Of a DNA stretch of 64,000 bases, positions 1 to 64,000 are shown in pieces; within the stretch, counting starts at the first letter, position 1; each line of letters starts with the position of its first letter. The notes under the pieces are model-generated. The model was not told the origin of the DNA. It ran no database searches and saw nothing but the letters and a program-made list of their open reading frames with translations. Both the position numbers and the translations under genes were made by a program. The DNA lies in contig CAKZQG010000004.1 of the NCBI GenBank assembly GCA_937139605.1, forward strand, positions 7,832-71,831, in the 5' to 3' direction. Origin of the DNA: an uncultured bacterium (GTDB lineage Bacteria > DRYD01).

Positions 1-514
1 ATACATACTCTCTCAATTCAAAAGCCCATAAGAATGGAGTAATAGCACCAGTATCTAGAGCTATTAATCCATACCATAGAAGATGGCTAGCTATCCTTTG
101 TAATTCCACTGCTAATACCCTTAAAGCTTGTGCTTTCTTAGATGGCCTTATTCCCGCTAATTCTTCTACAGCCAAACATATAGGTAAATTCATTGCCATA
201 GCAGAAATATAATCTTGCCTATCAGTTATATGAATCCCCTGAGTATATGTTAAAGATTCCGCAATCCTTTCCATACTTCTATGAAGATACCCTATAACCG
301 GTTTAATTTCTAATATTACTTCTCCATCGAGTTTAACTAATAATTGCAGAATCCCGTGAGTAGAAGGATGTTGTGGCCCCATAGCTAACCACAATTCCCT
401 TATCTCTATACCCTCTTCTTCTTCTACTAACTCATTAACCAAGATATCCTTATGTAATAAAAAATTCTTAACTTGAATATCTTCCTTTAGATTAGACTTT
501 AAGTTAGTTTCCAT
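1..514 (-). CDS. nuoD: NADH-quinone oxidoreductase subunit D, N-terminal part (runs off the window)
   Basis: The gene starts with ATG at 514-512 behind a strong AAGGAGGAG ribosome binding site and stays open to base 1, giving about 171 residues. Residues 46-54 read GPQHPSTHG, followed by GYLHR, a TDRQDY motif and ELQRIASHLLW, which are hallmarks of the 49-kDa NuoD/Nqo4 family. In complex I this subunit forms part of the quinone site in the peripheral arm. The hydrogenase-type N-terminal CxxC is not present in the visible part, so a complex I-like role fits better than a group 4 hydrogenase. It follows the amidase gene after 81 bases on the same strand. nuoC and nuoB are not upstream, so it is not in a standard nuo order here. 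Family assignment is firm; the partner subunits are not visible. Confidence 0.9.
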   Translation of the reverse strand, partial: METNLKSNLKEDIQVKNFLLHKDILVNELVEEEEGIEIRELWLAMGPQHPSTHGILQLLVKLDGEVILEIKPVIGYLHRSMERIAESLTYTQGIHITDRQDYISAMAMNLPICLAVEELAGIRPSKKAQALRVLAVELQRIASHLLWYGLIALDTGAITPFLWAFELREYV

Positions 515-595
515 AAAATAACTCCTCCTTAAAAATTTATTCTAATTTTAGCTATTTATTTTAATTTCCATTAGCTTTAATAAATTTTAATATTA

Positions 596-2392
596 TTAAC
601 CTTTTTGATTTCTTTTATTTTTTAAATAATTATTTATTCCTTTAGCGATAGCAATAGCTAATTTATTTAGATTTTCATAACTCATTAATTTTATAGCGTC
701 ATTATAATTAGTTATAAACCCAAGTTCTAATAAAACAGCAGGTAATTTATTGTATTTCATTACATAAAAATTAGCTTGCCTTATACCTTTATCTTCAAAT
801 ATATTAGTTTTAACCAACTCACTATGAATATATTCAGCTAAAGGATAATCTATATCTTTATTATAAAAAGTCATAACTCCATTAGCAAAGGAATAGGTAG
901 AGGCGTTAATATGGACAGACACAAACACTATTGCATTATTTCTATATCCCACATTAACTCTTGCTTGTAATTCTTCAGTATCTATAGGGCTTCCCGTTAC
1001 TTCTTGGTCATTATATCTAGTTAAAACAACTTTATACCCCATTTTTTCTAATTTTTCTTTTAATAACAAAGATATTTTTAAGGTTAGATCTTTTTCTTTT
1101 ATACCTAAATTATAATTTACAGCACCGGAATCATTACCCCCATGTCCAGGATCTATAGCTATTACCATCCCATTATATGAAGCATAAGTTAATTCTTCAT
1201 CAGTAAATTTTTCTTTAACTTTTTGCTTTACAACAAAAGATAACAGTTTTCCTGTAATATCAACATTAGCATTAGATAAAATAATATTATAATCATTCTG
1301 TGGAGTAAAAGTTACTCTAACTATTGGGAATGGTTCCAATTGATGCTGAGAATATTTTATAGATTTTAAATATTCATTGTTAATTTGTAATTCATTATTA
1401 GATATAGTTAGAATTGAGTTATAAAAATCAATAAAATATCTTCCATCATCTAATTTATTTACAGAGTATTTAGGTTGTTTTTCCGCTTGAATTAATATAG
1501 AAATATTATTTCCTGAGTAAGATGGAGTAATCTGATAAATTTTTATTTGCTCTTCATTATTTTCAATTTTATAATCATATAAACTTTTTTTAGCGTATAA
1601 GTCTGGTAATCTATCAGAGAAAATAAACTGTAATTGATTAGGTAAAAATTTAGCGATATTTTTAACTTTTTGATTCTTTTTTATTTCAATAACTACTCTA
1701 GTTATAGCAGGTAGCTCAGAGAATTGAGAAACCCTTACTTGATAAATATATTCATTAGATGACAATATTTTTTGCCTAAATACATTCGGAGATAATACAG
1801 TATCTTGAATATCAATAACATATCTTAGTGGGTTATTTAAATAAAAAGCTTTTTGGATTTTTATTTCTCTGCTTGAGTTTATAACAACTGCATCTTCCTT
1901 TATATCTATATCAGTTATCAAAGGATAGAAATAAACTTTACCTTTTTCATAATCGAATACTGCAGAAAATCCTATTTTATCACTTATCAAACTAAATGGA
2001 ATATATATCTTATCCTCATATACAAGGGGGGAAAAATTTACCTTAAACTTATTCATATCATTTGATATCAATGTACAATTATTAATATTTTTATGATTAT
2101 CTTGATTTATAACTATTTGCCAATCAATAAATCCCAAAGATTTCATAAAAGTAACGAAATCGTCTTGATTAAAATATATCTCATTTTCAGTTATCATCTG
2201 ATTATATCTAAAAGGAATAACTTTATTCTTATATATAAAAGTTATCTTTTTATCATTAGAATTTTTATTAATAATATTTTCCTTAGTAATAACGATATCT
2301 TCAGAATAAATAAATCTAAAATAATTAGCAAATACTATTAAAAATAATAACAAAAATATTTTATAATTGATGTTAATTTTTTTCATTTTCAT
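596..2392 (-). CDS. N-acetylmuramoyl-L-alanine amidase with AMIN and stalk domains
   Basis: Secreted cell-wall hydrolase that cleaves the amide bond between MurNAc and the stem peptide. The protein has an N-terminal hydrophobic signal segment (about residues 8-30), then a copper-amine-oxidase-like stalk domain, two AMIN-like beta domains, and a C-terminal Amidase_3 domain from about residue 410. Zinc and catalytic motifs are visible: IDPGHGGNDSGAV, a Glu in GIKEKDLTL, FVSVHINAS and VLLELGFITN. The Shine-Dalgarno run AAGGGGGG directly abuts the first ATG, so Met3 (ATG at 2386) is the likelier start because it gives normal spacing. AMIN domains target such amidases to septal peptidoglycan in AmiC-type enzymes. 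A separate role in sporulation or lysis cannot be excluded. Confidence 0.9.
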   Translation of the reverse strand: MKMKKININYKIFLLLFLIVFANYFRFIYSEDIVITKENIINKNSNDKKITFIYKNKVIPFRYNQMITENEIYFNQDDFVTFMKSLGFIDWQIVINQDNHKNINNCTLISNDMNKFKVNFSPLVYEDKIYIPFSLISDKIGFSAVFDYEKGKVYFYPLITDIDIKEDAVVINSSREIKIQKAFYLNNPLRYVIDIQDTVLSPNVFRQKILSSNEYIYQVRVSQFSELPAITRVVIEIKKNQKVKNIAKFLPNQLQFIFSDRLPDLYAKKSLYDYKIENNEEQIKIYQITPSYSGNNISILIQAEKQPKYSVNKLDDGRYFIDFYNSILTISNNELQINNEYLKSIKYSQHQLEPFPIVRVTFTPQNDYNIILSNANVDITGKLLSFVVKQKVKEKFTDEELTYASYNGMVIAIDPGHGGNDSGAVNYNLGIKEKDLTLKISLLLKEKLEKMGYKVVLTRYNDQEVTGSPIDTEELQARVNVGYRNNAIVFVSVHINASTYSFANGVMTFYNKDIDYPLAEYIHSELVKTNIFEDKGIRQANFYVMKYNKLPAVLLELGFITNYNDAIKLMSYENLNKLAIAIAKGINNYLKNKRNQKG

Positions 2393-2478
2393 CCCCCCTT
2401 CCCCTCAAAAAAATATATCCCCTTTACAATTAAAAAACTAAAAAATCAAATAACCTCTTCTTTTTTATTTTCTATATT

Positions 2479-5400
2479 CTAATTAAGTTTTCCTTTAAAA
2501 AAATTATCTTCTAAATAAAACAGATAATAAAAATTAAACGATTTAACAAGTAAATCTTTTCTAATGTTAAAAATATCTAAAATATTCCTATCAAGTATTT
2601 CTGAAATTTTTTTAAAATTATTAAAATTATTAAAATTATCAGAATAATATGAAAATGATAGATAATTTAATTTTTCCAGTAAAGAATTATCATCAAAAAG
2701 TAATTGTTGAATATAGCTTAAAGGTAAGGGGATTTCAAAAAAAACACTATAAAAAAACCGATTCAAATTTATTAACTTAATTTTAAAAGCTAGTAGATAA
2801 TTTATTATTTGCTCTGGCAGATAATAAAAAGCAATATAATCATAATTATCTAAATTTATTATATTTCCTAATTTTTCATAATTTATAGAATTAGAGAAAT
2901 AAATATAATTATCGGAATTTAAATCTTCTTGAGAGAAAACAAAAATATAATCAGTTTCCATTAATTTATAATAATCAATAAACAATACTTTTTTATTTTG
3001 TAATATTTTACCTTTAAATTTAGCTTCAATTTCATTAAGAATTTCTTTGATATCATCGATATTTAACAAAGAATTTTTTCTTAATAAATAATCAGTTTTA
3101 TAGAATAAAAAACTAAGAATTATCTTAAGAAATTTTTTAAATTGATTTAAATGATTTACAATTTTTTGTTTTTGATTAGGTTCTAATTTATCATCAAGTA
3201 AAGAATTACTAAGTTTAAACGAAGTATCAGCAAAACTTTTAAATCCTAAAACCTCTAAAAATAACTTAAAAGAATAGTCATAAAAATCTAAATCATCTAT
3301 TAATTTTAATATATTTTCAAAAGTAATACTAACATCATTATCCAAATTTAGCGGTTGATTTAAAATAATTTTTTCAATTATCCCAATAGGTTCATTTTCC
3401 CATATTTTAAGCAAATTAAATTCTTGCTCAATAGAAAACTTAAATAAATCTAAATCAATTCCATAATAACATCTTAGCAAAGCCTTAAATATAGCAATAG
3501 AAACATTAATAAAACTAAGGCTAAAATCTTGATTTTCAAAATTTATGAATTCAATATCTTCTAAACCAATATTCGTTAAATTAATCTCCAAAAAATTAAA
3601 TTCATTAACAATACTATAAGTCCAAAAAGTATAAGAATGCCTATAAAATAAGTCAATCTTATAAGATCTATATAAATATACTCTAAAAACAAGGTTATAT
3701 TTTATTATCTTATACTTATTTAATGACTCAAAAATATAAAAAACATTCATAGGAATTAATTTAACTCTATCAAAGAAGCTAGAATTTTTAGTAGGTAGTT
3801 TTTCAGTTAAAATGGTTTCATTTACTATACTAAAAACTTTTCCAAGTGTTAAAATTTTAATAATATCAGCGTTCTCATTCCAGGCATTATAAATTTTTTT
3901 ACAAGCCCTATCTATTTCATAAAAAATCTTAAAATATATAGAATATTTTTGAGTTAATTCAAAAGGCAGTGATTTTATTATTTGTTCAAAATTAGAAAAA
4001 TCTTTTAATTTTTCTGTAAGTATAAACAGTTCTAATATTTCTGTTTTTTTTATAGATTTATTATATATACTTATAACTATTCCTACCCCATCATTTGAAT
4101 AATTTAAAGACATAGGTTGATAATAATCTATAAATTCTTTTATAGATATATTATTTTTTATTTCACAATGATGATCATCCATATGATAAACAATGTAGGG
4201 GAAACTTTTCTGAGATAAATCATAAAATTGTAGTTCATTATATAATAATTTATTTATGTACTTTTCATAGATATTTAAAATTTTATTTTCAAAGTTTATA
4301 ATTATCTTTTCTGGGGGTAATTTTTTCCAAGTTTGATAATCCTTTGAAATCAATAGATCTTTTTTATAAAAAGGAATTATCATAGTCTCTGTAGATTGCA
4401 ACTCCTGGGTTTTCCTTCTTCCTTTTCTTCCTTCTTTTTGAATAAACTCTTTAATATTTAAAGGTAATCCATAATGAATAACTTTATCAACTTGACCTAT
4501 ATCTATACCAACTGACATAGTTTTAACTGTGATAACAATAGATAAATCCCCATTTTTAAATTTTTGTTCTATTTCCATTCTTTCTTCTTTTTTAATTTTA
4601 GAATGATGGATTGCAATAAAATCAGATAATTTAATATCTTTCCAATTATTATTTATTTCTTCCTCTAAGCGTTTATATAAAATATTTGCTATATTTATCG
4701 AAGGAACAAAAACAATTACCTTGAAAATCCTACCTTTATTTTTTATTTCTCTAATTTGATTTATTATATTTATTAAAATATCAATTATTAGAATTTTATT
4801 TTCTTTTAATATCTCATGTGCTAAATCATGAAGAATAATTTTGTCAATAAACGCTTCCAGATTTATTTGTTCATCATTATTTTCAATTATTTTTTCAATT
4901 ATTTCATTTTTGTTATTTTTATTATCTAACTCTTGGTTTAATTTATTATACACTTCTATTTTAGATAATATTATGTAAGTATTATTTTGTGGTTTATAAG
5001 CTTGTCCTGAGATTATTTCAGTATTAGCTATTATTTCCTTTATTAAAAAAGGATTGGAAATAGTAGCACTTATTAAAATTATTTGAAAATCAACTCTAAA
5101 AATATCCTTTATTTTTTTTATTAAAAACAATAATTTTGTAGAATTAGTACTCCCATAGAAATCGAATTCATCTAATACTACTAGCTTTAGATTATAAAAA
5201 AATTTCTTTAGCTTATGAGACGCTGAAACTAATACATCAAGTAAAATTTCAGGGTTAGTAAGTAATGTCAAAGCCTGCTGAATTTCGTAATCATAAATAT
5301 ACCTAGAAACATCTCCATCATACCTTAATAAATCCCCTTTTAATACAATAATATCTTTAGATTTTTTAAAATTTGAATTAGATTTATAGGATTCTTCTTT

Positions 5401-5775
5401 CAAAGTAAATCCTGCTTGTAAATAGTATTCTTTTATTCTGTTTAGTTGATCCAAAGCTAGAACTTTTGTTGGATATACAACTAAAGTTTTAAAATTTTTA
5501 TTTTTTAACTGATTTGATATTGTGTAAAAAGTCCAAATCTCTGTTTTACCAGAACCTGTTTGAGCATTTATTATTAAATTCTTACCTTGAATTAAACATT
5601 TTATAGCTTCTTCCTGATGACAATACATCTCAAAATTAGAAAACTTAATCTCATAAATATTTTCTAAAATATCACAAAATCTATTTTTACTTTTATTTAC
5701 ATTTCTTTCAGGTTCGTTATAATATAAATATCTTAAATTTAAATCATTTAATATTTTTTTAAAACTAAAATCCAT
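2479..5775 (-). CDS. SF2 DEAD/DEAH-type helicase, Hrq1/MrfA/Lhr-like
   Basis: A 1098-residue superfamily 2 helicase. Walker A is AQTGSGKTE at residues 71-79, motif Ib region YPTKVLALDQ near 101, motif II DEFD at 202-205, motif III SAT at 236-238, motif V TMSVGIDIG near 419-427 and motif VI QKEGRKGRRK at 446-455. The pattern of a YPT-ALA-DQ motif, a TNPEILL segment and a GIDIG motif resembles the Hrq1/MrfA/Lhr group, which unwinds nucleic acid in repair or defence. The C-terminal 600 residues match nothing I recognise and I see no DUF1998 cysteine cluster. It lies 22 bases downstream of the Mrr_N-type gene on the same strand, which suggests co-expression and a possible restriction-like or repair role. 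The exact substrate is unknown. Confidence 0.8.
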   Translation of the reverse strand: MDFSFKKILNDLNLRYLYYNEPERNVNKSKNRFCDILENIYEIKFSNFEMYCHQEEAIKCLIQGKNLIINAQTGSGKTEIWTFYTISNQLKNKNFKTLVVYPTKVLALDQLNRIKEYYLQAGFTLKEESYKSNSNFKKSKDIIVLKGDLLRYDGDVSRYIYDYEIQQALTLLTNPEILLDVLVSASHKLKKFFYNLKLVVLDEFDFYGSTNSTKLLFLIKKIKDIFRVDFQIILISATISNPFLIKEIIANTEIISGQAYKPQNNTYIILSKIEVYNKLNQELDNKNNKNEIIEKIIENNDEQINLEAFIDKIILHDLAHEILKENKILIIDILINIINQIREIKNKGRIFKVIVFVPSINIANILYKRLEEEINNNWKDIKLSDFIAIHHSKIKKEERMEIEQKFKNGDLSIVITVKTMSVGIDIGQVDKVIHYGLPLNIKEFIQKEGRKGRRKTQELQSTETMIIPFYKKDLLISKDYQTWKKLPPEKIIINFENKILNIYEKYINKLLYNELQFYDLSQKSFPYIVYHMDDHHCEIKNNISIKEFIDYYQPMSLNYSNDGVGIVISIYNKSIKKTEILELFILTEKLKDFSNFEQIIKSLPFELTQKYSIYFKIFYEIDRACKKIYNAWNENADIIKILTLGKVFSIVNETILTEKLPTKNSSFFDRVKLIPMNVFYIFESLNKYKIIKYNLVFRVYLYRSYKIDLFYRHSYTFWTYSIVNEFNFLEINLTNIGLEDIEFINFENQDFSLSFINVSIAIFKALLRCYYGIDLDLFKFSIEQEFNLLKIWENEPIGIIEKIILNQPLNLDNDVSITFENILKLIDDLDFYDYSFKLFLEVLGFKSFADTSFKLSNSLLDDKLEPNQKQKIVNHLNQFKKFLKIILSFLFYKTDYLLRKNSLLNIDDIKEILNEIEAKFKGKILQNKKVLFIDYYKLMETDYIFVFSQEDLNSDNYIYFSNSINYEKLGNIINLDNYDYIAFYYLPEQIINYLLAFKIKLINLNRFFYSVFFEIPLPLSYIQQLLFDDNSLLEKLNYLSFSYYSDNFNNFNNFKKISEILDRNILDIFNIRKDLLVKSFNFYYLFYLEDNFFKGKLN

Positions 5776-5797
5776 ATTAACTTAATAATATTTTTAA

Positions 5798-6399
5798 TTA
5801 CAAAATTTCATTATTTTTCATTTTACTTTTCTGTAAATAATTGATCCCTTTTTCGGTTATCTCCCATATTCCATAAGGAGAATTTTTATTTAAAAGTCCT
5901 TGAATAACCATATCATTTCTTGCCCATTTAGCATTATTTCGCCACCTTGGCTCACCATTTGATTCTAATTCATCTAAATCCCTACTAGTTAATTTATCTT
6001 TAACTTTTAGATAAACTTTTTCCAGTATTTTTCTTACTTTTGCTTTACCTCCCAATTCTAATAACACTTCTAAAATTGGAATTATATACTCATTTTTTGG
6101 GGTTATTCTATTTTCTTTTTCTTTTTTTAATAATAAATATTCATTAACATTTTCATTAATATTTTTATTTTCAATTAAACCATTTTGAAAAAATAATTTA
6201 TTATATTCTTGTTGAATTTCTTCAATTTTTTTATAAACTCTATTAATTTTCCTATTTTTTCATTAATATTTTCTAACTGTAAATGATTTTTATTTTCTAT
6301 ATTTAGAGACATATATTCATTTAATGACTTAATATTTTCTTTAAATATTTCAATTAATATTTCAAAAGCTATATTTACTTCATCTTGTTTTATGAGCAA
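5798..6399 (-). CDS. Mrr_N winged-helix protein, split by a frameshift at an A7 run
   Basis: Two overlapping reading frames form one gene. The first frame starts at 6399 behind a GGAGG-type site (MLIKQDEVNIAF) and ends at 6175. The second carries a good Mrr_N-type winged-helix domain (ITPKNEYIIPILEVLLELGG, then GEPRWRNNAKWARNDM and GIWEITEKG) and ends at 5798. In the second frame there is no ATG, GTG or TTG between its upstream stop (6260-6262) and a GTG at 6067, which lies inside the conserved domain. It therefore cannot be started independently. Both frames overlap over 6175-6259, which contains an A7 run on the coding strand (T7 at 6226-6232). That run reads A-AAA-AAA in the first frame, a classic -1 slippery heptamer. 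Joined, the product is about 200 residues. Mrr_N domains recognise DNA in type IV restriction and related systems. No nuclease domain is visible. Confidence 0.75.
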
Positions 6400-6563
6400 A
6401 TTTCACCACCTCCATGATATTAATAAAAAATTAAACTATCTTTTTATTATATTTTAAACTTTTAGTAAAAAAATCCTATTACAAAAGAAAAATGAATTAA
6501 TTATATAGTAAATAGGAATTTATAAAAAACATTTTTTATATTTCACACCAGTTTAATTATAAA

Positions 6564-8102
6564 TCAGAGGATTTCCAGATAATCAGAAGAAAGAAGTTTT
6601 GATTTTTTAGTGAATTTAGGGCTAAAAATATAGGCTTTTGTATCAACTAAAATAGGTACAACATAAAAAGTTTGTATAAGTTTTTCTTGTAAATCAATCA
6701 AATATTGTTTTTGATCATAAGAATACCCTGCCATTATCTTATTAACTAAATCATCATCTATATTAAATCTGTAAAAATTATAAACTCCATTACTACTATA
6801 AATTTTTGAATAATTAAAATAAGGTTTTAAATTAATAGAAATAATTATAAAATCATATTTATCTAAATTGAAATAATTTTCAAGAGAAAAACCAGAATCT
6901 TCTTGCTCTAAATTAAATAAAGTTTCAGAAAAATTGAATTTATCTTTTAAAACTTCAGTAATAAGATTAGCAATAATTTTTTCAGAAAAATTCCTATATA
7001 TAATTATCCCTTTAACTTCCTTTTTAGATAATTTATATTTAAAACTTTGTTCAGATTTTATTACCTTATCGGTATCATACAAAGCAAAATGATTATAAAG
7101 TAAATAATAAGAATAAACAGAATAATTAATAGGTAATTTATTGAGAATATTTTTTCTTAAAGCATAATAAATACTTTTTCTATTTTCAATAGTTAAATTT
7201 GGATTAAAAAAAATAAAAAAAACATTTTGATTAGGTAAAATTTTAACTTGAAAATCCTGTGGAACTTTAATTAAATTAACTAATTTAGGATCCAATTTAA
7301 TTAAATCTAACTTAGAGATCTCCTTACTAAGATTTTCATAATCCTTAAAACCAATAAATTCTATTAGCCTATTATTTTTTTGATTATATATAGTAAAAAT
7401 ATTTTTATATTCTAAGGATTTTATACTAACTAATTTATAGAATTCAGAATCTTTTAGATTTGAGGAGTATGGTCTTAAAAAATCAAAATTAACTTTATCT
7501 TTGTAAATAAAATCCATTATCTGCTGTTGATAATTAGGTAAATATTTACTAATTAATATAGTAGGATAAGGGAAATAAGGTAAAGAATAAGAATCATTAT
7601 ACTCAATATTTAAAGAATCTTGGAAAATTGTCATCTTATTTATAACAAAATTTTGCCTATATATCCACTTTTTTGATAGCAACTCAATAGAAAACAAAGA
7701 AGGAGTTTGCAAAATATCATTTAGATTAATTAAATTAACATCACTCTTAAAATCTCCTTTACTTATAATTATAGCACTTTTTAAAGAATCATTATTTTTA
7801 ATAGAATACATTTTTTTATTATCCAAAGAAGGAATATCCTTTAAGATTTTAGATTTAGGCAAATAGTTATCATCATAATAAAATAAAGACGGACAAACTA
7901 AATTAAGAATATTCATTGTTAAAAAGTTGGGTTCATCTATATAGTTTAAATTAATATTATCATCTAATAATGCTACCCTTAAATATGGTTTCAATCCTAA
8001 ATTACAAGAATTAAAAAATAAAATTAAAACACTACTAAAAATAATAACAGCTAAAAAGAATCCTATCTTTTTTAAATTATTACTAGTGATGCTGTTATTC
8101 AT
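6564..8102 (-). CDS. Putative solute-binding lipoprotein (divergent SBP_bac_5-like)
   Basis: A 512-residue exported protein. The N-terminus has a membrane-spanning signal ending in FFNSC, so Cys33 is a plausible lipidation site. The remainder is soluble alpha/beta. Two stretches resemble family 5 peptide/nickel-binding proteins: a segment IENRKSIYYALRKNIL, like the conserved VRKAISYAIDR region, and a C-terminal LQEKLIQTFYVVPILVDTKA, like the family's final region. Family members deliver oligopeptides to an ABC permease, but no permease genes are adjacent, so it may be an orphan binding protein. The similarity is weak and read by eye. Downstream neighbours are the acetyltransferase and the glycosyltransferase region. 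Confidence 0.5.
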   Translation of the reverse strand: MNNSITSNNLKKIGFFLAVIIFSSVLILFFNSCNLGLKPYLRVALLDDNINLNYIDEPNFLTMNILNLVCPSLFYYDDNYLPKSKILKDIPSLDNKKMYSIKNNDSLKSAIIISKGDFKSDVNLINLNDILQTPSLFSIELLSKKWIYRQNFVINKMTIFQDSLNIEYNDSYSLPYFPYPTILISKYLPNYQQQIMDFIYKDKVNFDFLRPYSSNLKDSEFYKLVSIKSLEYKNIFTIYNQKNNRLIEFIGFKDYENLSKEISKLDLIKLDPKLVNLIKVPQDFQVKILPNQNVFFIFFNPNLTIENRKSIYYALRKNILNKLPINYSVYSYYLLYNHFALYDTDKVIKSEQSFKYKLSKKEVKGIIIYRNFSEKIIANLITEVLKDKFNFSETLFNLEQEDSGFSLENYFNLDKYDFIIISINLKPYFNYSKIYSSNGVYNFYRFNIDDDLVNKIMAGYSYDQKQYLIDLQEKLIQTFYVVPILVDTKAYIFSPKFTKKSKLLSSDYLEIL

Positions 8103-8124
8103 AAATTAAAATAACTAATTTATT

Positions 8125-8676
8125 TTAATCAAAGTAATAATCCATGGTAATTATATCAATCAATTTCCCATGATAATAAATTCTCTTAGGTAATCTTGCA
8201 ACTTCTCTAAAACCCATTTTCTTATATAAATTAATAGCAATAGTATTAGTTTCAAAGACATCTAAAGTCAGAACTTTAATATCTTTATCGTTTTTAGAAA
8301 TATGGATAGCTTTATTAAGTAAAAATTTAGCCAAACCTTGGTTCCTGAATTCCTTATCCACAGCAATAGCTAATACCGCTACATGAGAAGCCCTATAACC
8401 TAATTTATTAACTTCTAAATTTGCTACCAACTTATTTCCATAAAAAACACATATACAATGTAATTTATTAGATTCTATTTTTTTTATTATACTTTTTAAC
8501 CAATCTTTTTCTTCTTCTATAGTTACTTTTTCATTCTTCGTAATCTGAGCTTCTTCTTGTACTAACGAATTAAAAAAACTCACAAATGAATATACATCCT
8601 CCATTTTAGGAAATCTTATAATAAATTCTTTATTATTTATAATAACCTTTTCCTCTTTACATAATAAATAACACAT
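8125..8676 (-). CDS. GNAT family N-acetyltransferase
   Basis: A 183-residue acetyltransferase using acetyl-CoA. The acetyl-CoA binding segment is VAVLAIAVDKEFRNQGLAKF (motif A with the R/Q-x-x-G-L/A pattern), followed by LTLDVFETNTIAINLYKKMGF, the usual GNAT C-terminal strand-helix that ends in a Y-K-K-x-G-F signature. The opening MCYLLCKEEK may be extra; the family core begins around INNKEFIIRFPK. The substrate cannot be told from sequence. It sits 22 bases upstream of the lipoprotein gene and 17 bases below the glycosyltransferase gene on the same strand. Confidence 0.85.
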   Translation of the reverse strand: MCYLLCKEEKVIINNKEFIIRFPKMEDVYSFVSFFNSLVQEEAQITKNEKVTIEEEKDWLKSIIKKIESNKLHCICVFYGNKLVANLEVNKLGYRASHVAVLAIAVDKEFRNQGLAKFLLNKAIHISKNDKDIKVLTLDVFETNTIAINLYKKMGFREVARLPKRIYYHGKLIDIITMDYYFD

Positions 8677-8693
8677 AAATTCTTAATATTCAG

Positions 8694-9499
8694 TTATTGT
8701 TTGTAATTTTTTAAATTAAGTTTTATAATAAATAATTCAAGCAATACTTTAAATATAAATTTAATAGTTTTAAAAATGTTAAAAGTAGAATATTTTTCAG
8801 TATGTTTATCAAAAATAGGAAAAATATTATAAATTTTAAAATTATTAAATACCGCATATAACAGTAATTCCAATTGAATTAAAGAAGTATTAGATAAAAA
8901 ATTTTTGTCTTTAATAAAATAAAAGAACTTATTATTAAAAGCTTTAAATCCGCCAACAAAATCATCAATCCCTTTTATTTTTCTAAAGAATAATATTTTA
9001 ATAATATAAATTAAAGTTTTATGCATAATTTTTCTAAAAAATGATACATCATAAGAATCTTTTAACTTAGTTCTATCAATATTAATCAAATCATAATGCA
9101 TTAGTTTATCTATTGATAAATCGATAATAGACAATTCAAAAGGTAGATCAAAATCCATTATAAAGAAGAGATTATTTTTATTAATAAACATAGGCTTATT
9201 ATAAATATTTTTTAATTTACTAAGTGCAAACTTAATAGCATAACCTGTCCCCCTATTCTTATCATAACTAAAATAATAAATAAAAATCTTGGTATTATTT
9301 AATTTAAAGTTAGCATAATATTTTTTTAAAAATGATTTTAAAATTTCTAAAGTTTTATCAGTACTCCCATCATTAATAATAAAAATAAAAAAAAAATATC
9401 TTTATATAAAATATTATTGAGATAACTAATTAATTTATCCAAAGAAGAATAGATAATATTTTCTGAATTATAAACAGGTAATATAAAAATTAAATTCAT
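8694..9499 (-). CDS. Family 2 glycosyltransferase, split by a frameshift at a T10 run
   Basis: The start is ATG at 9499-9497 (MNLIFILPVYNSENII, the usual GT-A opening). That frame ends shortly after the T10 run, which is A10 on the plus strand at 9387-9396. The sequence after the run in the other frame reads FIFIINDGSTDKTLEILKSF, the diagnostic GT2 nucleotide-binding motif. It then runs uninterrupted through NRGTGYAIKFALSKL, MDFDLPFELSI (DxD-like) and DDFVGGFKAFNNKFF to a stop at 8694. One extra T in the run restores a single frame of 268 residues. The order resembles dolichol-phosphate mannosyltransferase-like enzymes that transfer sugars to lipid carriers or surface glycans. It begins 5 bases after glyS. 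Whether it is a slippage-expressed gene, a pseudogene or a homopolymer miscall is unresolved. Confidence 0.8.
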
Positions 9500-9504
9500 A
9501 TTTT

Positions 9505-11742
9505 TTATAAAGATAATTGAGAAAAATCGGCAAATTTTATAGTTAATAAGAATGCATAATAAAGAGAAAGTATTCTATTTAATCTTTTTTCTTTATTTTC
9601 AACCATTATCATTACATTATTAAAATAATTATCAACAATTTTAGCTAATCCTTTAATAAATTCAAAAGCTTCAGTATAATTAGACTTAATTATACTCTTT
9701 ATATAAGATTCTTTATTATTTTCAATATAATCAATCAATTCAAATTCAAAATTATTATCAAATAACTCTTTATTTACTTTAATAAAATCCACTTCTTCTG
9801 GGTAATCTATTATATCTATATTACTATATTTTCGATAAATATATTTAAAAATAGAATCTTCTTTTATTTCAATATTCTTAAAATAATCTAAAAAGATAAT
9901 ATTTTTTAGCCTTTTAGAAAGAAAAGCAACAGTTTTTATCATTTCAAAATCTTTATCAGAAATCCCAGTAATAAATTCTAAAATTTCAATTCCTTGTTTA
10001 TAATTATGAAACAATATATGTAAAACACTTCTAATATAATCATATTTAAAATTTTCTAGCTTCAAATTTTCTTCTACTCTACTAAAGAAAAACTCTTTTA
10101 AATCTTTTAAAATTGTGCTAAAAGGTACAATTACTTCAATTTTATCTGAATAATTCTTATCTCTTAATAAAGAATAAGAATATTTAAAAATATTTTCAAG
10201 ATTTAAAGGTAATCTAAAGTGATGTAATAATAAAATAAGTTGAGCAAAAGTTCTTTTAAGAGCAAAAGGATCTTTTGAAGCTGAGATCTTAAACCCAATA
10301 GAATAAAATGCTATAAGAGTATCAATTCTATCAGAAATTCCAACAATAATTCCTGGATAATCCGAAGGGAATTTAGGATTTTCTAAAGAATCAGGCAAAT
10401 AATGCTCATATATAGCATTAGCTACTGATTCTTCTTCCCCTTGCTTTAAAGCAATATATTTACCAATAACCCCTTGTAAATTAGGGAATTCAAAAACAAT
10501 TTTAGTATCCCTATCAGCTTTACATAAATGCGCAGCCTTTATTATATTATCCTTAATTTTATTATCACTTATTAACAAATCAGAAATATATATTGCAATA
10601 TTTTTTATTCTTATAGTTTTATCATACAAAGATCCCAATTTTTCATAAAAAGCTATATTTTTTAACTTAGGTACTCTTGAAGCTAATGGAATTTTTTCAT
10701 CTTCTTCTAATAGATGTAAAGAATCCCTAAACCTTGCTTCTACAACTTTTTTATAATTATAACTTAATATTTCCTTATCTTCTATAAACCCTTCTTTAAA
10801 AACTAAAAAGGAATTAATTATATTTTCGTCCTTTTTAAGTGGAATAAATTTTTGTTGATTAACTATAACATTAAGAATAATTTCATTAGGTAATTCCAGA
10901 TAATCTTCATCAAAACTGCTATCTACCAAAACAGGATACTCATACATATAAACCAATAAATCTATAAAATCTTCATCAAAAATAGCATTAACTTCATTTT
11001 TTAATTCGTATTTATTTATACTATCAAGGATAATATTCTTTCTTTCATGTGGAAAAACAATAACCCCCGCTTCTCTTAAAATTTCATTATATTTACTAAC
11101 ATCCCTAATCCTTAAAGGCTTATTATTAAATATCCTATGCCCATAAGTATTATAAGTAGTTTTTAAATTTAAGATATTAAACTCAATTAATTCATTATCT
11201 AATATAACTACAACCCATCTAATAGGTCTTATAAATCTAACTTTTTTATCATACCAATACATTGATTTTTCAAACCTAAAAGAATTAATAAATTTATTAA
11301 CTAATTCACTTAAAATTTCTTTAATATGTTTAGATTCTTGTTCTAATTTATAAAAAACATATTCTTTATCAGCTATTTTTTTTATTTCTATTCCTTCTAT
11401 TTCTTTTAAAATAATATCTTTATTATTATAGTTTAAAGTATTAAAATCAATGCCTACACTTTTCAAGAATCCAATTAATTCATTAGTAATATTTCCGTTA
11501 ACATCGAAAGCTCTACTAAGAGGAGGTCCTTTTTTTTCTATGAAAAACTTCTCCTGATACTCACTAACATTACCCAATATAAATCCTATTCTCCTGTTTG
11601 TTAATATATAATCTATATCTTTATAAACTAAACGATATTCTTTTAATAAGCTTGGTAGAAAATTCAGCATCTGATTATATATATCCTTACATTGACTAGC
11701 AGGTAAATCTTCTACTCCTATTTCTACTAATAAATTTCTCAT
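9505..11742 (-). CDS. glyS: Glycyl-tRNA synthetase beta subunit
   Basis: A 745-residue beta subunit of the alpha2-beta2 type glycyl-tRNA synthetase, which charges tRNA-Gly. It opens with LLVEIGVEDLPASQ, the family signature, and carries the internal CKADRDTKIVFEFPNLQG segment, YLPDSLENPKFPSDYPGIIV and RIDTLIAFYSIGFKISASKDPFALKR, all typical of GlyS. The length is slightly longer than the usual about 690 residues. The catalytic alpha subunit gene (glyQ) is normally immediately upstream but is not here; metK lies there instead, so glyQ must be elsewhere. The downstream glycosyltransferase starts 5 bases after the stop. Confidence 0.95.
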   Translation of the reverse strand: MRNLLVEIGVEDLPASQCKDIYNQMLNFLPSLLKEYRLVYKDIDYILTNRRIGFILGNVSEYQEKFFIEKKGPPLSRAFDVNGNITNELIGFLKSVGIDFNTLNYNNKDIILKEIEGIEIKKIADKEYVFYKLEQESKHIKEILSELVNKFINSFRFEKSMYWYDKKVRFIRPIRWVVVILDNELIEFNILNLKTTYNTYGHRIFNNKPLRIRDVSKYNEILREAGVIVFPHERKNIILDSINKYELKNEVNAIFDEDFIDLLVYMYEYPVLVDSSFDEDYLELPNEIILNVIVNQQKFIPLKKDENIINSFLVFKEGFIEDKEILSYNYKKVVEARFRDSLHLLEEDEKIPLASRVPKLKNIAFYEKLGSLYDKTIRIKNIAIYISDLLISDNKIKDNIIKAAHLCKADRDTKIVFEFPNLQGVIGKYIALKQGEEESVANAIYEHYLPDSLENPKFPSDYPGIIVGISDRIDTLIAFYSIGFKISASKDPFALKRTFAQLILLLHHFRLPLNLENIFKYSYSLLRDKNYSDKIEVIVPFSTILKDLKEFFFSRVEENLKLENFKYDYIRSVLHILFHNYKQGIEILEFITGISDKDFEMIKTVAFLSKRLKNIIFLDYFKNIEIKEDSIFKYIYRKYSNIDIIDYPEEVDFIKVNKELFDNNFEFELIDYIENNKESYIKSIIKSNYTEAFEFIKGLAKIVDNYFNNVMIMVENKEKRLNRILSLYYAFLLTIKFADFSQLSL

Positions 11743-11840
11743 AATAAAATCTAATGGATTCCTTTACTTATTAACTATTATTGATTTTCTACTTTTTTAA
11801 TAATAATTTTTTTTATAAGATAGAGATTTTTTGTACTTTT

Positions 11841-13088
11841 TTAAACACTATTTTTTATACTAAAAAAATCTTTTAATTTTTCACTTAAATCGATTTTCTC
11901 CCAATTAAGATTTAAATCTTTTCTACCAAAATGCCCATAAGCAGATAATGGAGTATATTCAACGTTAAATAAATCAAAATTCTTTATAATACCTCCAGGG
12001 GTTAAATCACATAACTCTTTAATAGCTTGTACTATTTTAGATTCCTCTAAAGTAGAAGTATTAAAAGTATTAATATAAATAGATACGGGATTTTCTTCAC
12101 CAATAACATAAGCTAATTGGACTTCTACTTTTTTAGCTAAATTAGATTTAACAATATTTTTAGCAATATAGCGCGCCATATAAGCTCCACTTCTATCAAC
12201 TTTAGTAGGATCTTTACCAGAAAAAGAGCCTCCACCATGTGCATAACCACCATAAGTATCTACAATAACCTTTCTACCAGTTAATCCACTATCAGCTCTA
12301 GGACCACCTATAACAAATCTTCCAGTAGGATTTATATGAATTCTCGTTTTATCTTTATCAAAAAAGTTTTTATTTAATTGATTTTCTTGAATAAATTCAT
12401 CTAAAACAGGTTCTATAACAACAGAAATTATATCATCAACTAAAACCTTATAAGGAATCCCATCTTTATGTTGAGAAGATAAAACAATATCAGTAAGAAA
12501 AGTTGGTTTATTATCTTGATAGTATATACTTACTTGAGTTTTTCCATCGGGTCCCAAGTAATCTAATATTTTTTGTTTTCTTACCTGAGATAACCTATAA
12601 GCCAATCTATGGGCTAATAAAATAGGAGCAGGCATTAGTTCTTTAGTTTCATTACAAGCAAAACCAAACATCATTCCCTGATCTCCAGCTCCAAAGCGAG
12701 TATCATCAGATATATCCTCTTTATCTCTAATTTCTTTAGGATTTTCAACACCTATTGATATATCAGGAGATTGCGGATCTATTGAAGTAATGACTGCTAT
12801 ATAATCTGGATCATATCCCCAAGTAATATCATATCCTATATCCTTAATAGTATTTCTAACAACTAATGGAATATTAACAAAAGATTTGGAAGTAATCTGA
12901 CCTACTAAAAGGCAGCCACCAGTGAATACTATAGTTTCAACAGCTACTCTTGAAAATTCCTTATATTTTCTATTATTTTTTCTATCTTCTTGTAAGTAAG
13001 CATCTAAAATTGCATCAGATATTCTATCAGCTACCTTATCAGGATGTCCTTCAGTAACTGATTCTGAAGTAAAAACATATTCTTTCAT
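11841..13088 (-). CDS. metK: S-adenosylmethionine synthetase
   Basis: A 415-residue enzyme that makes S-adenosylmethionine from methionine and ATP. Visible signatures are FTSESVTEGHPDKVADRISD at the N-terminus, GAGDQGMMFGFA in the middle, and GGYAHGGGSFSGKDPTKVDR followed by SGAYMARYIAK. Length is close to the family's usual 380-415. It has its own Shine-Dalgarno (GGAAGGAGAAG) and is separated from the DUF948-like gene by 88 bases. No SAM riboswitch is recognisable in that gap. SAM made here would supply the several methyltransferases in the window. Confidence 0.97.
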   Translation of the reverse strand: MKEYVFTSESVTEGHPDKVADRISDAILDAYLQEDRKNNRKYKEFSRVAVETIVFTGGCLLVGQITSKSFVNIPLVVRNTIKDIGYDITWGYDPDYIAVITSIDPQSPDISIGVENPKEIRDKEDISDDTRFGAGDQGMMFGFACNETKELMPAPILLAHRLAYRLSQVRKQKILDYLGPDGKTQVSIYYQDNKPTFLTDIVLSSQHKDGIPYKVLVDDIISVVIEPVLDEFIQENQLNKNFFDKDKTRIHINPTGRFVIGGPRADSGLTGRKVIVDTYGGYAHGGGSFSGKDPTKVDRSGAYMARYIAKNIVKSNLAKKVEVQLAYVIGEENPVSIYINTFNTSTLEESKIVQAIKELCDLTPGGIIKNFDLFNVEYTPLSAYGHFGRKDLNLNWEKIDLSEKLKDFFSIKNSV

Positions 13089-13176
13089 TTCTCACTTCTC
13101 CTTCCAATTAGTTTATTTAATAATATTATTTATTATATACTTCAACAAAAATAAGAAAAATCCCTTTAAATAATAT

Positions 13177-13602
13177 CTAGCTACCATTTTTAGGATTTTT
13201 ATTATCTGATTTTAAGTTTTTAGTATCAGAAGATTTAACCATTTTTTTTACAAAATCAACTATAACAAAAATAGAATTAGAAGCTATTTTTTGGGTATTA
13301 TCGATTAATAATCTTATATTTTTAGTAACAAAATTAATATCTTCTGTGATATTACCAACATTATTAGTTATTCTCTTAGCGTTAGAAGTGACTTCAGTTA
13401 TATTATATAATATAGGCTTTGAATTTTCCATAATTTCTTGTAGTTTTTTTAAAGTATTATTAGTTTCATCAACAACTGTTATTAACTTATCTAACTTTGA
13501 ATTCAAATTATTTATAAAATTAACAATAACAAAGATCAAAAATATTAAAGGTATAATAATAATAAGTGAAATTATTAAAATAATTGTAGTATTAATATCC
13601 AT
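13177..13602 (-). CDS. DUF948-like membrane-anchored coiled-coil protein
   Basis: A 141-residue protein with one strongly hydrophobic N-terminal helix (about residues 7-30), followed by an alpha-helical, Asn/Thr-rich segment with heptad-like spacing and a short charged tail. This resembles the DUF948 (YtxG-like) envelope proteins of Gram-positive bacteria, in which the helical part carries repeated V/I positions. Function is unknown. A TGA-free overlapping plus-strand frame exists but is a composition shadow. It lies between metK and the zinc-ribbon gene with the same orientation. Confidence 0.6.
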   Translation of the reverse strand: MDINTTIILIISLIIIIPLIFLIFVIVNFINNLNSKLDKLITVVDETNNTLKKLQEIMENSKPILYNITEVTSNAKRITNNVGNITEDINFVTKNIRLLIDNTQKIASNSIFVIVDFVKKMVKSSDTKNLKSDNKNPKNGS

Positions 13603-13683
13603 TTAAAATTACACTCCTTTTTATAATTAATTAAAATTTTATTGATTTTTTTAAATTTATTTTGAATTATTAAGATTTTTAAA

Positions 13684-14244
13684 TTACCATTCATCTTCTT
13701 CATCGTATTTTTTATATATTTTTGAATATTCTTCAAAATTTTCAAATTCTGTTATAGGTAATCCGCAACTTGGGCATTCTTCTAGTCTTTTTAATCTCTC
13801 AATTTCAATAATTTCTCCACAATTAGGGCATAATACTAAATCATCCTCACTAACTAAATATTCTTCATTTTCAGAAAACATATCATCAGTTGAATCTTCT
13901 TCTTCTAAATCCAATTCATATATATCTTCCATTTCTAAATCATCTAAACTAAACTCTTCTTCTTGGAATTCATCCTCATCAGTTTTTTTAGATGTATTTT
14001 TTTTAGAGTTTATATTTTTTGTATTTTCAATAGTTTCTTGCTCAATTTCCCCTTTTTTTCTATTTTTTTTAGAATTATTAAAATTATTGTTTTTTATATC
14101 TGAGAACTCTTGAGTTTGTAAAATATCGTTATTTTCTAATTCTTCTGGATTTTCAGATATTTTTTTGTCAGTATTTTGTTTAATAGATTTCTTTTTAAGT
14201 TTTCCATTATTATTATCGTGAGTTAATTTACTTTTTTTAGGCAT
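13684..14244 (-). CDS. Acidic low-complexity protein with C-terminal zinc ribbon
   Basis: A 186-residue hydrophilic protein. Residues 1-90 are Lys/Asn/Ser-rich and look disordered. The middle is highly acidic (DDLEMEDIYELDLEEEDS). The C-terminus has a CPNCGE...CPSCGLP zinc-ribbon pair separated by about 18 residues. The Shine-Dalgarno AAGGGGGAG supports the annotated start. Such charged zinc-ribbon proteins often bind RNA polymerase or nucleic acid, but nothing shows a specific role. It overlaps neither neighbour and ends 82 bases before the DUF948-like gene. Confidence 0.65.
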   Translation of the reverse strand: MPKKSKLTHDNNNGKLKKKSIKQNTDKKISENPEELENNDILQTQEFSDIKNNNFNNSKKNRKKGEIEQETIENTKNINSKKNTSKKTDEDEFQEEEFSLDDLEMEDIYELDLEEEDSTDDMFSENEEYLVSEDDLVLCPNCGEIIEIERLKRLEECPSCGLPITEFENFEEYSKIYKKYDEEDEW

Positions 14245-14275
14245 TTAAAATCTCCCCCTTACCTACTAAAATTAA

Positions 14276-14953
14276 TTAATATTTTATTTTATTAATTATT
14301 CTTTTTATTTTTTCAACATTTTGAATAATATTTCCTTTATATAAAAAAGAAGAAATAACTATATAATTAGCCCCAGCTTTTATTATTTTTTCTATATTTT
14401 CATCATTAACTCCTCCATCTACACTTATAAATACATCCCCCCAATCTTTTATTATTTCTTTTACTAATGATATTTTAAATAGCATATTTTCAATAAATTT
14501 TTGTCCAAAGAACCCCGGATCTACTGTCATAACTAAAACGTTATCAATATACCCCTTTAAATATTTTAGAAATCCAACATCAGTTACAGGATTCACAGCT
14601 ACCCCTACTTTAACATCCAAATTCTTACTATATATAATATTCTTTATATTTTCTATAAACCTAAAAGGAAACTTAATAACCTCTATGTGAAAATTTATCA
14701 TATTTATATATTCAATAATTTCTTCTATATAAATTTCAGGATTATTAACCATTAAATGAACATCTAATGGTAATTTAGTTATATTCTTTATTTTTTTAAC
14801 AATAGATGTTCCAAAAGTTATATTAGGTACAAAATTCCCATCCATAACATCTAAATGTAAATAATCAATATCTGATTTCTCGGTTTCCTTTATCAATTTT
14901 TCAAGATTATAAAAATCCCCCGCTATTATTGAAGCACTTAATTTAATACCCAT
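14276..14953 (-). CDS. rpe: Ribulose-phosphate 3-epimerase
   Basis: A 225-residue TIM-barrel enzyme that interconverts ribulose 5-phosphate and xylulose 5-phosphate in the pentose phosphate pathway. Signatures are SASIIAGDF, an LHLDVMDGNFVPNITFG metal/catalytic motif, DVHLMV, VMTVDPGFFGQKF and ISVDGGVN near the phosphate site. Length is normal. The more common SPSILSADF opening is modified to SASIIAGDF. A transaldolase of the same pathway is encoded at 47567-48688. It is divergently oriented from the peptidase at 15176, across 222 bases that presumably hold both promoters. Confidence 0.95.
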   Translation of the reverse strand: MGIKLSASIIAGDFYNLEKLIKETEKSDIDYLHLDVMDGNFVPNITFGTSIVKKIKNITKLPLDVHLMVNNPEIYIEEIIEYINMINFHIEVIKFPFRFIENIKNIIYSKNLDVKVGVAVNPVTDVGFLKYLKGYIDNVLVMTVDPGFFGQKFIENMLFKISLVKEIIKDWGDVFISVDGGVNDENIEKIIKAGANYIVISSFLYKGNIIQNVEKIKRIINKIKY

Positions 14954-15175
14954 AATTCTTTAAAATTCTATTTTAATTAAAATTTGTTTAACCAGCTTTT
15001 AACTCTTGGTTTTAATATTTTTATTTAAAAATATTAAAAATCCTTCTAAAAATTTCTTATAAATAAAATTTTATTCATAAATTAACAATCTATTAACATT
15101 ATTTTTACATTTTATTAATATTTTTCAATTAAATTAAAATAAAAAAGAAGATATTATTTAAAGTGAGGTAAAAAT

Positions 15176-15724
15176 ATGAGAGAAATTTCCAATAAAATAG
15201 AAAATAAAATAAATATTATTAATCAAAAATTTGAAAATATAAATAACAAAATGTCAGAAATAGATACCAAATTTGAATCAATATTCAATAAAGTAGTAAA
15301 TCAAAATCAAAATAATACGAAAACCCAAAATGATATAGAGAGCTTATTAAGAATGCTAAACACAAATAATAATTCAGTTTTTAGTAGTTCTCTAAATAAT
15401 TTTAGGAATGATAGTATAATAGAATTTAGAGGTTTTAAAATGAGAGCAGATGTTGCAGCAAAGTTTATAAAATTAGAGGAAATGATAAAACAAGAGTTCC
15501 CAGGTAGGCAAATAATAATAACATCTGGGATGGATGGGCAGCATATGCCAGGTAGTAAACACTATGAAGGAAAAGCTATAGATTTTGTTGTAGAACCATT
15601 AACTATTGAAGAATCAAAAAAAATAGAAGAATTAGCTAAAAAAGCAGGTTTTGATGTATATAATGAATATATATACGATAGTCCATATAAAACAGGCCCA
15701 CATATGCACATCCAAATCCCATAA
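15176..15724 (+). CDS. Putative M15-family peptidase with N-terminal coiled coil
   Basis: A 182-residue protein. Residues 1-65 are Asn/Lys-rich with coiled-coil periodicity. The C-terminal domain has the zinc-binding pattern of M15/VanX-like peptidases: GSKHYEGKAIDFV (His and Asp ligands) and a final PHMHIQIP. The ribosome site GTGAGG lies 7 bases before the ATG. Family members trim D-Ala peptides or other wall peptides. There is no signal peptide, so the site of action is uncertain; a phage-like or flagellar-lumen lysin is also possible. It is the only plus-strand gene in the first 45 kb. Confidence 0.7.
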   Translation: MREISNKIENKINIINQKFENINNKMSEIDTKFESIFNKVVNQNQNNTKTQNDIESLLRMLNTNNNSVFSSSLNNFRNDSIIEFRGFKMRADVAAKFIKLEEMIKQEFPGRQIIITSGMDGQHMPGSKHYEGKAIDFVVEPLTIEESKKIEELAKKAGFDVYNEYIYDSPYKTGPHMHIQIP

Positions 15725-16038
15725 TATATATAAAAAACAAAACACTCGGATAATTTCTAATATTAACACCATTATCTGTGTTGTATATCTTTTAATTACT
15801 TCTTCTACTTTAGCTGTTATAATTGAAAATAATAGTTTTAAATGGCGTTATTACTTCTTCTACCAAAATAATTTATATTAACACAGGCAAAATTTATAAT
15901 TCTAATTTCTAAAAAATCAATTTTATTTATTTTATATTTATTTTATAATCTCATATTGAAAATTAACTAAATTTTTATTGTTTTTATCAAACTCTATTCC
16001 TAATAAATATATTTTTTCATAACTTAAATATTTTTTAT

Positions 16039-16074
16039 ATTTACATACAACTTCGGAAATACTTTCCTCGTTGT
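16039..16074 (-). repeat. Hairpin insertion element E1 (36 bp)
   Basis: Read on the minus strand it starts ACAACGA, has inner stem GGAAA-GTA-TTTCC, then GAA, then GTTGT and a tail ATGTAAAT. The outer arms ACAAC/GTTGT differ from the usual ATAAC/GTTAT but remain complementary. The empty site in copy 2 is 21349/21350. It is flanked by TA on both sides and adds 12 residues in frame. Confidence 0.8.
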
Positions 16075-16148
16075 AGTATTCTTTTTCTTTAATTTGTTTT
16101 AAAGCTTTCCCTTTTTCTCTTTCATTCTCTAACACCTTAAACTCCATT

Positions 16149-16169
16149 ATAACGAAAGTTATATGAAAT
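16149..16169 (+). repeat. Hairpin insertion element E2 (21 bp, minimal form)
   Basis: Starts ATAACGA and ends GTTATATGAAAT, with only AA between; it lacks the inner stem. The empty site in copy 2 is 21423/21424. It adds 7 residues (FHITFVI in context) immediately before the EFK strand of the nuclease motif. The same insertion is present in copy 3 (22956). Confidence 0.8.
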
Positions 16170-16779
16170 ATATACACTACTTTTTTATCCACTACCATTG
16201 TTAAATCTATCCTCCCTTTTGATGTATTATCCTCTATTATTACATTCAATCCCGTTGTATATATCATACTAAATACCGCTATTACATAACTATATTCTTC
16301 TTTTAAATACATATAACTTATTGCACTTATTAATATCTCTATTTGCTCTTTTAACTCCTCTATCTTTTCTGTTTTTAATATCTCTATTATTTTCTCTGCT
16401 ATTACATTTACCTTTGATTTCTGTTTTACTAAATTATACAATATATCTCTATTAAATGATACTCTTACTTCTTTATTCGGAAATCCTAACTCAAACAATA
16501 TCCCATTTTCACTTACCTTATAATCCTTTATCGTTAAGTACCCACTTTGAAACATTATTGCTTCTATCTCTATTTCTTCTACATCAAATTTATTTAATAA
16601 ACTCTCATCTGCTTTTATCCCTTCTAATTCCACTATATTATACTCCTTTTGTTTTATTAACTTTATTAAAAAACTTGGTGTTCCCGTTTCATACCAGTAA
16701 TTCCTTATCTCTTTTTTATCTAAATATAACAACACATCAAACGGATTATACACTTTATTAGATAAAAAATATATCCGTT

Positions 16780-16814
16780 ATAACGAAACGCAGTATGCGT
16801 GAGTTATATGAAAT
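16780..16814 (+). repeat. Hairpin insertion element E3 (35 bp), first of a tandem pair
   Basis: Starts ATAACGA, inner stem ACGCA-GTA-TGCGT, then GA and GTTATATGAAAT. The empty site in copy 2 is 22031/22032. It joins directly to E4 through a shared TA. Confidence 0.85.
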
Positions 16815-16848
16815 ATAACGAACACAGTATGTGTGAGTTATATGAAAT
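16815..16848 (+). repeat. Hairpin insertion element E4 (34 bp), second of a tandem pair
   Basis: Starts ATAACGA, inner stem ACACA-GTA-TGTGT, then GA and GTTATATGAAAT. Compared with E3 the stem has changed on both sides and stays paired. The sense frame through it meets a TAA, ending the upstream coding piece. Confidence 0.85.
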
Positions 16849-17524
16849 ATACCATTCTTTTATTTCTTCTAAATTTACATCTTTTAAATACTCTTTAAAA
16901 TAATATTCTAATTCTTCTTGTGTATATCCACATATATCTCCATACCTCCTATCTAATGATATATCCTTTAGCTGATTTAATCCGCTAAACAGTGATACTT
17001 TTGCAAATTTTGAAACCCCCGTTACCAGCACAAATCTTATATATTTATCTAAAGCTTTTAATACTGAATAAAATCCTTTTAATATCTCTCTTACCTCATA
17101 TACTCCTTTCTTATCTATTAAATCCAATATCGGTTTATCGTACTCATCTATTAATATTACTACCTGCTTTCCTATTTTCTTAGCTATATGTTCTATCAAG
17201 AATCTCCAATTTATATATACACTTAAATTCCTTTTTATTTTATAGTCATATATCTCTGAATACTTTAATATTACTGAATATATTTGCTCTTTTAGTAAAT
17301 TCTTATTTAATATTTGAATTTCTCCAAAATCTACTCTTACTACTGGATACCTTTCACTCCAATCCCATTTATCCTCTATGTATAATCCTTTAAATAATTC
17401 CTTTTTCCCTTCATATAAATATTCTATTGTTGATAATAATAACGACTTCCCGAATCGTCTTGGCCTACTTAAAAATATATATTTACAACTACTTAATAAT
17501 TCATATATATACTTTGTTTTATCT

Positions 17525-17558
17525 ATAACGAAGGCGTAAGCCTAATGTTATATGAAAT
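17525..17558 (+). repeat. Hairpin insertion element E5 (34 bp)
   Basis: Starts ATAACGA, inner stem AGGC-GTAA-GCCT, then AAT and GTTATATGAAAT. The empty site is 22707/22708 in copy 2, and copy 3 is also empty here. Its 34 bases shift the frame near the start of copy 1. Confidence 0.85.
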
Positions 17559-17728
17559 ACATATATGTAATTGTTTGTTATTAATTTCTTAAAATCACTA
17601 ATACCAATTGGTAATCTCTTCATAAAAACCCCCTTTTAAATAAGCATTTTCTAAATTAATATTTAAATTAATTTAAAATATAATCCTGTTTTTTCTTAGG
17701 AATTTTCAGGAATTAGAAGAAAATCTAT

Positions 17729-17766
17729 AAAAAATATAAAAAAAATATAGGGGCATTAATGGCCCC
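17729..17766 (-). terminator. Rho-independent terminator of the PilX-like gene
   Basis: On the minus strand a GGGGC/GCCCC stem (17766-17762 with 17754-17750) with a 7-base loop is followed by a long T-rich tract (17749-17729, including a run of eight T). It lies about 60 bases after the stop at 17825. The GC-rich stem is conspicuous in this AT-rich sequence. Confidence 0.85.
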
Positions 17767-17824
17767 TTATTTCTTGTTTTATTTCCTTTTGTTTTTTATT
17801 ATAAAATCTTTTTTATTATAAAAT

Positions 17825-20800
17825 CTATTTACTTATGACGCTTTCTTGTCTATATAAAACAGGCACTAAAGTTATTACACTACCTGCTAATAAATTTACA
17901 TCTATACTATTCAAATCAAAGAAAAATGTAGTATTTTTAACACCTTTTATATTAACATTACCACTATTAGTTATCTTAGTGTTTCCTACAATTAGATTTC
18001 CTTGAAACAATAAATTATTAGTAGTTCCAGTTTTAGCTTTTAGATTATTCCCCACGAATACCATACCTTGCAACTTCACATCCCTTTCACTAAACCCACT
18101 TGATGCTAATAAAGAGGAAGTTATACTAGGGCTATCTTTAAGATTATTTAGTGCACCGGAATAACTAGCTCGATTAGGATTATTACCGACAAAATTTTTA
18201 TACAAAAATGGAAAATAATTTGAATTTGGTTGAGGATTATCAGAAATTGGTAAGTTATTATTCCATCCCTTTTGATTTAAAACATTTAAATAAGAATTAT
18301 ATAATCCATCTAACCTACCCTTAGCAAAATCTTTTGATTTTGTATAAACTCCATCTCTATTTGTAACAGTATCCCAAATCTTATTACTTCCAATAACATC
18401 TTCTATAATTTTGGGATCTTTTTGAAGAAAAGCTGTTGTTATCCATGCCAACTTTGCCATAGTAAAATTCTCACTACCATCATTAGCAGTACCATCAATA
18501 GAATCAAGTAATACTAAAGCAGCATCTTTATTCATTGTTAGAGTTGATGAGTAATTAGCTCCATTTCCGCTAACAATCAAAGTAACATCTGATGTACTAT
18601 CGTCCTTTTTTTTTCCATATAATTTTATTGTATATCCATTTACATTGTAAAATATCAACAAATGGGAATTAGTATAATCATCATATTGTGGATTTCCATC
18701 CCATAATCCATAACTAGAACTAGGGGGATTATTAGGATCTATATTTTTCCCTTTATATCTATATATTTGTCCATTTAATTTGTTATCTCCCCATTTACTA
18801 TTTATAATAGCTTTATAATTATCTTTTATTTTAAATTTTATTTTAAATCTATTAGTACTCGAGTTAGCTCCCCACATAATATCAAAATTCAATACTTCTT
18901 CTTCCCCCCAAAAAGAACTAATTTCAGTTTCAGAATCCCATTTTTTGCGATCGAATAGATATTGAAAAGCAGTATTGTATTTATTATTACTAATTTGATT
19001 ATTATTACCTTTTGTTATTCTTATATTAGGAGTATTATTTGTAGAACCAGTAGCCCAATTTACCAAAGAATAAGCCAACATTTGATCAAACCAATTTAAA
19101 TCCTGTATATTATAGCTAAGCGGATTTATATAAAGATCATTATCAACAATCAAAGCTAATTTATTATCAGAAGATTTCACTTGATCAAATCTTACCACCA
19201 TAGAACCAGATTTTAAAGTATTAGTATCTAAAATTGATATATCATTACCATTATAATTTACCCATTTATAAATAACGGTTCCAGTAGTAGGATCAGTAAA
19301 ACCATATCTATAAGGATAAAAAGCATCGCCATTGTTGGTATAATCTACGGTATAATCTACTGCAAAAGCATTACTAACTGTTGAAGGATTAGAAGGATCA
19401 TCATTAAGGATAGCAAAAGTTCCTTGTCCCTTAATCACCCCATCAATAGCAACAACTAGGTTTTCACCATACACAATAGAACCCTGATTACCTCCTAAAA
19501 ATATTTGAACATTTTTATTAGCAAAATATTTCTCGGAATCGCTATCATTAACTTTTCCAAAGCTACTTACAAAAAAGAAATTATTATTGCCAGTTGAGTC
19601 TGAAATTATTTTAACGTTATTATTTATTTTTATTTGATATTCATCTATATTTATATCATTTGGAAAAGAGTATCCTGGTGGTAAAGTCACACCTGGATTT
19701 ATTCCATCACTAAGACTACTTACATTAATGCTATCTAAAGCATTTTGTACGTCTGTAATACTCATAGTAGAAGGAAAATAAACAACTTTCTTAGAATCTA
19801 CAAATATATAATATCCAGCCGGCAAGGTTACATAATTATTAGGATCACTAAATTTACTTTTAACTAAATTAGCTAAAGAATCCCTAATTTTGGAAGTATT
19901 AGCATTCTTATCTTTAAAAGAAACATCAGCTTTTATAGCACTTTCAACTGTATTTTCTCTACCTTGACCCAACAGAGAATTATTAGGATCTTGAGGATCG
20001 TTTATTTTTGTATAATTAGTACCGTCAAAAGATAATCCATTTCCACTATCCTGTTTTACAATTAACGATCCATTTATAGGAGCATCTTGGTTATTAGTCA
20101 ATTTAAAAAGGGTTTGTTTAGATGGATTATTTTGAGAATCCCTTAGTGTTATATTAAAATTTTTAGCAATTAACTTATTAGTAGTAGCATTATCAGAAAT
20201 AGAAAAAATATTATTTGTAGTATCAATAGTCATAGTTCCATTAGCATAAGCAGAAGCACTTAATAAGCCTCCATTAGTTAGTTTTTGATCAACATATCTA
20301 ACTACATACCTATTAGTATTAGGAACTTTAGAATAACCCATTGCCATTAACAACACCGTATATTTATTAGCATTCCTATACCCATTTATACCCGTTATAT
20401 CAACATCATTATTAGCATTATTAACTGACGTATACAGCGGATAACTAATACCACTAATATTTGGATAATTTACATTATTACTAAAATTAAAATTTATTCT
20501 ATTATTATTAAAATAATTAAAATTTATTCTATTATTATTAAAATAATTAAAATTTATTCTATTATTATTAAAATTAACAGCTACTGCATTAGCATCATCT
20601 TTTTTATAAGTATTAGAAGAACCAGTATTATTACCAAAGAAAAGAATAGCACCGCTATCTGTTAAATTCCTATTCCTCGGACTTATCACCAACGCCACCA
20701 TAATTTTACTCGGAGAACCAACAACATTGAAATATCTATTAAAATTATTATTAATAGTTGAATCATTACTTATTACAATTTTATCTTTCAAATTCAATAC

Positions 20801-21124
20801 ACATATCCTATAATTATTACTATTAATCCTTTTTACTATATTAGTATTATTATCAGCAGATAAACTACCTAAATTAACTCCATCAGAATTAATAGTTAGT
20901 AAGCTTGGTTGAGAAGCGATAATAAACGAAGCAATGTTAATCGCAGATTCCGCATTATTTATTGCCTCATTTTCCGAATAAAAAGATTTCATATCAGCAT
21001 AGTTAGCTCTCGTTAAAGCAAAAAGAGCTACTGACATCATTATCAACACTAACACAAAAAATAACGTACTTATTAACAATATCCCCCGCTTATTAACTTT
21101 AACTCTATCTTTTAAATCATTCAT
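17825..21124 (-). CDS. Very large PilX-like type IV pilus-associated protein
   Basis: About 1100 residues. The start is ATG at 21124-21122, supported by GGAGGTGATT just upstream; an in-frame ATG 39 bases earlier has no such site. The N-terminus, NKRGILLISTLFFVLVLIMM followed by ALTRANYADMKSFYSENEAI and NNAESAINIASF, matches the PilX N-terminal pattern of a hydrophobic anchor and an A-E helix. The remainder is Asn/Ser/Asp-rich beta-type sequence suited to a surface domain. A 30-base tandem repeat gives 10-residue copies of NNNRINFNYF. Such proteins are minor pilins or pilus-tip adhesins in PilX/PilY1-like sets. No other pilus gene is adjacent. A strong terminator follows. It separates copies 1 and 2 of the AAA/PD-(D/E)XK family. 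Confidence 0.7.
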   Translation of the reverse strand: MNDLKDRVKVNKRGILLISTLFFVLVLIMMSVALFALTRANYADMKSFYSENEAINNAESAINIASFIIASQPSLLTINSDGVNLGSLSADNNTNIVKRINSNNYRICVLNLKDKIVISNDSTINNNFNRYFNVVGSPSKIMVALVISPRNRNLTDSGAILFFGNNTGSSNTYKKDDANAVAVNFNNNRINFNYFNNNRINFNYFNNNRINFNFSNNVNYPNISGISYPLYTSVNNANNDVDITGINGYRNANKYTVLLMAMGYSKVPNTNRYVVRYVDQKLTNGGLLSASAYANGTMTIDTTNNIFSISDNATTNKLIAKNFNITLRDSQNNPSKQTLFKLTNNQDAPINGSLIVKQDSGNGLSFDGTNYTKINDPQDPNNSLLGQGRENTVESAIKADVSFKDKNANTSKIRDSLANLVKSKFSDPNNYVTLPAGYYIFVDSKKVVYFPSTMSITDVQNALDSINVSSLSDGINPGVTLPPGYSFPNDINIDEYQIKINNNVKIISDSTGNNNFFFVSSFGKVNDSDSEKYFANKNVQIFLGGNQGSIVYGENLVVAIDGVIKGQGTFAILNDDPSNPSTVSNAFAVDYTVDYTNNGDAFYPYRYGFTDPTTGTVIYKWVNYNGNDISILDTNTLKSGSMVVRFDQVKSSDNKLALIVDNDLYINPLSYNIQDLNWFDQMLAYSLVNWATGSTNNTPNIRITKGNNNQISNNKYNTAFQYLFDRKKWDSETEISSFWGEEEVLNFDIMWGANSSTNRFKIKFKIKDNYKAIINSKWGDNKLNGQIYRYKGKNIDPNNPPSSSYGLWDGNPQYDDYTNSHLLIFYNVNGYTIKLYGKKKDDSTSDVTLIVSGNGANYSSTLTMNKDAALVLLDSIDGTANDGSENFTMAKLAWITTAFLQKDPKIIEDVIGSNKIWDTVTNRDGVYTKSKDFAKGRLDGLYNSYLNVLNQKGWNNNLPISDNPQPNSNYFPFLYKNFVGNNPNRASYSGALNNLKDSPSITSSLLASSGFSERDVKLQGMVFVGNNLKAKTGTTNNLLFQGNLIVGNTKITNSGNVNIKGVKNTTFFFDLNSIDVNLLAGSVITLVPVLYRQESVISK
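20491..20575 (-). repeat. 30-bp in-frame tandem repeat in the PilX-like gene (about 2.8 copies)
   Basis: Identical 30-base units start at 20491 and 20521, and a partial third starts at 20551. They encode NNNRINFNYF repeats in the surface part of the protein. A multiple of three bases keeps frame, so copy number can change without breaking the gene. Confidence 0.9.
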
Positions 21125-21239
21125 ATAATCACCTCCATTTATTATATTAAAAAAAAATCCCAAAAACTCCTACATACTTTTTTACAATTTTAAAATTTAT
21201 ATAACAATTTTAAAATCTATATAACAAATAGAAAAATAA

Positions 21240-22772
21240 CTAAGTCCCCTTCCTAATTACCTCATACTCAAAATTAACTAAATTTTTATTTACCTTATCA
21301 AACTCTATCCCTACTAAATATATCTTCTCATAATTCAGATATTTTCTATAGTACTCTTTTTCTTTAATTTGTTTCAAAGCTTTTCCTTTTTCTTCTTCTC
21401 TCTCTAGTACCTTAAACTCTATTACATATACCACCCTTTTATCCACTACTATTGTTAAATCTATTCTCCCCTTGGATGTATTATCCTCTATTACTACATT
21501 ATATCCCGTTGCATATACTAATCCATATATCGCTGCTGCATATACATACTCGTTCTTTAACACCTCATAACTTATTGTACTTATAAATATCTCTATCTGC
21601 TTTCTTATCTCTTCTATATTTTCTTTTTTAAATGCTAAGCTTATTAATGTTGTCTTATCTACTTGGTAATCTCCTGTTATATAAAATAATATCTCACTAT
21701 TAAATGATTTTCTTACCTCTTTATTCGGATAATCTAATGAATATAATACCTCCTCATTTTCATACTTATATTCTTCTTTTATTGTTAAATATCCAGTTTG
21801 GAACATCAACGCCTCTATACTTATATATTCTATGTCAAATTTCTCTAATATTTCACTTGTATAATATCTCTTATGCAAATATGGTAATTCAAAGTTTCTT
21901 TGTTTTATTATTTTAAATAAAAACTCTGTTCTTCCTGTCTCATACCAATAATTCCTTATCTCTTTCTTTCTTAAATATAATAACACATCAAACGGATTAT
22001 ATACTTTATTTGCTAAAAAATTATACCCATTATACCATTCCTTTACTTCTTCTATATTCACTCCTTCTAAATACTCCTTAAAATAATTCTCTAATTCTTC
22101 TTGGGTATACCCACATATATCTCCATACCTCTTATCTAATGATATATCCTCTAATTGATTTAATCCACTAAACAATGATACTTTCGCAAATTTACTTACT
22201 CCCGTTACTAACACAAATCTTATATACTCATCCATCCCTTTTAATACTGAATAAAATTCTTTTAATATTCTTCTTACTTCTTCTGCTTGTTTTTTGTCTT
22301 CTATTAGATCTAATATCGGCTTATCATATTCATCTATTAATACCACTACCTGCTTCTTATACTTCTTATTCAATTCTATTATCAACTTTTTAAAATTTCC
22401 GGGGATATCTTTTTCTTTATCCATTTCTATTTCATACCTTGCATAATTTAACTCCAATTCCTCTTTTATCCTCTCGTATATCTTTTTACCTTCTCTTATA
22501 TCTACTGAAAAATCTATTTTAATAACTGGATACCTTTCTTCCCAATCCCATTTATCCTCTATATACAATCCTTTAAATAGATCCCTTTTACCTTCATATA
22601 TATATCTTATTGTTGATAATAATAAAGATTTCCCGAAGCGTCTAGGTCTGCTTAAAAATACATACTTTGAACTACTTACTAACTCGTATATATACTTCGT
22701 CTTATCTACATACACATAATTTCCCTTTACTAACTCTCTAAAATCACTTATTCCTATAGGCAATCTCTTCAT
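21240..22772 (-). CDS. AAA-ATPase / PD-(D/E)XK nuclease-fold protein, copy 2 (intact)
   Basis: A 510-residue protein of the AAA-ATPase_like (PF09820) plus PDDEXK_9 (PF08011) architecture. Residues 42-49 are RPRRFGKS (Walker A-like), 142-150 VVVLIDEYD (Walker B), and near 436-455 GRIDL and IEFK, the PD-(D/E)XK catalytic residues. It opens MKRLPIGISDFRELV, the usual family start, which binds YVDKT. The family occurs as multi-copy sets in many anaerobes; its role is not established, though the nuclease core suggests nucleic-acid cutting or a toxin-like or defence role. Its ATG overlaps the stop of copy 3 (ATGA), so both were one operon. It contains none of the hairpin inserts and serves as the empty-site reference. 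Confidence 0.9.
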   Translation of the reverse strand: MKRLPIGISDFRELVKGNYVYVDKTKYIYELVSSSKYVFLSRPRRFGKSLLLSTIRYIYEGKRDLFKGLYIEDKWDWEERYPVIKIDFSVDIREGKKIYERIKEELELNYARYEIEMDKEKDIPGNFKKLIIELNKKYKKQVVVLIDEYDKPILDLIEDKKQAEEVRRILKEFYSVLKGMDEYIRFVLVTGVSKFAKVSLFSGLNQLEDISLDKRYGDICGYTQEELENYFKEYLEGVNIEEVKEWYNGYNFLANKVYNPFDVLLYLRKKEIRNYWYETGRTEFLFKIIKQRNFELPYLHKRYYTSEILEKFDIEYISIEALMFQTGYLTIKEEYKYENEEVLYSLDYPNKEVRKSFNSEILFYITGDYQVDKTTLISLAFKKENIEEIRKQIEIFISTISYEVLKNEYVYAAAIYGLVYATGYNVVIEDNTSKGRIDLTIVVDKRVVYVIEFKVLEREEEKGKALKQIKEKEYYRKYLNYEKIYLVGIEFDKVNKNLVNFEYEVIRKGT

Positions 22773-22955
22773 TTTCCAACACCACCTATTACTTCATACT
22801 CAAAATTAACTAACTCCTTTTTTACCTTATCAAACTCTATCCCCACTAAGTAAATTTTTTCATAATTTAAATATTTTTTAAAGTACTCTTTTTCTTTTAT
22901 CTGCTTTAATGCTTTCCCTTTTTCTTTTTGATTCTCTAACACCTTAAACTCCATT

Positions 22956-22976
22956 ATAACGAAAGTTATATGAAAT
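22956..22976 (+). repeat. Hairpin insertion element E6 (21 bp, minimal form)
   Basis: Identical to E2 in sequence and in site (before EFKV). It starts ATAACGA and ends GTTATATGAAAT. It is shared with copy 1, so it predates the copy 1/copy 3 duplication or was spread by gene conversion. Confidence 0.8.
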
Positions 22977-23384
22977 ATATATACTACTTTTTTATCCACT
23001 ACTATTGTTAAATCTATTCTTCCTTTTGATGTATTGTCTTCTATTATCGCATTATATCCTGTAGAATATATTAGCCCATATACTGCTGCAGAATAAACAT
23101 ATTCATTCTTTAACACCTCATAACTTATTGTACTTATAAATATCTCTATCTGCTTCTTTATCTCTTCTACCTCTTCTTTTATTAATGCTAATTCTAATGG
23201 CTTTGTTATATATTGTTTATAATCTCTCGTTATATAAAACAATAACTCATTGTTAAATGCTTCTCTTACTTCTCTATTTGGATAATCTAATGTATACAAA
23301 ACCTCTTCATTTTCATATTTATACTCTTCTTTTATAGTTAAATACCCAATTTGAAGCATTAATGCTTCTATGCTTATATATTCT

Positions 23385-23420
23385 ATAACGAGAGATGTAT
23401 TCTCGAAGTTATATGATAAT
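23385..23420 (+). repeat. Hairpin insertion element E7 (36 bp)
   Basis: Starts ATAACGA, inner stem GAGA with TCTC around an ATGTA-type loop, then GAA and GTTATATGATAAT. The empty site is 21831/21832 in copy 2; copy 1 is also empty. It adds 12 residues (LSYNFENTSLVI) in frame. Confidence 0.85.
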
Positions 23421-23620
23421 ATGTCAAATTTCTCTAATATTTCACTTGTGTAATACCTCTTATACAAATATGGTAAATCAAAGTTCTTTTGTTTTATTAT
23501 TTTAAATAAAAACTCCGTTCTCCCTGTCTCATACCAATAGTTCCTTATTTCCTTCTTATCTAAATATAACAACATATCAAATGGATTATATACTTTATTG
23601 CCTAAAAAATTATATCCGTT

Positions 23621-23654
23621 ATAACGAAGGCAGTATGCGTGAGTTATATGAAAT
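23621..23654 (+). repeat. Hairpin insertion element E8 (34 bp), first of a tandem pair
   Basis: Same site as E3. The inner stem AGGCA-GTA-TGCGT carries one mismatch compared with E3 and is one base shorter, so the tandem pair is 68 rather than 69 bases and shifts the frame. Confidence 0.85.
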
Positions 23655-23688
23655 ATAACGAACACAGTATGTGTGAGTTATATGAAAT
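23655..23688 (+). repeat. Hairpin insertion element E9 (34 bp), second of a tandem pair
   Basis: Identical to E4, with inner stem ACACA-GTA-TGTGT, at the same site in copy 3. Confidence 0.85.
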
Positions 23689-23830
23689 ATACCACTCCTT
23701 TACCTCTTCTATATTTACTCCTTCTAAATACTCCTTAAAATAATTCTCTAATTCCTCTTGGGTATACCCACATATATCTCCATACCTCTTATCTAATGAT
23801 ATATCCTCTAATTGATTTAATCCACTAAAT

Positions 23831-23864
23831 ATTTTCATATAACTTCGGTATACTACCTCGTTAT
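23831..23864 (-). repeat. Hairpin insertion element E10 (34 bp, reverse orientation)
   Basis: Read on the minus strand it starts ATAACGA, has inner stem GGTA-GTA-TACC, then GAA and GTTATATGAAAAT. The empty site is 22173/22174 in copy 2; copy 1 is also empty. It shows that the element inserts in both orientations. Confidence 0.85.
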
Positions 23865-24574
23865 AGTGATACTTTTGCAAATTTTTAAACCCCTGTTACT
23901 ATCACAAACTTTATATATTCATCTATTCCTTTTAATACTGAATAAAATTCTTTTAATGTTTTTCTTACTTCTTCTGCTTGTTTCTTATCTTCTATTACAT
24001 CTAATATCGGCTTATCATATTCATCTATTAACACTACTACCTGTTTTTTATATTTCTCATTTAATTGCATTACTAATTCTTCTAACAGATATCCCCCATC
24101 TTCTTCTTTTTTCCCCATTTTTATTTCATACTTCTTATAATTCTTTTTTAATTCATAATATATCTTCTTCTTTAATTCTTCTTTATTTTCTATATCCTTT
24201 GCAAAATTTATCTTTATTACAGGATATTTTTCATTCCAATCCCATTTATTTTCTATGTATAATCCTTTAAATAATTCTCTTTGACCTTCATGTAAATATT
24301 CTATTGTAGATAATAACAGTGATTTTCCAAAACGTTTTGGCCTACTTAAAAATATATATCCTCCATTACTTATCAACTCATATATATACTTTGTTTTATC
24401 AACATATATATAATTATTTGTTATTAATTTCTTAAAATCACTAATACCAATTGGTAATTTCTTCATAAAAAACCCCTCTTTTAAATAATTAATTTCTAAA
24501 TTAATATTTAAATTAAATAAAAACAAAACCCTGTTTTTAAAAATTTCAGAAACTTTAATTTATAGAGAAATACA

Positions 24575-25348
24575 TTATAATCTTTTATAAAATTTAGTTT
24601 TAGCAAAAAGTATAATGATACCAAAGCTAAACATAAAAGCAGCAAAAATTTGACCAATATTAAAATAAAAAATAACAGGAGTACCTTCCCTATAAAACTC
24701 AACAAAAAACCTAATTAATCCATATAACATAAAAAATAAAGCAGAAATCTTACCTTTATTATTATCTAATTCATTATTTTTTATTAATTTATTAAAATAA
24801 AAATAAATAATAAAAAAAGCGACCAAATTCAAAAGAGATTCCATAAGTTGTGTGGGATATCTAACAGCATTATGTAAATATATTCCATATTCGCAATTAC
24901 AAACTTTTCCATAGCAACAACCCGCCAATAAACACCCAATTCTACCAATAAATATACTAAAAGGAGCAACTATAGAAAAATTATCTAACAAACTCCAAAA
25001 ATTTATTTTAAAATAACGAGATATAAAAACTAAAGAAATAGTAGAAAAAATAATAGCCCCTTGAATAGCTAAACCTGCATAAAAAAAAGCTATAAACAAA
25101 TTACTAAAAAATTCCAATAAATTTCCTTTATAATATTCATAAAAATGACTAAAAATATACCCTATTTTTCCTCCGACTATTAAAGCAATAATATTAATAA
25201 CAAATATCCTAAAAGCTAATTCAGCATCTATTTTAAAATATTTTGAAAACTTAATAAACAAATACAAAGAAACCAATAAATCTAAAGCCAAAATAGTACC
25301 ATAAGAATATACTGTAAAATCCCCTATCTTAAATAATACAGGATACAT
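24575..25348 (-). CDS. lgt: Prolipoprotein diacylglyceryl transferase
   Basis: A 257-residue integral membrane enzyme that transfers diacylglycerol from phosphatidylglycerol to the lipobox cysteine of prolipoproteins. About seven hydrophobic segments are visible. The signature is GRIGCLLAGCCYGKVC, followed by RYPTQLMES and, near the C-terminus, GLIRFFVEFYREG. The length is normal. The start MYPVLFKIGDFTVYSYG matches the family. The lipoprotein at 6564 is one likely client. It lies 109 bases above the start of AAA copy 3 and follows the coiled-coil gene by 52 bases. Confidence 0.95.
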   Translation of the reverse strand: MYPVLFKIGDFTVYSYGTILALDLLVSLYLFIKFSKYFKIDAELAFRIFVINIIALIVGGKIGYIFSHFYEYYKGNLLEFFSNLFIAFFYAGLAIQGAIIFSTISLVFISRYFKINFWSLLDNFSIVAPFSIFIGRIGCLLAGCCYGKVCNCEYGIYLHNAVRYPTQLMESLLNLVAFFIIYFYFNKLIKNNELDNNKGKISALFFMLYGLIRFFVEFYREGTPVIFYFNIGQIFAAFMFSFGIIILFAKTKFYKRL

Positions 25349-25400
25349 TTAATTTAAAACTTGATTAATTTTATAATATATTTTAAATTAAGTATATTCC

Positions 25401-26972
25401 TCAATCTGTTTGAGTTAAATATTTATCATGTTTTTGGTCTTTAAAGTATTTATTAACCTTAGATTTAGATAGTAGTTCTTTATTAACTATATAAGTTATT
25501 TGAGATTCAGAAGGCTCAATTCTTTTAATAGTTTCTATTAATATACCATTATCTTTTAATTTTTCAATGATTTTATCTAAATCTTTACACCAGTTTTTAG
25601 CTACTTCAAAATCCATTTGTCTTTCATAATCTGTTAAATTATCAATATCTTTTTGAGTTTCAAAAACCTTAACTAATCTAAGAGAAAGCTTCCCCTCACT
25701 AAATTTAGCTTGCACTTTATAATTTGAACCATAAATAGTATCTATATAAATAACCTCACCTTTATAAAACTTTTCAATTAATTCCTGCTCAATTACAGAA
25801 TAACCAATATCTCTTAAAATATCATTTAATCTAAATTTAAGAGTATCTTTTATATATTCCAATTCTATGCTTTTTTCTATTAAGGAAACTGTATCTAAAA
25901 ATTCTTTTTCTATATCCAATGCTTCCTGTTTTGTAATATATTTTTGATTTAAAATATCAGTTAATTTAGTTTTGATTTTCTCAAAAATAGCTTCATAATA
26001 AGGATAATATTTTTTAAAATTAATATCAGTTTTATAAACATTTTCCAAACTATCTAATATATTTAAATATCCTTGAATTCTTTCTTTATAAGCATCTGTG
26101 TAAATAATATTATTTAATAAATTATAATATTCTAACGAGATTTGATCTTTTATTAACGTTAAATTATTAATATCTTGAATATCATCAAGATTATCTAATT
26201 TAGTTTTTATTTCATAAGAATCATCTAATTGTTTTATTTTTTGAATAAAGTTATCAATGTGTTTTAGTAATTGTTTTTTTTGTTCTTCTTGATAAAATTC
26301 TTTTTTAAGATTATCAACAGCTACAATTTCCACTTTAGAAATATTTTTAATTAATTCTTGCTCTTTTAATTTATAAGTAATTTCTAATCCAATTTTTTCA
26401 ATATCTTCTGATAACTTTTCCAATTCATAAAGATTACAAGATTTTAAATCCTTGTTTAAAATATTACTTAAATTAATATTTTTATCAATTTTTTTTAGAT
26501 CATTAATTTTTTCTTGAACTTGATTAAATATATTTTGATATTGAGTTAAATAAACTTGATTTTGAGATTTAAGATCATTGAAAATGTTAGTAATATTTTT
26601 AACAGAATTTTGTAAAGTTTGAAGATAATCTAATTCAGATAAATTACTAAAAATATCAGAATTAACAAGATTATCTATTTCATTTAATAATCTATTTTTT
26701 TGATTTTCTAATTCTTGCACTACATTCATATTGCTAACTATTTGTCTTAGTTGTATCAATTGACTTTTGATAATATTTCTAGCATTTTGGACATAATCAT
26801 TAATGGTATTACATTGTGTAGAAAATAATTCATTAATTATTTGAGATTCATTTTTATATGAAGAAATATTATAGATAGCAGTAGAAGCACCAGTACAAGC
26901 AGAAATTAACCCTGCACTAGAAGCTAAAATTCCCCCTAATAAAAATAACGCACCTATTGAAACTATACTCAT
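25401..26972 (-). CDS. Long coiled-coil protein with N-terminal hydrophobic segment, unknown function
   Basis: A 523-residue protein I do not recognise. Residues 1-35 are hydrophobic and Gly/Ala/Ser-rich (GALFLLGGILASSAGLISAC), fitting a membrane anchor or signal. Residues about 40-380 are dense in Leu/Ile/Asn/Lys/Glu with heptad-like spacing, predicting extended helix or coiled coil. The last 130 residues are mixed and contain a beta-like stretch (EVIYIDTIYGSNYKVQAKF). It stands between lgt and glnA on the same strand with gaps of 52 and 88 bases. A structural envelope role is a guess from shape only. Confidence 0.6.
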   Translation of the reverse strand: MSIVSIGALFLLGGILASSAGLISACTGASTAIYNISSYKNESQIINELFSTQCNTINDYVQNARNIIKSQLIQLRQIVSNMNVVQELENQKNRLLNEIDNLVNSDIFSNLSELDYLQTLQNSVKNITNIFNDLKSQNQVYLTQYQNIFNQVQEKINDLKKIDKNINLSNILNKDLKSCNLYELEKLSEDIEKIGLEITYKLKEQELIKNISKVEIVAVDNLKKEFYQEEQKKQLLKHIDNFIQKIKQLDDSYEIKTKLDNLDDIQDINNLTLIKDQISLEYYNLLNNIIYTDAYKERIQGYLNILDSLENVYKTDINFKKYYPYYEAIFEKIKTKLTDILNQKYITKQEALDIEKEFLDTVSLIEKSIELEYIKDTLKFRLNDILRDIGYSVIEQELIEKFYKGEVIYIDTIYGSNYKVQAKFSEGKLSLRLVKVFETQKDIDNLTDYERQMDFEVAKNWCKDLDKIIEKLKDNGILIETIKRIEPSESQITYIVNKELLSKSKVNKYFKDQKHDKYLTQTD

Positions 26973-27060
26973 TTCTTAACAAAAAAATATTTCATAAAAT
27001 AATAATTGAACTACCTACCTTCATATATTAAAAATAATATACTTTTTAGTTAAATATTAA

Positions 27061-28395
27061 TTAATAAACATATAGATATTTTTCTAATTCCCATTCAGTG
27101 ACAAAAGTGGAATAATCTTTCCATTCCTGTTCTTTAGCTTGTAAAAAGTTATAATAAATATGTTCTCCTAGGGTTTCTTTAACTAAAGGATCTTTTTTCA
27201 TTTCCTGTAAAGCTTCATATAAACTACCTGGTAAGCTATCTATTTGGAATTTTTGCTTAGTTTGTTCATCTAATTCATAAACATTACCTTCAAAAGGTTT
27301 AGGAGGATTAATTTTATTAATAATACCATCTAAACCGCTGTTAATAATAACAGCAAAAGCTAAATAAGGATTACAAGAAGGATCCGGACTTCTTAGCTCT
27401 ATTCTAGTAGAGTTTCCTCTTTTAGCAGGCACTCTTATTAAAGGACTCCTATTATGTTCTCCCCAAGAGATATAAACAGGTGCTTCATAACCTGGTACCA
27501 ATCTTTTATAAGAATTAACTAATGGATTAGTAACAGCGCTAAAAGATTTAACATGAGAAAATATCCCACCAACATAATTCAATAACAAATTACTTAAGCC
27601 ATTAGGAGCTTCTTTATCATAGAAAGCATTAATTTCACCCTTAAATAAAGATTGATGCATATGCATACCAGAACCATTAATCCCTTTAACAGGTTTAGGC
27701 ATAAAAGTAGCATGTAAGTTATGTTTTAAAGCAATAGTTTTAACTATTATTTTAAATAATAATAATTTATCAGCAGTTTTAAGGGCATCAGAATATTTAA
27801 AATCTATTTCGTGTTGAGAAGGAGCAACCTCATGATGCAAAGCCTCAACTTCAAAACCAAATTCTTCTAGCTTTGTTAAAATATCTCTCTTAACCTCTTC
27901 TGCAGCATCCAAAGAAAGCATATCAAAATATCCACCCTTATCAGTATAACTTATATAAGGTTTATAGAGATATTCATTATCATAAGCTTCAATAGGGAAT
28001 AAAAAGAATTCAGCTTCAACCCCTACCATAGGAATATATCCCATTTTACTACATTTTTCCATAACTAATTGTAATCTATATCTAGGATCTCCTTCAAATC
28101 TATTACCATTAGGATAATAAACATCACAGATAACAAAAGCTTCATTATATCCTTTTAAATCAGCTACAACAAAAGTAGATAAATCAGGAACTAATTTCAT
28201 ATCAGATTCTTCTATTCTAACAAACCCCTTAATAGAAGAACCATCAAATAAAATCTCACCATTTAACATCTTCTTAACCTGACTAACAGGAATCTGAACA
28301 CTTTTAGGAATTCCTAAAATATCAGTAAACATCATCCTTATACTTTTTACTTTCTTTTCATTTAAAATAGATATAACATCCTGAGTTTGTAACAT
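27061..28395 (-). CDS. glnA: Glutamine synthetase type I (alpha-like)
   Basis: A 444-residue enzyme making glutamine from glutamate, ammonia and ATP. Signatures are DGSSIKGF near the start, GVEAEFFLFP, GMHMHQSLF, NRSPLIRVPA and RIELRSPDPSCNPYLAFA. The length fits the shorter GSI-alpha type, whose members lack the adenylylation control of the longer GSI-beta enzymes. The region around NVYELDEQTKQ stands where the adenylylated Tyr would be. A GGGGGG-type ribosome site precedes the start. It is preceded on the strand by the DUF6263-like gene. Confidence 0.96.
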   Translation of the reverse strand: MLQTQDVISILNEKKVKSIRMMFTDILGIPKSVQIPVSQVKKMLNGEILFDGSSIKGFVRIEESDMKLVPDLSTFVVADLKGYNEAFVICDVYYPNGNRFEGDPRYRLQLVMEKCSKMGYIPMVGVEAEFFLFPIEAYDNEYLYKPYISYTDKGGYFDMLSLDAAEEVKRDILTKLEEFGFEVEALHHEVAPSQHEIDFKYSDALKTADKLLLFKIIVKTIALKHNLHATFMPKPVKGINGSGMHMHQSLFKGEINAFYDKEAPNGLSNLLLNYVGGIFSHVKSFSAVTNPLVNSYKRLVPGYEAPVYISWGEHNRSPLIRVPAKRGNSTRIELRSPDPSCNPYLAFAVIINSGLDGIINKINPPKPFEGNVYELDEQTKQKFQIDSLPGSLYEALQEMKKDPLVKETLGEHIYYNFLQAKEQEWKDYSTFVTEWELEKYLYVY

Positions 28396-28454
28396 ACCAA
28401 TTCACCCCCCTAACTAATATTATTAAAATTACTTTTATTATTAAAATTACTTAA

Positions 28455-29165
28455 TCATTTTATTAAAAATCCTTCTTCTGAAGTTTGTAAATCTTTTTGA
28501 ATGAGTTTATCAAGAATAACGCTAACTCTAACGTTAGAAATAAATTCTTGATTATTATTAGTTAATTTAGCTTTAACTTCAGTTTCGACATCAGATTTAA
28601 GTAAAGCTCCATAATCAACAGAAAATAAAGTAGTTCCTTTAGATACCAAAGATTGTTCAACATCATTCATACTGTTTTCCCATTTATCACTAGACACTTC
28701 AATAACAACTGCATCCAAATTTTTAACCTTTTCAAATCCTTTAGCAGTATAATAATAATTTAATTCAATAGGAGAGCCTTCAGCTAACCTTAAAGTAGTC
28801 TTAGATATCCAAGTCTCTCCTATATTAACAGGTTTATCAGGAAAAGAAGGGCTACTAACAGGGCTATCCATTGTACTACTTATAACTTTACCTTTTTTAT
28901 CCATAACCATCTTCATAGTTTGAGTAGGAATAGCAATCTCTTGAGGAGCACTATTCCTTAAAAAAGAAATAGGATCTATCTCTATTTCTAATTCAAATTC
29001 CCCATTAGGTAAAACTTTACTAACTTTTTGAGTTAATTTCATTTTAATTTCATCAACTTCTTTTTCTTCATTATTAGAATCCCTAAATATTTTAATATTA
29101 TTAACAATAACATCATATAAATAAACTTGTCCTTCTTTCATTTTATATTCTAAATTAATAGACAT
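28455..29165 (-). CDS. DUF6263-like beta-rich protein
   Basis: A 236-residue protein with no signal peptide that I could see. It consists mostly of alternating beta-type sequence: an LTQKVSKVLPNGEFELEIEI segment, then a MVMDKKGKVISSTMDSP turn, a KPVNIGETWISKTTLRL motif and a final SNVRVSVILDKL. This pattern resembles the DUF6263 family of putative secreted proteins, whose biochemical role is unknown. A GGAGG site precedes the ATG. It heads a run of small envelope-like genes on the same strand, separated by 29 bases from the coiled-coil gene. Confidence 0.5.
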   Translation of the reverse strand: MSINLEYKMKEGQVYLYDVIVNNIKIFRDSNNEEKEVDEIKMKLTQKVSKVLPNGEFELEIEIDPISFLRNSAPQEIAIPTQTMKMVMDKKGKVISSTMDSPVSSPSFPDKPVNIGETWISKTTLRLAEGSPIELNYYYTAKGFEKVKNLDAVVIEVSSDKWENSMNDVEQSLVSKGTTLFSVDYGALLKSDVETEVKAKLTNNNQEFISNVRVSVILDKLIQKDLQTSEEGFLIK

Positions 29166-29194
29166 AGTTTTTACCTCCTTTTATCTATTTTTAC

Positions 29195-29698
29195 TTACTT
29201 TACTTTTATATTAACTTTTTTTAGTTCAGATCTAGTAGATTCAGTATTCTCAACCTTCTTAACCCCTACCTTATTAGCCTCTAAATTTAATTCTATATTT
29301 TTCTTAGTATTAGCTACAAAATTTAATAATTTTTTAAGTTCTTCCTCAAAATTAATCATGATTTTATATACATATTTTTCAGCTTCATCTATTATATTCT
29401 GAGCTTCTTCGTTAGCTTGATTCTTTATTTTATTTGCATATTCATAAGCTTGCATAACTATCTCATTATTATTTAAAATATCATTAGTTAATAACTGTAA
29501 TTGTTTTTCTTTTTCTTCTAATTCCCTTCTTAATTTATTGACTTCATCAATAGATACAAAATTTTTATCTATAGTAGTTCTTAACTTAGATATTAAACTT
29601 AAAAATTCTTTAGTATTAATTATAGAAGAACCAAAAAATTTCTTAGAAGTTCTTAGCATTTTTTCTAATTTATCTAATAATAACCTAATTTCTTCCAT
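29195..29698 (-). CDS. DivIVA/ATP-synthase-b-like coiled-coil protein
   Basis: A 167-residue, highly helical protein. Residues 50-140 show strong heptad periodicity (EVNKLRRELEEKEKQLQLLT, then AYEYANKIKNQANEEAQNII). This A-x-x-I/A-x-x-A-E-x-E-A pattern is shared by DivIVA-like cell-division/polarity proteins and ATPase b subunits. No membrane helix is present, which favours a cytoplasmic scaffold. The exact family is uncertain. A GGGGGG ribosome site precedes it. Confidence 0.55.
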   Translation of the reverse strand: MEEIRLLLDKLEKMLRTSKKFFGSSIINTKEFLSLISKLRTTIDKNFVSIDEVNKLRRELEEKEKQLQLLTNDILNNNEIVMQAYEYANKIKNQANEEAQNIIDEAEKYVYKIMINFEEELKKLLNFVANTKKNIELNLEANKVGVKKVENTESTRSELKKVNIKVK

Positions 29699-29723
29699 AT
29701 AATCCCCCCTTTCTTATCAAAAT

Positions 29724-30383
29724 TTATAAAAAAGAAAATATATTTTTAACAAACTGAAAATTATCAAATTTAACTAAACTAAAATTATCCCAAAACACAC
29801 AACTTCCAAAAGCTAAAATTTTCCCATTATTATTATTAAAAGCACCTTTTACTAAAGAAACTCCATCCTCAGATAAAAGTAAATCTATATATTTAATATC
29901 ATTTTTTTGCTTTAACAAATTATCAAAAACACTAATAGAAGAACTACAAGCAAAAAATACCTTACTAACATTAGCTTTTAATAACTCACCTACTTTTGAA
30001 GTAATTAATAAATACTTATCATTTTCTAAATTATTTTTTTCATCAACAACTTCATCGTAATTTATATTTAATCCAACTTTATTCAAAACTTTATTACATA
30101 TTTTAGAACTATTATCTTCATTATTATAATAAGATAAAAACAAAATAGTTTTACCTTGATAAAATAATTCTAAAATTTTTTGTACCTCAAAATCATTAAA
30201 TTCAATCTCTGGATAATTAAATACCAAAATATCTATATTATTATTAAAAATATCTTCAAAACAAGTAGGTATATATAAATTATATTCTCTTAATAAAAAA
30301 GAATATAATTTAGAAAAATAATAATGATCAAAAACGACAAATTCCCCTTTAGTATAAGACCATATTATACTCTTTGTTGACAT
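29724..30383 (-). CDS. Unknown alpha/beta protein, possibly GATase/DUF4350-like fold
   Basis: A 219-residue soluble protein. The order of strands and helices (FVVFDHYYFSKL, IDILVFNYPEIEF, KTILFLSYY, VFFACSSSISVFDNLL, GKILAFGSCVFWDN) recalls the class I glutamine-amidotransferase-like fold of DUF4350 and GldG/IFT52-type domains, which lacks the catalytic Cys. No catalytic triad is visible. It is in a same-strand cluster with the coiled-coil gene and the YqeG-type phosphatase. Function is not assigned. Confidence 0.45.
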   Translation of the reverse strand: MSTKSIIWSYTKGEFVVFDHYYFSKLYSFLLREYNLYIPTCFEDIFNNNIDILVFNYPEIEFNDFEVQKILELFYQGKTILFLSYYNNEDNSSKICNKVLNKVGLNINYDEVVDEKNNLENDKYLLITSKVGELLKANVSKVFFACSSSISVFDNLLKQKNDIKYIDLLLSEDGVSLVKGAFNNNNGKILAFGSCVFWDNFSLVKFDNFQFVKNIFSFL

Positions 30384-30416
30384 ATCTTTAAAAGATATCC
30401 TTTCTTATTTTTTAAA

Positions 30417-31040
30417 CTACTTTAAATAAATTTTTTTATCTTTTGGATAAAAATTATAATTTTCAATTTCCTTATGTTTTATAATTTTTATTTTATTTTT
30501 ATTTATGAGATATCTTAGAATTTTTTTTTCAATAATTCTAATGAATTTAGTAGTAATTAGTTCTACTTTAGCTAAAGGCTTAACTAAAATAGTAGTTAAA
30601 CCTAATCTATTACCTGCTAAAATATCAGTAAATATTTGATCCCCAATAATAACAGTGTTTTCCGGTTTAGAGTTAAGCATTCTAAGAGCTTTGACTATAG
30701 ATCTAGTAGAAGGCTTAATAGCATTTGATATAAACGGAAATCCTAAATCTTTACTAATTCTTTTCACTCTGATAGATAAACCATTAGATATTATACATAC
30801 TTTAAAATTCGCCGATTTTAGTTTATTTAACCAATTATATATTTCAGGATCAATATAATTGTTATACCAGGGAACTAATGTATTATCTAAATCTAATAGA
30901 ACAGTATCAATATTATTCTTTTTTAATTTATTTAAATCTATATCAGTTATTTTTTCAAAATAAAATTTAGGAGCTAAATAATTAAGGATATTTTTTAAAA
31001 CCTTTTTTATCTTAGGTTTTATAAGTTTTACAAATTTCAT
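30417..31040 (-). CDS. YqeG-family HAD phosphatase
   Basis: A 207-residue HAD superfamily IIIA phosphatase. The nucleophile motif is LLDLDNTLVPW (DxD), motif II is IISNGLSIRV, and motif IV is VIIGDQIFTDILAG. This order and the FEKITDIDLNKLKKNNIDTV lead-in match YqeG of Firmicutes. Family members dephosphorylate small phosphorylated metabolites; the substrate here is unknown. The gene contains an intact A9 run (T9 at 30521-30529 on the plus strand) in frame, which matters for the frameshift question. Confidence 0.85.
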   Translation of the reverse strand: MKFVKLIKPKIKKVLKNILNYLAPKFYFEKITDIDLNKLKKNNIDTVLLDLDNTLVPWYNNYIDPEIYNWLNKLKSANFKVCIISNGLSIRVKRISKDLGFPFISNAIKPSTRSIVKALRMLNSKPENTVIIGDQIFTDILAGNRLGLTTILVKPLAKVELITTKFIRIIEKKILRYLINKNKIKIIKHKEIENYNFYPKDKKIYLK

Positions 31041-31061
31041 AAATTATATATTTTTTATATA

Positions 31062-31931
31062 TTAATTTTTTTCTTTTTTCTTACCTTTGAAATCAATTTC
31101 AACTTTAACTTGTGGAGTAACAACCATAGTATTATTAATCCAGTATATACTAAAGCTCTTTTTTTCACCAGGTTTTAAAGAAGGATATTTAAAGGTTTCC
31201 TCATATAGAGTTTCATTACCTGGTGAAACTACCTTAACCTTAACAACCACATCTTTTATTATATCGTTATAACTATTTATTATAGCAGCTTGATACCTTA
31301 GTTCCCCTCGATTATTTCTATCATCATATTGTTTATTCTCATCTACTAATTTAATTGCATCTTCTGGAATTTCCTCAGCTTTTTCTCCTACCTGAATATT
31401 CTTTTTATCATATACCTCATTCTTAGTATTATAAACATTATCTTTATTATAAATTACTTCTTTAGTATATGTTTCCTGATAAACTTGCTCAACTTTTTTA
31501 GGATCATAATAATCAACAATACCTGTTTCTTTATTATAATCTACTTTCGAATTAGTTAGATAAGCCAATTCAAATAAATCAACATAAATAATATTATCTT
31601 TTAATAAAACATATTTTAAAGGAGTAGTATTATAATAAACTAGGGAAGTAAAGTTAGCAGGCGGTACTATATTAGTTTTACTTAATACATAATAATTCCC
31701 AGTTTTATAATATTTTATATTAGTTAGTTTAATAAAATCTTCTAATTTTACATAAATTCTATTCCCTTGTAAAAAATAATTCCCATTATAAGGTTTATTA
31801 TGAATGTATATATAAAGTTCATTATCAGCTATAACAATATTTTTATTAACATATAAAATATTTAAAACTAACAAAAACAATATACTAATAAAAAATAAAA
31901 TAAATAAGACTTTATTTTGTTTTTTTTGCAT
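31062..31931 (-). CDS. Membrane-anchored protein with copper-amine-oxidase-like stalk and FxLYD-type domain
   Basis: A 289-residue protein. Residues about 8-30 form a signal/anchor helix (FILFFISILFLLVLNILYV). The next 110 residues resemble the copper-amine-oxidase N-terminal-like stalk domain (GNRIYVKLEDFIKLTNIKYY, then NIIYVDLFELAYLTNS). The C-terminal part, ELRYQAAIINSYNDIIKDVV and LKPGEKKSFSIYW, looks like an FxLYD domain. It is probably surface-exposed and wall-associated; its role is unknown. It shares the stalk-domain type with the amidase at 596-2392. GGAGGA precedes the ATG. Confidence 0.6.
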   Translation of the reverse strand: MQKKQNKVLFILFFISILFLLVLNILYVNKNIVIADNELYIYIHNKPYNGNYFLQGNRIYVKLEDFIKLTNIKYYKTGNYYVLSKTNIVPPANFTSLVYYNTTPLKYVLLKDNIIYVDLFELAYLTNSKVDYNKETGIVDYYDPKKVEQVYQETYTKEVIYNKDNVYNTKNEVYDKKNIQVGEKAEEIPEDAIKLVDENKQYDDRNNRGELRYQAAIINSYNDIIKDVVVKVKVVSPGNETLYEETFKYPSLKPGEKKSFSIYWINNTMVVTPQVKVEIDFKGKKKEKN

Positions 31932-31974
31932 AATTATATCCTCCTTTTTAAAAATAATATATACTTAAAAGATA

Positions 31975-32613
31975 TTATACATTAATTTTAATTTTATCAA
32001 GTAATTTATCAAAAAGAACAGCATTATATACAGTATCTTTAATATTTTTAGATCTTAAAATTTCGATGATTTTAAAAGCTAATAAGAAAGTAGTAGCAGG
32101 ACCTTGCGAAGTTATCACATTATTATCAACTACAACCAACTCGTCAATATAATTATCATATTGTTCTTTTAAAGTAGGATAAGAAGTAATTTTGATATTT
32201 TTAATATCAATACTTTCTTTTAATACAAGTGGCCCTGCACATATAGCAGAAACATATTTATTCAAATTATAAAAATAATTAATAATTTCCTTAACTTTAG
32301 GATTATTTTTTAGATTTTCAACTCCTACAGATCCCCCAGGAATATATACCAAATCATAACTACTATAATCATTTAAATCATTTATATTTTTATCCGCAAC
32401 TAATTTGACATTCCTAGAACAATTAATTATATTATCATTTTCTTTAATAGAAACAATATCCACATTAATTCCTGCTCTTCTTAATAAATCAACAAAAATA
32501 ACTACTTCCATTTCTTCACTGCCATCAGCAACTAATACTAAAACATTCTTTTTTTCTCCTTTATTTTCTAAACTTTTCATCTTATTTTCAGACTTACTTA
32601 AATTATTATCCAT
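31975..32613 (-). CDS. DJ-1/PfpI family protein
   Basis: A 212-residue protein. The core has VLVLVADGSEEMEVVIFVDL, the start typical of DJ-1/ThiJ proteins, with Glu of GSEEME near the active site. The nucleophile elbow is SAICAGPLVL with the conserved Cys. A final TSQGPATTFLLAF segment completes the fold. The first 20 residues are an extra charged stretch, and the core may start later. Members act as deglycase-like or chaperone-like enzymes under stress; the substrate here is unknown. It lies 120 bases downstream of fabD on the same strand. Confidence 0.85.
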   Translation of the reverse strand: MDNNLSKSENKMKSLENKGEKKNVLVLVADGSEEMEVVIFVDLLRRAGINVDIVSIKENDNIINCSRNVKLVADKNINDLNDYSSYDLVYIPGGSVGVENLKNNPKVKEIINYFYNLNKYVSAICAGPLVLKESIDIKNIKITSYPTLKEQYDNYIDELVVVDNNVITSQGPATTFLLAFKIIEILRSKNIKDTVYNAVLFDKLLDKIKINV

Positions 32614-32733
32614 AATTTAATATTACCTCCATTTTTTATTCTATAAACTAAAAGCATTATCCTTTTTAAAATTTCTTTATTTTAATAACAAAATCCTGCT
32701 AATAAATTATATTATATTTAAATATATTATATT

Positions 32734-33717
32734 TTATTTAACCAAGACATTTTCAAGTAAATCTTCTAAAGAATAAACAGGAATATTAATATTTTTAAAT
32801 CCTTTGTTAATTAAATTAGTAAGTATTTTATTAGGTAAAAGCTCTAAAAAAATAAAATCATCATACTTTTTAACAATATTTTCAATAGTATTTATCCAAT
32901 TAACAGAACTTATCATCTGATTTAACATTAAATTCTTAATAACATCTTTGTCATTATATTCATTAGAATCAATAGAAATAAAAACAGGTTTAACAGGATT
33001 GTTAAAATTAGTTTTTGAAATCTCTTGTTTAAATAATTCATTTGCTTGACTAACTAAAGGACTATGAAAAGCCCCAGAAACTTTTAATGGAATAATTTTT
33101 ATATTTTTAAATTCTCTTTTAATTTGATCTTTCAAATCTTCTAAAATATTTATAGAACAAGATACTATTAATTGACTATAAGAATTAAAATTAGCAATAA
33201 CAGCATTAAATTTTTTAACAATCTCATTTAATTGATTAATAGAATCATTATCAAAATTATAGATAAGAGCAAACATAGTGCCTTCCTTAGAGTAATTATA
33301 CATAAAATATCCTCTTTTAACTACTAAAGACACAGCATCAAATAAATCTAAAGCTTGAAAAGCTGTCAATAAAGTATATTCCCCTAAGCTATGCCCAGCA
33401 CCAGTTAAAATATTATCCCAATCCAAATAATCCCTTAAAAAATAAAATGAACTTATACTAACACTAAAAATAGATACTTGACTATATTTAGTTAAATCCA
33501 ACTTATCTTTATTTTCCTCATTTTCTATTAACTCTTTCAAATCTACATCAATAAAATCAGATAAATTTTGCTTTATATAATCATTTATTTTATCAAAAAC
33601 TTGCTTATAAGTATCAAAAGAATCATATAATTTTTTACCCATCTTAATATATTGACTAGCTTGTCCAGGAAAAAGTAAAACAACTTTTTTATTTTTTATT
33701 ATATCCAACATAATCAC
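32734..33717 (-). CDS. fabD: Malonyl-CoA:ACP transacylase
   Basis: A 327-residue enzyme that loads malonyl groups onto acyl carrier protein for fatty-acid synthesis. The signatures are LLFPGQASQ at about 14-22, GHSLGEY with the nucleophile Ser near residue 110, and GAFHSPLV carrying the catalytic His. The length is close to the usual 310. Met3 (ATG TTG) may be the true start, as no clear Shine-Dalgarno separates the first two ATGs. The 5' side holds an 11-bp hairpin and an interleaved inverted-repeat structure (33726-33828), which could be a leader. Other fab genes are not in the window. Confidence 0.93.
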   Translation of the reverse strand: MIMLDIIKNKKVVLLFPGQASQYIKMGKKLYDSFDTYKQVFDKINDYIKQNLSDFIDVDLKELIENEENKDKLDLTKYSQVSIFSVSISSFYFLRDYLDWDNILTGAGHSLGEYTLLTAFQALDLFDAVSLVVKRGYFMYNYSKEGTMFALIYNFDNDSINQLNEIVKKFNAVIANFNSYSQLIVSCSINILEDLKDQIKREFKNIKIIPLKVSGAFHSPLVSQANELFKQEISKTNFNNPVKPVFISIDSNEYNDKDVIKNLMLNQMISSVNWINTIENIVKKYDDFIFLELLPNKILTNLINKGFKNINIPVYSLEDLLENVLVK

Positions 33718-33725
33718 TCATTAAT

Positions 33726-33828
33726 AAAGGTGTATAGTCTTATACACCTTTAGCAGACCTATTTGTATTCCGCCAATTGATATTATATCAAGTTAGCCTT
33801 ATGGTCTGCAGGCGGTATTAGGCTAACT
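33726..33828 (-). promoter_or_regulatory. Structured leader candidate with three interleaved helices plus a hairpin, upstream of fabD
   Basis: Visible complementarities are AGTTAGCC (33791-33798) with GGCTAACT (33821-33828), 8 bp; GCAGACC (33753-33759) with GGTCTGC (33803-33809), 7 bp; CCGCC (33770-33774) with GGCGG (33811-33815), 5 bp; and a local TTGATA/TATCAA hairpin (33777-33791). The first three interleave, so they can form a pseudoknotted fold. A perfect 11-bp stem AAAGGTGTATA/TATACACCTTT (33726-33751) follows, ending 8 bases before the fabD start. No known riboswitch matches it by eye. It may also be a DNA site. Confidence 0.45.
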
Positions 33829-34034
33829 ATGAACCTTGCACCAAGCACAAAACCTAAATTTAAACTCCCTTAACAACTCTTTAAAAAGTTTTTTTAATAC
33901 TCTCTCCTTACAAGTTCCTTCACTAATTGCCTTGATCTTGGGTCTTATATTTACTGTTAACGTTATTGTATCTTTAGTCTTTTTAATTTTATATCTCTCT
34001 ATATCCTCATACGCTTTTTAATAGTTTTTACCAA
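33823..34034 (-). other. Possible small frame-disrupted ORF upstream of fabD
   Basis: Reading from an AGGAGG site (34050-34045) and a TTG start near 34034, LVKTIKK is interrupted. The next frame reads AYEDIERYKIKKTKDTITLT, VNIRPKIKAIS, CKERVLKKLFKELLREF and FCAWCKVHS to a TAG at 33825-33823. One extra A at the A5 run (T5 at 34015-34019) would join them as about 70 residues. The second piece has plausible amphipathic helices and a CxxC, but no family is recognised. It may be a gene remnant or chance. Confidence 0.3.
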
Positions 34035-34080
34035 CTGTTTCAATCCTCCTTATTTTGTAAAATTTATTATTTTGTAAAAC

Positions 34081-34764
34081 TTATAACAACTTATAATTAA
34101 AGCTATATAAGATAAAAACTAACCTACCGGAAATAGAACTAACTTTAATTACATTATTTTTAGTATAATTAGAAATACCTAAGGAAGAAAGAAAAGGGAT
34201 ATCATATTGTCCATAATATTTAAATCCATTTAAAAATACCTTAGAAAAAGGGATATTAAAAGCTAAGACCGAAGCTCTTGTATTAATATCAACCTCTAAA
34301 TTAAGTTCATTATTATCTTTTATTAAAAATAAAACAGATTCTAAATCATAAATAATAACATTTTCTATAGATTCCTTAATATATAAATTAAATAAAGAAT
34401 TAATGTTAGCTAAAGTATGATCAAATCTATTACCAATAACACCAAAACAATAAACACATTTAATTAAATCATCCATATTGTTTATATAATTTACTCCCAA
34501 TTCTAAATCACTAAAATCTTTATCTTTAGGAAAACTAATAATTTTTTTGTGTAAGTTATTTAAAACATCTTTATTTTTAAGAGATTTCCTTATTTTTTTA
34601 GAATCCAAATCTCCTATGATAATATCAGGAAAAATATTTAATTTAATTAATTTATTACTTCCCCCATTAACAGCAATTATTTTTTTAATATCCTTTTGAT
34701 AGATAAAATTATTAGAAAGTATTTTATTATTTACTTTGCCGTTAGCAACCAATAATATATTCAT
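34081..34764 (-). CDS. thiN: Thiamine pyrophosphokinase
   Basis: A 227-residue enzyme that makes thiamine diphosphate from thiamine and ATP. It has IAVNGGSNKL, DIIIGDLDS (the conserved catalytic D-x-D region), FPKDKDFSDLELGVNYI and GVIGNRFDHTLANINSLF, which match the family in order. The start ATG overlaps the fliQ stop (TAATG), so it is translationally coupled to the flagellar genes. No TPP riboswitch is visible. It stands where fliR would usually follow fliQ. Confidence 0.9.
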   Translation of the reverse strand: MNILLVANGKVNNKILSNNFIYQKDIKKIIAVNGGSNKLIKLNIFPDIIIGDLDSKKIRKSLKNKDVLNNLHKKIISFPKDKDFSDLELGVNYINNMDDLIKCVYCFGVIGNRFDHTLANINSLFNLYIKESIENVIIYDLESVLFLIKDNNELNLEVDINTRASVLAFNIPFSKVFLNGFKYYGQYDIPFLSSLGISNYTKNNVIKVSSISGRLVFILYSFNYKLL

Positions 34765-35030
34765 TATTTTATATTAGAAATATATTTAAAAACCTCAACA
34801 GCGAAAGTATAAAGAGAGCTAGCAACCCAACCAGCAGTTAAAGCAATAACAATAAAAGTAGCAACCATCTTAGGAACAAAACTTAAAGTTTGCTCTTGAA
34901 TCTGAGTAACAGCTTGTAACAAACTAATAATTAAACCAACTATCATAGCAGTGAGTAAAACTGGAGCACTTAAAACTACTATTAAATATAAAGCTTGAAC
35001 TATAAAATTGTTTATATCAAATCCACTCAT
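34764..35030 (-). CDS. fliQ: Flagellar export protein FliQ
   Basis: An 88-residue protein with two hydrophobic helices (about residues 14-38 and 50-75). It shows APVLLTAMIVGLIISLLQAV and QIQEQTLSFVPKMVA, the FliQ/SctS signature. It is part of the type III export gate together with FliP and FliR. It lies 44 bases after fliP and shares one base with thiN. The expected fliR is missing at this position. Confidence 0.95.
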   Translation of the reverse strand: MSGFDINNFIVQALYLIVVLSAPVLLTAMIVGLIISLLQAVTQIQEQTLSFVPKMVATFIVIALTAGWVASSLYTFAVEVFKYISNIK

Positions 35031-35074
35031 TTAATAAACTTTATTTTATTTTTTAAAGTTATTTTTTTTAATTT

Positions 35075-35905
35075 TTAAGGATAATAGCTTTTAATAAGTC
35101 CCTCAGTTATTAATTTCCATCCATCTATACTAACAAACAAAAGTAATTTAAAAGGTAAAGAAACAGTCATAGGGGACATCATAAACATCCCCATAGCCAT
35201 TAAAACCGAGCCAACAATCATATCTATAACCAAAAATGGCAAATATATTAAAAAACCAATTATAAAAGCAACTTTTAACTCAGATAATATATAAGCAGGA
35301 ATAACAACAGTTAAAGGTAAATCCTCTAATTTTTCAGGTTTCTTAATTTTTGAGTAATTTATAAAAAATACCAAATCTTCAGATTTAGTATGTTTAATCA
35401 TAAATTTTTTATATTCTTTAACAACGCGAGAAATAAATTCTTCTTGAGTTATTTTTTTATTAAGATAAGGTTGTAAAGCATTTTCATTAATCTTAATTAA
35501 AACAGGATTTAAAACATAAAGAGTAACAAAAAAAGAGAAAGCAATAATAACTTGATTAGGAGGTGTTTGTTGAGTTCCCAAAGCACTTCTTAACATAGAA
35601 AATACTATAACAATCCTTATATAAGGAGTCATCATTATAAGAATATAAGGAGCTAAAGATAAAACAGTTATTAAACCAATAGCTTTTAAAGGAGTAGCAA
35701 CAGGATCAGCTGTCTGTTTTCCATTAATCTCAATAGATACATTAGGAAGATCTATCTTAGGAGTCTCTGCAGCATAAACCCCATATAATAAAAATACCCC
35801 CAAAAATAAATATAATAAATAAACAAAAATTTTATAATTAAATTTATAATTGTAATTAAATTTGTAATTAAGATAATGAAATAATTTTGTCATTATAAAA
35901 ACCAC
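35075..35905 (-). CDS. fliP: Flagellar export protein FliP
   Basis: A 276-residue protein of the flagellar export gate. A signal-like helix is at residues 25-45, followed by a periplasmic segment and the core LKAIGLITVLSLAPYILIMM, RIVIVFSMLRSALGTQQTP, YILSELKVAFIIGFLIYLPF, VGSVLMAMGMFMMSPMTVSL and LLLFVSIDGWKLITEGLI, all FliP signatures. The N-terminal 25 residues before the signal contain a short repetitive NYKFN motif, and a later Met could be the start. It is followed by fliQ. Confidence 0.96.
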   Translation of the reverse strand: MVFIMTKLFHYLNYKFNYNYKFNYKIFVYLLYLFLGVFLLYGVYAAETPKIDLPNVSIEINGKQTADPVATPLKAIGLITVLSLAPYILIMMTPYIRIVIVFSMLRSALGTQQTPPNQVIIAFSFFVTLYVLNPVLIKINENALQPYLNKKITQEEFISRVVKEYKKFMIKHTKSEDLVFFINYSKIKKPEKLEDLPLTVVIPAYILSELKVAFIIGFLIYLPFLVIDMIVGSVLMAMGMFMMSPMTVSLPFKLLLFVSIDGWKLITEGLIKSYYP

Positions 35906-35939
35906 CTCACCTAATTTAACATAACTTATTTATATAAAA

Positions 35940-36242
35940 TTATTTATCTTTGGTAGGAGAATTTTTAATATTATTTAATTCATTTTCAATCTCAGCTAAA
36001 TCAAATTCTTTAAGTAGATTAATATTATTATCAGCAATAGATATCATATATATTTTTTTAGCGATTTTAATAAAAATAATTCCTTTATTAGGTGCTAAAT
36101 AAATCCTATCAACTATTTGAGCAATCTTAATATTATATGGATTTTGAATTCTATTAAAGAATTTTACGACAAAATATCCTACTCCTCCAATAACTATTGC
36201 ATATATAATAAAAACTATCCCTAAATTAAATAATGGATCCAT
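35940..36242 (-). CDS. fliO: FliO-like flagellar biogenesis protein
   Basis: A 100-residue protein with one N-terminal membrane helix (about residues 5-28). The following domain IVDRIYLAPNKGIIFIKIAK and KIYMISIADNNINLLKEF matches the FliO pattern of a V-x-R-x-x-L-G-P-x-x-x-I/L strand. FliO helps assemble the FliP-FliR gate. The position between fliN and fliP supports the call. Confidence 0.8.
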   Translation of the reverse strand: MDPLFNLGIVFIIYAIVIGGVGYFVVKFFNRIQNPYNIKIAQIVDRIYLAPNKGIIFIKIAKKIYMISIADNNINLLKEFDLAEIENELNNIKNSPTKDK

Positions 36243-36278
36243 TAAAATAATCTCCTTTATATTATCTAATATTTTATT

Positions 36279-36578
36279 TTATCTAACTATTTCAAGGATC
36301 CTAACACCAAAGTTTTCATTAACAGCAATAACTTCACCTTTAGCTATAACTTTTCCATTTACAAGTATATCAACAGGTTCTCCTGCTAATTTATCTAATT
36401 CAATAACAGATCCAACAGTAAGTTTAAGAATATCTTTTACAAGCATCTTAGCACGTCCAATTTCAACAGTAATAGTTAAAGGAACATCTTGTAATATATC
36501 TAAATTAGATTCCTCACTAGAGACATTAGTTTTCTCTAATTGAGGTAAATTAAATTTTGAGATATTTTCTTTATCCAT
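36279..36578 (-). CDS. fliN: Flagellar motor switch protein FliN
   Basis: A 99-residue protein with the SpoA domain: VPLTITVEIGRAKMLVKDIL, KLTVGSVIELDKLAGEPVDI and LVNGKVIAKGEVIAVNENFG. This order matches FliN at its usual short length. It forms the C-ring with FliM and FliG. It lies 27 bases after fliM and 36 bases before fliO, which fits one operon. The N-terminal 25 residues are polar and show no extra domain. Confidence 0.95.
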   Translation of the reverse strand: MDKENISKFNLPQLEKTNVSSEESNLDILQDVPLTITVEIGRAKMLVKDILKLTVGSVIELDKLAGEPVDILVNGKVIAKGEVIAVNENFGVRILEIVR

Positions 36579-36605
36579 TAATTTTTACCTCCCTTTATTA
36601 ATTAA

Positions 36606-37604
36606 CTATTGATATTCTTCTGCTTCTTGATCAGTTAAAACCTTAGTTATTTTAACACCTATTTTATTTCCTACCATTCCTAATGTTCCTAAGAATTTAG
36701 TTTTTCCTTCTATTTTTATCATCACAGGATCAGTTAATTTATTATCAAGAGTAATAATATCGCCAGGTTCTATAGTAAGCAAATCTTGAAAAAGTACTTC
36801 AGTTTTACCTAATATTGCAATAACATCAACTTTACTTAAACTTAAATTTTTTTCACTTAATATCTTCTCTTTATCTTTAAGAATTTTATTAAGAATATCA
36901 GGATTAACAGTAGTAGTGATAGTAGCCTTTTGTTCTGGGATTATTTCTCTTAAATAATTAAAAGGGAAAACAATAGTTTTCATAGATTCTAGTGATTCTA
37001 TTCTAATAATAGTATTAATTTTAGCGATATAGGAAGTATAAGGAATAGCTAAAGCGCTAGCAGGCTCAGAAGATATCTTTTCTAATTTAAGATAAGTTTT
37101 TTTATCACTATCATTTAAAGCCCCTAAAATATTATTAAATTCATTTATAAATTCTTCAATAATAAACTGTTGTAATAATTTATTTTCTAATTTAGTTAAT
37201 TCTCTGATATAAGTAGGAGCTTCTCCTTTACTACCTAACAATAAATTTAAAAGAATAAAAGCAATATAAGGATCAATTACTATCAAAGCTTTAGGAGCAG
37301 AAATAATAGTTCCTTCTATATCTATCCTTACTATTATACTAGGATTAGGGAGAAAATCAATAAAATCAGAAAACTGTAAAACATCTAACGAAGATAATTC
37401 CACTATTATTTTCTTTTGGATTACGTCAGACAACTTTATTGAAATCTTCTCAACATAATTCTTAAAAAAATTAATTAAAAATTTTTGCTCATAAGAAGTA
37501 AATTGAGGTTTAGTTAAAGAGAAATCTTTCTTAGAAGTAATAGATTTATCCTCTGGTAATTTTGATCTAGCTATATACTTTTCAAACGGATTACTACTTC
37601 CCAT
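36606..37604 (-). CDS. fliM: Flagellar motor switch protein FliM-like, lacking the usual N-terminal CheY peptide
   Basis: A 332-residue protein. The middle domain (IDPYIAFILLNLLLGSKGEAP, then LTKLENKLLQQFIIEEFI) and the C-terminal SpoA domain (VDVIAILGKTEVLFQDLL, LTIEPGDIITLDNKLTDPVM, GTLGMVGNKIGVKI) match FliM in the switch complex. The first 20 residues, MGSSNPFEKYIARSKLPEDK, do not contain the LSQ-EID-ALL type peptide that binds phosphorylated CheY. The GGxG motif of the middle domain is also altered to LGSKG. The start fits since a stop lies close upstream, but a missed upstream start should be checked. It is the first gene of the flagellar run. Confidence 0.88.
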   Translation of the reverse strand: MGSSNPFEKYIARSKLPEDKSITSKKDFSLTKPQFTSYEQKFLINFFKNYVEKISIKLSDVIQKKIIVELSSLDVLQFSDFIDFLPNPSIIVRIDIEGTIISAPKALIVIDPYIAFILLNLLLGSKGEAPTYIRELTKLENKLLQQFIIEEFINEFNNILGALNDSDKKTYLKLEKISSEPASALAIPYTSYIAKINTIIRIESLESMKTIVFPFNYLREIIPEQKATITTTVNPDILNKILKDKEKILSEKNLSLSKVDVIAILGKTEVLFQDLLTIEPGDIITLDNKLTDPVMIKIEGKTKFLGTLGMVGNKIGVKITKVLTDQEAEEYQ

Positions 37605-37664
37605 ATCTATTCTTTAATTCTATACCAAAATAAACCTACCTTTTAATATAATTTAAATAAAAAT

Positions 37665-39314
37665 CTAAGATTTTCTTTTTTTTAGTAGATTTATAAAAAA
37701 AGTGAATAATTTATTAGGTCTAAAAACGCGAGAATTAAATTCTGGATGAAACTGAACTCCAAAATAAAACGGATGATTAACATACTCCATAATTTCTACC
37801 ACATTAAGCTCTTCATTTATACCACTAACTATAAATCCCTTAGATTCTAATAAATCCAAGTATTCATTATTTATTTCATAACGATGTCTATGCCTTTCAA
37901 CTATTTCATTTTGTTGATATATCTTAAAAGCTAAAGTATTTTCAATTATTTTACATTTATAATTCCCTAACCTCATTGTCCCCCCAACTAATTTAATATA
38001 CTTTTGATCTTCCATTAATTTAACCACATATATATATCTATCATCATCTTTAAGAGTATTATTTTTATCTAATATAAACTCTTGAGAAGTAGCTTCTTTA
38101 ATATTTAACACATTTTGAAAAAATTCTATTACCATTAATTGTAGTCCTAAGCATATTCCTAAAGTAGGAATTCCTTTTTCTCGTAAGTATTTCAATATAT
38201 TAATTTTTCCCTGTATTCCTCTAGTTCCAAACCCCCCAGCTATTATAAAACCATCTATATACTGTAATTCTTTTTTAATAATTCTATTTTCATGTTTAGT
38301 AGAATCTATTAACTTTATATTAATTTTAGCTTTATTTTCAATAGAAGAATGTCTTAAAGCTTCTATTAAGCTTTTATAGGAATCCTTTAAATTAGTATAT
38401 TTTCCAATAATTGCTATATTAATAACATTTGATTGCCTTTCTATTTTCTTTATAATTATATTTAAATCAACCCATTTACTTCTCTCTTTTAAATCATTTT
38501 TTCTTTTATTATTAAATAAGAAATTACTAATATTTTGATTTAAAAGGAGTAATGGTACTTGATAAACATTAGATAAATTAGGGATATTTATAACATATTT
38601 GGGTAATAAATTAGAAAAAAGTGCAATTTTATTTTTAATTTCCTGGGTAATGGGGATATCTGACCTAACTATAACTAAATCTGGTTGAATTCCTGATTCC
38701 TGGAGCTTTTTTATAGAATGTTGGGAAGGTTTAGTTTTAAGTTCTCCAGTATGCTTTAAAAAAGGTACAAAAGTTATATGTATAAATTTCACTTTATTTT
38801 TATATTCTATAGCCATTTGTCTAATAGCTTCTAAAAAAGGTAATCCTTCAATGTCACCGACAGTTCCTCCAACTTCTACTAATATAAAATCAAAACCATC
38901 AGATAACTTTAATATTTTTTCTTTTATTTCATTAGTTAAGTGAGGTACAACTTGAATAGTCTTTCCTAAAAATACTCCTTCCCTTTCTTTTGTTATCAAA
39001 TCCATATATATCTTACCAGCAGTTATATTATTATTTTTACTAAAAAGTATATTAGTAAATCTTTCGTAATGTCCAATATCTAGATCAGTTTCTCCACCAT
39101 CAAAAGTTATAAAAACCTCCCCATGTTCATAAGGGTTCATAGTACCCGCATCCACATTTAAATATGGATCTAATTTTATTATATTAACTTTATAATTAAG
39201 TTCTTCAATTAATGAAGCTAAAGAAGCAGTTATTATTCCTTTACCTAAGGATGATACAACACCACCAGTTATAAATATAAAATTACTTTTAAAATTAGCT
39301 TTAAAATTAGTCAT
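37665..39314 (-). CDS. pyrG: CTP synthase
   Basis: A 549-residue enzyme that aminates UTP to CTP using glutamine. The N-terminal synthase domain has FITGGVVSSLGKGIITASLA and LDPYLNVDAGTMNPYEHGEV. The C-terminal glutaminase domain has GGFGTRGI, GICLGLQLM with the catalytic Cys, and VQFHPEFNSR carrying the His-Glu pair. The length is normal. A short N-terminal stretch, TNFKANFKSN, precedes the core. It lies 60 bases upstream of nothing related; fliM starts beyond its stop on the same strand. Confidence 0.97.
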   Translation of the reverse strand: MTNFKANFKSNFIFITGGVVSSLGKGIITASLASLIEELNYKVNIIKLDPYLNVDAGTMNPYEHGEVFITFDGGETDLDIGHYERFTNILFSKNNNITAGKIYMDLITKEREGVFLGKTIQVVPHLTNEIKEKILKLSDGFDFILVEVGGTVGDIEGLPFLEAIRQMAIEYKNKVKFIHITFVPFLKHTGELKTKPSQHSIKKLQESGIQPDLVIVRSDIPITQEIKNKIALFSNLLPKYVINIPNLSNVYQVPLLLLNQNISNFLFNNKRKNDLKERSKWVDLNIIIKKIERQSNVINIAIIGKYTNLKDSYKSLIEALRHSSIENKAKINIKLIDSTKHENRIIKKELQYIDGFIIAGGFGTRGIQGKINILKYLREKGIPTLGICLGLQLMVIEFFQNVLNIKEATSQEFILDKNNTLKDDDRYIYVVKLMEDQKYIKLVGGTMRLGNYKCKIIENTLAFKIYQQNEIVERHRHRYEINNEYLDLLESKGFIVSGINEELNVVEIMEYVNHPFYFGVQFHPEFNSRVFRPNKLFTFFINLLKKRKS

Positions 39315-39332
39315 AACTAATTTTTATTGATT

Positions 39333-40262
39333 TTAAGATTTAGTTTGAATAATTTTAATTCCACCAATATTTTTATCATTTTTATAAAGTATATATAACT
39401 TATTAACCCATTTAAAAACATTTAAAATAGTGAATTTATTTTTTTCAAAAAACGGAGTTATTTTTTCTAAAATCCTTTCCCTATTTGCAATATAAATTTC
39501 AGTATCTGAAATTAAATAAATTAAATCCTTTTCATCTATATATATTCTATTTATTTTGGAAATATCAATAGAGTAATTATTATAGCTAATGAAATTAGCA
39601 TTACTATCAAAAACTTGGATTCTGTTATTATTTTTATCTAATACATAAATAAACCCTTTAGTATCTATTGCAACGTCTACAGGATTATCAAATTGAGAAG
39701 GTTCTTTCCCCATCTTCCCAAATAACATTAAAAAATTACCATCTAAATCATACTTAACGATCCTATTATTTTTAGTATCAGCGATATAGATATATCCTAA
39801 TTTATCTAGGCCAATTCCTAAAGGGTTTGCAAAGTTAGTTTCATTATTCCCGAATTTCCCTACCTCCCAAATAACCTTTCCATTATTATCCATTTTTGTA
39901 AGCTTTGAAAGATAAGAATCTAATATATAAATAAAATTATTTTTATCTACTTCAATATCACAAGGTTCTCTAAACTGCCCCCTATCATTCCCATATCTAC
40001 CTATTGAATCAATATACTTTATATTAAATTCATCCACGGAATATTTCTTTATTAAGCCTTTTAAATCAGTTACATACGCTGTTTTTAATAAGCTATCATA
40101 AGCAATAGAAGTAGGACTAAGATCATTAAATTCAAAATAAGAAGTTTTAGGTAATTCAATAGGGATTGTGCCTTTAAAAATAACTATATATATATACCCG
40201 CCTCCAATTAAAATTAATAAAAAAATAACTGCTATTAATAGCCAATAAAATCTTGTTATCAT
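39333..40262 (-). CDS. NHL-repeat beta-propeller protein with N-terminal membrane anchor
   Basis: A 309-residue protein with a membrane helix at about residues 7-28 and then repeats of the form GRYGNDRGQFREPCDIEVDK, IYILDSYLSKL, GNNETNFANPLGIGLDKLGY, IYIADTKNNRIVKYD and QFDNPVDVAIDTKGF. These are NHL repeats forming a propeller outside the membrane. NHL proteins bind partners or sugars; the ligand is unknown. It is separated from pyrG by 18 bases. Confidence 0.85.
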   Translation of the reverse strand: MITRFYWLLIAVIFLLILIGGGYIYIVIFKGTIPIELPKTSYFEFNDLSPTSIAYDSLLKTAYVTDLKGLIKKYSVDEFNIKYIDSIGRYGNDRGQFREPCDIEVDKNNFIYILDSYLSKLTKMDNNGKVIWEVGKFGNNETNFANPLGIGLDKLGYIYIADTKNNRIVKYDLDGNFLMLFGKMGKEPSQFDNPVDVAIDTKGFIYVLDKNNNRIQVFDSNANFISYNNYSIDISKINRIYIDEKDLIYLISDTEIYIANRERILEKITPFFEKNKFTILNVFKWVNKLYILYKNDKNIGGIKIIQTKS

Positions 40263-40311
40263 AATAAAATTATTCTACAAAAATTTTATCCTACTTGCTA
40301 TATTATATTTC

Positions 40312-40965
40312 TTAATTTTCCTTAGCTAAAACAAAAGAAACAAATGAGATAAAACTTTCTTTAATTTCTTTATTATCTAGCTTTATGTACTTCATTAATT
40401 TCTGATACTCGTTATTAGTAATAATAGGAGCAATAATAATCCCATTATAAGATAATTTATTAAATAAAAACTCTGGGATTTTTGAAACAGCAGCAGAAAA
40501 TACAACCTTATCCACCTTATCTAATTTTTCTATAAACTCCTTAGCTTTAAAAATATTTAAATTATGAAATTCTATTTTTTTATAAAGTAATTCAAAATCT
40601 GGATAACTTTGTATAAAATTTTTAATATTATTTATCCCTAAACTAAGGATATCTTTATCAACTTCGAAAGTAATAACTTTAAAAGAGAAAAAAGCTAACA
40701 AAAGGGTTTGCCAACCTGAACCTGTACCAATTTCTAAAACAACATCATTAGAATCTAATTGTAATTCATCAATAATATTAGCAATAACGAGTGGTTGGGA
40801 AGTAGTTTGCCCCTTAATAAATGGTAGAGCTTCATTTTCATAAGCTAAATTTTTATACTCTTTTAAAACAAAATATTCTCTTTTTATTAAAGCTATAGCT
40901 TTTAATACTTTCTCACTAATCCCCTCTTTTTTTAATTCTTTTATTAGCTGATCTAAAGTTTTCAT
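40312..40965 (-). CDS. pcm: Protein-L-isoaspartate O-methyltransferase
   Basis: A 217-residue SAM-dependent enzyme that initiates repair of isoaspartyl residues. It has FVLKEYKNLAYENEALPFIK, then KGQTTSQPLVIA, the family's substrate motif, and VVLEIGTGSGWQTLLLAFF, the SAM-binding motif I. Length fits. Its stop is 6 bases above the pdxT stop region and the genes share the strand. SAM would come from metK. Confidence 0.93.
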   Translation of the reverse strand: MKTLDQLIKELKKEGISEKVLKAIALIKREYFVLKEYKNLAYENEALPFIKGQTTSQPLVIANIIDELQLDSNDVVLEIGTGSGWQTLLLAFFSFKVITFEVDKDILSLGINNIKNFIQSYPDFELLYKKIEFHNLNIFKAKEFIEKLDKVDKVVFSAAVSKIPEFLFNKLSYNGIIIAPIITNNEYQKLMKYIKLDNKEIKESFISFVSFVLAKEN

Positions 40966-40971
40966 TAAAAA

Positions 40972-41571
40972 TTAACTCAATTTATGTTTATATTGATTAA
41001 CCATATTAAGAAAGTAAGAATGGACTACAGGATTAGCAGATAATTCGGGATGAAAGGTAGAAACTAAAACATTATCTTCTTGAACTAAAACGGGTAGCTC
41101 TTCAAAGGATGCTAATTCTTTAACTTTAGGGCCAATTTTAGTTATTTCTGGAGCTCTTATAAAAACTGCTCTAATATAGGAATCAAACAAATTAATAACA
41201 GCACTAAAGCTATCCTTTTGTCTTCCATAAGCATTTCTTTTTACTTCTATATCAATTAATCCAAGCGGAGATTGAAAATTAGTACCATCTATAATCCTTT
41301 TAGCTAAAATAATAGCGCCAGCACACGTTCCAAAAATAGGCAACCCGTTTTTTGCTTTTTCCACTAGCTTAGCTCTAAAATCATCATCCATTAATATACT
41401 CATAGTAGTACTTTCCCCACCAGGAACTATTAACCCATCTATATCATCTAACTCATCTTCATACTTTACTAATTTGGTATTAACCTTTAAAGCAGATAAT
41501 ATATGTTGATGTTCTAAAAAATCTCCCTGAAAAGCTAATATTCCTATAGTTAATTGCCTATTAGTATTCAT
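40972..41571 (-). CDS. pdxT: Pyridoxal 5'-phosphate synthase glutaminase subunit
   Basis: The glutaminase that feeds ammonia to PdxS. Starting at the ATG at 41571-41569, which has GGAGG with good spacing, it is 199 residues, the family length; an upstream in-frame ATG at 41637 would add a charged 22-residue stretch. Signatures are IGILAFQGDFLEH, VPGGESTTMSIL, FGTCAGAIIL with the catalytic Cys, and STFHPELS with His-Glu. pdxS normally lies next to it but is not in this window. Confidence 0.92.
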   Translation of the reverse strand: MNTNRQLTIGILAFQGDFLEHQHILSALKVNTKLVKYEDELDDIDGLIVPGGESTTMSILMDDDFRAKLVEKAKNGLPIFGTCAGAIILAKRIIDGTNFQSPLGLIDIEVKRNAYGRQKDSFSAVINLFDSYIRAVFIRAPEITKIGPKVKELASFEELPVLVQEDNVLVSTFHPELSANPVVHSYFLNMVNQYKHKLS

Positions 41572-41703
41572 TTTCTTTTCCTCCATCCTTTTTTTATATA
41601 TATTAGGTACTCTTATTTCACTCATTTTTTCCTCCATAAAGCCAATTAAAAAATAACATTCCTTTTAGATATAATTAAATAAAATCCAATATAAATCCTT
41701 TAA

Positions 41704-42705
41704 TTAGATTTTAATAAATAAAGAAATGATTTTATAAAAGATAAAAGACAAAGTAGCAGAAGCAGGGATAGTAAAGAGCCATGCGGTTAAAATAGTAAAA
41801 GCTAAAGACCATTTAATAGCGTTCAATTTTTTAGCAACTCCAACCCCCATAATAGAAGAGGTAATAACATAAGTAGTGCTAATAGGCATACCAAAATGAG
41901 AGGCTAACATGATAGTAGTAGCTGCAGAAGTTTCAGCACTAAATCCATCTATTGGTCTTAATTTAGTTAATTTCATTCCCATTGTTTTAATAATTCTCCA
42001 ACCTCCTGCCAAAGTTCCTAAAGCAATAGCAACAGCTGCAGATATCTTAACCCACATAGGCACAGTAAATTCACTATAAATATTAGCAGCAACTAAAGCC
42101 ATGGAAATAAGCCCCATAGTTTTTTGAGCATCATTAGCTCCATGACTTAACGCCATAAAAGAAGCTGAAAATAACTGTAAATACCTAAATAATTTATTAA
42201 CTACATAAGCTTTTAGTTTAGAAGCAACCATATAAGAAATAAATAAAAAAAATATCCCCCCAAGTATCCCGAAAATAGGAGCAAAAATAGAAGGAAAAAA
42301 TACTTTATTAATAAAATTATAGAAATTAACTACACTAAAATCATAATGAGCGATAGCACCACCTATAATAGCTCCTATTAAAGCATGACTAGAACTAGTA
42401 GGTAATCCAAAATACCAAGTTATTAAATTCCAGATAATAGCTCCTAAAGTGATAGCTAACATAGTAGTAATATCTAGTAATTTGGGTTCAACCAATCCTT
42501 TACCAACAGTAGTAGCAACTTCAACAGAAATAAGTGCTCCTAATAAATTAAATACTGCAGCTAAAATAACAGCAAACTTCGGAGTTAATACCCTAGTAGA
42601 AACAACAGTAGCTATCGCATTAGCAGCATCATGAAAACCATTAGTATAATCAAAAAATAACGCTAAAATTACTACCAATATCAATAAAACTAATACTATA
42701 TCCAT
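41704..42705 (-). CDS. Pit-family inorganic phosphate transporter
   Basis: A 333-residue membrane protein with about ten hydrophobic helices. The duplicated PHO4 signatures are DYTNGFHDAANAIATVVSTR near the N-terminus and ALSHGANDAQKTMGLISMAL in the second half. It also has GLPTSSSHALIGAIIGGA and GMPISTTYVITSSIMGVG. It imports phosphate, driven by a cation gradient. No PhoU-like pit accessory gene is adjacent. The start is supported by the lack of a longer open frame. Confidence 0.95.
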   Translation of the reverse strand: MDIVLVLLILVVILALFFDYTNGFHDAANAIATVVSTRVLTPKFAVILAAVFNLLGALISVEVATTVGKGLVEPKLLDITTMLAITLGAIIWNLITWYFGLPTSSSHALIGAIIGGAIAHYDFSVVNFYNFINKVFFPSIFAPIFGILGGIFFLFISYMVASKLKAYVVNKLFRYLQLFSASFMALSHGANDAQKTMGLISMALVAANIYSEFTVPMWVKISAAVAIALGTLAGGWRIIKTMGMKLTKLRPIDGFSAETSAATTIMLASHFGMPISTTYVITSSIMGVGVAKKLNAIKWSLAFTILTAWLFTIPASATLSFIFYKIISLFIKI

Positions 42706-42795
42706 ACAATTATCTTTTTCAACCTAAAGCAAAATTAACCTCCCTAAAACAAACTATCTTCAACTTTGTTTTTAGAAAGCAAAAACTTCCAATTA

Positions 42796-43338
42796 TCATA
42801 AGCTTATCTTTAAGGAATTAATCTGGATATTAAGAATTTGTTCTATCTGTTTATTCATATCTAAAATCGTTTCAAAAGATATATCTGTATCTTTATTGAT
42901 ATTAAATAAATTACCATAGCCTAAAAAAACTAAATAATAATTAATAAACTTTAATAAATTATTGTAAATTTTAGTTTCAATTTCTTCATTTTCAAGAAAA
43001 TTTAAAAACCTAACAAACATATTAAAAATTTTAGCTTCAGGAAAATCAAAATCTATTGTCTTATCTATTAACTCAATTAAATACATAGCTATTAATGTTT
43101 TTATATAGTTAGTTCTTATTTTTATAAAATAATTTTCAACTATATAGTTTTGAAGATAAAACTTATTTCTATAAGTTGTAATATTAATATTCAAAAGATT
43201 TAATTTATCTAAATTAATATTTTTGATATTAAATTTATAATAAGTTTCAATTTTTCCTAATTTATCGGTAAATAATTTTAATTTATTTCCGGTTAATATT
43301 TTTTTTCTATCAATAACTATAGCTTTACATTTGTACAT
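42796..43338 (-). CDS. recO: RecO-like DNA repair protein (divergent, short)
   Basis: A 180-residue protein that opens CKAIVIDRKKILTGNKLKLF, followed by TDKLGKIETYYKF, which resembles the RecO OB-fold start (K-A-I-V-L ... E-x-D-x-L-x-x-x-F-T-x-x-x-G-K). The following helical part fits the second RecO domain. Usual RecO is about 240 residues and ends in a zinc-binding part; none is visible here. RecO loads RecA at single-strand gaps. The assignment rests mainly on the N-terminus. Confidence 0.5.
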   Translation of the reverse strand: MYKCKAIVIDRKKILTGNKLKLFTDKLGKIETYYKFNIKNINLDKLNLLNINITTYRNKFYLQNYIVENYFIKIRTNYIKTLIAMYLIELIDKTIDFDFPEAKIFNMFVRFLNFLENEEIETKIYNNLLKFINYYLVFLGYGNLFNINKDTDISFETILDMNKQIEQILNIQINSLKISL

Positions 43339-43376
43339 AAAAATTTAAATAAAAATTTATTATAATTAAATTATAA

Positions 43377-44498
43377 CTAACTACTTAGAAATACGGATTT
43401 AGAGATTATATCAAAAATTCTTTTAGAAGCCAACCCATCACCATAAGGATTTGGTTTATTAGATTTTATTAATTCCTGTTTTTTATTGAAATTTTGTAAT
43501 ACAGTATTTACTATTTTATTTTTATTATTAGAGGCGATAAAAATAAAGCCTTCTTTGATTCCTTCAGGTCTTTCAGTTACATTTCTTACAACAAAAACAG
43601 GGGTTTTAAAAGTAGGTGCTTCTTCCTGAATTCCTCCAGAATCTGTTATTATTAATTTAGCATTTTTTATAAACGCCAACATTGTTAAATAATCAACGGG
43701 CTCTATTAAATAAACTAATTCTTTAAGTTCAGATAACACTTTAAAAGCTACATTTCTAACATTTGGATTATAGTGAACAGGAAATATAATTTTAACATTT
43801 GCTTTAATAGCTATTTCTTTTATAGCTTCCATTATATCGATCATAGGTTGTCCAAAAGATTCTCTTCTATGGACTTCTACTAATATAAACTCATTTTCTT
43901 TTACGTTATATTTAGATAAATCTACATTATTTATTTTATCTTGAATGGAAATCAAAGCATCAACAACAGTATTACCAGTAATAAAGACATTTTGTTTTAT
44001 ACCTTCGTTATATAGGTTTTGAGCGCTTAAAGTTGTAGGTGCAAAGTGATAATCCGCTATATGAGAAATTAGTTTTCTATTGATTTCTTCAGGAAACGGT
44101 TGGTATTTATCAAAAGATCTTAAACCCGCTTCTACATGTGCTATTTTTATATTTTTATTAATATAGAAAGCAGCTAAAGCAACCAAAAAAGCCGTACTTG
44201 TATCCCCTTGAATAAATAAAAATTCAATATCATTATTATTTAAAAAATCCTTTATTTTAGATAAAACGTTAATAGAAATATCAAACAAATCTTGATTAGG
44301 TTGCATTATATCTAAATCTATATCAAATTCAATATTAAAAACTTTGTTAGCCATATATAGGAGTTCTTTATGTTGAGAAGTAGATAGAACTAAAGTTTTA
44401 AAGTGATTATTTTTAAATTGTTTAATAACGGGTGCCATTTTAATTAACTCAGGTCTTGTACCTACTACAAAAACAAAATATTTATCTAAATTATTCAT
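43377..44498 (-). CDS. wecB: UDP-N-acetylglucosamine 2-epimerase (non-hydrolysing)
   Basis: A 373-residue enzyme converting UDP-GlcNAc and UDP-ManNAc for surface glycans. Signatures are VVGTRPELIKMAPVIKQF, IQGDTSTAFLVALAAFY, HVEAGLRSFDKYQPFPEEIN, VLVEVHRRESFG and LIITDSGGIQEEAPTFKTPV. Length is normal. It overlaps the upstream sugar transferase gene by four bases (ATGA), so the two are coupled for cell-surface polysaccharide or glycolipid synthesis. Confidence 0.95.
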   Translation of the reverse strand: MNNLDKYFVFVVGTRPELIKMAPVIKQFKNNHFKTLVLSTSQHKELLYMANKVFNIEFDIDLDIMQPNQDLFDISINVLSKIKDFLNNNDIEFLFIQGDTSTAFLVALAAFYINKNIKIAHVEAGLRSFDKYQPFPEEINRKLISHIADYHFAPTTLSAQNLYNEGIKQNVFITGNTVVDALISIQDKINNVDLSKYNVKENEFILVEVHRRESFGQPMIDIMEAIKEIAIKANVKIIFPVHYNPNVRNVAFKVLSELKELVYLIEPVDYLTMLAFIKNAKLIITDSGGIQEEAPTFKTPVFVVRNVTERPEGIKEGFIFIASNNKNKIVNTVLQNFNKKQELIKSNKPNPYGDGLASKRIFDIISKSVFLSS

Positions 44499-45109
44499 TT
44501 TTCATACACTCCTTCCCCACTAAATACTATAAAAATAGTCTTATATAATATCCACATATCAAGTAATAGATTGTAATTTTTAATATAGATTAAATCGTAA
44601 TTAATTCGTTCTTCCCATTTTATTTTATTTCTTCCATTAATTTGAGCTAACCCTGTTATACCAGGCTTAACTAAATATCTTTGTTTTTGAATATCGTTTA
44701 GTTCTTTATATTGGAAGGGTAAATTAGGTCTAGGGCCAATAAAGCTCATCTCTCCTTTTAAAATATTTATCAACTGCGGAAGCTCATCTAAGGAATACCT
44801 TCTTATAATACTTCCTATCCTTGAAATCCGAGGATCTTTACTATAAGTATAAACATTACTTAAATCTACATTTTTTCTAAAACTCCTAAATTTATACATT
44901 TTAAAAATTTTTCCGTTTAGTCCTACTCTTTCTTGAATAAAAAAAACAGGAAACCCATCTTCTAATATTATTAGCAATGAAATAATAAAAAACACCGGTA
45001 ATAACAAAACAATAAAAATAAAAGCAAAAATCCTATCAAAAAAATATTTTATTAATATTTGAAATTTCTGAAAATTAGTTAATTTTATATACCCTATATT
45101 ATTATCCAT
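44495..45109 (-). CDS. Bacterial sugar transferase (undecaprenyl-phosphate sugar-1-phosphate transferase type)
   Basis: A 204-residue membrane enzyme of the bacterial sugar transferase family (PF02397). It has an N-terminal membrane helix (residues 27-50), then FIQERVGLNGKIFKMYKFRS, SRIGSIIRRYSLDELPQLIN, LKGEMSFIGPRPNLPFQY and VKPGITGLAQINGRNKI, all typical. It transfers a sugar phosphate onto a lipid carrier in surface-polysaccharide assembly. It stops inside the start of wecB. The gene starts close to the divergent tRNA cluster. Confidence 0.95.
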   Translation of the reverse strand: MDNNIGYIKLTNFQKFQILIKYFFDRIFAFIFIVLLLPVFFIISLLIILEDGFPVFFIQERVGLNGKIFKMYKFRSFRKNVDLSNVYTYSKDPRISRIGSIIRRYSLDELPQLINILKGEMSFIGPRPNLPFQYKELNDIQKQRYLVKPGITGLAQINGRNKIKWEERINYDLIYIKNYNLLLDMWILYKTIFIVFSGEGVYEK

Positions 45110-45233
45110 TCTATTTTATTTTTAAAAGAAATCAAAAATAATCCTTTGTATTTCATAGGTAGAAAAATAAGAAATATATTAATAAAAATATAAGGAGGAT
45201 AAAAATAGATTATGTAGAAGTAGAAAATAGAGA

Positions 45234-45308
45234 GCGCCTGTAGCTCAGTAGGATTAGAGCATGGGATTTCTAATCCCAGGGTCGCAGGTTCGAATCCTGC
45301 CAGGCGCG
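45234..45308 (+). tRNA. tRNA-Arg (anticodon TCT)
   Basis: A cloverleaf can be drawn by eye. The acceptor GCGCCTG pairs with CAGGCGC, the D-arm is GCTC/GAGC, the anticodon stem TGGGA/TCCCA surrounds the loop TTTCTAA (anticodon TCT), and the T-arm GCAGG/CCTGC surrounds TTCGAAT. It is 75 bases with discriminator G and no encoded CCA. It reads AGA codons, which are frequent in this AT-rich DNA. Confidence 0.95.
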
Positions 45309-45372
45309 GTTTAATTAAAAAAGCATTAAATATCAAAAATCATTAAAGATAAAAACAGGAGGTAGGAAACAA

Positions 45373-45522
45373 ATGGAAAATAAATGTTGTTGTTGTGAAA
45401 AATGCGAATGCAATTGCTGTAAGGATAGTTGCTGCTCATGTTGTAAAGAAGAAAAGACTCTTTGCTGCTCAGAGTGTAAATGTAGTGAATGCTGTGATAC
45501 TGAAAATTGTGAATGCCGTTAA
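45373..45522 (+). CDS. Cysteine-rich metallothionein-like mini-protein
   Basis: An ORF of 49 residues with 20 cysteines (about 41 percent). It begins MENKCCCCEKCECNCC, contains CCSCC and CSECC, and ends CECR before TAA. AGGAGG lies 10 bases before the ATG. The rest is Lys, Glu, Asp and Ser. Clusters of Cys-Cys and Cys-x-Cys are typical of metal-thiolate proteins. It therefore probably binds Zn, Cu or Cd, although no histidines or known metallothionein family signature are present. It lies between tRNA-Arg and tRNA-Gln, 64 and 33 bases away, so it may be transcribed with them. It is too short for most gene finders and is overlapped by meaningless antisense frames. Confidence 0.85.
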   Translation: MENKCCCCEKCECNCCKDSCCSCCKEEKTLCCSECKCSECCDTENCECR

Positions 45523-45555
45523 TAGGAATTAAATTATAAAAAGGATTAATATAGT

Positions 45556-45626
45556 TGGCGGGTCGTCTAGTGGTAGGACATGGGACTTTGGATCCCATCG
45601 CGAGGGTTCGAATCCTTCCCCGCCAG
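45556..45626 (+). tRNA. tRNA-Gln (anticodon TTG)
   Basis: The acceptor TGGCGGG pairs with CCCGCCA, the anticodon stem TGGGA/TCCCA surrounds CTTTGGA (anticodon TTG), and the T-loop TTCGAAT sits on a clear stem. It is 71 bases with discriminator G and no encoded CCA. It reads CAA codons. Confidence 0.93.
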
Positions 45627-46455
45627 CTTCTCCCTCCCTAAAAAATCTCTTAAAAATCTTTTAAAGAATAATTCTCCTTAACATTTTAAAAACTTTTTTA
45701 AATTAAAATTAAATTAAAATTAAAAACATTCTTGATAAATTCCAAAAATAATATAAAAAATATACTGCCCAATACTTCTGATTATCTTAATAATGTACAA
45801 AACTAAAATTCAAACATTAAAAATACAACAACTTTGGTAGTAAAGTTTTTAAACAGTTTTTAAAAAACTTCCAAAATAGTAGTATTATAATATGTAAGAA
45901 CATATATAAATCAAAATTGAAAATAATCCTAATTAACTAAGCTACTAATTCTAATCAGTAATAACTTTAATACTCAATATTTATTTTTTATTTTATTTTC
46001 TTTCATTTTTTATATAAGCATATATCTCCTTTTTATATTTTTTTTACTTTTTAATTAATTTTTGGCAGCTTTTGACTCAAAAGTATAACTAAATACCATT
46101 TATTTAATGGAGGTGTTAGGAAATGAATTCAATAAATAAATATAAAAATTTCCTTATTCCCATTGGTTACTCTAAAAGATATAAATGATGTAGTAGATTT
46201 AATAAAGAAAAGTTTAGAACCTATTGCTAAATCTATAGTAGTTAAAGATATAAAATATACCCCAACTAAAGTTTATATAACTACTTGTTTTACTTTTCAA
46301 AATAAAGTAAATAAAAATTCAATTTTTTTATATTTTTAACATTTTTTTTAAATTAAAAACAAAAATTTTAAATATAAACGAACATAAATAAATATAAAGA
46401 TATGAAAATATTAAGGTAAAATTTTTAAAATAAAAGAAATAAAAGGTGGATATAA
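45627..46455. other. 829-base stretch with little coding signal except one small frame-disrupted ORF
   Basis: I see no RNA gene, terminator or long ORF in 45627-46110, only AT-rich sequence with short T- and A-runs. From 46111 a strong GGAGGTG site precedes the small ORF described at 46123-46339. The remainder up to the gene at 46456 looks like non-coding promoter sequence, with a GGTGGA site just before 46456. Confidence 0.5.
46123..46339 (+). other. Possible small frame-disrupted ORF
   Basis: GGAGGTG lies 7 bases before ATG at 46123. The first frame gives MNSINKYKNFLIPIGYSKRY then a stop. The +1 frame continues as VTLKDINDVVDLIKKSLEPI, AKSIVVKDIKYTPTKVYITT and CFTFQNKVNKNSIFLYF to TAA at 46339. 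Removing one base near 46164-46169 would give a protein of about 71 residues with helix-strand-strand character. No family is recognised. The disruption is of the opposite sense to the poly-A ones. Confidence 0.35.
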
Positions 46456-47517
46456 ATGAGGATAAAAGAACCTATAAGCTATTTATATAACTTAAGTAAT
46501 TTTGATTTCAATAATATTATTGAAAATTCTAAAGAATCATATTTAAAGTATAACGACATAGTAGCATTATTACTAAGTAATTACAAAGATATAAAAATTT
46601 TTATAATAAAAAAGCTCCAAGATTTCTTATCATCAGATTTTGAAAATAAACTAAATTATATAGACATATTTTTTAGTACCTATTCTTTATTAATGGATTT
46701 AGAAAAAGAAAATCAAATAATAAAAATACTTATCTTAGAAAATATTGAAATTTTCTTAGATAACTACATCAAAATAAAAAATAAAACAAATACTAAACAA
46801 ATAGATACAATAAATCAAATTTACTACAAATCTTTAATAATTCTATTAAAAGGGATTAAAAATAAAAATAAAGATGTATCCTTAAAATCATTCTTAATTA
46901 TAAATAAATTTATAAATCTATTAGATTATAAAGATAAAGAAATACTGTTTAGATTTTTGGATTTAAAAGACAAAATAAGATTAATAAGAAATAATAAACT
47001 ACCATTATCATTTTTTATGAATCTAAACCAATATATCTTAACCAAAAAAGAACAAAAATTAATAATCTTAAATATAATAGATAATATCGATTTAAATAAA
47101 ACAGATTTTTCAGAAATAATAAGTTTTTATTTAAAATATAATGATAAATTTAGAAACGAATTAAATAAATTATTAGAAAAATATATAAATCATATAAAAA
47201 TAGATATGCTAATAAACATAATAAAAAATTTAAACAAAGAAATAAAACAAACAATTTGGGTTATAAAATACTTAATATTAAAAAGGTTAATAAATGAAAT
47301 AGAAAAAGATTCAGAATTATTAAAAGATTCAAAAATAATAAGTTTTTTAAAAGATTTGTCATTAGATGAAAACTCAATAATAAGGAAATTAATAATAAAT
47401 ACTCCTATTTTACCTTATTATTTAAGAATAAATGCTTATAAAAAAAGACAAATAAAACTAAAACTAAGCGAAAGCCTTAGTATAAATTACATCTTTCAAA
47501 ATATACAAAATAGATAA
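46456..47517 (+). CDS. All-helical protein of unknown function (ARM/HEAT-like)
   Basis: A 353-residue protein rich in Ile, Leu, Asn and Lys with repeated amphipathic helices of 15-20 residues (such as DIVALLLSNYKDIKIFIIKK and IKILILENIEIFLDNYI). No catalytic motif, signal peptide or membrane helix is visible. The helix-turn-helix periodicity is like ARM/HEAT scaffolds, but I cannot assign a family. GGTGGATATAA precedes the ATG. It is convergent with tal. Confidence 0.55.
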   Translation: MRIKEPISYLYNLSNFDFNNIIENSKESYLKYNDIVALLLSNYKDIKIFIIKKLQDFLSSDFENKLNYIDIFFSTYSLLMDLEKENQIIKILILENIEIFLDNYIKIKNKTNTKQIDTINQIYYKSLIILLKGIKNKNKDVSLKSFLIINKFINLLDYKDKEILFRFLDLKDKIRLIRNNKLPLSFFMNLNQYILTKKEQKLIILNIIDNIDLNKTDFSEIISFYLKYNDKFRNELNKLLEKYINHIKIDMLINIIKNLNKEIKQTIWVIKYLILKRLINEIEKDSELLKDSKIISFLKDLSLDENSIIRKLIINTPILPYYLRINAYKKRQIKLKLSESLSINYIFQNIQNR

Positions 47518-47566
47518 TAACACCTAAAAAATAAAACAAAATTTTAAAATAATTATTTTAATTTAA

Positions 47567-48688
47567 TTATTTTAAATTAATTAACTCTAAAGTGTTAATA
47601 ATATTATATAATATTTCGTTATAAGATTCAGAAAAGAGAGTTACTCCTTTATATTGTAATTCATTTAAAACCCAATCAAAATTTATATATTTATTTAACT
47701 CTTTTATCTCATTTAATATATAATCTTCATTTAATTTTTCATTATTTATTCTAAAAAACTCTTCTTTAATATTATTATTAAGTTCTTCATTTATGAGTAA
47801 ATTAAGAGTTTCATAAGGGATAGTATTAATAGAACTATCAAGGAATAATTCATAAACATATTTTAAAGGATGATAATTAGGGTTTTTAGTAGAAGTGCTA
47901 GCCCATAATATCCTTTGATACTTTCCCCCTTTTGATACTATTAATTTAAAATCATTTTCAAAATATCTTTTATATTGAATGTAAGCTAAATAAGAGTTAA
48001 GTACAGCTAATTTCCCTAAAAATCTCTGATTTAATGAATGATTATTTATTTTTAATAAGATGTTATCAACTGAAGTATCAACTCGACTAACAAAAAACGA
48101 AGCAACTGAAACTATATTCTTTATATCCATATTCTCTTGTAATCTTTTAGTTAAAGCATTAACATAACATTTTAAAACTTGTTTATAATTTTCAATGCTA
48201 AAGAGCAATGTAATATTTACATTTATTCCTCTATATAACAGAGTTTCAATAGCTTTTAAACCTTCTAAAGTACCTGGAACTTTTATCATAATATTAGGCA
48301 TAGATATCTCATTAAATATTTTAATTGCTTTATCAATAGTAGCTTGATAATCATATGCTATATATGGTGGTACTTCTATACTAACCAATCCATCATAACC
48401 ATCTGTTTGTTCATAAATTTTTAGCAATTTTTGAGCAGCATATTTCACATCCTCTATCATCAACTTCTCTATTATCTCATAATAATTCCCCAATTTTAAT
48501 TCATTTATCTTATTTTTATAATAATTAACAGAAGATATGGCTTTATTAAAAATAGTAGGATTAGTAGTTATTCCAAAAATATATCCCTTATTTATTAATT
48601 CTTCTAATTTAGTTTCTATTAGTTCTCTATCTAAGTAATCTAACCATATACTGTAATTATATTTTTCTTTTATAGATTTAATCCCCAT
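47567..48688 (-). CDS. tal: Transaldolase
   Basis: A 373-residue enzyme of the longer (TAL type 2) class, acting in the pentose phosphate pathway. It has SIWLDYLDRELIETKLEELI, FGITTNPTIFNKAIS, VSIEVPPYIAYD and IMIKVPGTLEGLKAIE, where the Lys of IKVPGT is the Schiff-base residue, and NVNITLLFSIENYKQVL. It works with ribulose-phosphate epimerase (rpe at 14276). GGGGGT precedes the start. Confidence 0.95.
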   Translation of the reverse strand: MGIKSIKEKYNYSIWLDYLDRELIETKLEELINKGYIFGITTNPTIFNKAISSVNYYKNKINELKLGNYYEIIEKLMIEDVKYAAQKLLKIYEQTDGYDGLVSIEVPPYIAYDYQATIDKAIKIFNEISMPNIMIKVPGTLEGLKAIETLLYRGINVNITLLFSIENYKQVLKCYVNALTKRLQENMDIKNIVSVASFFVSRVDTSVDNILLKINNHSLNQRFLGKLAVLNSYLAYIQYKRYFENDFKLIVSKGGKYQRILWASTSTKNPNYHPLKYVYELFLDSSINTIPYETLNLLINEELNNNIKEEFFRINNEKLNEDYILNEIKELNKYINFDWVLNELQYKGVTLFSESYNEILYNIINTLELINLK

Positions 48689-48739
48689 AAATACCCCCTA
48701 TTTTAATTATTCATTTAACAATTTACATTATTAAATTTT

Positions 48740-49030
48740 TATACAAATTTTAGCAACTCCTTTTTTAAACTACCCCAATTATTAAGTATTGGTTTCAAGT
48801 AATAGATGCTTTATATAACAAACCAAAGTTCATTTTAGCTATATTCCAAGCTTTATATGAATCCTAAATTTTTTCTTACCTATTTAAATATTCATACTTA
48901 TTTTCTAAACAAGATTTATACTTATACTTAAACAAATTTTCTTTAAACAAAATTTCAATTGGTATATTGTCTCTTATTTAGAGAAATCTTTATCTCTTTA
49001 CAAAGTGATTCCACTTTTGATTTATAAAGC
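48740..49030 (-). mobile_element. Decayed transposase-like relic, copy A
   Basis: Fragments of a protein are spread over frames with stops: SKVESLCKEIKISLNKRQYT, PIEILFKENLFKYKYKSC, DSYKAWNIAKMNFGLLYKA and a tail YYLKPILNNWGSLKKELLKF. The tail pattern (x-x-x-x-x-W-G-x-L-K-K-E-L-x-x-F) looks like the C-terminus of a transposase. A matching, more eroded piece is at 53735-53960. There is no complete ORF and I cannot see end repeats. The stretch otherwise lies empty between tal and the LpxB-like gene. Confidence 0.4.
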
Positions 49031-49048
49031 TTAATTCACATTGTAAAT

Positions 49049-50284
49049 TTAGTTAATATATTTTTTAAGGAATTCATTAAATGAGATTGCTTGAGAATTC
49101 CACGAATCATATAGTTTTTTCAATTTATATGTAGTAGCTTGTAGATATTTTTTATCATCTAATATTTCCATAATTTTTTTAGCTAAATTATGTGGATAAA
49201 TATCATCAATATATTCTTTAACAATTTCTTCATTAGCTATCATATTAGGTAAAGCTATAAATCTTTTTTTAGTTTTAACAAAAGAGTTAATATAATTTTT
49301 AACAAAGATCCCTTTAATTTTTTTTCCGATACTTCCAAGGAAATCAAACCAACCAGCTATCCCCCATATAGGAATATATTCGGGTTTTTGAGTAGGAAGT
49401 ATAACTAACATAGGAGTGGAAATATATCCAACTTCGTTAGTCTTAGAACCAGGAATAGTTATAACCAACTCATTACTATAAATCTTTTTATATCTACTTT
49501 CATCATCAAAAATAAACTCAATATACTCATATAGCAAATCAATCTTCTTATTACTTCTTTTTAAATAATCTATAATTTTATTTTTCAAATCATCACTAAA
49601 TAAAATAAAATCTTTTCTATTATAAATTAAAGATATATCCTGATTTAAGATATCTACTAAAATAAAAGGAGAAACATAAAAATAAAATCTATAATCTATA
49701 AGATCATATTCATTAATTAAGATTTCAATAGAATCATAATATATATCATAAAGATTTAAGAATTCAATTAATCTACTACCTAACATAAACCCTATCGATT
49801 TTTCTTTAAACAATAAAGAAAAATCTATTTTATCTATTTTATAAAATGCCAAATCTTTTATTTTAATTATTTTATTTATATCTAAATTTCGCTTTAATAA
49901 TTTATTAAAATAATATTGATTAGGTACAAGGTATAAATTATAATATTTATCTAATTTTTTAGTTCCCCAAGCGTATGAAATTAAAATATTATTATTATTT
50001 TTAAATTTAGTAGAATACCAGATATCTCCACCCATATGAAAAAATAAATTATAATCTGTTTTTTTATTAAATAAAATCTTAAAAATAGTTTCCTTAGGTT
50101 TAAAAATATTATCAAATAAATTCATATAATAAATTAAATAATACTCATTATTAGAAGCAAACATACAAGGAGTTAAATATAAATCAAAATGAGTTAAATT
50201 AAAGGTATCTTTAATAATATAGGAAGCAGGGATAACCCAAGTATATATTTCCCCAGGACTATTGGATAAAATTCCTATCTTCAT
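49049..50284 (-). CDS. LpxB-like glycosyltransferase (lipid-A-disaccharide-synthase-related)
   Basis: A 411-residue protein. It opens MKIGILSNSPGEIYTWV, contains LFFHMGGDIWYS and ISYAWGTKKLDKYYNLYLVP, and has a C-terminal VITIPGSKTNEVGYISTPML, then FIALPNMIANEEIVKEYIDD and IMEILDD, the layout of LpxB and LpxB-related GT19 enzymes. LpxB joins two acyl-glucosamines in lipid A; related proteins in organisms lacking LPS have unknown glycolipid substrates. No other lipid A genes are seen here. It lies 27 bases below rodA. Confidence 0.65.
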   Translation of the reverse strand: MKIGILSNSPGEIYTWVIPASYIIKDTFNLTHFDLYLTPCMFASNNEYYLIYYMNLFDNIFKPKETIFKILFNKKTDYNLFFHMGGDIWYSTKFKNNNNILISYAWGTKKLDKYYNLYLVPNQYYFNKLLKRNLDINKIIKIKDLAFYKIDKIDFSLLFKEKSIGFMLGSRLIEFLNLYDIYYDSIEILINEYDLIDYRFYFYVSPFILVDILNQDISLIYNRKDFILFSDDLKNKIIDYLKRSNKKIDLLYEYIEFIFDDESRYKKIYSNELVITIPGSKTNEVGYISTPMLVILPTQKPEYIPIWGIAGWFDFLGSIGKKIKGIFVKNYINSFVKTKKRFIALPNMIANEEIVKEYIDDIYPHNLAKKIMEILDDKKYLQATTYKLKKLYDSWNSQAISFNEFLKKYIN

Positions 50285-50311
50285 AATATCTTTTTATTTT
50301 AAATATATTTA

Positions 50312-51430
50312 CTAATCTACCAGTTTCCATTTATTTAGTTTTTGTTGTTTTAAAACCAATAAATTTAGATTATTAACTAAAGCTAATAAGAAGGTAGTGA
50401 TAATAAGGTTAGTTCCTCCATAGCTTAGTAAAGGTAAAGGTAGCCCTGTTACAGGGGTTGCCATAACACACATCCCCATATTCTCAAAAGATTGTAAAAA
50501 TATTAAACTACTAACATAAATAATAATTAATTTTAAATCATCATTTTTTAAGTTTAAATAAGTTATAAGCATGCTAAAAAGTAATAATAAAAAAGATAAT
50601 ATAATCAATGTATTTCCAATCAATCCGAATTCTTCAGCTATAAAAGAAAATATAAAATCAGTATCATTTTCAGGTAGGAACCCTATTTTAGATAGTTCTG
50701 CTTTATTAAAGCCTAACCCAAATATCCCCCCATTTATTATTGTATTAACACTATTAATAACCTGCCAGCCAGAACCCAACGGATCTCTATATGGATCTAA
50801 AAAAGTCAGTAATCTCTCCAATTGATAAGGTTTTATAAAAAATTTAGCTAAAAAGATCATAAGAATTAATGTAATTAAGGGAAAAACGGGATTAATTTTT
50901 AAGCCTAAATTAGTTAGCAAGAAAGTAAAAAACAAAAGAGCACTAAAACCTAAATCCGGCTGAATAACTATAAAAAACACTAAAAATAAAGTAATTAATC
51001 CAGTCAAAATGAAAAATAATACCTGAAAATAAAAGGAATTTCTTTGATTAGTATCAACGTTTTCTTTAAGGTACTTATAGATAGTATAATATCCAAAAAG
51101 CAAAGCTATTTTAGATAGTTCTGCTGGTTGAAAAGAGAATCCCCCTATATATATCCATCCCTTAGCACCATTAACAACCTGCCCAATAAATAAATTTAAA
51201 ATCAAAATAAATACAGTAAATATATAAAACCAGATACTAATTTTCTCTATATACTCTAATCTAAATTTAAAAGAGACAAAATAATACAAAACAATAGATA
51301 TAATAACAAAAGTAATTTGTTTATAAACTTTTATATAAAAGAAATCATTAGCACTAAATATAGCCAAAGTCCCTAAAGCTAACAAAAACAATATAACTAC
51401 ATTATATAACACTACATTAAAAACCAACAT
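50312..51430 (-). CDS. rodA: RodA/FtsW-family peptidoglycan polymerase
   Basis: A 372-residue membrane protein of the SEDS family with about ten helices. It has NGAKGWIYIGGFSFQPAELS, QPDLGFSALLFFTFL, GGIFGLGFNKAELSKIGFLP, ENDTDFIFSFIAEEFGLIGN and TGLPLPLLSYGGTNLI, all signatures. RodA polymerises glycan strands for cell elongation. FtsW is an alternative; RodA is preferred from the length and lack of a cytoplasmic N-terminal extension. It follows rnpA on the same strand. Confidence 0.88.
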   Translation of the reverse strand: MLVFNVVLYNVVILFLLALGTLAIFSANDFFYIKVYKQITFVIISIVLYYFVSFKFRLEYIEKISIWFYIFTVFILILNLFIGQVVNGAKGWIYIGGFSFQPAELSKIALLFGYYTIYKYLKENVDTNQRNSFYFQVLFFILTGLITLFLVFFIVIQPDLGFSALLFFTFLLTNLGLKINPVFPLITLILMIFLAKFFIKPYQLERLLTFLDPYRDPLGSGWQVINSVNTIINGGIFGLGFNKAELSKIGFLPENDTDFIFSFIAEEFGLIGNTLIILSFLLLLFSMLITYLNLKNDDLKLIIIYVSSLIFLQSFENMGMCVMATPVTGLPLPLLSYGGTNLIITTFLLALVNNLNLLVLKQQKLNKWKLVD

Positions 51431-51507
51431 AATTTATCAAAACATTTTTATCTATTATAAGAATTCTCTTAAAATGATAAATATCTTTTTAAATGTATTT
51501 TTTATTT

Positions 51508-51935
51508 TTAAACATGTTTTTTAACATTAATAAAGATAAAATGATTTTTAGCAAATTCTTTTAATCTATTAATATTATTTAATTTAAAGCAATTTCTAAA
51601 ATTTTTTTTAAAATTATAAACAAGAATCTTATTTATAAATCGTTTTATATAATTTCTTTTATTAGATTTCCCTATTTTTTTAGAAATAGAGATAGTATAA
51701 TAAAGGAATATTGCGTTTTTATACTTAAAAAAATCTGCTTTAAAAACATCTAAATTAGGAATATCTGGAACCTTAAAAATTATAAAACTAAATAATAAAT
51801 AATCTTTGATTTTTTTTAAATATATTTTCTTTTTTAATTTAAATAATACAATAGAATTAGAATTACTAAAAAAAAATCTATCTGCTTAGTAGATAGATTT
51901 TTAATATAAAATTTACTATCAATTTTAAATTTCAT
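51508..51935 (-). CDS. rnpA: Ribonuclease P protein component, start or frame unresolved at a T9 run
   Basis: The strong family motif is YYTISISKKIGKSNKRNYIK, followed by RFINKIL, the S-K-K-x-G-x-x-x-x-R-N-x-x-K-R signature of RnpA, with KLKKKIYLKKIKDYLLF as the family's N-terminus and a stop at 51510-51508. This frame has a stop just upstream (TAA) and no ATG, GTG or TTG before the core. A different frame starts at ATG 51935, two bases after the ICMT stop. It runs MKFKIDSKFYIKNLSTKQID and would join after the T9 run (A9 at 51868-51876) if the run were one base longer, giving 142 residues. A 12-bp AT stem ends at that T-run, so it could instead be the terminator of the upstream gene. In that case rnpA would need an unusual start such as ATT at 51852. 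RnpA binds RNase P RNA to mature tRNA ends. Confidence 0.7.
51873..51906 (-). terminator. Hairpin with T9 run, possible intrinsic terminator inside or before rnpA
   Basis: On the minus strand AAAAATCTATCT pairs with AGATAGATTTTT around a 7-base loop and flows into nine T residues. The form fits an intrinsic terminator for the upstream ICMT gene, though the stem is AT-rich. If rnpA is read through it, it could equally be a frameshift-stimulating structure at the T9 run. Confidence 0.5.
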
Positions 51936-51937
51936 AA

Positions 51938-52666
51938 CTAAATTTTAATTATATTTGATTTTAATAAAATAGTGATATACAATAATATAATAAAGAACCA
52001 AGTCCAGGGCTCAGTTTTAATAACTGGTAAGAATCTAAATCTCCCATATTCCTTTTCTAAGGGTTTAAAATTTATCAGCCACTTAGGAACAGCTTTTTTA
52101 TATTCTATATACTTATCCTTAAATTTAGATTCAAGGAATTCTTCTTCAGCAGGGATAACAAAATAATTATAATAAAGTATATAGTAAAGGGTAGTAAAAA
52201 TAGCAGCTAATAATGAGTAAAGTATGCCATATTCCCCAGTAGCTAAAATAGAGAATCCCAAAGCAATAAAAGTATTAGCAATATAAACAGGGTTCCTAGA
52301 ATATCGGTATGGTCCAGTAGTTATTAAATTAGCTATCATAGGTTCTTCTCCCCTACTCTTAACCCCTAAATACCCTAAACATATAACCCTTAAAACAGAA
52401 CCCAATATAATAAATATACTCCCAATTATAATTGATAAAACATTAGCTTTAGCTATAATCAAAAAAAATATAACCAAAGGTATAGGAAATAACGCCCTAT
52501 ATCTAAATCCAATTAAAGCAAAAAGATTCCTTTTTTTATCACTTTTTTTATCATCTTTTTTATCGTTATTATATAACTTACTAGCTATTAAATTATCATT
52601 TACAGATTGATTAACATTATCAACTTGATTAACAAAATCTTTATCCTTTATATCTTCATTTTGCAT
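51938..52666 (-). CDS. Isoprenylcysteine carboxyl methyltransferase-family membrane protein
   Basis: A 242-residue protein with a polar N-terminal 45 residues and then four to five membrane helices. The motif GPYRYSRNPVYIANTFIALG, followed by IPAEEEFLESKFKDKYIEYK and KAVPKWL, matches the ICMT/phospholipid methyltransferase-like family (PF04191-type). Bacterial members methylate lipids or are of unknown substrate; SAM is the donor. Its stop TAG lies two bases before the candidate ATG of rnpA. Confidence 0.85.
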   Translation of the reverse strand: MQNEDIKDKDFVNQVDNVNQSVNDNLIASKLYNNDKKDDKKSDKKRNLFALIGFRYRALFPIPLVIFFLIIAKANVLSIIIGSIFIILGSVLRVICLGYLGVKSRGEEPMIANLITTGPYRYSRNPVYIANTFIALGFSILATGEYGILYSLLAAIFTTLYYILYYNYFVIPAEEEFLESKFKDKYIEYKKAVPKWLINFKPLEKEYGRFRFLPVIKTEPWTWFFIILLYITILLKSNIIKI

Positions 52667-52692
52667 AATAAAAGTTTCTCCTTTAATATTAA

Positions 52693-53715
52693 TTAATATA
52701 TTATTCTATTCTTATTAGTTCCAATAAAACTTATCCAATTGTTATAAAAATTCGGTTCTAGTTCATAAGATAATTCCAATTTTTTATAAAAACTATCAAA
52801 TTTAAATTTTTCAAAATTTCCAATAATCCCTGATATTATAAAAAAATCATAACTAAAACTAAATAAATTTTCTAAAACTCTAATAGGTACATTAGCTAAC
52901 AAAATTATACAATAATTATTATTTAAAAAATTTCTTAAAAAAAATAAATTAGAATTACAAATAAAATAATTTTTAAAATAATATTTTGTTAAATTATTTA
53001 AATTTAGATAAATATTTTTTTTAGTTTCTAAACAAGCATAAAAATCTAAATCAATAGAAATAATATTAATTTCTTTAATAATGTTTAGTTCTTTTAATAG
53101 GTAATAAATAACTTTAGAAATAGCGATAGATAATATCCCTGTTCCACTGCCATAATCTACTATAATTACTTTCTTATTATTATTTAACAAAAGCTCTTTT
53201 AATTTATTAATAGATTTATATATATTATTAAGCATTAATTTAGTAGAAGTATGAGCACCTGTTCCTTCAGAAAAACTCTTAAAAAGTGATAAATTTATAT
53301 TAATTTCATTTAAATTTTCACTTAGATTAAAAACATCTGTATTATCCCTAATTATATTAAAAATATCTTGTTTTATATTTTCTTCAGAAGATAAAATTAG
53401 CTTATCAAGAAAATCTTTAGTAATATATCCATAAAAGATTTTAATAAAAAAATCTGTTCTATATTTAAATTTATCTATAAATTTTAATAAATCCAAAAAG
53501 AGTTGTTTTGTTTTAGAAATATTTTTAAGGAATTCAAAATCTTTAAAAATAACTATTAAAACCCCATAATTAACAAACCCTACATAATAAGTTTTGTACA
53601 ATAAAAAAAAAGTAATAAAAGATTTATAAATATAAGGTAATTCTTGATTTTTAGAATAAAAATATTCTTTATTTTTAGGCTCTAAATAAAAAAACAAAAC
53701 CTTTATTCTATTCAT
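52693..53715 (-). CDS. prmA: PrmA-like ribosomal protein L11 methyltransferase (divergent)
   Basis: A 340-residue SAM-dependent methyltransferase. It has SFSEGTGAHTSTKLML, equivalent to the PrmA AFGTGTH-x-TT motif; VIIVDYGSGTGILSIAISK, the SAM-binding motif I; IISIDLDFYAC; LLANVPIRVLENL, like PrmA's N-P/N-I-L motif; and IISGIIGNF with WISFIGTN at the end. The divergent spelling lowers certainty; another small-molecule methyltransferase is possible. An intact T9 run (A9 on the plus strand, 53603-53611) is read in frame. Confidence 0.65.
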   Translation of the reverse strand: MNRIKVLFFYLEPKNKEYFYSKNQELPYIYKSFITFFLLYKTYYVGFVNYGVLIVIFKDFEFLKNISKTKQLFLDLLKFIDKFKYRTDFFIKIFYGYITKDFLDKLILSSEENIKQDIFNIIRDNTDVFNLSENLNEININLSLFKSFSEGTGAHTSTKLMLNNIYKSINKLKELLLNNNKKVIIVDYGSGTGILSIAISKVIYYLLKELNIIKEINIISIDLDFYACLETKKNIYLNLNNLTKYYFKNYFICNSNLFFLRNFLNNNYCIILLANVPIRVLENLFSFSYDFFIISGIIGNFEKFKFDSFYKKLELSYELEPNFYNNWISFIGTNKNRIIY

Positions 53716-53734
53716 TTTGAATTTTATTATTTCA

Positions 53735-53960
53735 ATTAGTTTTGATAACTACCCCACTTCTTAAGTATTAGCTTTAGCTAAGAAATCTGGATACCTTATA
53801 TACCTAATTGAATTTCATTTTAGCAAAATTTTTACCTTTATAACAATTATAAACTTTCTCATTCTTAATGCTTCTTAAACAACCAATCCTTATTAAAGAT
53901 TCATCTATATATTATTAAGAGATAAATACTTCTTGCTAATTATTTATTCAATTTATTAAT
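53735..53960 (-). mobile_element. Decayed transposase-like relic, copy B
   Basis: The sequence resembles relic A: ACCCCACTTCTTAAGTATT on the plus strand against ACCCCAATTATTAAGTATT in A. Translated fragments KVYNCYKGKNFAKMKFN and LKLILKKWGSY parallel DSYKAWNIAKMNFGLLYKA and LKPILNNWGSLKKELLKF. It lies between prmA and trxB with no open frame. Confidence 0.4.
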
Positions 53961-53969
53961 TTAAGAATT

Positions 53970-54926
53970 TTAAGTATTAGCAGTAGTTTTAAGGGAAGAG
54001 ATATATTCGAAAGCAGTGATAGCAGCTATTGCGCCATCAGCTGCAGAAGTAACTAATTGTTTATCACTACCAGATCTAACATCCCCAACAGCAAACACTC
54101 CATTAGTTTTTGTTCTCATCCTTTCATCAGTTTTTATAAAACCGTATTCATCTATTTCAACTAATTCTTTAAAGATATCTATTTTAGTTTGAAAACCAAT
54201 AAAAATAAAAACTCCATCTACTTTTAGTTCTTTATATTCCCCAGTTTTAACATTTTTTAATAATAATTTTTCTAATTTCTTATCACCTATCATTTTTTCT
54301 ACGACAGTATCTAAAATTAATTCCACATTAGGTAAAGATAATACTCTATCTTGGAGATATTTAAAAGCTCTAAATTTATCTCTTCTATGGATTAAATATA
54401 CTTTATTAACGATATTAGCTAAGAATGGGGTTTCTTGGAGTGCGCTATTTCCGCCCCCAACAACTGCTACATCCTTTCCCTTAAAGAAAGCTCCATCACA
54501 TAATGCACAATAAGAAACTCCTTTACCTGCGAATTTATCTTCACCTTCTACTCCCAGCTTTTTATGAGTCATTCCTGCCGCTATTATTAAAACATTTGAA
54601 TAATAAGTTCCATTAGAAGTTCTTACAATTTTTAAAGGATTTTCTTTATCTTGGGTATAATCGAGTTCAATTTTTTCAACTTCTTCTAGAGTTTTAATTA
54701 TAGCTCCAGCAATTTCTGCTTGTTTTGTCATAATATTAGCTAATTCTGGACCACTAACTTTAATATATCCTGGATAGTTCTCTATTAAATCTGTTAATAA
54801 CAGTTGTCCTCCAGGGAACTGTTTATCAAATATAATTGTTTTGAGTCCTAATCTGGAGGCATAAATAGCAGCAGTTAAGCCTGCTGCCCCAGCACCCACT
54901 ATTATTACATCATAATAATTATCCAT
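53970..54926 (-). CDS. trxB: Thioredoxin reductase
   Basis: A 318-residue FAD flavoprotein that reduces thioredoxin with NADPH. The FAD motif is VIIVGAGAAGLTAAIYASRL, the redox-active pair is CALC at residues 140-143, the second nucleotide motif is VAVVGGGNSALQE and the last is VFAVGDVRSGSDKQLVTSAA. The usual active site is CATC; here Ala-Leu lies between the cysteines. It lies 78 bases below korA and both may share a promoter. Confidence 0.94.
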   Translation of the reverse strand: MDNYYDVIIVGAGAAGLTAAIYASRLGLKTIIFDKQFPGGQLLLTDLIENYPGYIKVSGPELANIMTKQAEIAGAIIKTLEEVEKIELDYTQDKENPLKIVRTSNGTYYSNVLIIAAGMTHKKLGVEGEDKFAGKGVSYCALCDGAFFKGKDVAVVGGGNSALQETPFLANIVNKVYLIHRRDKFRAFKYLQDRVLSLPNVELILDTVVEKMIGDKKLEKLLLKNVKTGEYKELKVDGVFIFIGFQTKIDIFKELVEIDEYGFIKTDERMRTKTNGVFAVGDVRSGSDKQLVTSAADGAIAAITAFEYISSLKTTANT

Positions 54927-55004
54927 ATTTTACATCCCCTTCCAATTATTAAACTTTTTAATAAAAAATTTTACAAAAAAATTATAAATAATGAAAAAAT
55001 TATA

Positions 55005-56834
55005 TTAAACACCAGCTTCTAGAACTATTCTTTCTTTTTCTAAATTAATGGAATCTATAATTGCTTTTTTAATTTCAGTTCTGGAAATAGGTCTTCCATT
55101 AAACTTTACAATTTTTTTACTTATGTTAATCCCCGTTTGCTTTCTTATTAATTTAGCTAATTGTCCAGAATAATTCATTTCAACATCTATAATAACCTTA
55201 GCTTTATTTAAGATATTAGCTACTTCAGTAGGAAAAGGATTTAACAGAATTATTTGTAAGAACGCTAATTTATAATATTGGTTTAATTCATCTAGTATAT
55301 CCAATACAGGGCCCTTAACGCTACCCCATCCAACTATAAGATATTCAAAATCTTGAGGTCCATAGAGTTTATATTTTAATTCTGTTGGGATTTCTCTTAA
55401 AGCAGTCTCTAATTTTCTCATTCTTTTATCAAACATTTTATTTCTATTAACTGGATCTTCAGAGATATGGCCTAGTTCATCATGTTCATCACCTGTATTC
55501 CAGAAGACTACATCTTGCCCCAAAACAGCCCTTGGGGAAATCCCGTTTTCAGTAAATAGGAATCTTTTATAAACTTTTCCATTGTTTAAAATTTCTTTTA
55601 TATCATTATCGGATAACAAGTTTCCTCTATCTATTTTAACACCACTTAAATCAAATGGCTTAACAGTTTGGATACTATTAGCTATAGCTTTATCAGATAA
55701 GAATATAACAGGTAACTGATATTTATCAGCTAGATTAAATGCCTCAATAGTTAAATAGAAGCTTTCTTCAATATCTCCGGGGCTTAAAACTATTCTAGGG
55801 AATTCACTATGTCCAGCATGTAAAGCAAATTCTAAATCTCCTTGTTCATGTCTAGTAGGCAATCCAGTGGATGGTCCTCCTCTTTGATAATTAAAAATAA
55901 CGACAGGTACTTCATTATTTCCAGCCCATCCTTGAGCTTCAGCCATTAAACTAAATCCAGGGCCAGAAGTAGAAGTAGCAGACCTAACGCCAGCTAGCGA
56001 TGCACCAATAGCCATACATATTGCTGCTATTTCATCTTCAGTTTGAATAGTAATAACTCCATATTCTGGATGAGCTTCTAAGTATTCACTTTCATCAGAC
56101 GCAGGAGTTATTGGATAATAGGTTTGGAATCTACAACCAGCTGCTATTTTTCCTATAGCAGTAGCAGTAGTACCCCCTAATAGAATTCTCTCTTCTTTAT
56201 TATCAATAGGCTTTAATTCGTAATTAAATTTATCATTATAATTATTTTGTAGGATATATTGATATGCTTTAGAGCCTGCAAAGAGATTCATATCTAATAA
56301 TTTAGCTCTTCTTCCGACAAAAACTGTTTCTAATACCTTTTTCAGATATTCAAAATTTAAATTAAGTAGAGCAAAAGACGCGGAAACTGCTATAACATTC
56401 CTCATTATCTGTAATTTAGAATATTCTTTTTCTTTTTGAAATTGAATTGCTGTTTCTTTTATTATATCGTTATAAGGCAAAGGGATTAATAATATATCAT
56501 TATTAACCATTGATCTAGCTTCATCAAGAGTAAATAAATCTTTATCAAATATAATAGCTCCATTACTAACCACAAAATCTTTATGTAATAAAAATGTTTC
56601 TTTATCAAAAGTAGCAAGTAAGTCTGTATAATCACTATGAGATCTAATATATTTATCTGAGATACTTAAGGGGTAATAGCTATGTGCTCCTTTGATATTA
56701 GAATGATATTCTCTTTTTCCGAATACATACAACCCAATAGATGCACAAGTTTTAGCAAAAGTCATTGCAGAAGAATCAACCCCAGTTCCTTGAGCACCTC
56801 CTATTAACCAATTTAGTTGATTTACTTTTTTCAT
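55005..56834 (-). CDS. korA: 2-oxoacid:ferredoxin oxidoreductase, fused gamma-alpha subunit
   Basis: A 609-residue protein. The N-terminal 190 residues match the gamma domain (NWLIGGAQGTGVDSSAMTFA, then GLYVFGKREYHSNIKGAHSY). The rest is the alpha (pyrimidine-binding) domain with YYPITPASDESEYLEAHPEY, TSGPGFSLMAEAQGWAGNNE and GGPSTGLPTRHEQGDLEFAL. This fused form is typical of 2-oxoglutarate:ferredoxin oxidoreductases (KorA). The TPP-binding beta subunit (korB) normally follows, but trxB is next, so korB lies elsewhere. It oxidises a 2-oxoacid to acyl-CoA while reducing ferredoxin, fitting an anaerobic life. Confidence 0.92.
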   Translation of the reverse strand: MKKVNQLNWLIGGAQGTGVDSSAMTFAKTCASIGLYVFGKREYHSNIKGAHSYYPLSISDKYIRSHSDYTDLLATFDKETFLLHKDFVVSNGAIIFDKDLFTLDEARSMVNNDILLIPLPYNDIIKETAIQFQKEKEYSKLQIMRNVIAVSASFALLNLNFEYLKKVLETVFVGRRAKLLDMNLFAGSKAYQYILQNNYNDKFNYELKPIDNKEERILLGGTTATAIGKIAAGCRFQTYYPITPASDESEYLEAHPEYGVITIQTEDEIAAICMAIGASLAGVRSATSTSGPGFSLMAEAQGWAGNNEVPVVIFNYQRGGPSTGLPTRHEQGDLEFALHAGHSEFPRIVLSPGDIEESFYLTIEAFNLADKYQLPVIFLSDKAIANSIQTVKPFDLSGVKIDRGNLLSDNDIKEILNNGKVYKRFLFTENGISPRAVLGQDVVFWNTGDEHDELGHISEDPVNRNKMFDKRMRKLETALREIPTELKYKLYGPQDFEYLIVGWGSVKGPVLDILDELNQYYKLAFLQIILLNPFPTEVANILNKAKVIIDVEMNYSGQLAKLIRKQTGINISKKIVKFNGRPISRTEIKKAIIDSINLEKERIVLEAGV

Positions 56835-56868
56835 AAAATTCAGCTCCTTTCACTTAATTTTTTTTATC

Positions 56869-57351
56869 TTATTTTTTATTTAATTTAGCTAATAAATTTT
56901 GAATAAAATATTTAATATCATTAGAAGCTAAATCTAAGGGGGTTTTTCCATCATTATTCTTTATATTAATATCTGCACCGTTTAATATAAGAATTTCTAT
57001 TATTTTTTCGTTATTTCTTTGGACTGCATAATGTAAAGGAGTATTACCACTTTCATCTTTTTCATTAATATTACTTTTAAATTTTATAAGTAAATTAACA
57101 ATATCTAGATGTTGATAATAGACTGCGTCATGAAGTGGAATATATCCTACAATATTTTTAATATTAGGGTTAGCTCCACTTATTAATAGGAATTTAACTA
57201 ATTCAGATAATCCTTCCATACAAGCTATATGAAGCATAGTATTTCCAAAGGAATTTTGAACGTTTATATCAATTTCACCAGATACTACTAATTCTTTTAT
57301 TTTATTTATCTGTTTTTTTCTTATTAATTCAAATAATTCTGTTATATCCAT
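56869..57351 (-). CDS. Ankyrin-repeat protein
   Basis: A 160-residue cytoplasmic protein consisting of four ankyrin repeats: FGNTMLHIACMEGLSELVKF, VGYIPLHDAVYYQHLDIVNL, SGNTPLHYAVQRNNEKIIEI and DGKTPLDLASNDIKYFIQN. Ankyrin repeats make protein-protein contacts; the partner is not identifiable. It lies 34 bases upstream of korA on the same strand. Confidence 0.92.
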   Translation of the reverse strand: MDITELFELIRKKQINKIKELVVSGEIDINVQNSFGNTMLHIACMEGLSELVKFLLISGANPNIKNIVGYIPLHDAVYYQHLDIVNLLIKFKSNINEKDESGNTPLHYAVQRNNEKIIEILILNGADINIKNNDGKTPLDLASNDIKYFIQNLLAKLNKK

Positions 57352-57543
57352 AGAATATATTTTTTAGAATATAATTTTCTTTGATTTTTCCTTACTATTT
57401 TTTTATTATACATTTTCAGATATTTATCCTTTTAATTAGTATATTTTAATTTATTATATTTTAACAAATTATCGTTATAATAGATGAATTTAGCATTATA
57501 AAAATAAAAGGAGTAAGAGTTTATTATAAAGAAAATAAATATT

Positions 57544-58994
57544 ATGGTAATTTCGGCACTTGATTTTATGGATAAAAATGAGTATAAAAAAATAAGAGAT
57601 TTATTTTTAGTTATAGATAGTTTTAGTAGTAATTGGGGTTTAGTTGGTGGTATCCCTAGAGATTACTTTATATATAAAAAAATCCTTAAAATAAAAGAGT
57701 TAGATATATTAATAGAAGATATAAAAAATGAGAATTTAGTTAAAAAAATATTAGAATTTTTAATAAACTCTTATAAAGAAGATATAGAAAAAAGTATATA
57801 TCATGATAAATTTCTAACAGGAAATATAATATTTAAGGGATACAATATAGACTTAATAACAGCAAGAACAGAAAAATATTCAAATATAGCTTCTTTACCT
57901 ATCATTTATCCTACAACACTAATTAACGACTTACTTAGAAGAGATATAACAATTAATTCCATACTATTTCAAAAAACAGATTTTAAAGAAGGTATATATT
58001 ATTTTAAAGTAATAGATATTAACAATTCAATAGAAGATATTAAAAAAAAAATATCAATTTTATATATAAGGATTCTTTAAAAGACGATCCTACTAGAATA
58101 TTTAGAGCAATTAGATATAAAGTAAGATATAATTTTGATTATACTCTCAAAACCCTAAATGAAATAAAAGAAAACTTAATAAATATTAAATATTTAACAA
58201 TAAATAGAATATTCAATGAGTTATCTATTATATTTGAAAAAGAGAAAAGGGTTGATTTAATTATAAAAGATTTTTTTCTAATTTTTAATTATAATCCTTT
58301 TATTATTGATTTTATAGGGAAAAATGAAATAAATGATATAGAAAATTCGGATTTTTTTAAAGATATAAAGATATTAATAAAAGCTATTTCAAGTTTTAAT
58401 TATTTCTTTAAAAACCAAATTAATAAGCCAGAAATAAGAAAGCTAAAAATAGATAAAATAAACAAAAATCTCATTTTTATTTCGTTTTTGTTAGCTTATA
58501 GTCAATTAATAAACACTAAAATAATAGATATAACAAAGTTTAATAATATAATAAGTAATAGAAAACAAATAGAGAATTTAAAAAAAAATTGGATTTTTAT
58601 TTTTAAATATACAAAAAAATCCATAAACTCAAAAACTATAAAAAAAATTATAAGATATTTAATAGAAACTGAAAATTTTAATAACATAGAAATATTTATA
58701 TTACTGCTGTTTTTAATAATAAAAACAAAAAGTAATAATAAATACTTAATAAAAAAAATATTTAAAAGGAAGTATGTTAATAAGCTATTTATAACTGGAG
58801 AATTTTTAATGAGTATAGCTAAATATTATTATAATATTAATCTAAATGCTTCTACTTTAAAAGAATTATTAAAGAGAATAAATTATCTTTATTATATAAG
58901 CAAACTAAATACAATAAATCAAATCTTAAGATACACAAAGAAGTATATAAAAAAGTATTTAGGAAATCAACTACAAAATAATTTAAATAATTAA
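57544..58994 (+). CDS. cca: CCA-adding tRNA nucleotidyltransferase, split by a frameshift at an A10 run
   Basis: The N-terminal half (57544-58080) has GLVGGIPRDYF, ELDILIED (metal-binding acidic residues), GYNIDLITARTEKY and LINDLLRRDITINSI, the class II nucleotidyltransferase motifs. This frame ends at 58080. The continuation in the -1 frame after the A10 run (58042-58051) is NINFIYKDSLKDDPTRIFRA, then IRYKVRYNFDY, the diagnostic next motif. It stays open to the TAA at 58992-58994. One extra A joins the two halves into 483 residues. tRNA genes here have no encoded CCA, so this enzyme should be essential for making the 3' end. Poly(A) polymerase-like activity is an alternative. Slippage-expressed, damaged or assembly error are all possible. 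Confidence 0.85.
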
Positions 58995-59067
58995 AATAAA
59001 ATAATCAAATAAAAATTAGTCTTAAAAGGATAAATGAATGATAATTAAAAATAAATAAAATAGGGAT

Positions 59068-62000
59068 ATGATGATAGCAAACAGATATAAAATAATAAAG
59101 AAGTTAGGGCAAGGGGGGATGGGGGAGGTATACAAAGCTACAGATACTATATTAGATAGAGTTGTAGCAATAAAAGTAGTATATTCAAATTTACTAAAGA
59201 AGCAAGAATTTATTCAAAGATTTTTAAGGGAAGCTAAAATAACAGCCTCTCTTAATCATATCAATATTGTAAAAGTCTTTGATTTAATCCTAGATAATAA
59301 TAACTATTATCTTATAATGGAATTTATAGACGGTACATCTTTAAGAAATTATTTAGAAAATAGGAAGGAAATAAACATATTAAATGAATTATATTTATTT
59401 TTACAGATATTAGATGGAATAGAATATGCACATAATAAAAATATAGTTCATAGGGATTTAAAGCCGGAGAATATAATGCTAACAAAAGAAGGAGCAATAA
59501 AAATAACAGATTTTGGCTTAGCCTTTGCTTTAGGAAGTCATAGTTTAACAAATCCAGGGACCTTAATGGGAACATTAGGATACTTATCTCCAGAGCAAGC
59601 TCAAGGAATAGATGTAGATTTCTTAACAGATATATATTCCTTAGGGGTAATCTTATATGAATTACTTACAAATAATTTACCGATAATAGATACAAATGCT
59701 GCTGCAATGATTTATAAAATCTTAAATGAAAAACCAACCCCACCAACTAAATATAATCCAAATATAGACAAAGAATTAGAAAATATTATATTAAAAGCAA
59801 TAGAAAAAAATAAAAATAAAAGATATAAAAATACAACAGAGTTTAAAAATACTATTATAAACTATATAAATCAAAAAACAAAAGAAATAGAACAAATAAT
59901 AAATGAAGACCAGAAAATGGAAAACATTAACAAAATAGATAGTAAAATAGATAAAGATTCCTTAATAAATCAAACATTAAGTAGTATATTAAACGATATA
60001 GTTTCATATAAAAGAGATATAAAAGATTTAGCAATAGAACAAAAAAACCAATCAATAGATCAAATAAAAGAGCAAGCAATAAAAGATATAGAAGATAAAT
60101 TAGTAATAGATGAAGATAATAAAGAAATCAAAGAAGAAATTCCAAATACAGCTTCTCAGAATATAGAAGAAAAGAAAATAGATTATAAAGAAAAAAATAT
60201 CAATATTCCGTTTTTAAATATAGCGAAAAATTTGGAACAAATAGATATAAATATTAATGTAAAAGATAATAAGAATTTAGCTCCCAGTCTTTCAAGTAGA
60301 GATATAGAAGTACTTTTAAATAAAGCACAAAGGTTTTATGAAAAAAAGGATTATGAAAATACTATTAATATTTTGGAGAATTTATTACCTTACTATGAAT
60401 CTAAGACAATGATTTATATTTTAGCGAAATCATATTTTAAAATAAGGAATCCGGATAAAGCTTTATATTATTGTAATTATTATATAGAAAAATATCAAAA
60501 AACAGAAAAGATATTAAATCTTTTAGGAGATATATATTATAGTATAAAAGACTATGTTAATTCTTATGTAGTGTTTAATGAATTATATAATTTAACAGAC
60601 AATAATGTTTATTTAGTATTAGCGGCCAAAAGTGCTCTAAATTATGATCCTGCTTTAACAATAAATATTCTTACTAATCTTATTTCTATTTTTAAGGATC
60701 AAAAAGATATAGATCCATTTTTTTATAAGATTTATAAATATTTAGGGTTAGCGTATTTTAGGTTAGGTAAATATGAGTTAGCTATTTCCAACTTATCTCA
60801 ATATTTAAAATATATAAAAGACGATAGTAGTGTATTCCCTTCATTAATAAAATCTTATAAGCTATTAGGTAAAAATATAGAATTAGCTAAAATATATTCT
60901 TCGATATTAGATTATATAGAAGATGTAGAAACGTTAAAAGAAGCAATGGAATTTTATATTGGAATATCTGAGTATAAAAAATCTATAGAATTAGCTAAGA
61001 AAATAATAGAAATAGAAAAAGATAATTTAAATATTTACCAGAATTTATATATAGCTGCTAAAGCTATAAATGATATAGATTCTTTGATTATAGCAATAGA
61101 AAACATTATAAGGCTTATGGGATATAATAAAGAGCTAATATATGAATTAGCTCAAGCTTATGAAAATAAAAAACAATATGATAAGTCAATTAATATTATT
61201 ATAAATTTAATATCAGATGAAGAAGATTTTTATACTAAAATAAGTTATAAAGAGTACTTAATAGAATTAATGATAAAAAAAGGAGAATATGAGAATGCTT
61301 TAAATTTGATTTTTGAGTTAATAAGTATAAATTCAGCTAATCCAATATATTATGAAAAGGCATCACATATATATTATTTAATGGGGAAAGCAGAAGACGC
61401 CATAAAAAATATAGAAACTGCATTATCCTTAGATCCTACTAATATAAACTATTATAAATTCTTATCTAAAATATATTTAGAGTTAAATGATTCTAGTAAA
61501 TTGATTAATGTTTTAAAAAATTTAATAGATTTTAATCCAAATGATATAGAGACTTATATATTATTAGCAAAAGTTTATTTAAATTTAAGGAATTATTTAA
61601 AAGCTTATGAGAATATAATAGCAGCAAAATCTAAAGCTTTCTCTTTTAATATAGAATTCCCATTATATGCTTATGATATATTAATAAAAATTTTTCAAAA
61701 TTTATTTAAAAATCAAGATTTAATTGACAAACTAAAAGAGTTAATTTTAGAAGTTAAATCTGAGAAAGAGATATCTTATATTTATTACCAACTAAGTTTT
61801 ACTTATTGGATATATTATTCAGATAATATAAAAGCGTTAGAGTATTCTAATAATGCTTATTTATATGCAAATAAGATAAATTTTTCGCCTGTTAGTATAT
61901 TATCTGCTTCTTTATCTATGTTTTTAAAAAAGCAGTATAAAAATGCAATAAATTTGTTAATAAATAGCATTATAAGATTATATAATGAAAATTCTTTAAA

Positions 62001-62391
62001 TAAATTTTTTGAGTTAAAAATAATAGAGTTGCTAATGAGTTTTATAATTCTTTCTTCTTTTGATATATATAAGGAATATAATATTCCCATTAGTTTATTA
62101 ATGGAGAAATTAATAGATGAAAATAATAATGAAATCATAGATGGGTATTATTATTATTTAAAAGCGAAATCAATAGAGTTAGAAAACAATGAAATAAATG
62201 TTAATTCTTTATATTATTATGAATTAGCTATGAAAAATGGTTTTGAAACAGAAGGGATAATTTTTAAGATATTTTTTATTTATAAAAATCTTTTAAAAGA
62301 TTTAGATACTGCTAAGAAATATTTAGAAAAATTGATAATATTAAATCCTAATGAGAAGATATATTCTAATTATCTAAAGGAGTTTAAATAA
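59068..62391 (+). CDS. Hanks-type Ser/Thr protein kinase with TPR repeats
   Basis: A 1107-residue protein. Residues 1-265 are a protein kinase: GQGGMGEVY (glycine loop, 14-22), the lysine of VAIK at 36, HRDLKPEN at 128-135, DFG at 148-150 and SPEQ at 174-177. Residues about 270-420 are charged and probably a linker. Residues about 420-1100 form many TPR-like helical hairpins (such as AKSYFKIRNPDKALYYCNYY and ASHIYYLMGKAEDAIKNIET). No membrane helix or PASTA domain is visible, so it is cytoplasmic. TPRs would bring partners to the kinase. Two adjacent ATGs start it; the second gives better spacing from AGGG. It is the largest gene after the PilX-like one. Confidence 0.93.
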   Translation: MMIANRYKIIKKLGQGGMGEVYKATDTILDRVVAIKVVYSNLLKKQEFIQRFLREAKITASLNHINIVKVFDLILDNNNYYLIMEFIDGTSLRNYLENRKEINILNELYLFLQILDGIEYAHNKNIVHRDLKPENIMLTKEGAIKITDFGLAFALGSHSLTNPGTLMGTLGYLSPEQAQGIDVDFLTDIYSLGVILYELLTNNLPIIDTNAAAMIYKILNEKPTPPTKYNPNIDKELENIILKAIEKNKNKRYKNTTEFKNTIINYINQKTKEIEQIINEDQKMENINKIDSKIDKDSLINQTLSSILNDIVSYKRDIKDLAIEQKNQSIDQIKEQAIKDIEDKLVIDEDNKEIKEEIPNTASQNIEEKKIDYKEKNINIPFLNIAKNLEQIDININVKDNKNLAPSLSSRDIEVLLNKAQRFYEKKDYENTINILENLLPYYESKTMIYILAKSYFKIRNPDKALYYCNYYIEKYQKTEKILNLLGDIYYSIKDYVNSYVVFNELYNLTDNNVYLVLAAKSALNYDPALTINILTNLISIFKDQKDIDPFFYKIYKYLGLAYFRLGKYELAISNLSQYLKYIKDDSSVFPSLIKSYKLLGKNIELAKIYSSILDYIEDVETLKEAMEFYIGISEYKKSIELAKKIIEIEKDNLNIYQNLYIAAKAINDIDSLIIAIENIIRLMGYNKELIYELAQAYENKKQYDKSINIIINLISDEEDFYTKISYKEYLIELMIKKGEYENALNLIFELISINSANPIYYEKASHIYYLMGKAEDAIKNIETALSLDPTNINYYKFLSKIYLELNDSSKLINVLKNLIDFNPNDIETYILLAKVYLNLRNYLKAYENIIAAKSKAFSFNIEFPLYAYDILIKIFQNLFKNQDLIDKLKELILEVKSEKEISYIYYQLSFTYWIYYSDNIKALEYSNNAYLYANKINFSPVSILSASLSMFLKKQYKNAINLLINSIIRLYNENSLNKFFELKIIELLMSFIILSSFDIYKEYNIPISLLMEKLIDENNNEIIDGYYYYLKAKSIELENNEINVNSLYYYELAMKNGFETEGIIFKIFFIYKNLLKDLDTAKKYLEKLIILNPNEKIYSNYLKEFK

Positions 62392-62399
62392 ACAAGATA

Positions 62400-62450
62400 A
62401 AATAGTAAAATAAAATAAAATAAAATAAAAAAAAATAAAAAAAAATAAAA
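62400..62450 (+). repeat. AAAAT-type simple repeat upstream of truB
   Basis: A run of AAAAT units with slips to longer A runs fills the gap between the kinase gene and truB. It includes stretches of nine A. It probably has no coding role and may be a slippage-prone spacer. Confidence 0.6.
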
Positions 62451-62463
62451 GGAGAAGGTGGGT

Positions 62464-63456
62464 ATGAATTATATTAATTTAAATGGTTTTGTGTTAATAA
62501 ATAAGGTTCCGGGGTTTAGTACTACTAATTATTCAGAAAAAATAAAAAAAATAATTAATAATAAATTAAGATTAATATATTCAAGAGAGGGTTTAATAGG
62601 GGATTTAGTGGAGAAGGTAGGACATACGGGGAGTTTAGATCCATTTGCGAGTGGGGTTATAGTTTTAGCGATAAATGATGCTACAAAAGTAATTCAATTT
62701 TTAAGTAAGCAGAAAAGATATATAGCGGAGGTTTTGATAGGGATTTCAACGGATACTTATGATATTTCTGGGCAAATTATAAAGCAGCAGAGATATACTA
62801 AGCAGGAATTGAGTAAGATTGTGGATTTAATAAGTAGTTCTTTAATTAATTTTATAGGGAAGGTAGAGCAGACTCCGCCACCTTTTAGTGCGAAAAAAAT
62901 TAAAGGGAAGCGGGCTTATCAGTTAGCAAGGGAAATATCTCAACACAACACTACATTATTAGATGAAATCAAACTAAAAAAGCATACCGTTTATATAGAA
63001 AATATAACTATAATAAATCAATATAAGGATAGGTTAGTATTGGAGGTATCTTGTTCAGAAGGTACTTATATTAGGTCTTTAGTAAATGATATTTCTAATT
63101 TAATAGATATTCCTTTAACTCTTTCTTTTTTAGTTAGGACGAATTCAAATAATTTTGAGATATCTCAGAGTTATACTCTTGAGGAGGTAAAGAATTCGGA
63201 GAATTTAAATTTTTTATTACCTTTGAATGTGGTGTTGGATAATTTTTCTAAGGTAGTTATACAGGATAGGTATATATTTAGGGTAAGGAATGGGCATAGT
63301 TTTAGTAAGAGTTCTATTATAGCTTTAAATAAGAATGGGTTATTTAGTGATAAGAATATATTTACGGTAATGGATAAAAAGAGGAATCATTTAGCTATAG
63401 CTTATTCAGATAATGATATTAATTTTAAAATAAAGCGTGTTTTAATGCCTTATTAG
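62464..63456 (+). CDS. truB: tRNA pseudouridine-55 synthase
   Basis: A 330-residue enzyme that makes pseudouridine at tRNA position 55. It has FVLINKVPGFST at the start, KVGHTGSLDPFASGVIVLAI with the catalytic Asp near residue 59, TPPPFSAKKIKGKRAYQLAR and VSCSEGTYIRSLVNDISNLI, all TruB motifs. The start at ATG 62464 has GGAG nine bases upstream; a GTG two codons earlier is too close to that site. A C-terminal part of about 80 residues (RDRYIFRVRNGHSFS-like) may be a PUA-like tail. Confidence 0.94.
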   Translation: MNYINLNGFVLINKVPGFSTTNYSEKIKKIINNKLRLIYSREGLIGDLVEKVGHTGSLDPFASGVIVLAINDATKVIQFLSKQKRYIAEVLIGISTDTYDISGQIIKQQRYTKQELSKIVDLISSSLINFIGKVEQTPPPFSAKKIKGKRAYQLAREISQHNTTLLDEIKLKKHTVYIENITIINQYKDRLVLEVSCSEGTYIRSLVNDISNLIDIPLTLSFLVRTNSNNFEISQSYTLEEVKNSENLNFLLPLNVVLDNFSKVVIQDRYIFRVRNGHSFSKSSIIALNKNGLFSDKNIFTVMDKKRNHLAIAYSDNDINFKIKRVLMPY

Positions 63457-63533
63457 CTTTCTTCTTTCAATTCTTTCAATTTTACTACGTTCCTTTCAAT
63501 TCCACTATTTTCAGATATAAGAGCTTATTTTTT

Positions 63534-63952
63534 GTTTCAATTCCTTATAGGTAGGCTAAAACAAATTAGAAGAATTACAGTATTACATAAGAGAATTAGA
63601 GTTTCAATTCCTTATAGGTAGGCTAAAACTATACCTTATAGCACTAATCTCACTTTCATATCTAAGTTTCAATTCCTTATAGGTAGGCTAAAACATGAAT
63701 TCCGCGGGAGTGGGGGGGGGAGATCAGGTTTCAATTCCTTATAGGTAGGCTAAAACTCTATAAATATCTCCCCATAAACTTCAGGAATTATGTTTCAATT
63801 CCTTATAGGTAGGCTAAAACTTTGTAACAAAGTTAGTTATATATAAAAGTGGAGGTGAGTTTCAATTCCTTATAGGTAGGCTAAAACTAGAGAGACTAAT
63901 CATCAGCGCCGAATTTAAATGGAGTTTCAATTCCTTATAGGTAGGCTAAAAC
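63534..63952 (-). CRISPR. CRISPR array, seven 29-bp repeats and six spacers
   Basis: Seven perfectly matching 29-base repeats start at 63534, 63601, 63666, 63728, 63792, 63859 and 63924. On the plus strand each begins GTTTCAATTCC and ends GGTAGGCTAAAAC. Spacers are 38, 36, 33, 35, 38 and 36 bases. On the minus strand the repeat ends ATTGAAAC, the usual crRNA 5' tag of type I-B systems, so transcription should run leftward with the leader right of 63952. Degenerate TTTCAATTC fragments lie left of the array (63465-63505), which fits the old end. No cas gene is in the window. Confidence 0.95.
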
Positions 63953-64000
63953 CCGTAAAGTAAATTTTTTACTTTCTATAATAAAATTAAATAAAAAATA

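Follow-up and report, generated by a model that had tools for sequence, protein, structure and literature searches.

The window analysed here is a stretch of 64,000 nucleotides (C4:7832-71831) of a 1.88 Mb genome (G000) with about 23% G+C. The assembly is incomplete (45 contigs), and many copies of the gene family described below lie at contig ends. Three paralogues of this family are encoded on the minus strand of the window (Table 1). Copy 2 contains the domains PF09820 (AAA-ATPase_like) and PF08011 (PDDEXK_9, formerly DUF1703), an architecture that is referred to as DUF1703 in the literature (PMC6387759). In total, the family takes up about 27 kb, corresponding to about 1.4% of G000.

The stop codon of copy 3 overlaps the start of copy 2 by 4 bp (22769-22772). 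Between the paralogues lies an open reading frame of 1112 amino acids (17825-21163) whose N-terminus is hydrophobic and prepilin/PilX-like; it contains an in-frame tandem repeat of three 30-nt units at 20474-20573. The paralogue block (16001-24000) has a GC skew of -0.39 and a G+C content of 27%, compared to 22-24% in the rest of the window.

Table 1. Family copies and inserts in the window. Coding nt gives the site within the gene for G000; C5a, C5b, C6, C42 and C45 are family copies elsewhere in G000.
Feature	Window position	Strand or orientation	Length	Coding nt	Remarks
Copy 1 (W1)	15938..17624	-			five inserts (A, B1, B2, D, E); 1-nt deletion outside them
Copy 2 (W2)	21240..22772	-	510 aa		intact; all insert sites empty
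Copy 3 (W3)	22769..24466	-			five inserts (B1, B2, C, D, F); extra in-frame stop adjoining insert C
Element E	16038..16075	-	36 nt	1422	reversed, TACAACGA...GTTGTATGTAAATA; in frame and open; also in C5a
Element D (W1)	16148..16170	+	21 nt	1346	minimal form without inner stem; in PD-(D/E)XK core strand region
Element B2 (W1)	16779..16814	+	35 nt	738	variant
Element B1 (W1)	16815..16849	+	34 nt	738	tandem with B2
Element A	17524..17559	+	34 nt	64	frame-shifting; seven paralogues filled at the same site
Element D (W3)	22955..22977	+	21 nt	1346	identical to the W1 copy of D
Element F	23384..23421	+	36 nt	939	in frame and open; also in C5a, C5b, C45
Element B2 (W3)	23620..23655	+	34 nt	738
Element B1 (W3)	23655..23689	+	34 nt	738	tandem with B2
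Element C	23830..23865	-	34 nt	598	reversed; also in C5a
Element G			54 nt	~1365	present in C6 and C42

The sequence-only reading had described ten short inserts of 21, 34, 35 or 36 nt in copies 1 and 3. All ten were present at their positions, two of them (16039 and 23831) were reversed as described, and the corresponding sites in copy 2 were clean and empty at every position. All matches of a covariance model on this contig fell within copies 1 and 3, in agreement with the earlier statement that the window holds no further copies. The inserts represent seven distinct element positions (A, B1, B2, C, D, E and F). Because B1, B2 and D are each present in both copy 1 and copy 3, the ten inserts do not stand for ten independent insertions. 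Common ends had been claimed for all inserts, which holds in general, except that the reversed copy at 16039 reads TACAACGA...GTTGTATGTAAA and not ATAACGA...GTTATATGAAAT, and that the copy at 23831 ends with TGAAAA. The difference at 16039 is a compensated exchange of a T-A pair for a C-G pair.

The dinucleotide TA, which had been reported at both junctions, was found at every insertion point of the ten inserts. With a TA frequency of 14.5% among the dinucleotides of the intact copy 2, the chance of finding TA at all seven sites is about 1e-6. At the sites A, C, E and 209 (the last one in the same-genus genome G001) the target dinucleotide is variable among the paralogues, and the insert carriers always have TA. 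The TA target duplication and the empty sites are those of a TA-type MITE.

Most elements have a length of 34-36 nt, with a minimal form of 21 nt and a long form of 54 nt. When read as TATAACGA...GTTATATGAAATA, the ends form an outer stem TATAAC/GTTATA, which is a 6-bp inverted repeat. It encloses an asymmetric GA-containing internal loop, an inner stem of 4-5 bp and a loop of 3-5 nt, and the hairpin is followed by an unpaired TGAAATA-like tail. The folds are non-random, with RNA folding z-scores of -1.8 to -4.2 for the strands tested, and the DNA folds agree. Eight element types, six from G000 and two from G001, were then compared in a hand-made alignment with the loops removed and the stems lined up. 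Their inner stems were almost wholly different and yet paired. Thirteen two-sided changes were counted, including the T-A to C-G exchange in the outer stem of E, and none of 500 shuffles scored as high.

In the entire G000 genome, 20 copies were found by an exact pattern, 35 and one chance match by a looser pattern, and 35 with confidence by the covariance model. All real matches were located within AAA-ATPase_like/PDDEXK_9 paralogues and none outside the family. The elements occupy eight positions at seven sites, one of which holds a tandem pair, and each position is common to two to ten paralogues. For element D, all 10 genomic copies are identical. C33 has a single B element instead of B1 and B2 and is an intermediate for the tandem pair. 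The confinement to one family and mostly to the same few sites indicates that most of the G000 copies arose by copying between paralogues and not by fresh transposition.

In G001, a 36-nt variant was observed at the new site 209 in 2 of 29 family copies. Although 483 of 1497 positions (32%) are different between the two carriers, their inserts are identical. A third element copy in G001, also a variant, lies outside the family, 2.3 kb from a family member, in an HD-domain gene that is decayed by several deletions (L135:3975-4012, C100). Weak covariance-model matches in C88, C87, C47, C85 and C58 of G001 look like chance. The approximately 29 nearly full-length family copies of G001 are mostly intact, showing that the interruption of roughly half of the copies is specific to the species of the window. 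In G003 and G005 no hairpin inserts were seen in the few alignable family pieces. A strict-pattern scan of 84,980 species genomes and IMG/VR returned six loose matches, mostly with long gaps and in unrelated taxa and contexts, which were judged to be chance.

The proposal of a mobile hairpin was borne out in part. TA-flanked hairpins, empty sites, several positions, two orientations, the G001 variant at another site and the covarying stems agree with it, whereas free genome-wide mobility was not observed. Absence of the segments elsewhere, with the same flanking sequence in all relatives, had been named as a result that would speak against mobility. The segments were absent outside the family and present within it, and the flanks were not the same in all relatives. 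Dispersal over many genomic locations, as for a TA-type MITE, was not seen in G000.

A parallel case was found in the sister genus (G002), where another type of insert, about 14-22 nt long, is present in at least six copies of this family at no fewer than eight sites. The insert-bearing family copies are L121, L124-L128 and L120. The inserts contain G- and C-runs, for example GGGGTAGGGGTCCCC or GGGGACCCCTACCCC. A whole-genome search allowing up to 2 mismatches gave 18 matches, all at family loci, and the control gave 0. Unlike the G000 elements, with which they have no sequence in common, these inserts do not lie at TA, and because of their composition their folds are statistically less distinctive. 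A double hairpin of 30 nt was seen in one copy, and four copies have a common 14-nt insert in their Walker A region. The carriers are mostly decayed, with C15:74181 (C15a) being otherwise intact with an in-frame 21-nt insert. The sites 68 and 604 of G002 lie within 4-6 nt of the G000 sites A and C, respectively. In the large family expansions of G056, G096 and G101, which belong to other phyla, inspection of the reading frames showed essentially intact copies without obvious interruptions. Interruption is therefore not typical of the gene family in general. The finding of unrelated inserts in one and the same family of two genera suggests that the family attracts such inserts or that inserts persist only there, and the parallel with unrelated hairpins makes an explanation by chance unlikely.

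If the inserts were ordinary MITEs, an IS630/Tc1-like element with a TA duplication would have inserted miniature derivatives, and duplication or conversion within the family would have multiplied the copies. TA at every junction, the terminal palindrome, the high A+T content and the empty sites fit this. It also has a precedent in RUP of Streptococcus pneumoniae, which is mobilised by IS630-Spn1 and is known for inserting into and inactivating multicopy IS genes (PMC2229807). A transposase of the IS630/Tc1 type had been proposed as the mover, but a search of 7 genomes, G000 and six relatives, with the single family DDE_3 (PF13358) found no match. The Y1 (HUH) transposase PF01797 was absent from G000 and G001, and in G002 one short piece and a contig-edge fragment were found. 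Moreover, elements of 21-36 nt are too short for two normal transposase-binding ends, G000 has no copies outside the family, and the sister-genus inserts differ in sequence and target. Taken together, we consider an ordinary MITE unlikely.

How the inserts spread was addressed by comparing them with their surroundings. Between carriers, inserts at the same site show a divergence of 0-1.4%, compared to 8-16% (0.083-0.160) for the adjacent 60 nt of coding sequence on each side. Each insert therefore appears to have reached diverged paralogues while bringing hardly any of its flanks along. Over most distances, the flanks of the A, B and D carriers were no more alike than those of other pairs, even at less than 25 nt on at least one side. 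When compared to ordinary SNPs of similar frequency, inserts A and B ranked among the lowest 11-12% by mean r2 and among the lowest 3-4% by maximum r2 to SNPs at distances of up to 40 bp, and the linkage of D and F was unremarkable. The insert linkage is low and still inside the range of ordinary SNPs, and a complete lack of linkage between inserts and flanks is not supported by this comparison. The family as a whole is a mosaic, with an r2 of 0.38 at distances of 1-5 bp and of 0.09 at more than 320 bp, and recombination of DUF1703 paralogues was independently reported for Cardinium cCpun (PMC6387759). The pattern of the inserts resembles that of conversions with very short tracts, a little shorter than is usual.

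A nearly identical insert at the same site with weakly linked flanks could also result from a homing-like process. Here a nuclease, possibly the AAA/PD-(D/E)XK proteins themselves, would cut conserved empty sites, the repair would copy the hairpin in, and filled sites would be immune. The insertion sites lean to conserved coding positions (p=0.025), which is in line with this, as are the two neighbouring sites in G002 and the fact that the same nuclease family was hit by unrelated inserts in two genera. However, the cutting specificity of the family proteins is a candidate only, the expansions in other phyla are essentially intact, and the insert linkage is not clearly below that of SNPs. We regard homing as rather improbable.

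The state of the interrupted genes was analysed by their private substitutions. The insert carriers had 37 non-synonymous and 12 synonymous changes and 2 stops, distributed 14/19/18 over the codon positions. Their synonymous fraction of 0.235 (23.5%) fits the neutral expectation of 0.249 (24.9%), whereas intact copies had a fraction of 0.444 (p=0.011 against neutral). In G001 the synonymous fraction was 36%, also different from neutral. The direct contrast of private substitutions between carriers and intact copies was suggestive only (Fisher p=0.06). Five carriers showed further lesions, namely stops in C5a and W3, frameshifts in W1, C5b and C9, and a lost start codon in C9. The exons between the inserts are unusually clean, and in the complete carriers C6 and C45 the inserts are the only lesions, so that in these two an insert probably came first. 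We conclude that most carriers are young pseudogenes.

The nearly lesion-free exons of C6 and C45 and the conserved ends of the hairpins would also be compatible with RNA removal or ribosome skipping, as in mitochondrial byps, by which the interrupted genes would stay functional. The neutral-looking private substitutions argue against splicing or ribosome bypass, and so do the additional lesions in the five carriers and the occurrence of inserts in all codon phases and both orientations. We give this explanation hardly any weight. It is just as improbable that the inserts are RPE-like in-frame peptide insertions which are tolerated by working proteins. The 21-, 36- and 54-nt forms keep the reading frame open, and G1_05 in G001 resembles C15a of G002 in being otherwise intact with an in-frame insert, but the 34-nt forms A, B and C cause frameshifts that end in stops, and most G000 carriers cannot be translated over their full length.

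The best reading of these results is an ultra-small, TA-specific, RPE/MITE-like hairpin that was spread by very short-tract conversion or by repeated site-specific insertion. On balance we hold it probable, if only just, that such elements entered a highly recombining family, spread to the same sites almost without their flanks and made the carriers pseudogenes. The first insertions would have occurred at a handful of TA sites by a TA-specific activity that was lost or is not recognised. Gene conversion of very short tracts may then have kept the hairpin loop while neighbouring mismatches were resolved to the recipient; a repeated, homing-like insertion into the same site is the alternative route. 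With the arrival of the insert the carrier would become a pseudogene. Only in this family would recombination be frequent enough to pass an insert on, which would account for the confinement, although the one G001 copy in the HD-domain gene runs counter to a family-confined spread. A preferential retention of short palindromic loops is described in work cited in PMC6485458, where loops of 12 and 14 bp were kept and loops of 40 bp removed; this result is from eukaryotes and concerns shorter loops than the inserts here. The main gap in this reading is that conversion, which can carry an insert only to the equivalent site of another copy, does not account for the presence of related elements at eight positions of a single family when the rest of G000 has none.

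A wider and more speculative reading, which we think doubtful, is that parasitic or controlling minimal hairpins, unrelated in sequence across genera, multiply only inside this self-recombining AAA-ATPase/PD-(D/E)XK family. A homing-like drive, either by the family's own nuclease or by escape of the loop from mismatch repair, would spread them and switch members off. If these interpretations are true, the inserts, at 21-54 nt, fall far below the size of the bacterial MITEs covered by the cited literature, and a hairpin can multiply selfishly by conversion or homing while staying within one multigene family. The locus would then offer a natural test of the hairpin-loop bias in bacterial recombination and of the effect that the widespread, uncharacterised DUF1703 AAA/PD-(D/E)XK proteins have on the genes encoding them.

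Several known systems resemble the elements in part. Short hairpin or TA-bounded inserts that interrupt genes are found as mitochondrial byps and as the TA-bounded IES of ciliates. Their host genes stay functional, whereas the carriers here look like pseudogenes. RUP and Correia/NEMIS elements, which are MITEs that duplicate TA, are likewise non-coding and A+T-rich with TA ends and a hairpin transcript. They are about 100-200 bp long with 9- or 24-bp terminal inverted repeats and are spread genome-wide, with a partner IS inferred for RUP (PMC2229807). In contrast, the elements described here have 21-54 nt and a 6-bp outer inverted repeat, they reside in one family, and a partner transposase was not found.

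A likeness to the Rickettsia palindromic elements (RPEs) had been suggested. It holds in that both are palindromic inserts within the open reading frames of protein genes, some of them in frame and open, and fails in size, frame and target range. RPEs are about 105-146 bp long and are inserted in frame into many unrelated genes, whereas most inserts here shift the frame and are restricted to one G000 family; in-frame insertion into unrelated, still functional genes was not observed. In size the elements are similar to the REP elements of the RAYT/IS200-IS605 Y1 systems, which are imperfect hairpins of 20-40 bp, many with GTAG or CGTC tags (PMC3733652). REPs are mostly extragenic and paired with Y1 transposases, unlike the elements here, which are intragenic in a genome where a Y1 gene was not found. 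Since RUP/Correia, RPEs and REPs each match in part and none in full, we place the elements as a variant of the small palindromic insertion elements.

Follow-up and report, generated by a model that had tools for sequence, protein, structure and literature searches.

Small H-type pseudoknots with an A-rich loop near the ribosome-binding site form the preQ1, SAM-II and guanidine-III riboswitches, and the structured rpsO leader serves the autoregulation of one gene. Pseudoknot 1 of tmRNA, which binds close to the decoding site, is critical (PMC4227106). A further study (PMC9458429) describes affinity of the rpsO 5′ untranslated region, and of an IRES, for the 30S subunit; it also reports that when a viral IGR IRES works in E. 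coli its pseudoknots are dispensable, while S1 and a Shine-Dalgarno (SD)-like sequence are needed. In the current study, we describe a pseudoknot that recurs before the start codons of many unrelated genes in a family of uncultured bacteria, and that at one of these genes, fabD, arrived with a transposon of the TnpB type.

The window (the whole 64,000-nucleotide stretch that was analyzed) carries fabD, identified by an Acyl_transf_1 domain match (3.5e-22), on its minus strand. The features upstream of this gene are as follows.

34045..34049, minus strand: GGAGG, the original SD of fabD, now displaced, and also the target motif of the element
34032..34044, minus strand: left end of the TnpB element, ATTGAAACAGTTG, the same in the full element L036 and in six Thermus-type elements
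33716..34044, minus strand: the TnpB-type element in full (about 330 bp), decayed and non-autonomous, including a stop-ridden remnant of the 3′ end of tnpB
33821..33828, minus strand: 5′ arm of stem a, AGTTAGCC, an optional third stem
33811..33815, minus strand: 5′ arm of stem b, CCGCC, pseudoknot stem 1
33803..33809, minus strand: 5′ arm of stem c, GCAGACC, pseudoknot stem 2, separated from the 5′ arm of b by a single nucleotide (U)
33791..33798, minus strand: 3′ arm of stem a, GGCTAACT, read from the sequence
33770..33774, minus strand: 3′ arm of stem b, GGCGG, backed by pair statistics
33760..33769, minus strand: A-rich loop 3, AATACAAATA, consensus WAUAWAAAUA
33753..33759, minus strand: 3′ arm of stem c, GGTCTGC, backed by pair statistics
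33725..33752, minus strand: perfect hairpin immediately 3′ of stem c, the subterminal palindrome of the transposon right end
33716..33724, minus strand: decayed right end, TTAATGAGT, consensus GTTAACCAGG / TTGACCAGG
33709..33711, minus strand: ATG of fabD, orthologous to the start in the genus-mate G001 and 13 nt past the hairpin

The earlier note had seen interleaved inverted repeats here, and these are real: the six arms between 33753 and 33828 are perfectly complementary and follow the order a-b-c-a′-b′-c′. Its perfect stem before fabD is also present, although the arms measure 12 nt (with a 4-nt loop) and not 11. Stems b and c together constitute an H-type pseudoknot (CCGCY-U-c5 ... RGCGG-WAUAWAAAUA-c3) with a stem b of 5 bp, a loop 1 of one nucleotide, a stem c of 6 to 7 bp and an A-rich loop 3 of ten nucleotides. 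Because stem a is absent from some copies (L021), we regard the b/c pseudoknot as the core; stem a and the terminal hairpin are optional parts of the fold. Elsewhere in the window we observed two tRNA genes (45234-45308 and 45556-45626, plus strand) and a CRISPR array of at least 7 repeats (CRISPR-DR2; 63534-63952, plus strand) that reaches the window end.

The 161-bp stretch upstream of fabD has about 17 further or partial matches, at 70-89% identity, in its own genome (G000, 1.88 Mb). When aligned, these copies display a near-invariant core, CCGCC-T-GCAGACY ... GGCGG-RATAHAAATA-GGTCTGC, followed by the hairpin and GTTAACCAGG. Pair counts among such TnpB-type copies back all four helices, with 83.9% of the stem a cells paired and compensated changes present. 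A first covariance model found more leaders in G000, in G001 and in a second genus, and a broader model found 34, 18, 21, 13, 11 and 14 in the six genomes of the family and none in G006, a member of the same order. The total is about 110 copies in these six genomes, plus a few in Aquificota MAGs; the leader-bearing genes, unrelated to one another, number roughly 20 to 35 per genome, some 33 in G000. A pattern scan that made no requirement of stem c was positive in five of the six family genomes, and across 386 genomes it gave elsewhere only two matches, which we take as chance (G051/G138). A match in G008 (L226) was likewise set aside as chance. Two Aquificota MAGs hold copies of the native type as well, before rpoA, atpA, infC and the gene for ATP-citrate lyase.

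In the native leaders, the c stems are wholly different in sequence and yet fully compensated. Among 64 leaders, 97.9% of cells were paired (79.0% in shuffles), double changes occupied 140 cells (30.6 in shuffles) and the covariation score was 0.501 versus 0.174 (at most 0.15 for slid structures), figures obtained from a covariance-model alignment that is biased toward stem c and not toward stem b, which was not modeled as paired. Changes on both sides were seen at 4 of 5 b pairs and 7 of 7 c pairs, and a smaller set of 15 sequences was 100% paired. A fixed-register test on native leaders, in which the anchors included no pairing, gave 4.94 of 7 pairs against 3.56 (SD, 0.11) after shuffling, the input matches having been chosen by a model that includes stem c. 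Stem b also covaries (CCGCT/AGCGG, CTGCC/GGCAG, GCACC/GGTGC and TCGCC/GGCGA); in L222 and L174, this normally constant stem has been swapped for a compensated one (GCACC/GGTGC and CTGCC/GGCAG, respectively). Positions 4, 6 and 7 of loop 3 are invariant in 87 native leaders, and the hairpin follows stem c in 24 of 92. Orthologues of rpsD, cutA and acpP share native leaders across genera. The suspicion that so GC-rich an arrangement would not arise by chance is thus borne out, both by the recurrences within the genome and by the presence in related genomes of the same pseudoknot, with differing sequence and compensated changes in its arms.

No Rfam 15 covariance model matched the family at gathering score (only a tRNA and a sub-threshold Alpha_RBS were reported, elsewhere in L296), and the fabD region returned nothing at E values up to 10, in agreement with the earlier failure to match it to a named riboswitch or ribozyme. 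Twister, suggested by the string CCUAAUACCGCC, and other known riboswitches and ribozymes are ruled out by topology and by these searches, the permissive one included. Integron attC sites were rejected on the grounds that the core motif rules are not obeyed and that the copies are dispersed rather than arrayed. Viral contigs contained neither a core match nor a TnpB relative, and our literature search found no account of this pseudoknot leader or of SD-targeted TnpB elements. That we are dealing with a previously undescribed RNA family is well supported.

All 92 testable native leaders and 16 of the TnpB-type copies in G000 lie in the sense orientation upstream of an ORF start, a kind of site that makes up 3.1% of sequence positions. 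One heavily decayed transposon-type copy (L017; G000 C3:9386-9499) has no clear gene start after it; a compensated change is still visible in its stem c (GCAAA/TTTGC). The genes concerned include rpsB, rpsD, rpsO, the gene for L32, recA, acpP, frr, rpoZ, rpoA, atpA and infC, unrelated housekeeping genes among which we could find no common pathway. As would be expected of a leader that substitutes for the SD, the distance to the AUG is fixed: the median is 14 nt from the 3′ arm of stem c where the hairpin is lacking (n = 68) and 13 nt from the hairpin end where it is present (n = 24).

Measured against background starts that were called mechanically, an SD of at least 5 nt was found before 2 of 34 leader genes in genus g1 (background, 89/313; P = 0.0034) and 10 of 58 in genus g2 (198/518; P = 0.0014); for an SD of at least 4 nt, the share in g2 equaled the background (28/58 versus 281/518). 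In pairs of orthologues, of which there are only about 10, hand-picked from tblastn output, the SD was weaker on the leader side in 9 of 10 and the reverse was never seen (P = 0.004). The rpsO pair is an example, with AAAGGAGGTTAAAAATG in the leaderless orthologue and no SD where the leader is present; the genes for an M42 peptidase and secD provide further contrasts. The weakening is partial in g2 and in Aquificota, whose leaders retain an SD-like AGGA or GGAG. Given these Aquificota leaders and the short SD kept by 28 of 58 leader genes in g2, the leader can evidently coexist with an SD.

One alternative is that the pseudoknot is a regulatory leader whose trans-acting partner, one and the same for all copies, tunes the translation of growth genes up or down; this partner could be a protein or a small signal (a growth-state metabolite, for example). 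The growth-related nature of many of the genes fits this, as do the several SDs that remain, and the conservation of loop 3 and stem b far beyond mechanical need is reminiscent of aptamers and protein-binding sites. However, the genes have no pathway in common, we could see neither an alternative structure nor an arm that would mask the SD, and initiation itself accounts better for the fixed spacing and the depletion of SDs; moreover, one would have to explain why a TnpB element should install a regulatory site. We consider this alternative unlikely, if worth keeping in mind. A more specific version, the lipid-metabolism sensor that the earlier note had imagined, does not hold, given that fabD in G001 has a plain SD and no leader and that the motif is spread over so many unrelated genes in G000.

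The upstream stop codon lies within 60 nt of 59 of 73 leaders and within 20 nt of 37 of 73, so that the leaders are mostly operon internal. Since most copies thus sit between codirectional genes near an upstream stop, the fold might instead be an element of mRNA processing or stability (an RNase barrier, or a pausing or antitermination signal). Against this, it is the start codon and not the upstream stop to which the distance is fixed, SDs are depleted, and our scan gave no terminator-like signal after the hairpin. We think this explanation improbable, and the same scan, which found no terminator-like site, led us to discard an intrinsic terminator.

How the leader came to stand before fabD can be read from the thiN-fabD junction. 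In G001 this is an empty site, GAGGGAGGTTTTTATG (GGGAGG-TTTTT-ATG), with a plain SD and no leader; its counterpart in the window is AAGGAGG-[element]-GATTATG. The comparison indicates that an element entered between the SD of fabD and its start codon, at a precise site and with no target duplication, although the boundaries are accurate only to a few bases, the right end being decayed. The fabD copy is therefore a recent transposon-borne arrival rather than something specific to that gene. secD shows the same pattern, with empty-site evidence (GGAGGGGTATATG; G001, TTTTGGAGGGGTATATG). GGAGG or a decayed form of it directly precedes most left ends in G000, and GGAGG precedes the left end of related elements in hot-spring bacteria and Thermus. 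Hence, GGAGG, i.e., the SD itself, is the apparent target motif. Just 18% of GGAGG occurrences as such are at a start, so selection, or a finer target, also contributes to the placing of 16 of 17 copies before starts. Some element copies in the GC-rich Thermus lie elsewhere, one of them within a gene.

The exact core pattern also occurs in contigs of a Sulfurihydrogenibium MAG (L036), an Acidobacteria MAG (L037) and a Hydrogenobaculum MAG (L038), and in these and the Thermus elements the right-end hairpin is in the same place. In L036, a full TnpB element, the core overlaps the 3′ end of a 541-amino-acid TnpB-related ORF (TIGR01765, 4.4e-21; TIGR01766, 5.8e-18), whose protein relatives are found on Thermus plasmids. 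A common left end, GGAGG-NNNN-AAACAGTTG, is seen in L036, in the Thermus-type elements and in the window, and so is a common right end, in which the hairpin is followed by TTGACCAGG / GTAACCAGG. The fabD copy thus has a conserved left end beside the target motif and a right end with a subterminal palindrome; of tnpB itself it retains a decayed remnant with internal stops (tblastn of L036 TnpB residues 411-538, E = 4.9e-6), the full ORF being found in the homologous L036. Delivery of the fabD copy by insertion of a TnpB element is well supported.

The L036 pseudoknot accounts for about 24 codons, ahead of the right-end hairpin, that have no counterpart in the Thermus proteins. We found no pseudoknot in the elements of the Thermus and G025 relatives and so rejected the idea that it is a standard part of all such elements; in view also of the extra codons, it is a module added in one TnpB lineage. 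At the pseudoknot-free Thermus-type loci (L045-L050 and L041), too, GGAGG precedes the left end. Several of these elements stop a few bases short of a start codon; one lies within a VWA gene. Neither TnpB nor TnpA was detected in G000, G001 or G003-G005, nor TnpB in G006. The copies in G000 (88.5% complete), where no Y1 transposase TnpA was found, are non-autonomous. Within the family, TnpB and TnpA were found in one place only, side by side at G002 C3:72862-74011 (L288 and L289). An omega-RNA working with a resident TnpB was discarded as an explanation on the strength of these negative searches in G000, G001 and G003-G006, and, with no TnpB detected in G000, omega-RNA guide activity there is now unlikely.

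It might be argued that the family is nothing but a relic: TnpB right ends (omega-RNA scaffolds) scattered by transposition in the manner of MITEs and kept by chance or trans-mobilization, with no host function. The 16 to 17 near-identical copies in G000 with both left and right ends, and the element and MITE-like copies in the Sulfurihydrogenibium and Hydrogenobaculum MAGs, are what one would predict on this basis. It does not account for native stems that are wholly different and fully compensated, for leaders common to orthologues across genera, or for their persistence in genomes where neither TnpB nor TnpA was detected. Moreover, the tnpB remnants are riddled with stops where the pseudoknot stays intact, and the Thermus TnpB relatives lack it. 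For the family as a whole, this reading is already disfavored, and we give it little credence.

The leader of icd in G001 stands midway between an insertion and a native leader. It retains a transposon-type stem c and has lost the left end, the interior and the hairpin, and its stem a has a new compensated pair (GGAAC/GTTCC); in G000, the full right end is still there. It is plausible both that a TnpB element captured the leader and that insertions turned into leaders.

On balance, we lean toward a ribosome-docking leader that would make the SD dispensable and that a TnpB element aimed at SDs has spread or captured; docking on the 30S subunit and substitution for the SD are the parts of this proposal that we infer. 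The pseudoknot, alone or with the coaxial hairpin, ends some 13 to 14 nt before the AUG, and the compact helix would most likely dock next to the mRNA exit of the 30S subunit, by analogy with tmRNA pseudoknot 1 just ahead of the resume codon. Docked in this way, it would hold the start codon in place, making a strong SD unnecessary. At fabD, the leader came with an IS200/IS605-like TnpB element, which inserts directly after GGAGG, in the sense orientation, and so lands between SD and start codon; its right end brings the pseudoknot, the hairpin and CCAGG, cargo that presumably replaces the displaced ribosome-binding site. The remainder of the element then decays, with the pseudoknot retained. 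The main caution against docking is the finding with the IGR IRES mentioned above. A bolder formulation, which we offer tentatively, is that the conserved pseudoknot is an IRES-like element native to bacteria. Common to two thermophilic lineages, it may recruit or position ribosomes on dozens of housekeeping mRNAs with no need of a strong SD, and it would be packaged by an SD-targeting RNA-guided-nuclease transposon that repairs the damage it does with a start-site leader of its own.

If true, this would give bacteria a third way to start translation, in addition to the SD-led and the leaderless ones, and the natural pairs (the same gene with an SD in one species and a pseudoknot in the next) are material for a direct test. 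The transposon illustrates how such elements might originate and spread, in that it targets ribosome-binding sites and would supply a substitute for them. GGAGG is an addition to the apparent target motifs of TnpB, and the RNA family itself is new for the annotation of deep-branching thermophiles. As for the original observation, a real, structured and undescribed leader RNA emerges from it, and the interpretation given to it at the time is partly supported.

With IS200/IS605-like TnpB elements (TIGR01765/TIGR01766) and their omega-RNA, the present elements share the left end, the subterminal right-end hairpin, a right end that abuts the tnpB stop and, in L036 and Thermus, a TnpB-related ORF. 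They differ in targeting GGAGG (the SD), in the pseudoknot module of one lineage and in the existence of host leaders without any element. Like MITE- or PATE-type derivatives of IS605, there are short, internally deleted copies with both ends; unlike in those derivatives, the copies keep a structured end on which selection acts at host start codons. The preQ1, SAM-II and guanidine-III riboswitches differ from this family in that here there is no Rfam match and no shared pathway, and the SD lies outside the fold. In functional terms, tmRNA pseudoknot 1 comes closest: it is also of the H type and shortly upstream of the first codon read, with a similar A-rich loop and spacing. No homology was detected (the tmRNA family had no match in the Rfam scans), and our pseudoknot stands in cis, in ordinary mRNAs that have an AUG. 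Finally, the rpsO-type 5′ untranslated region and the viral IGR IRES likewise place a pseudoknot upstream of the start codon where it meets the 30S subunit, whereas here a single fold is common to dozens of unrelated genes.
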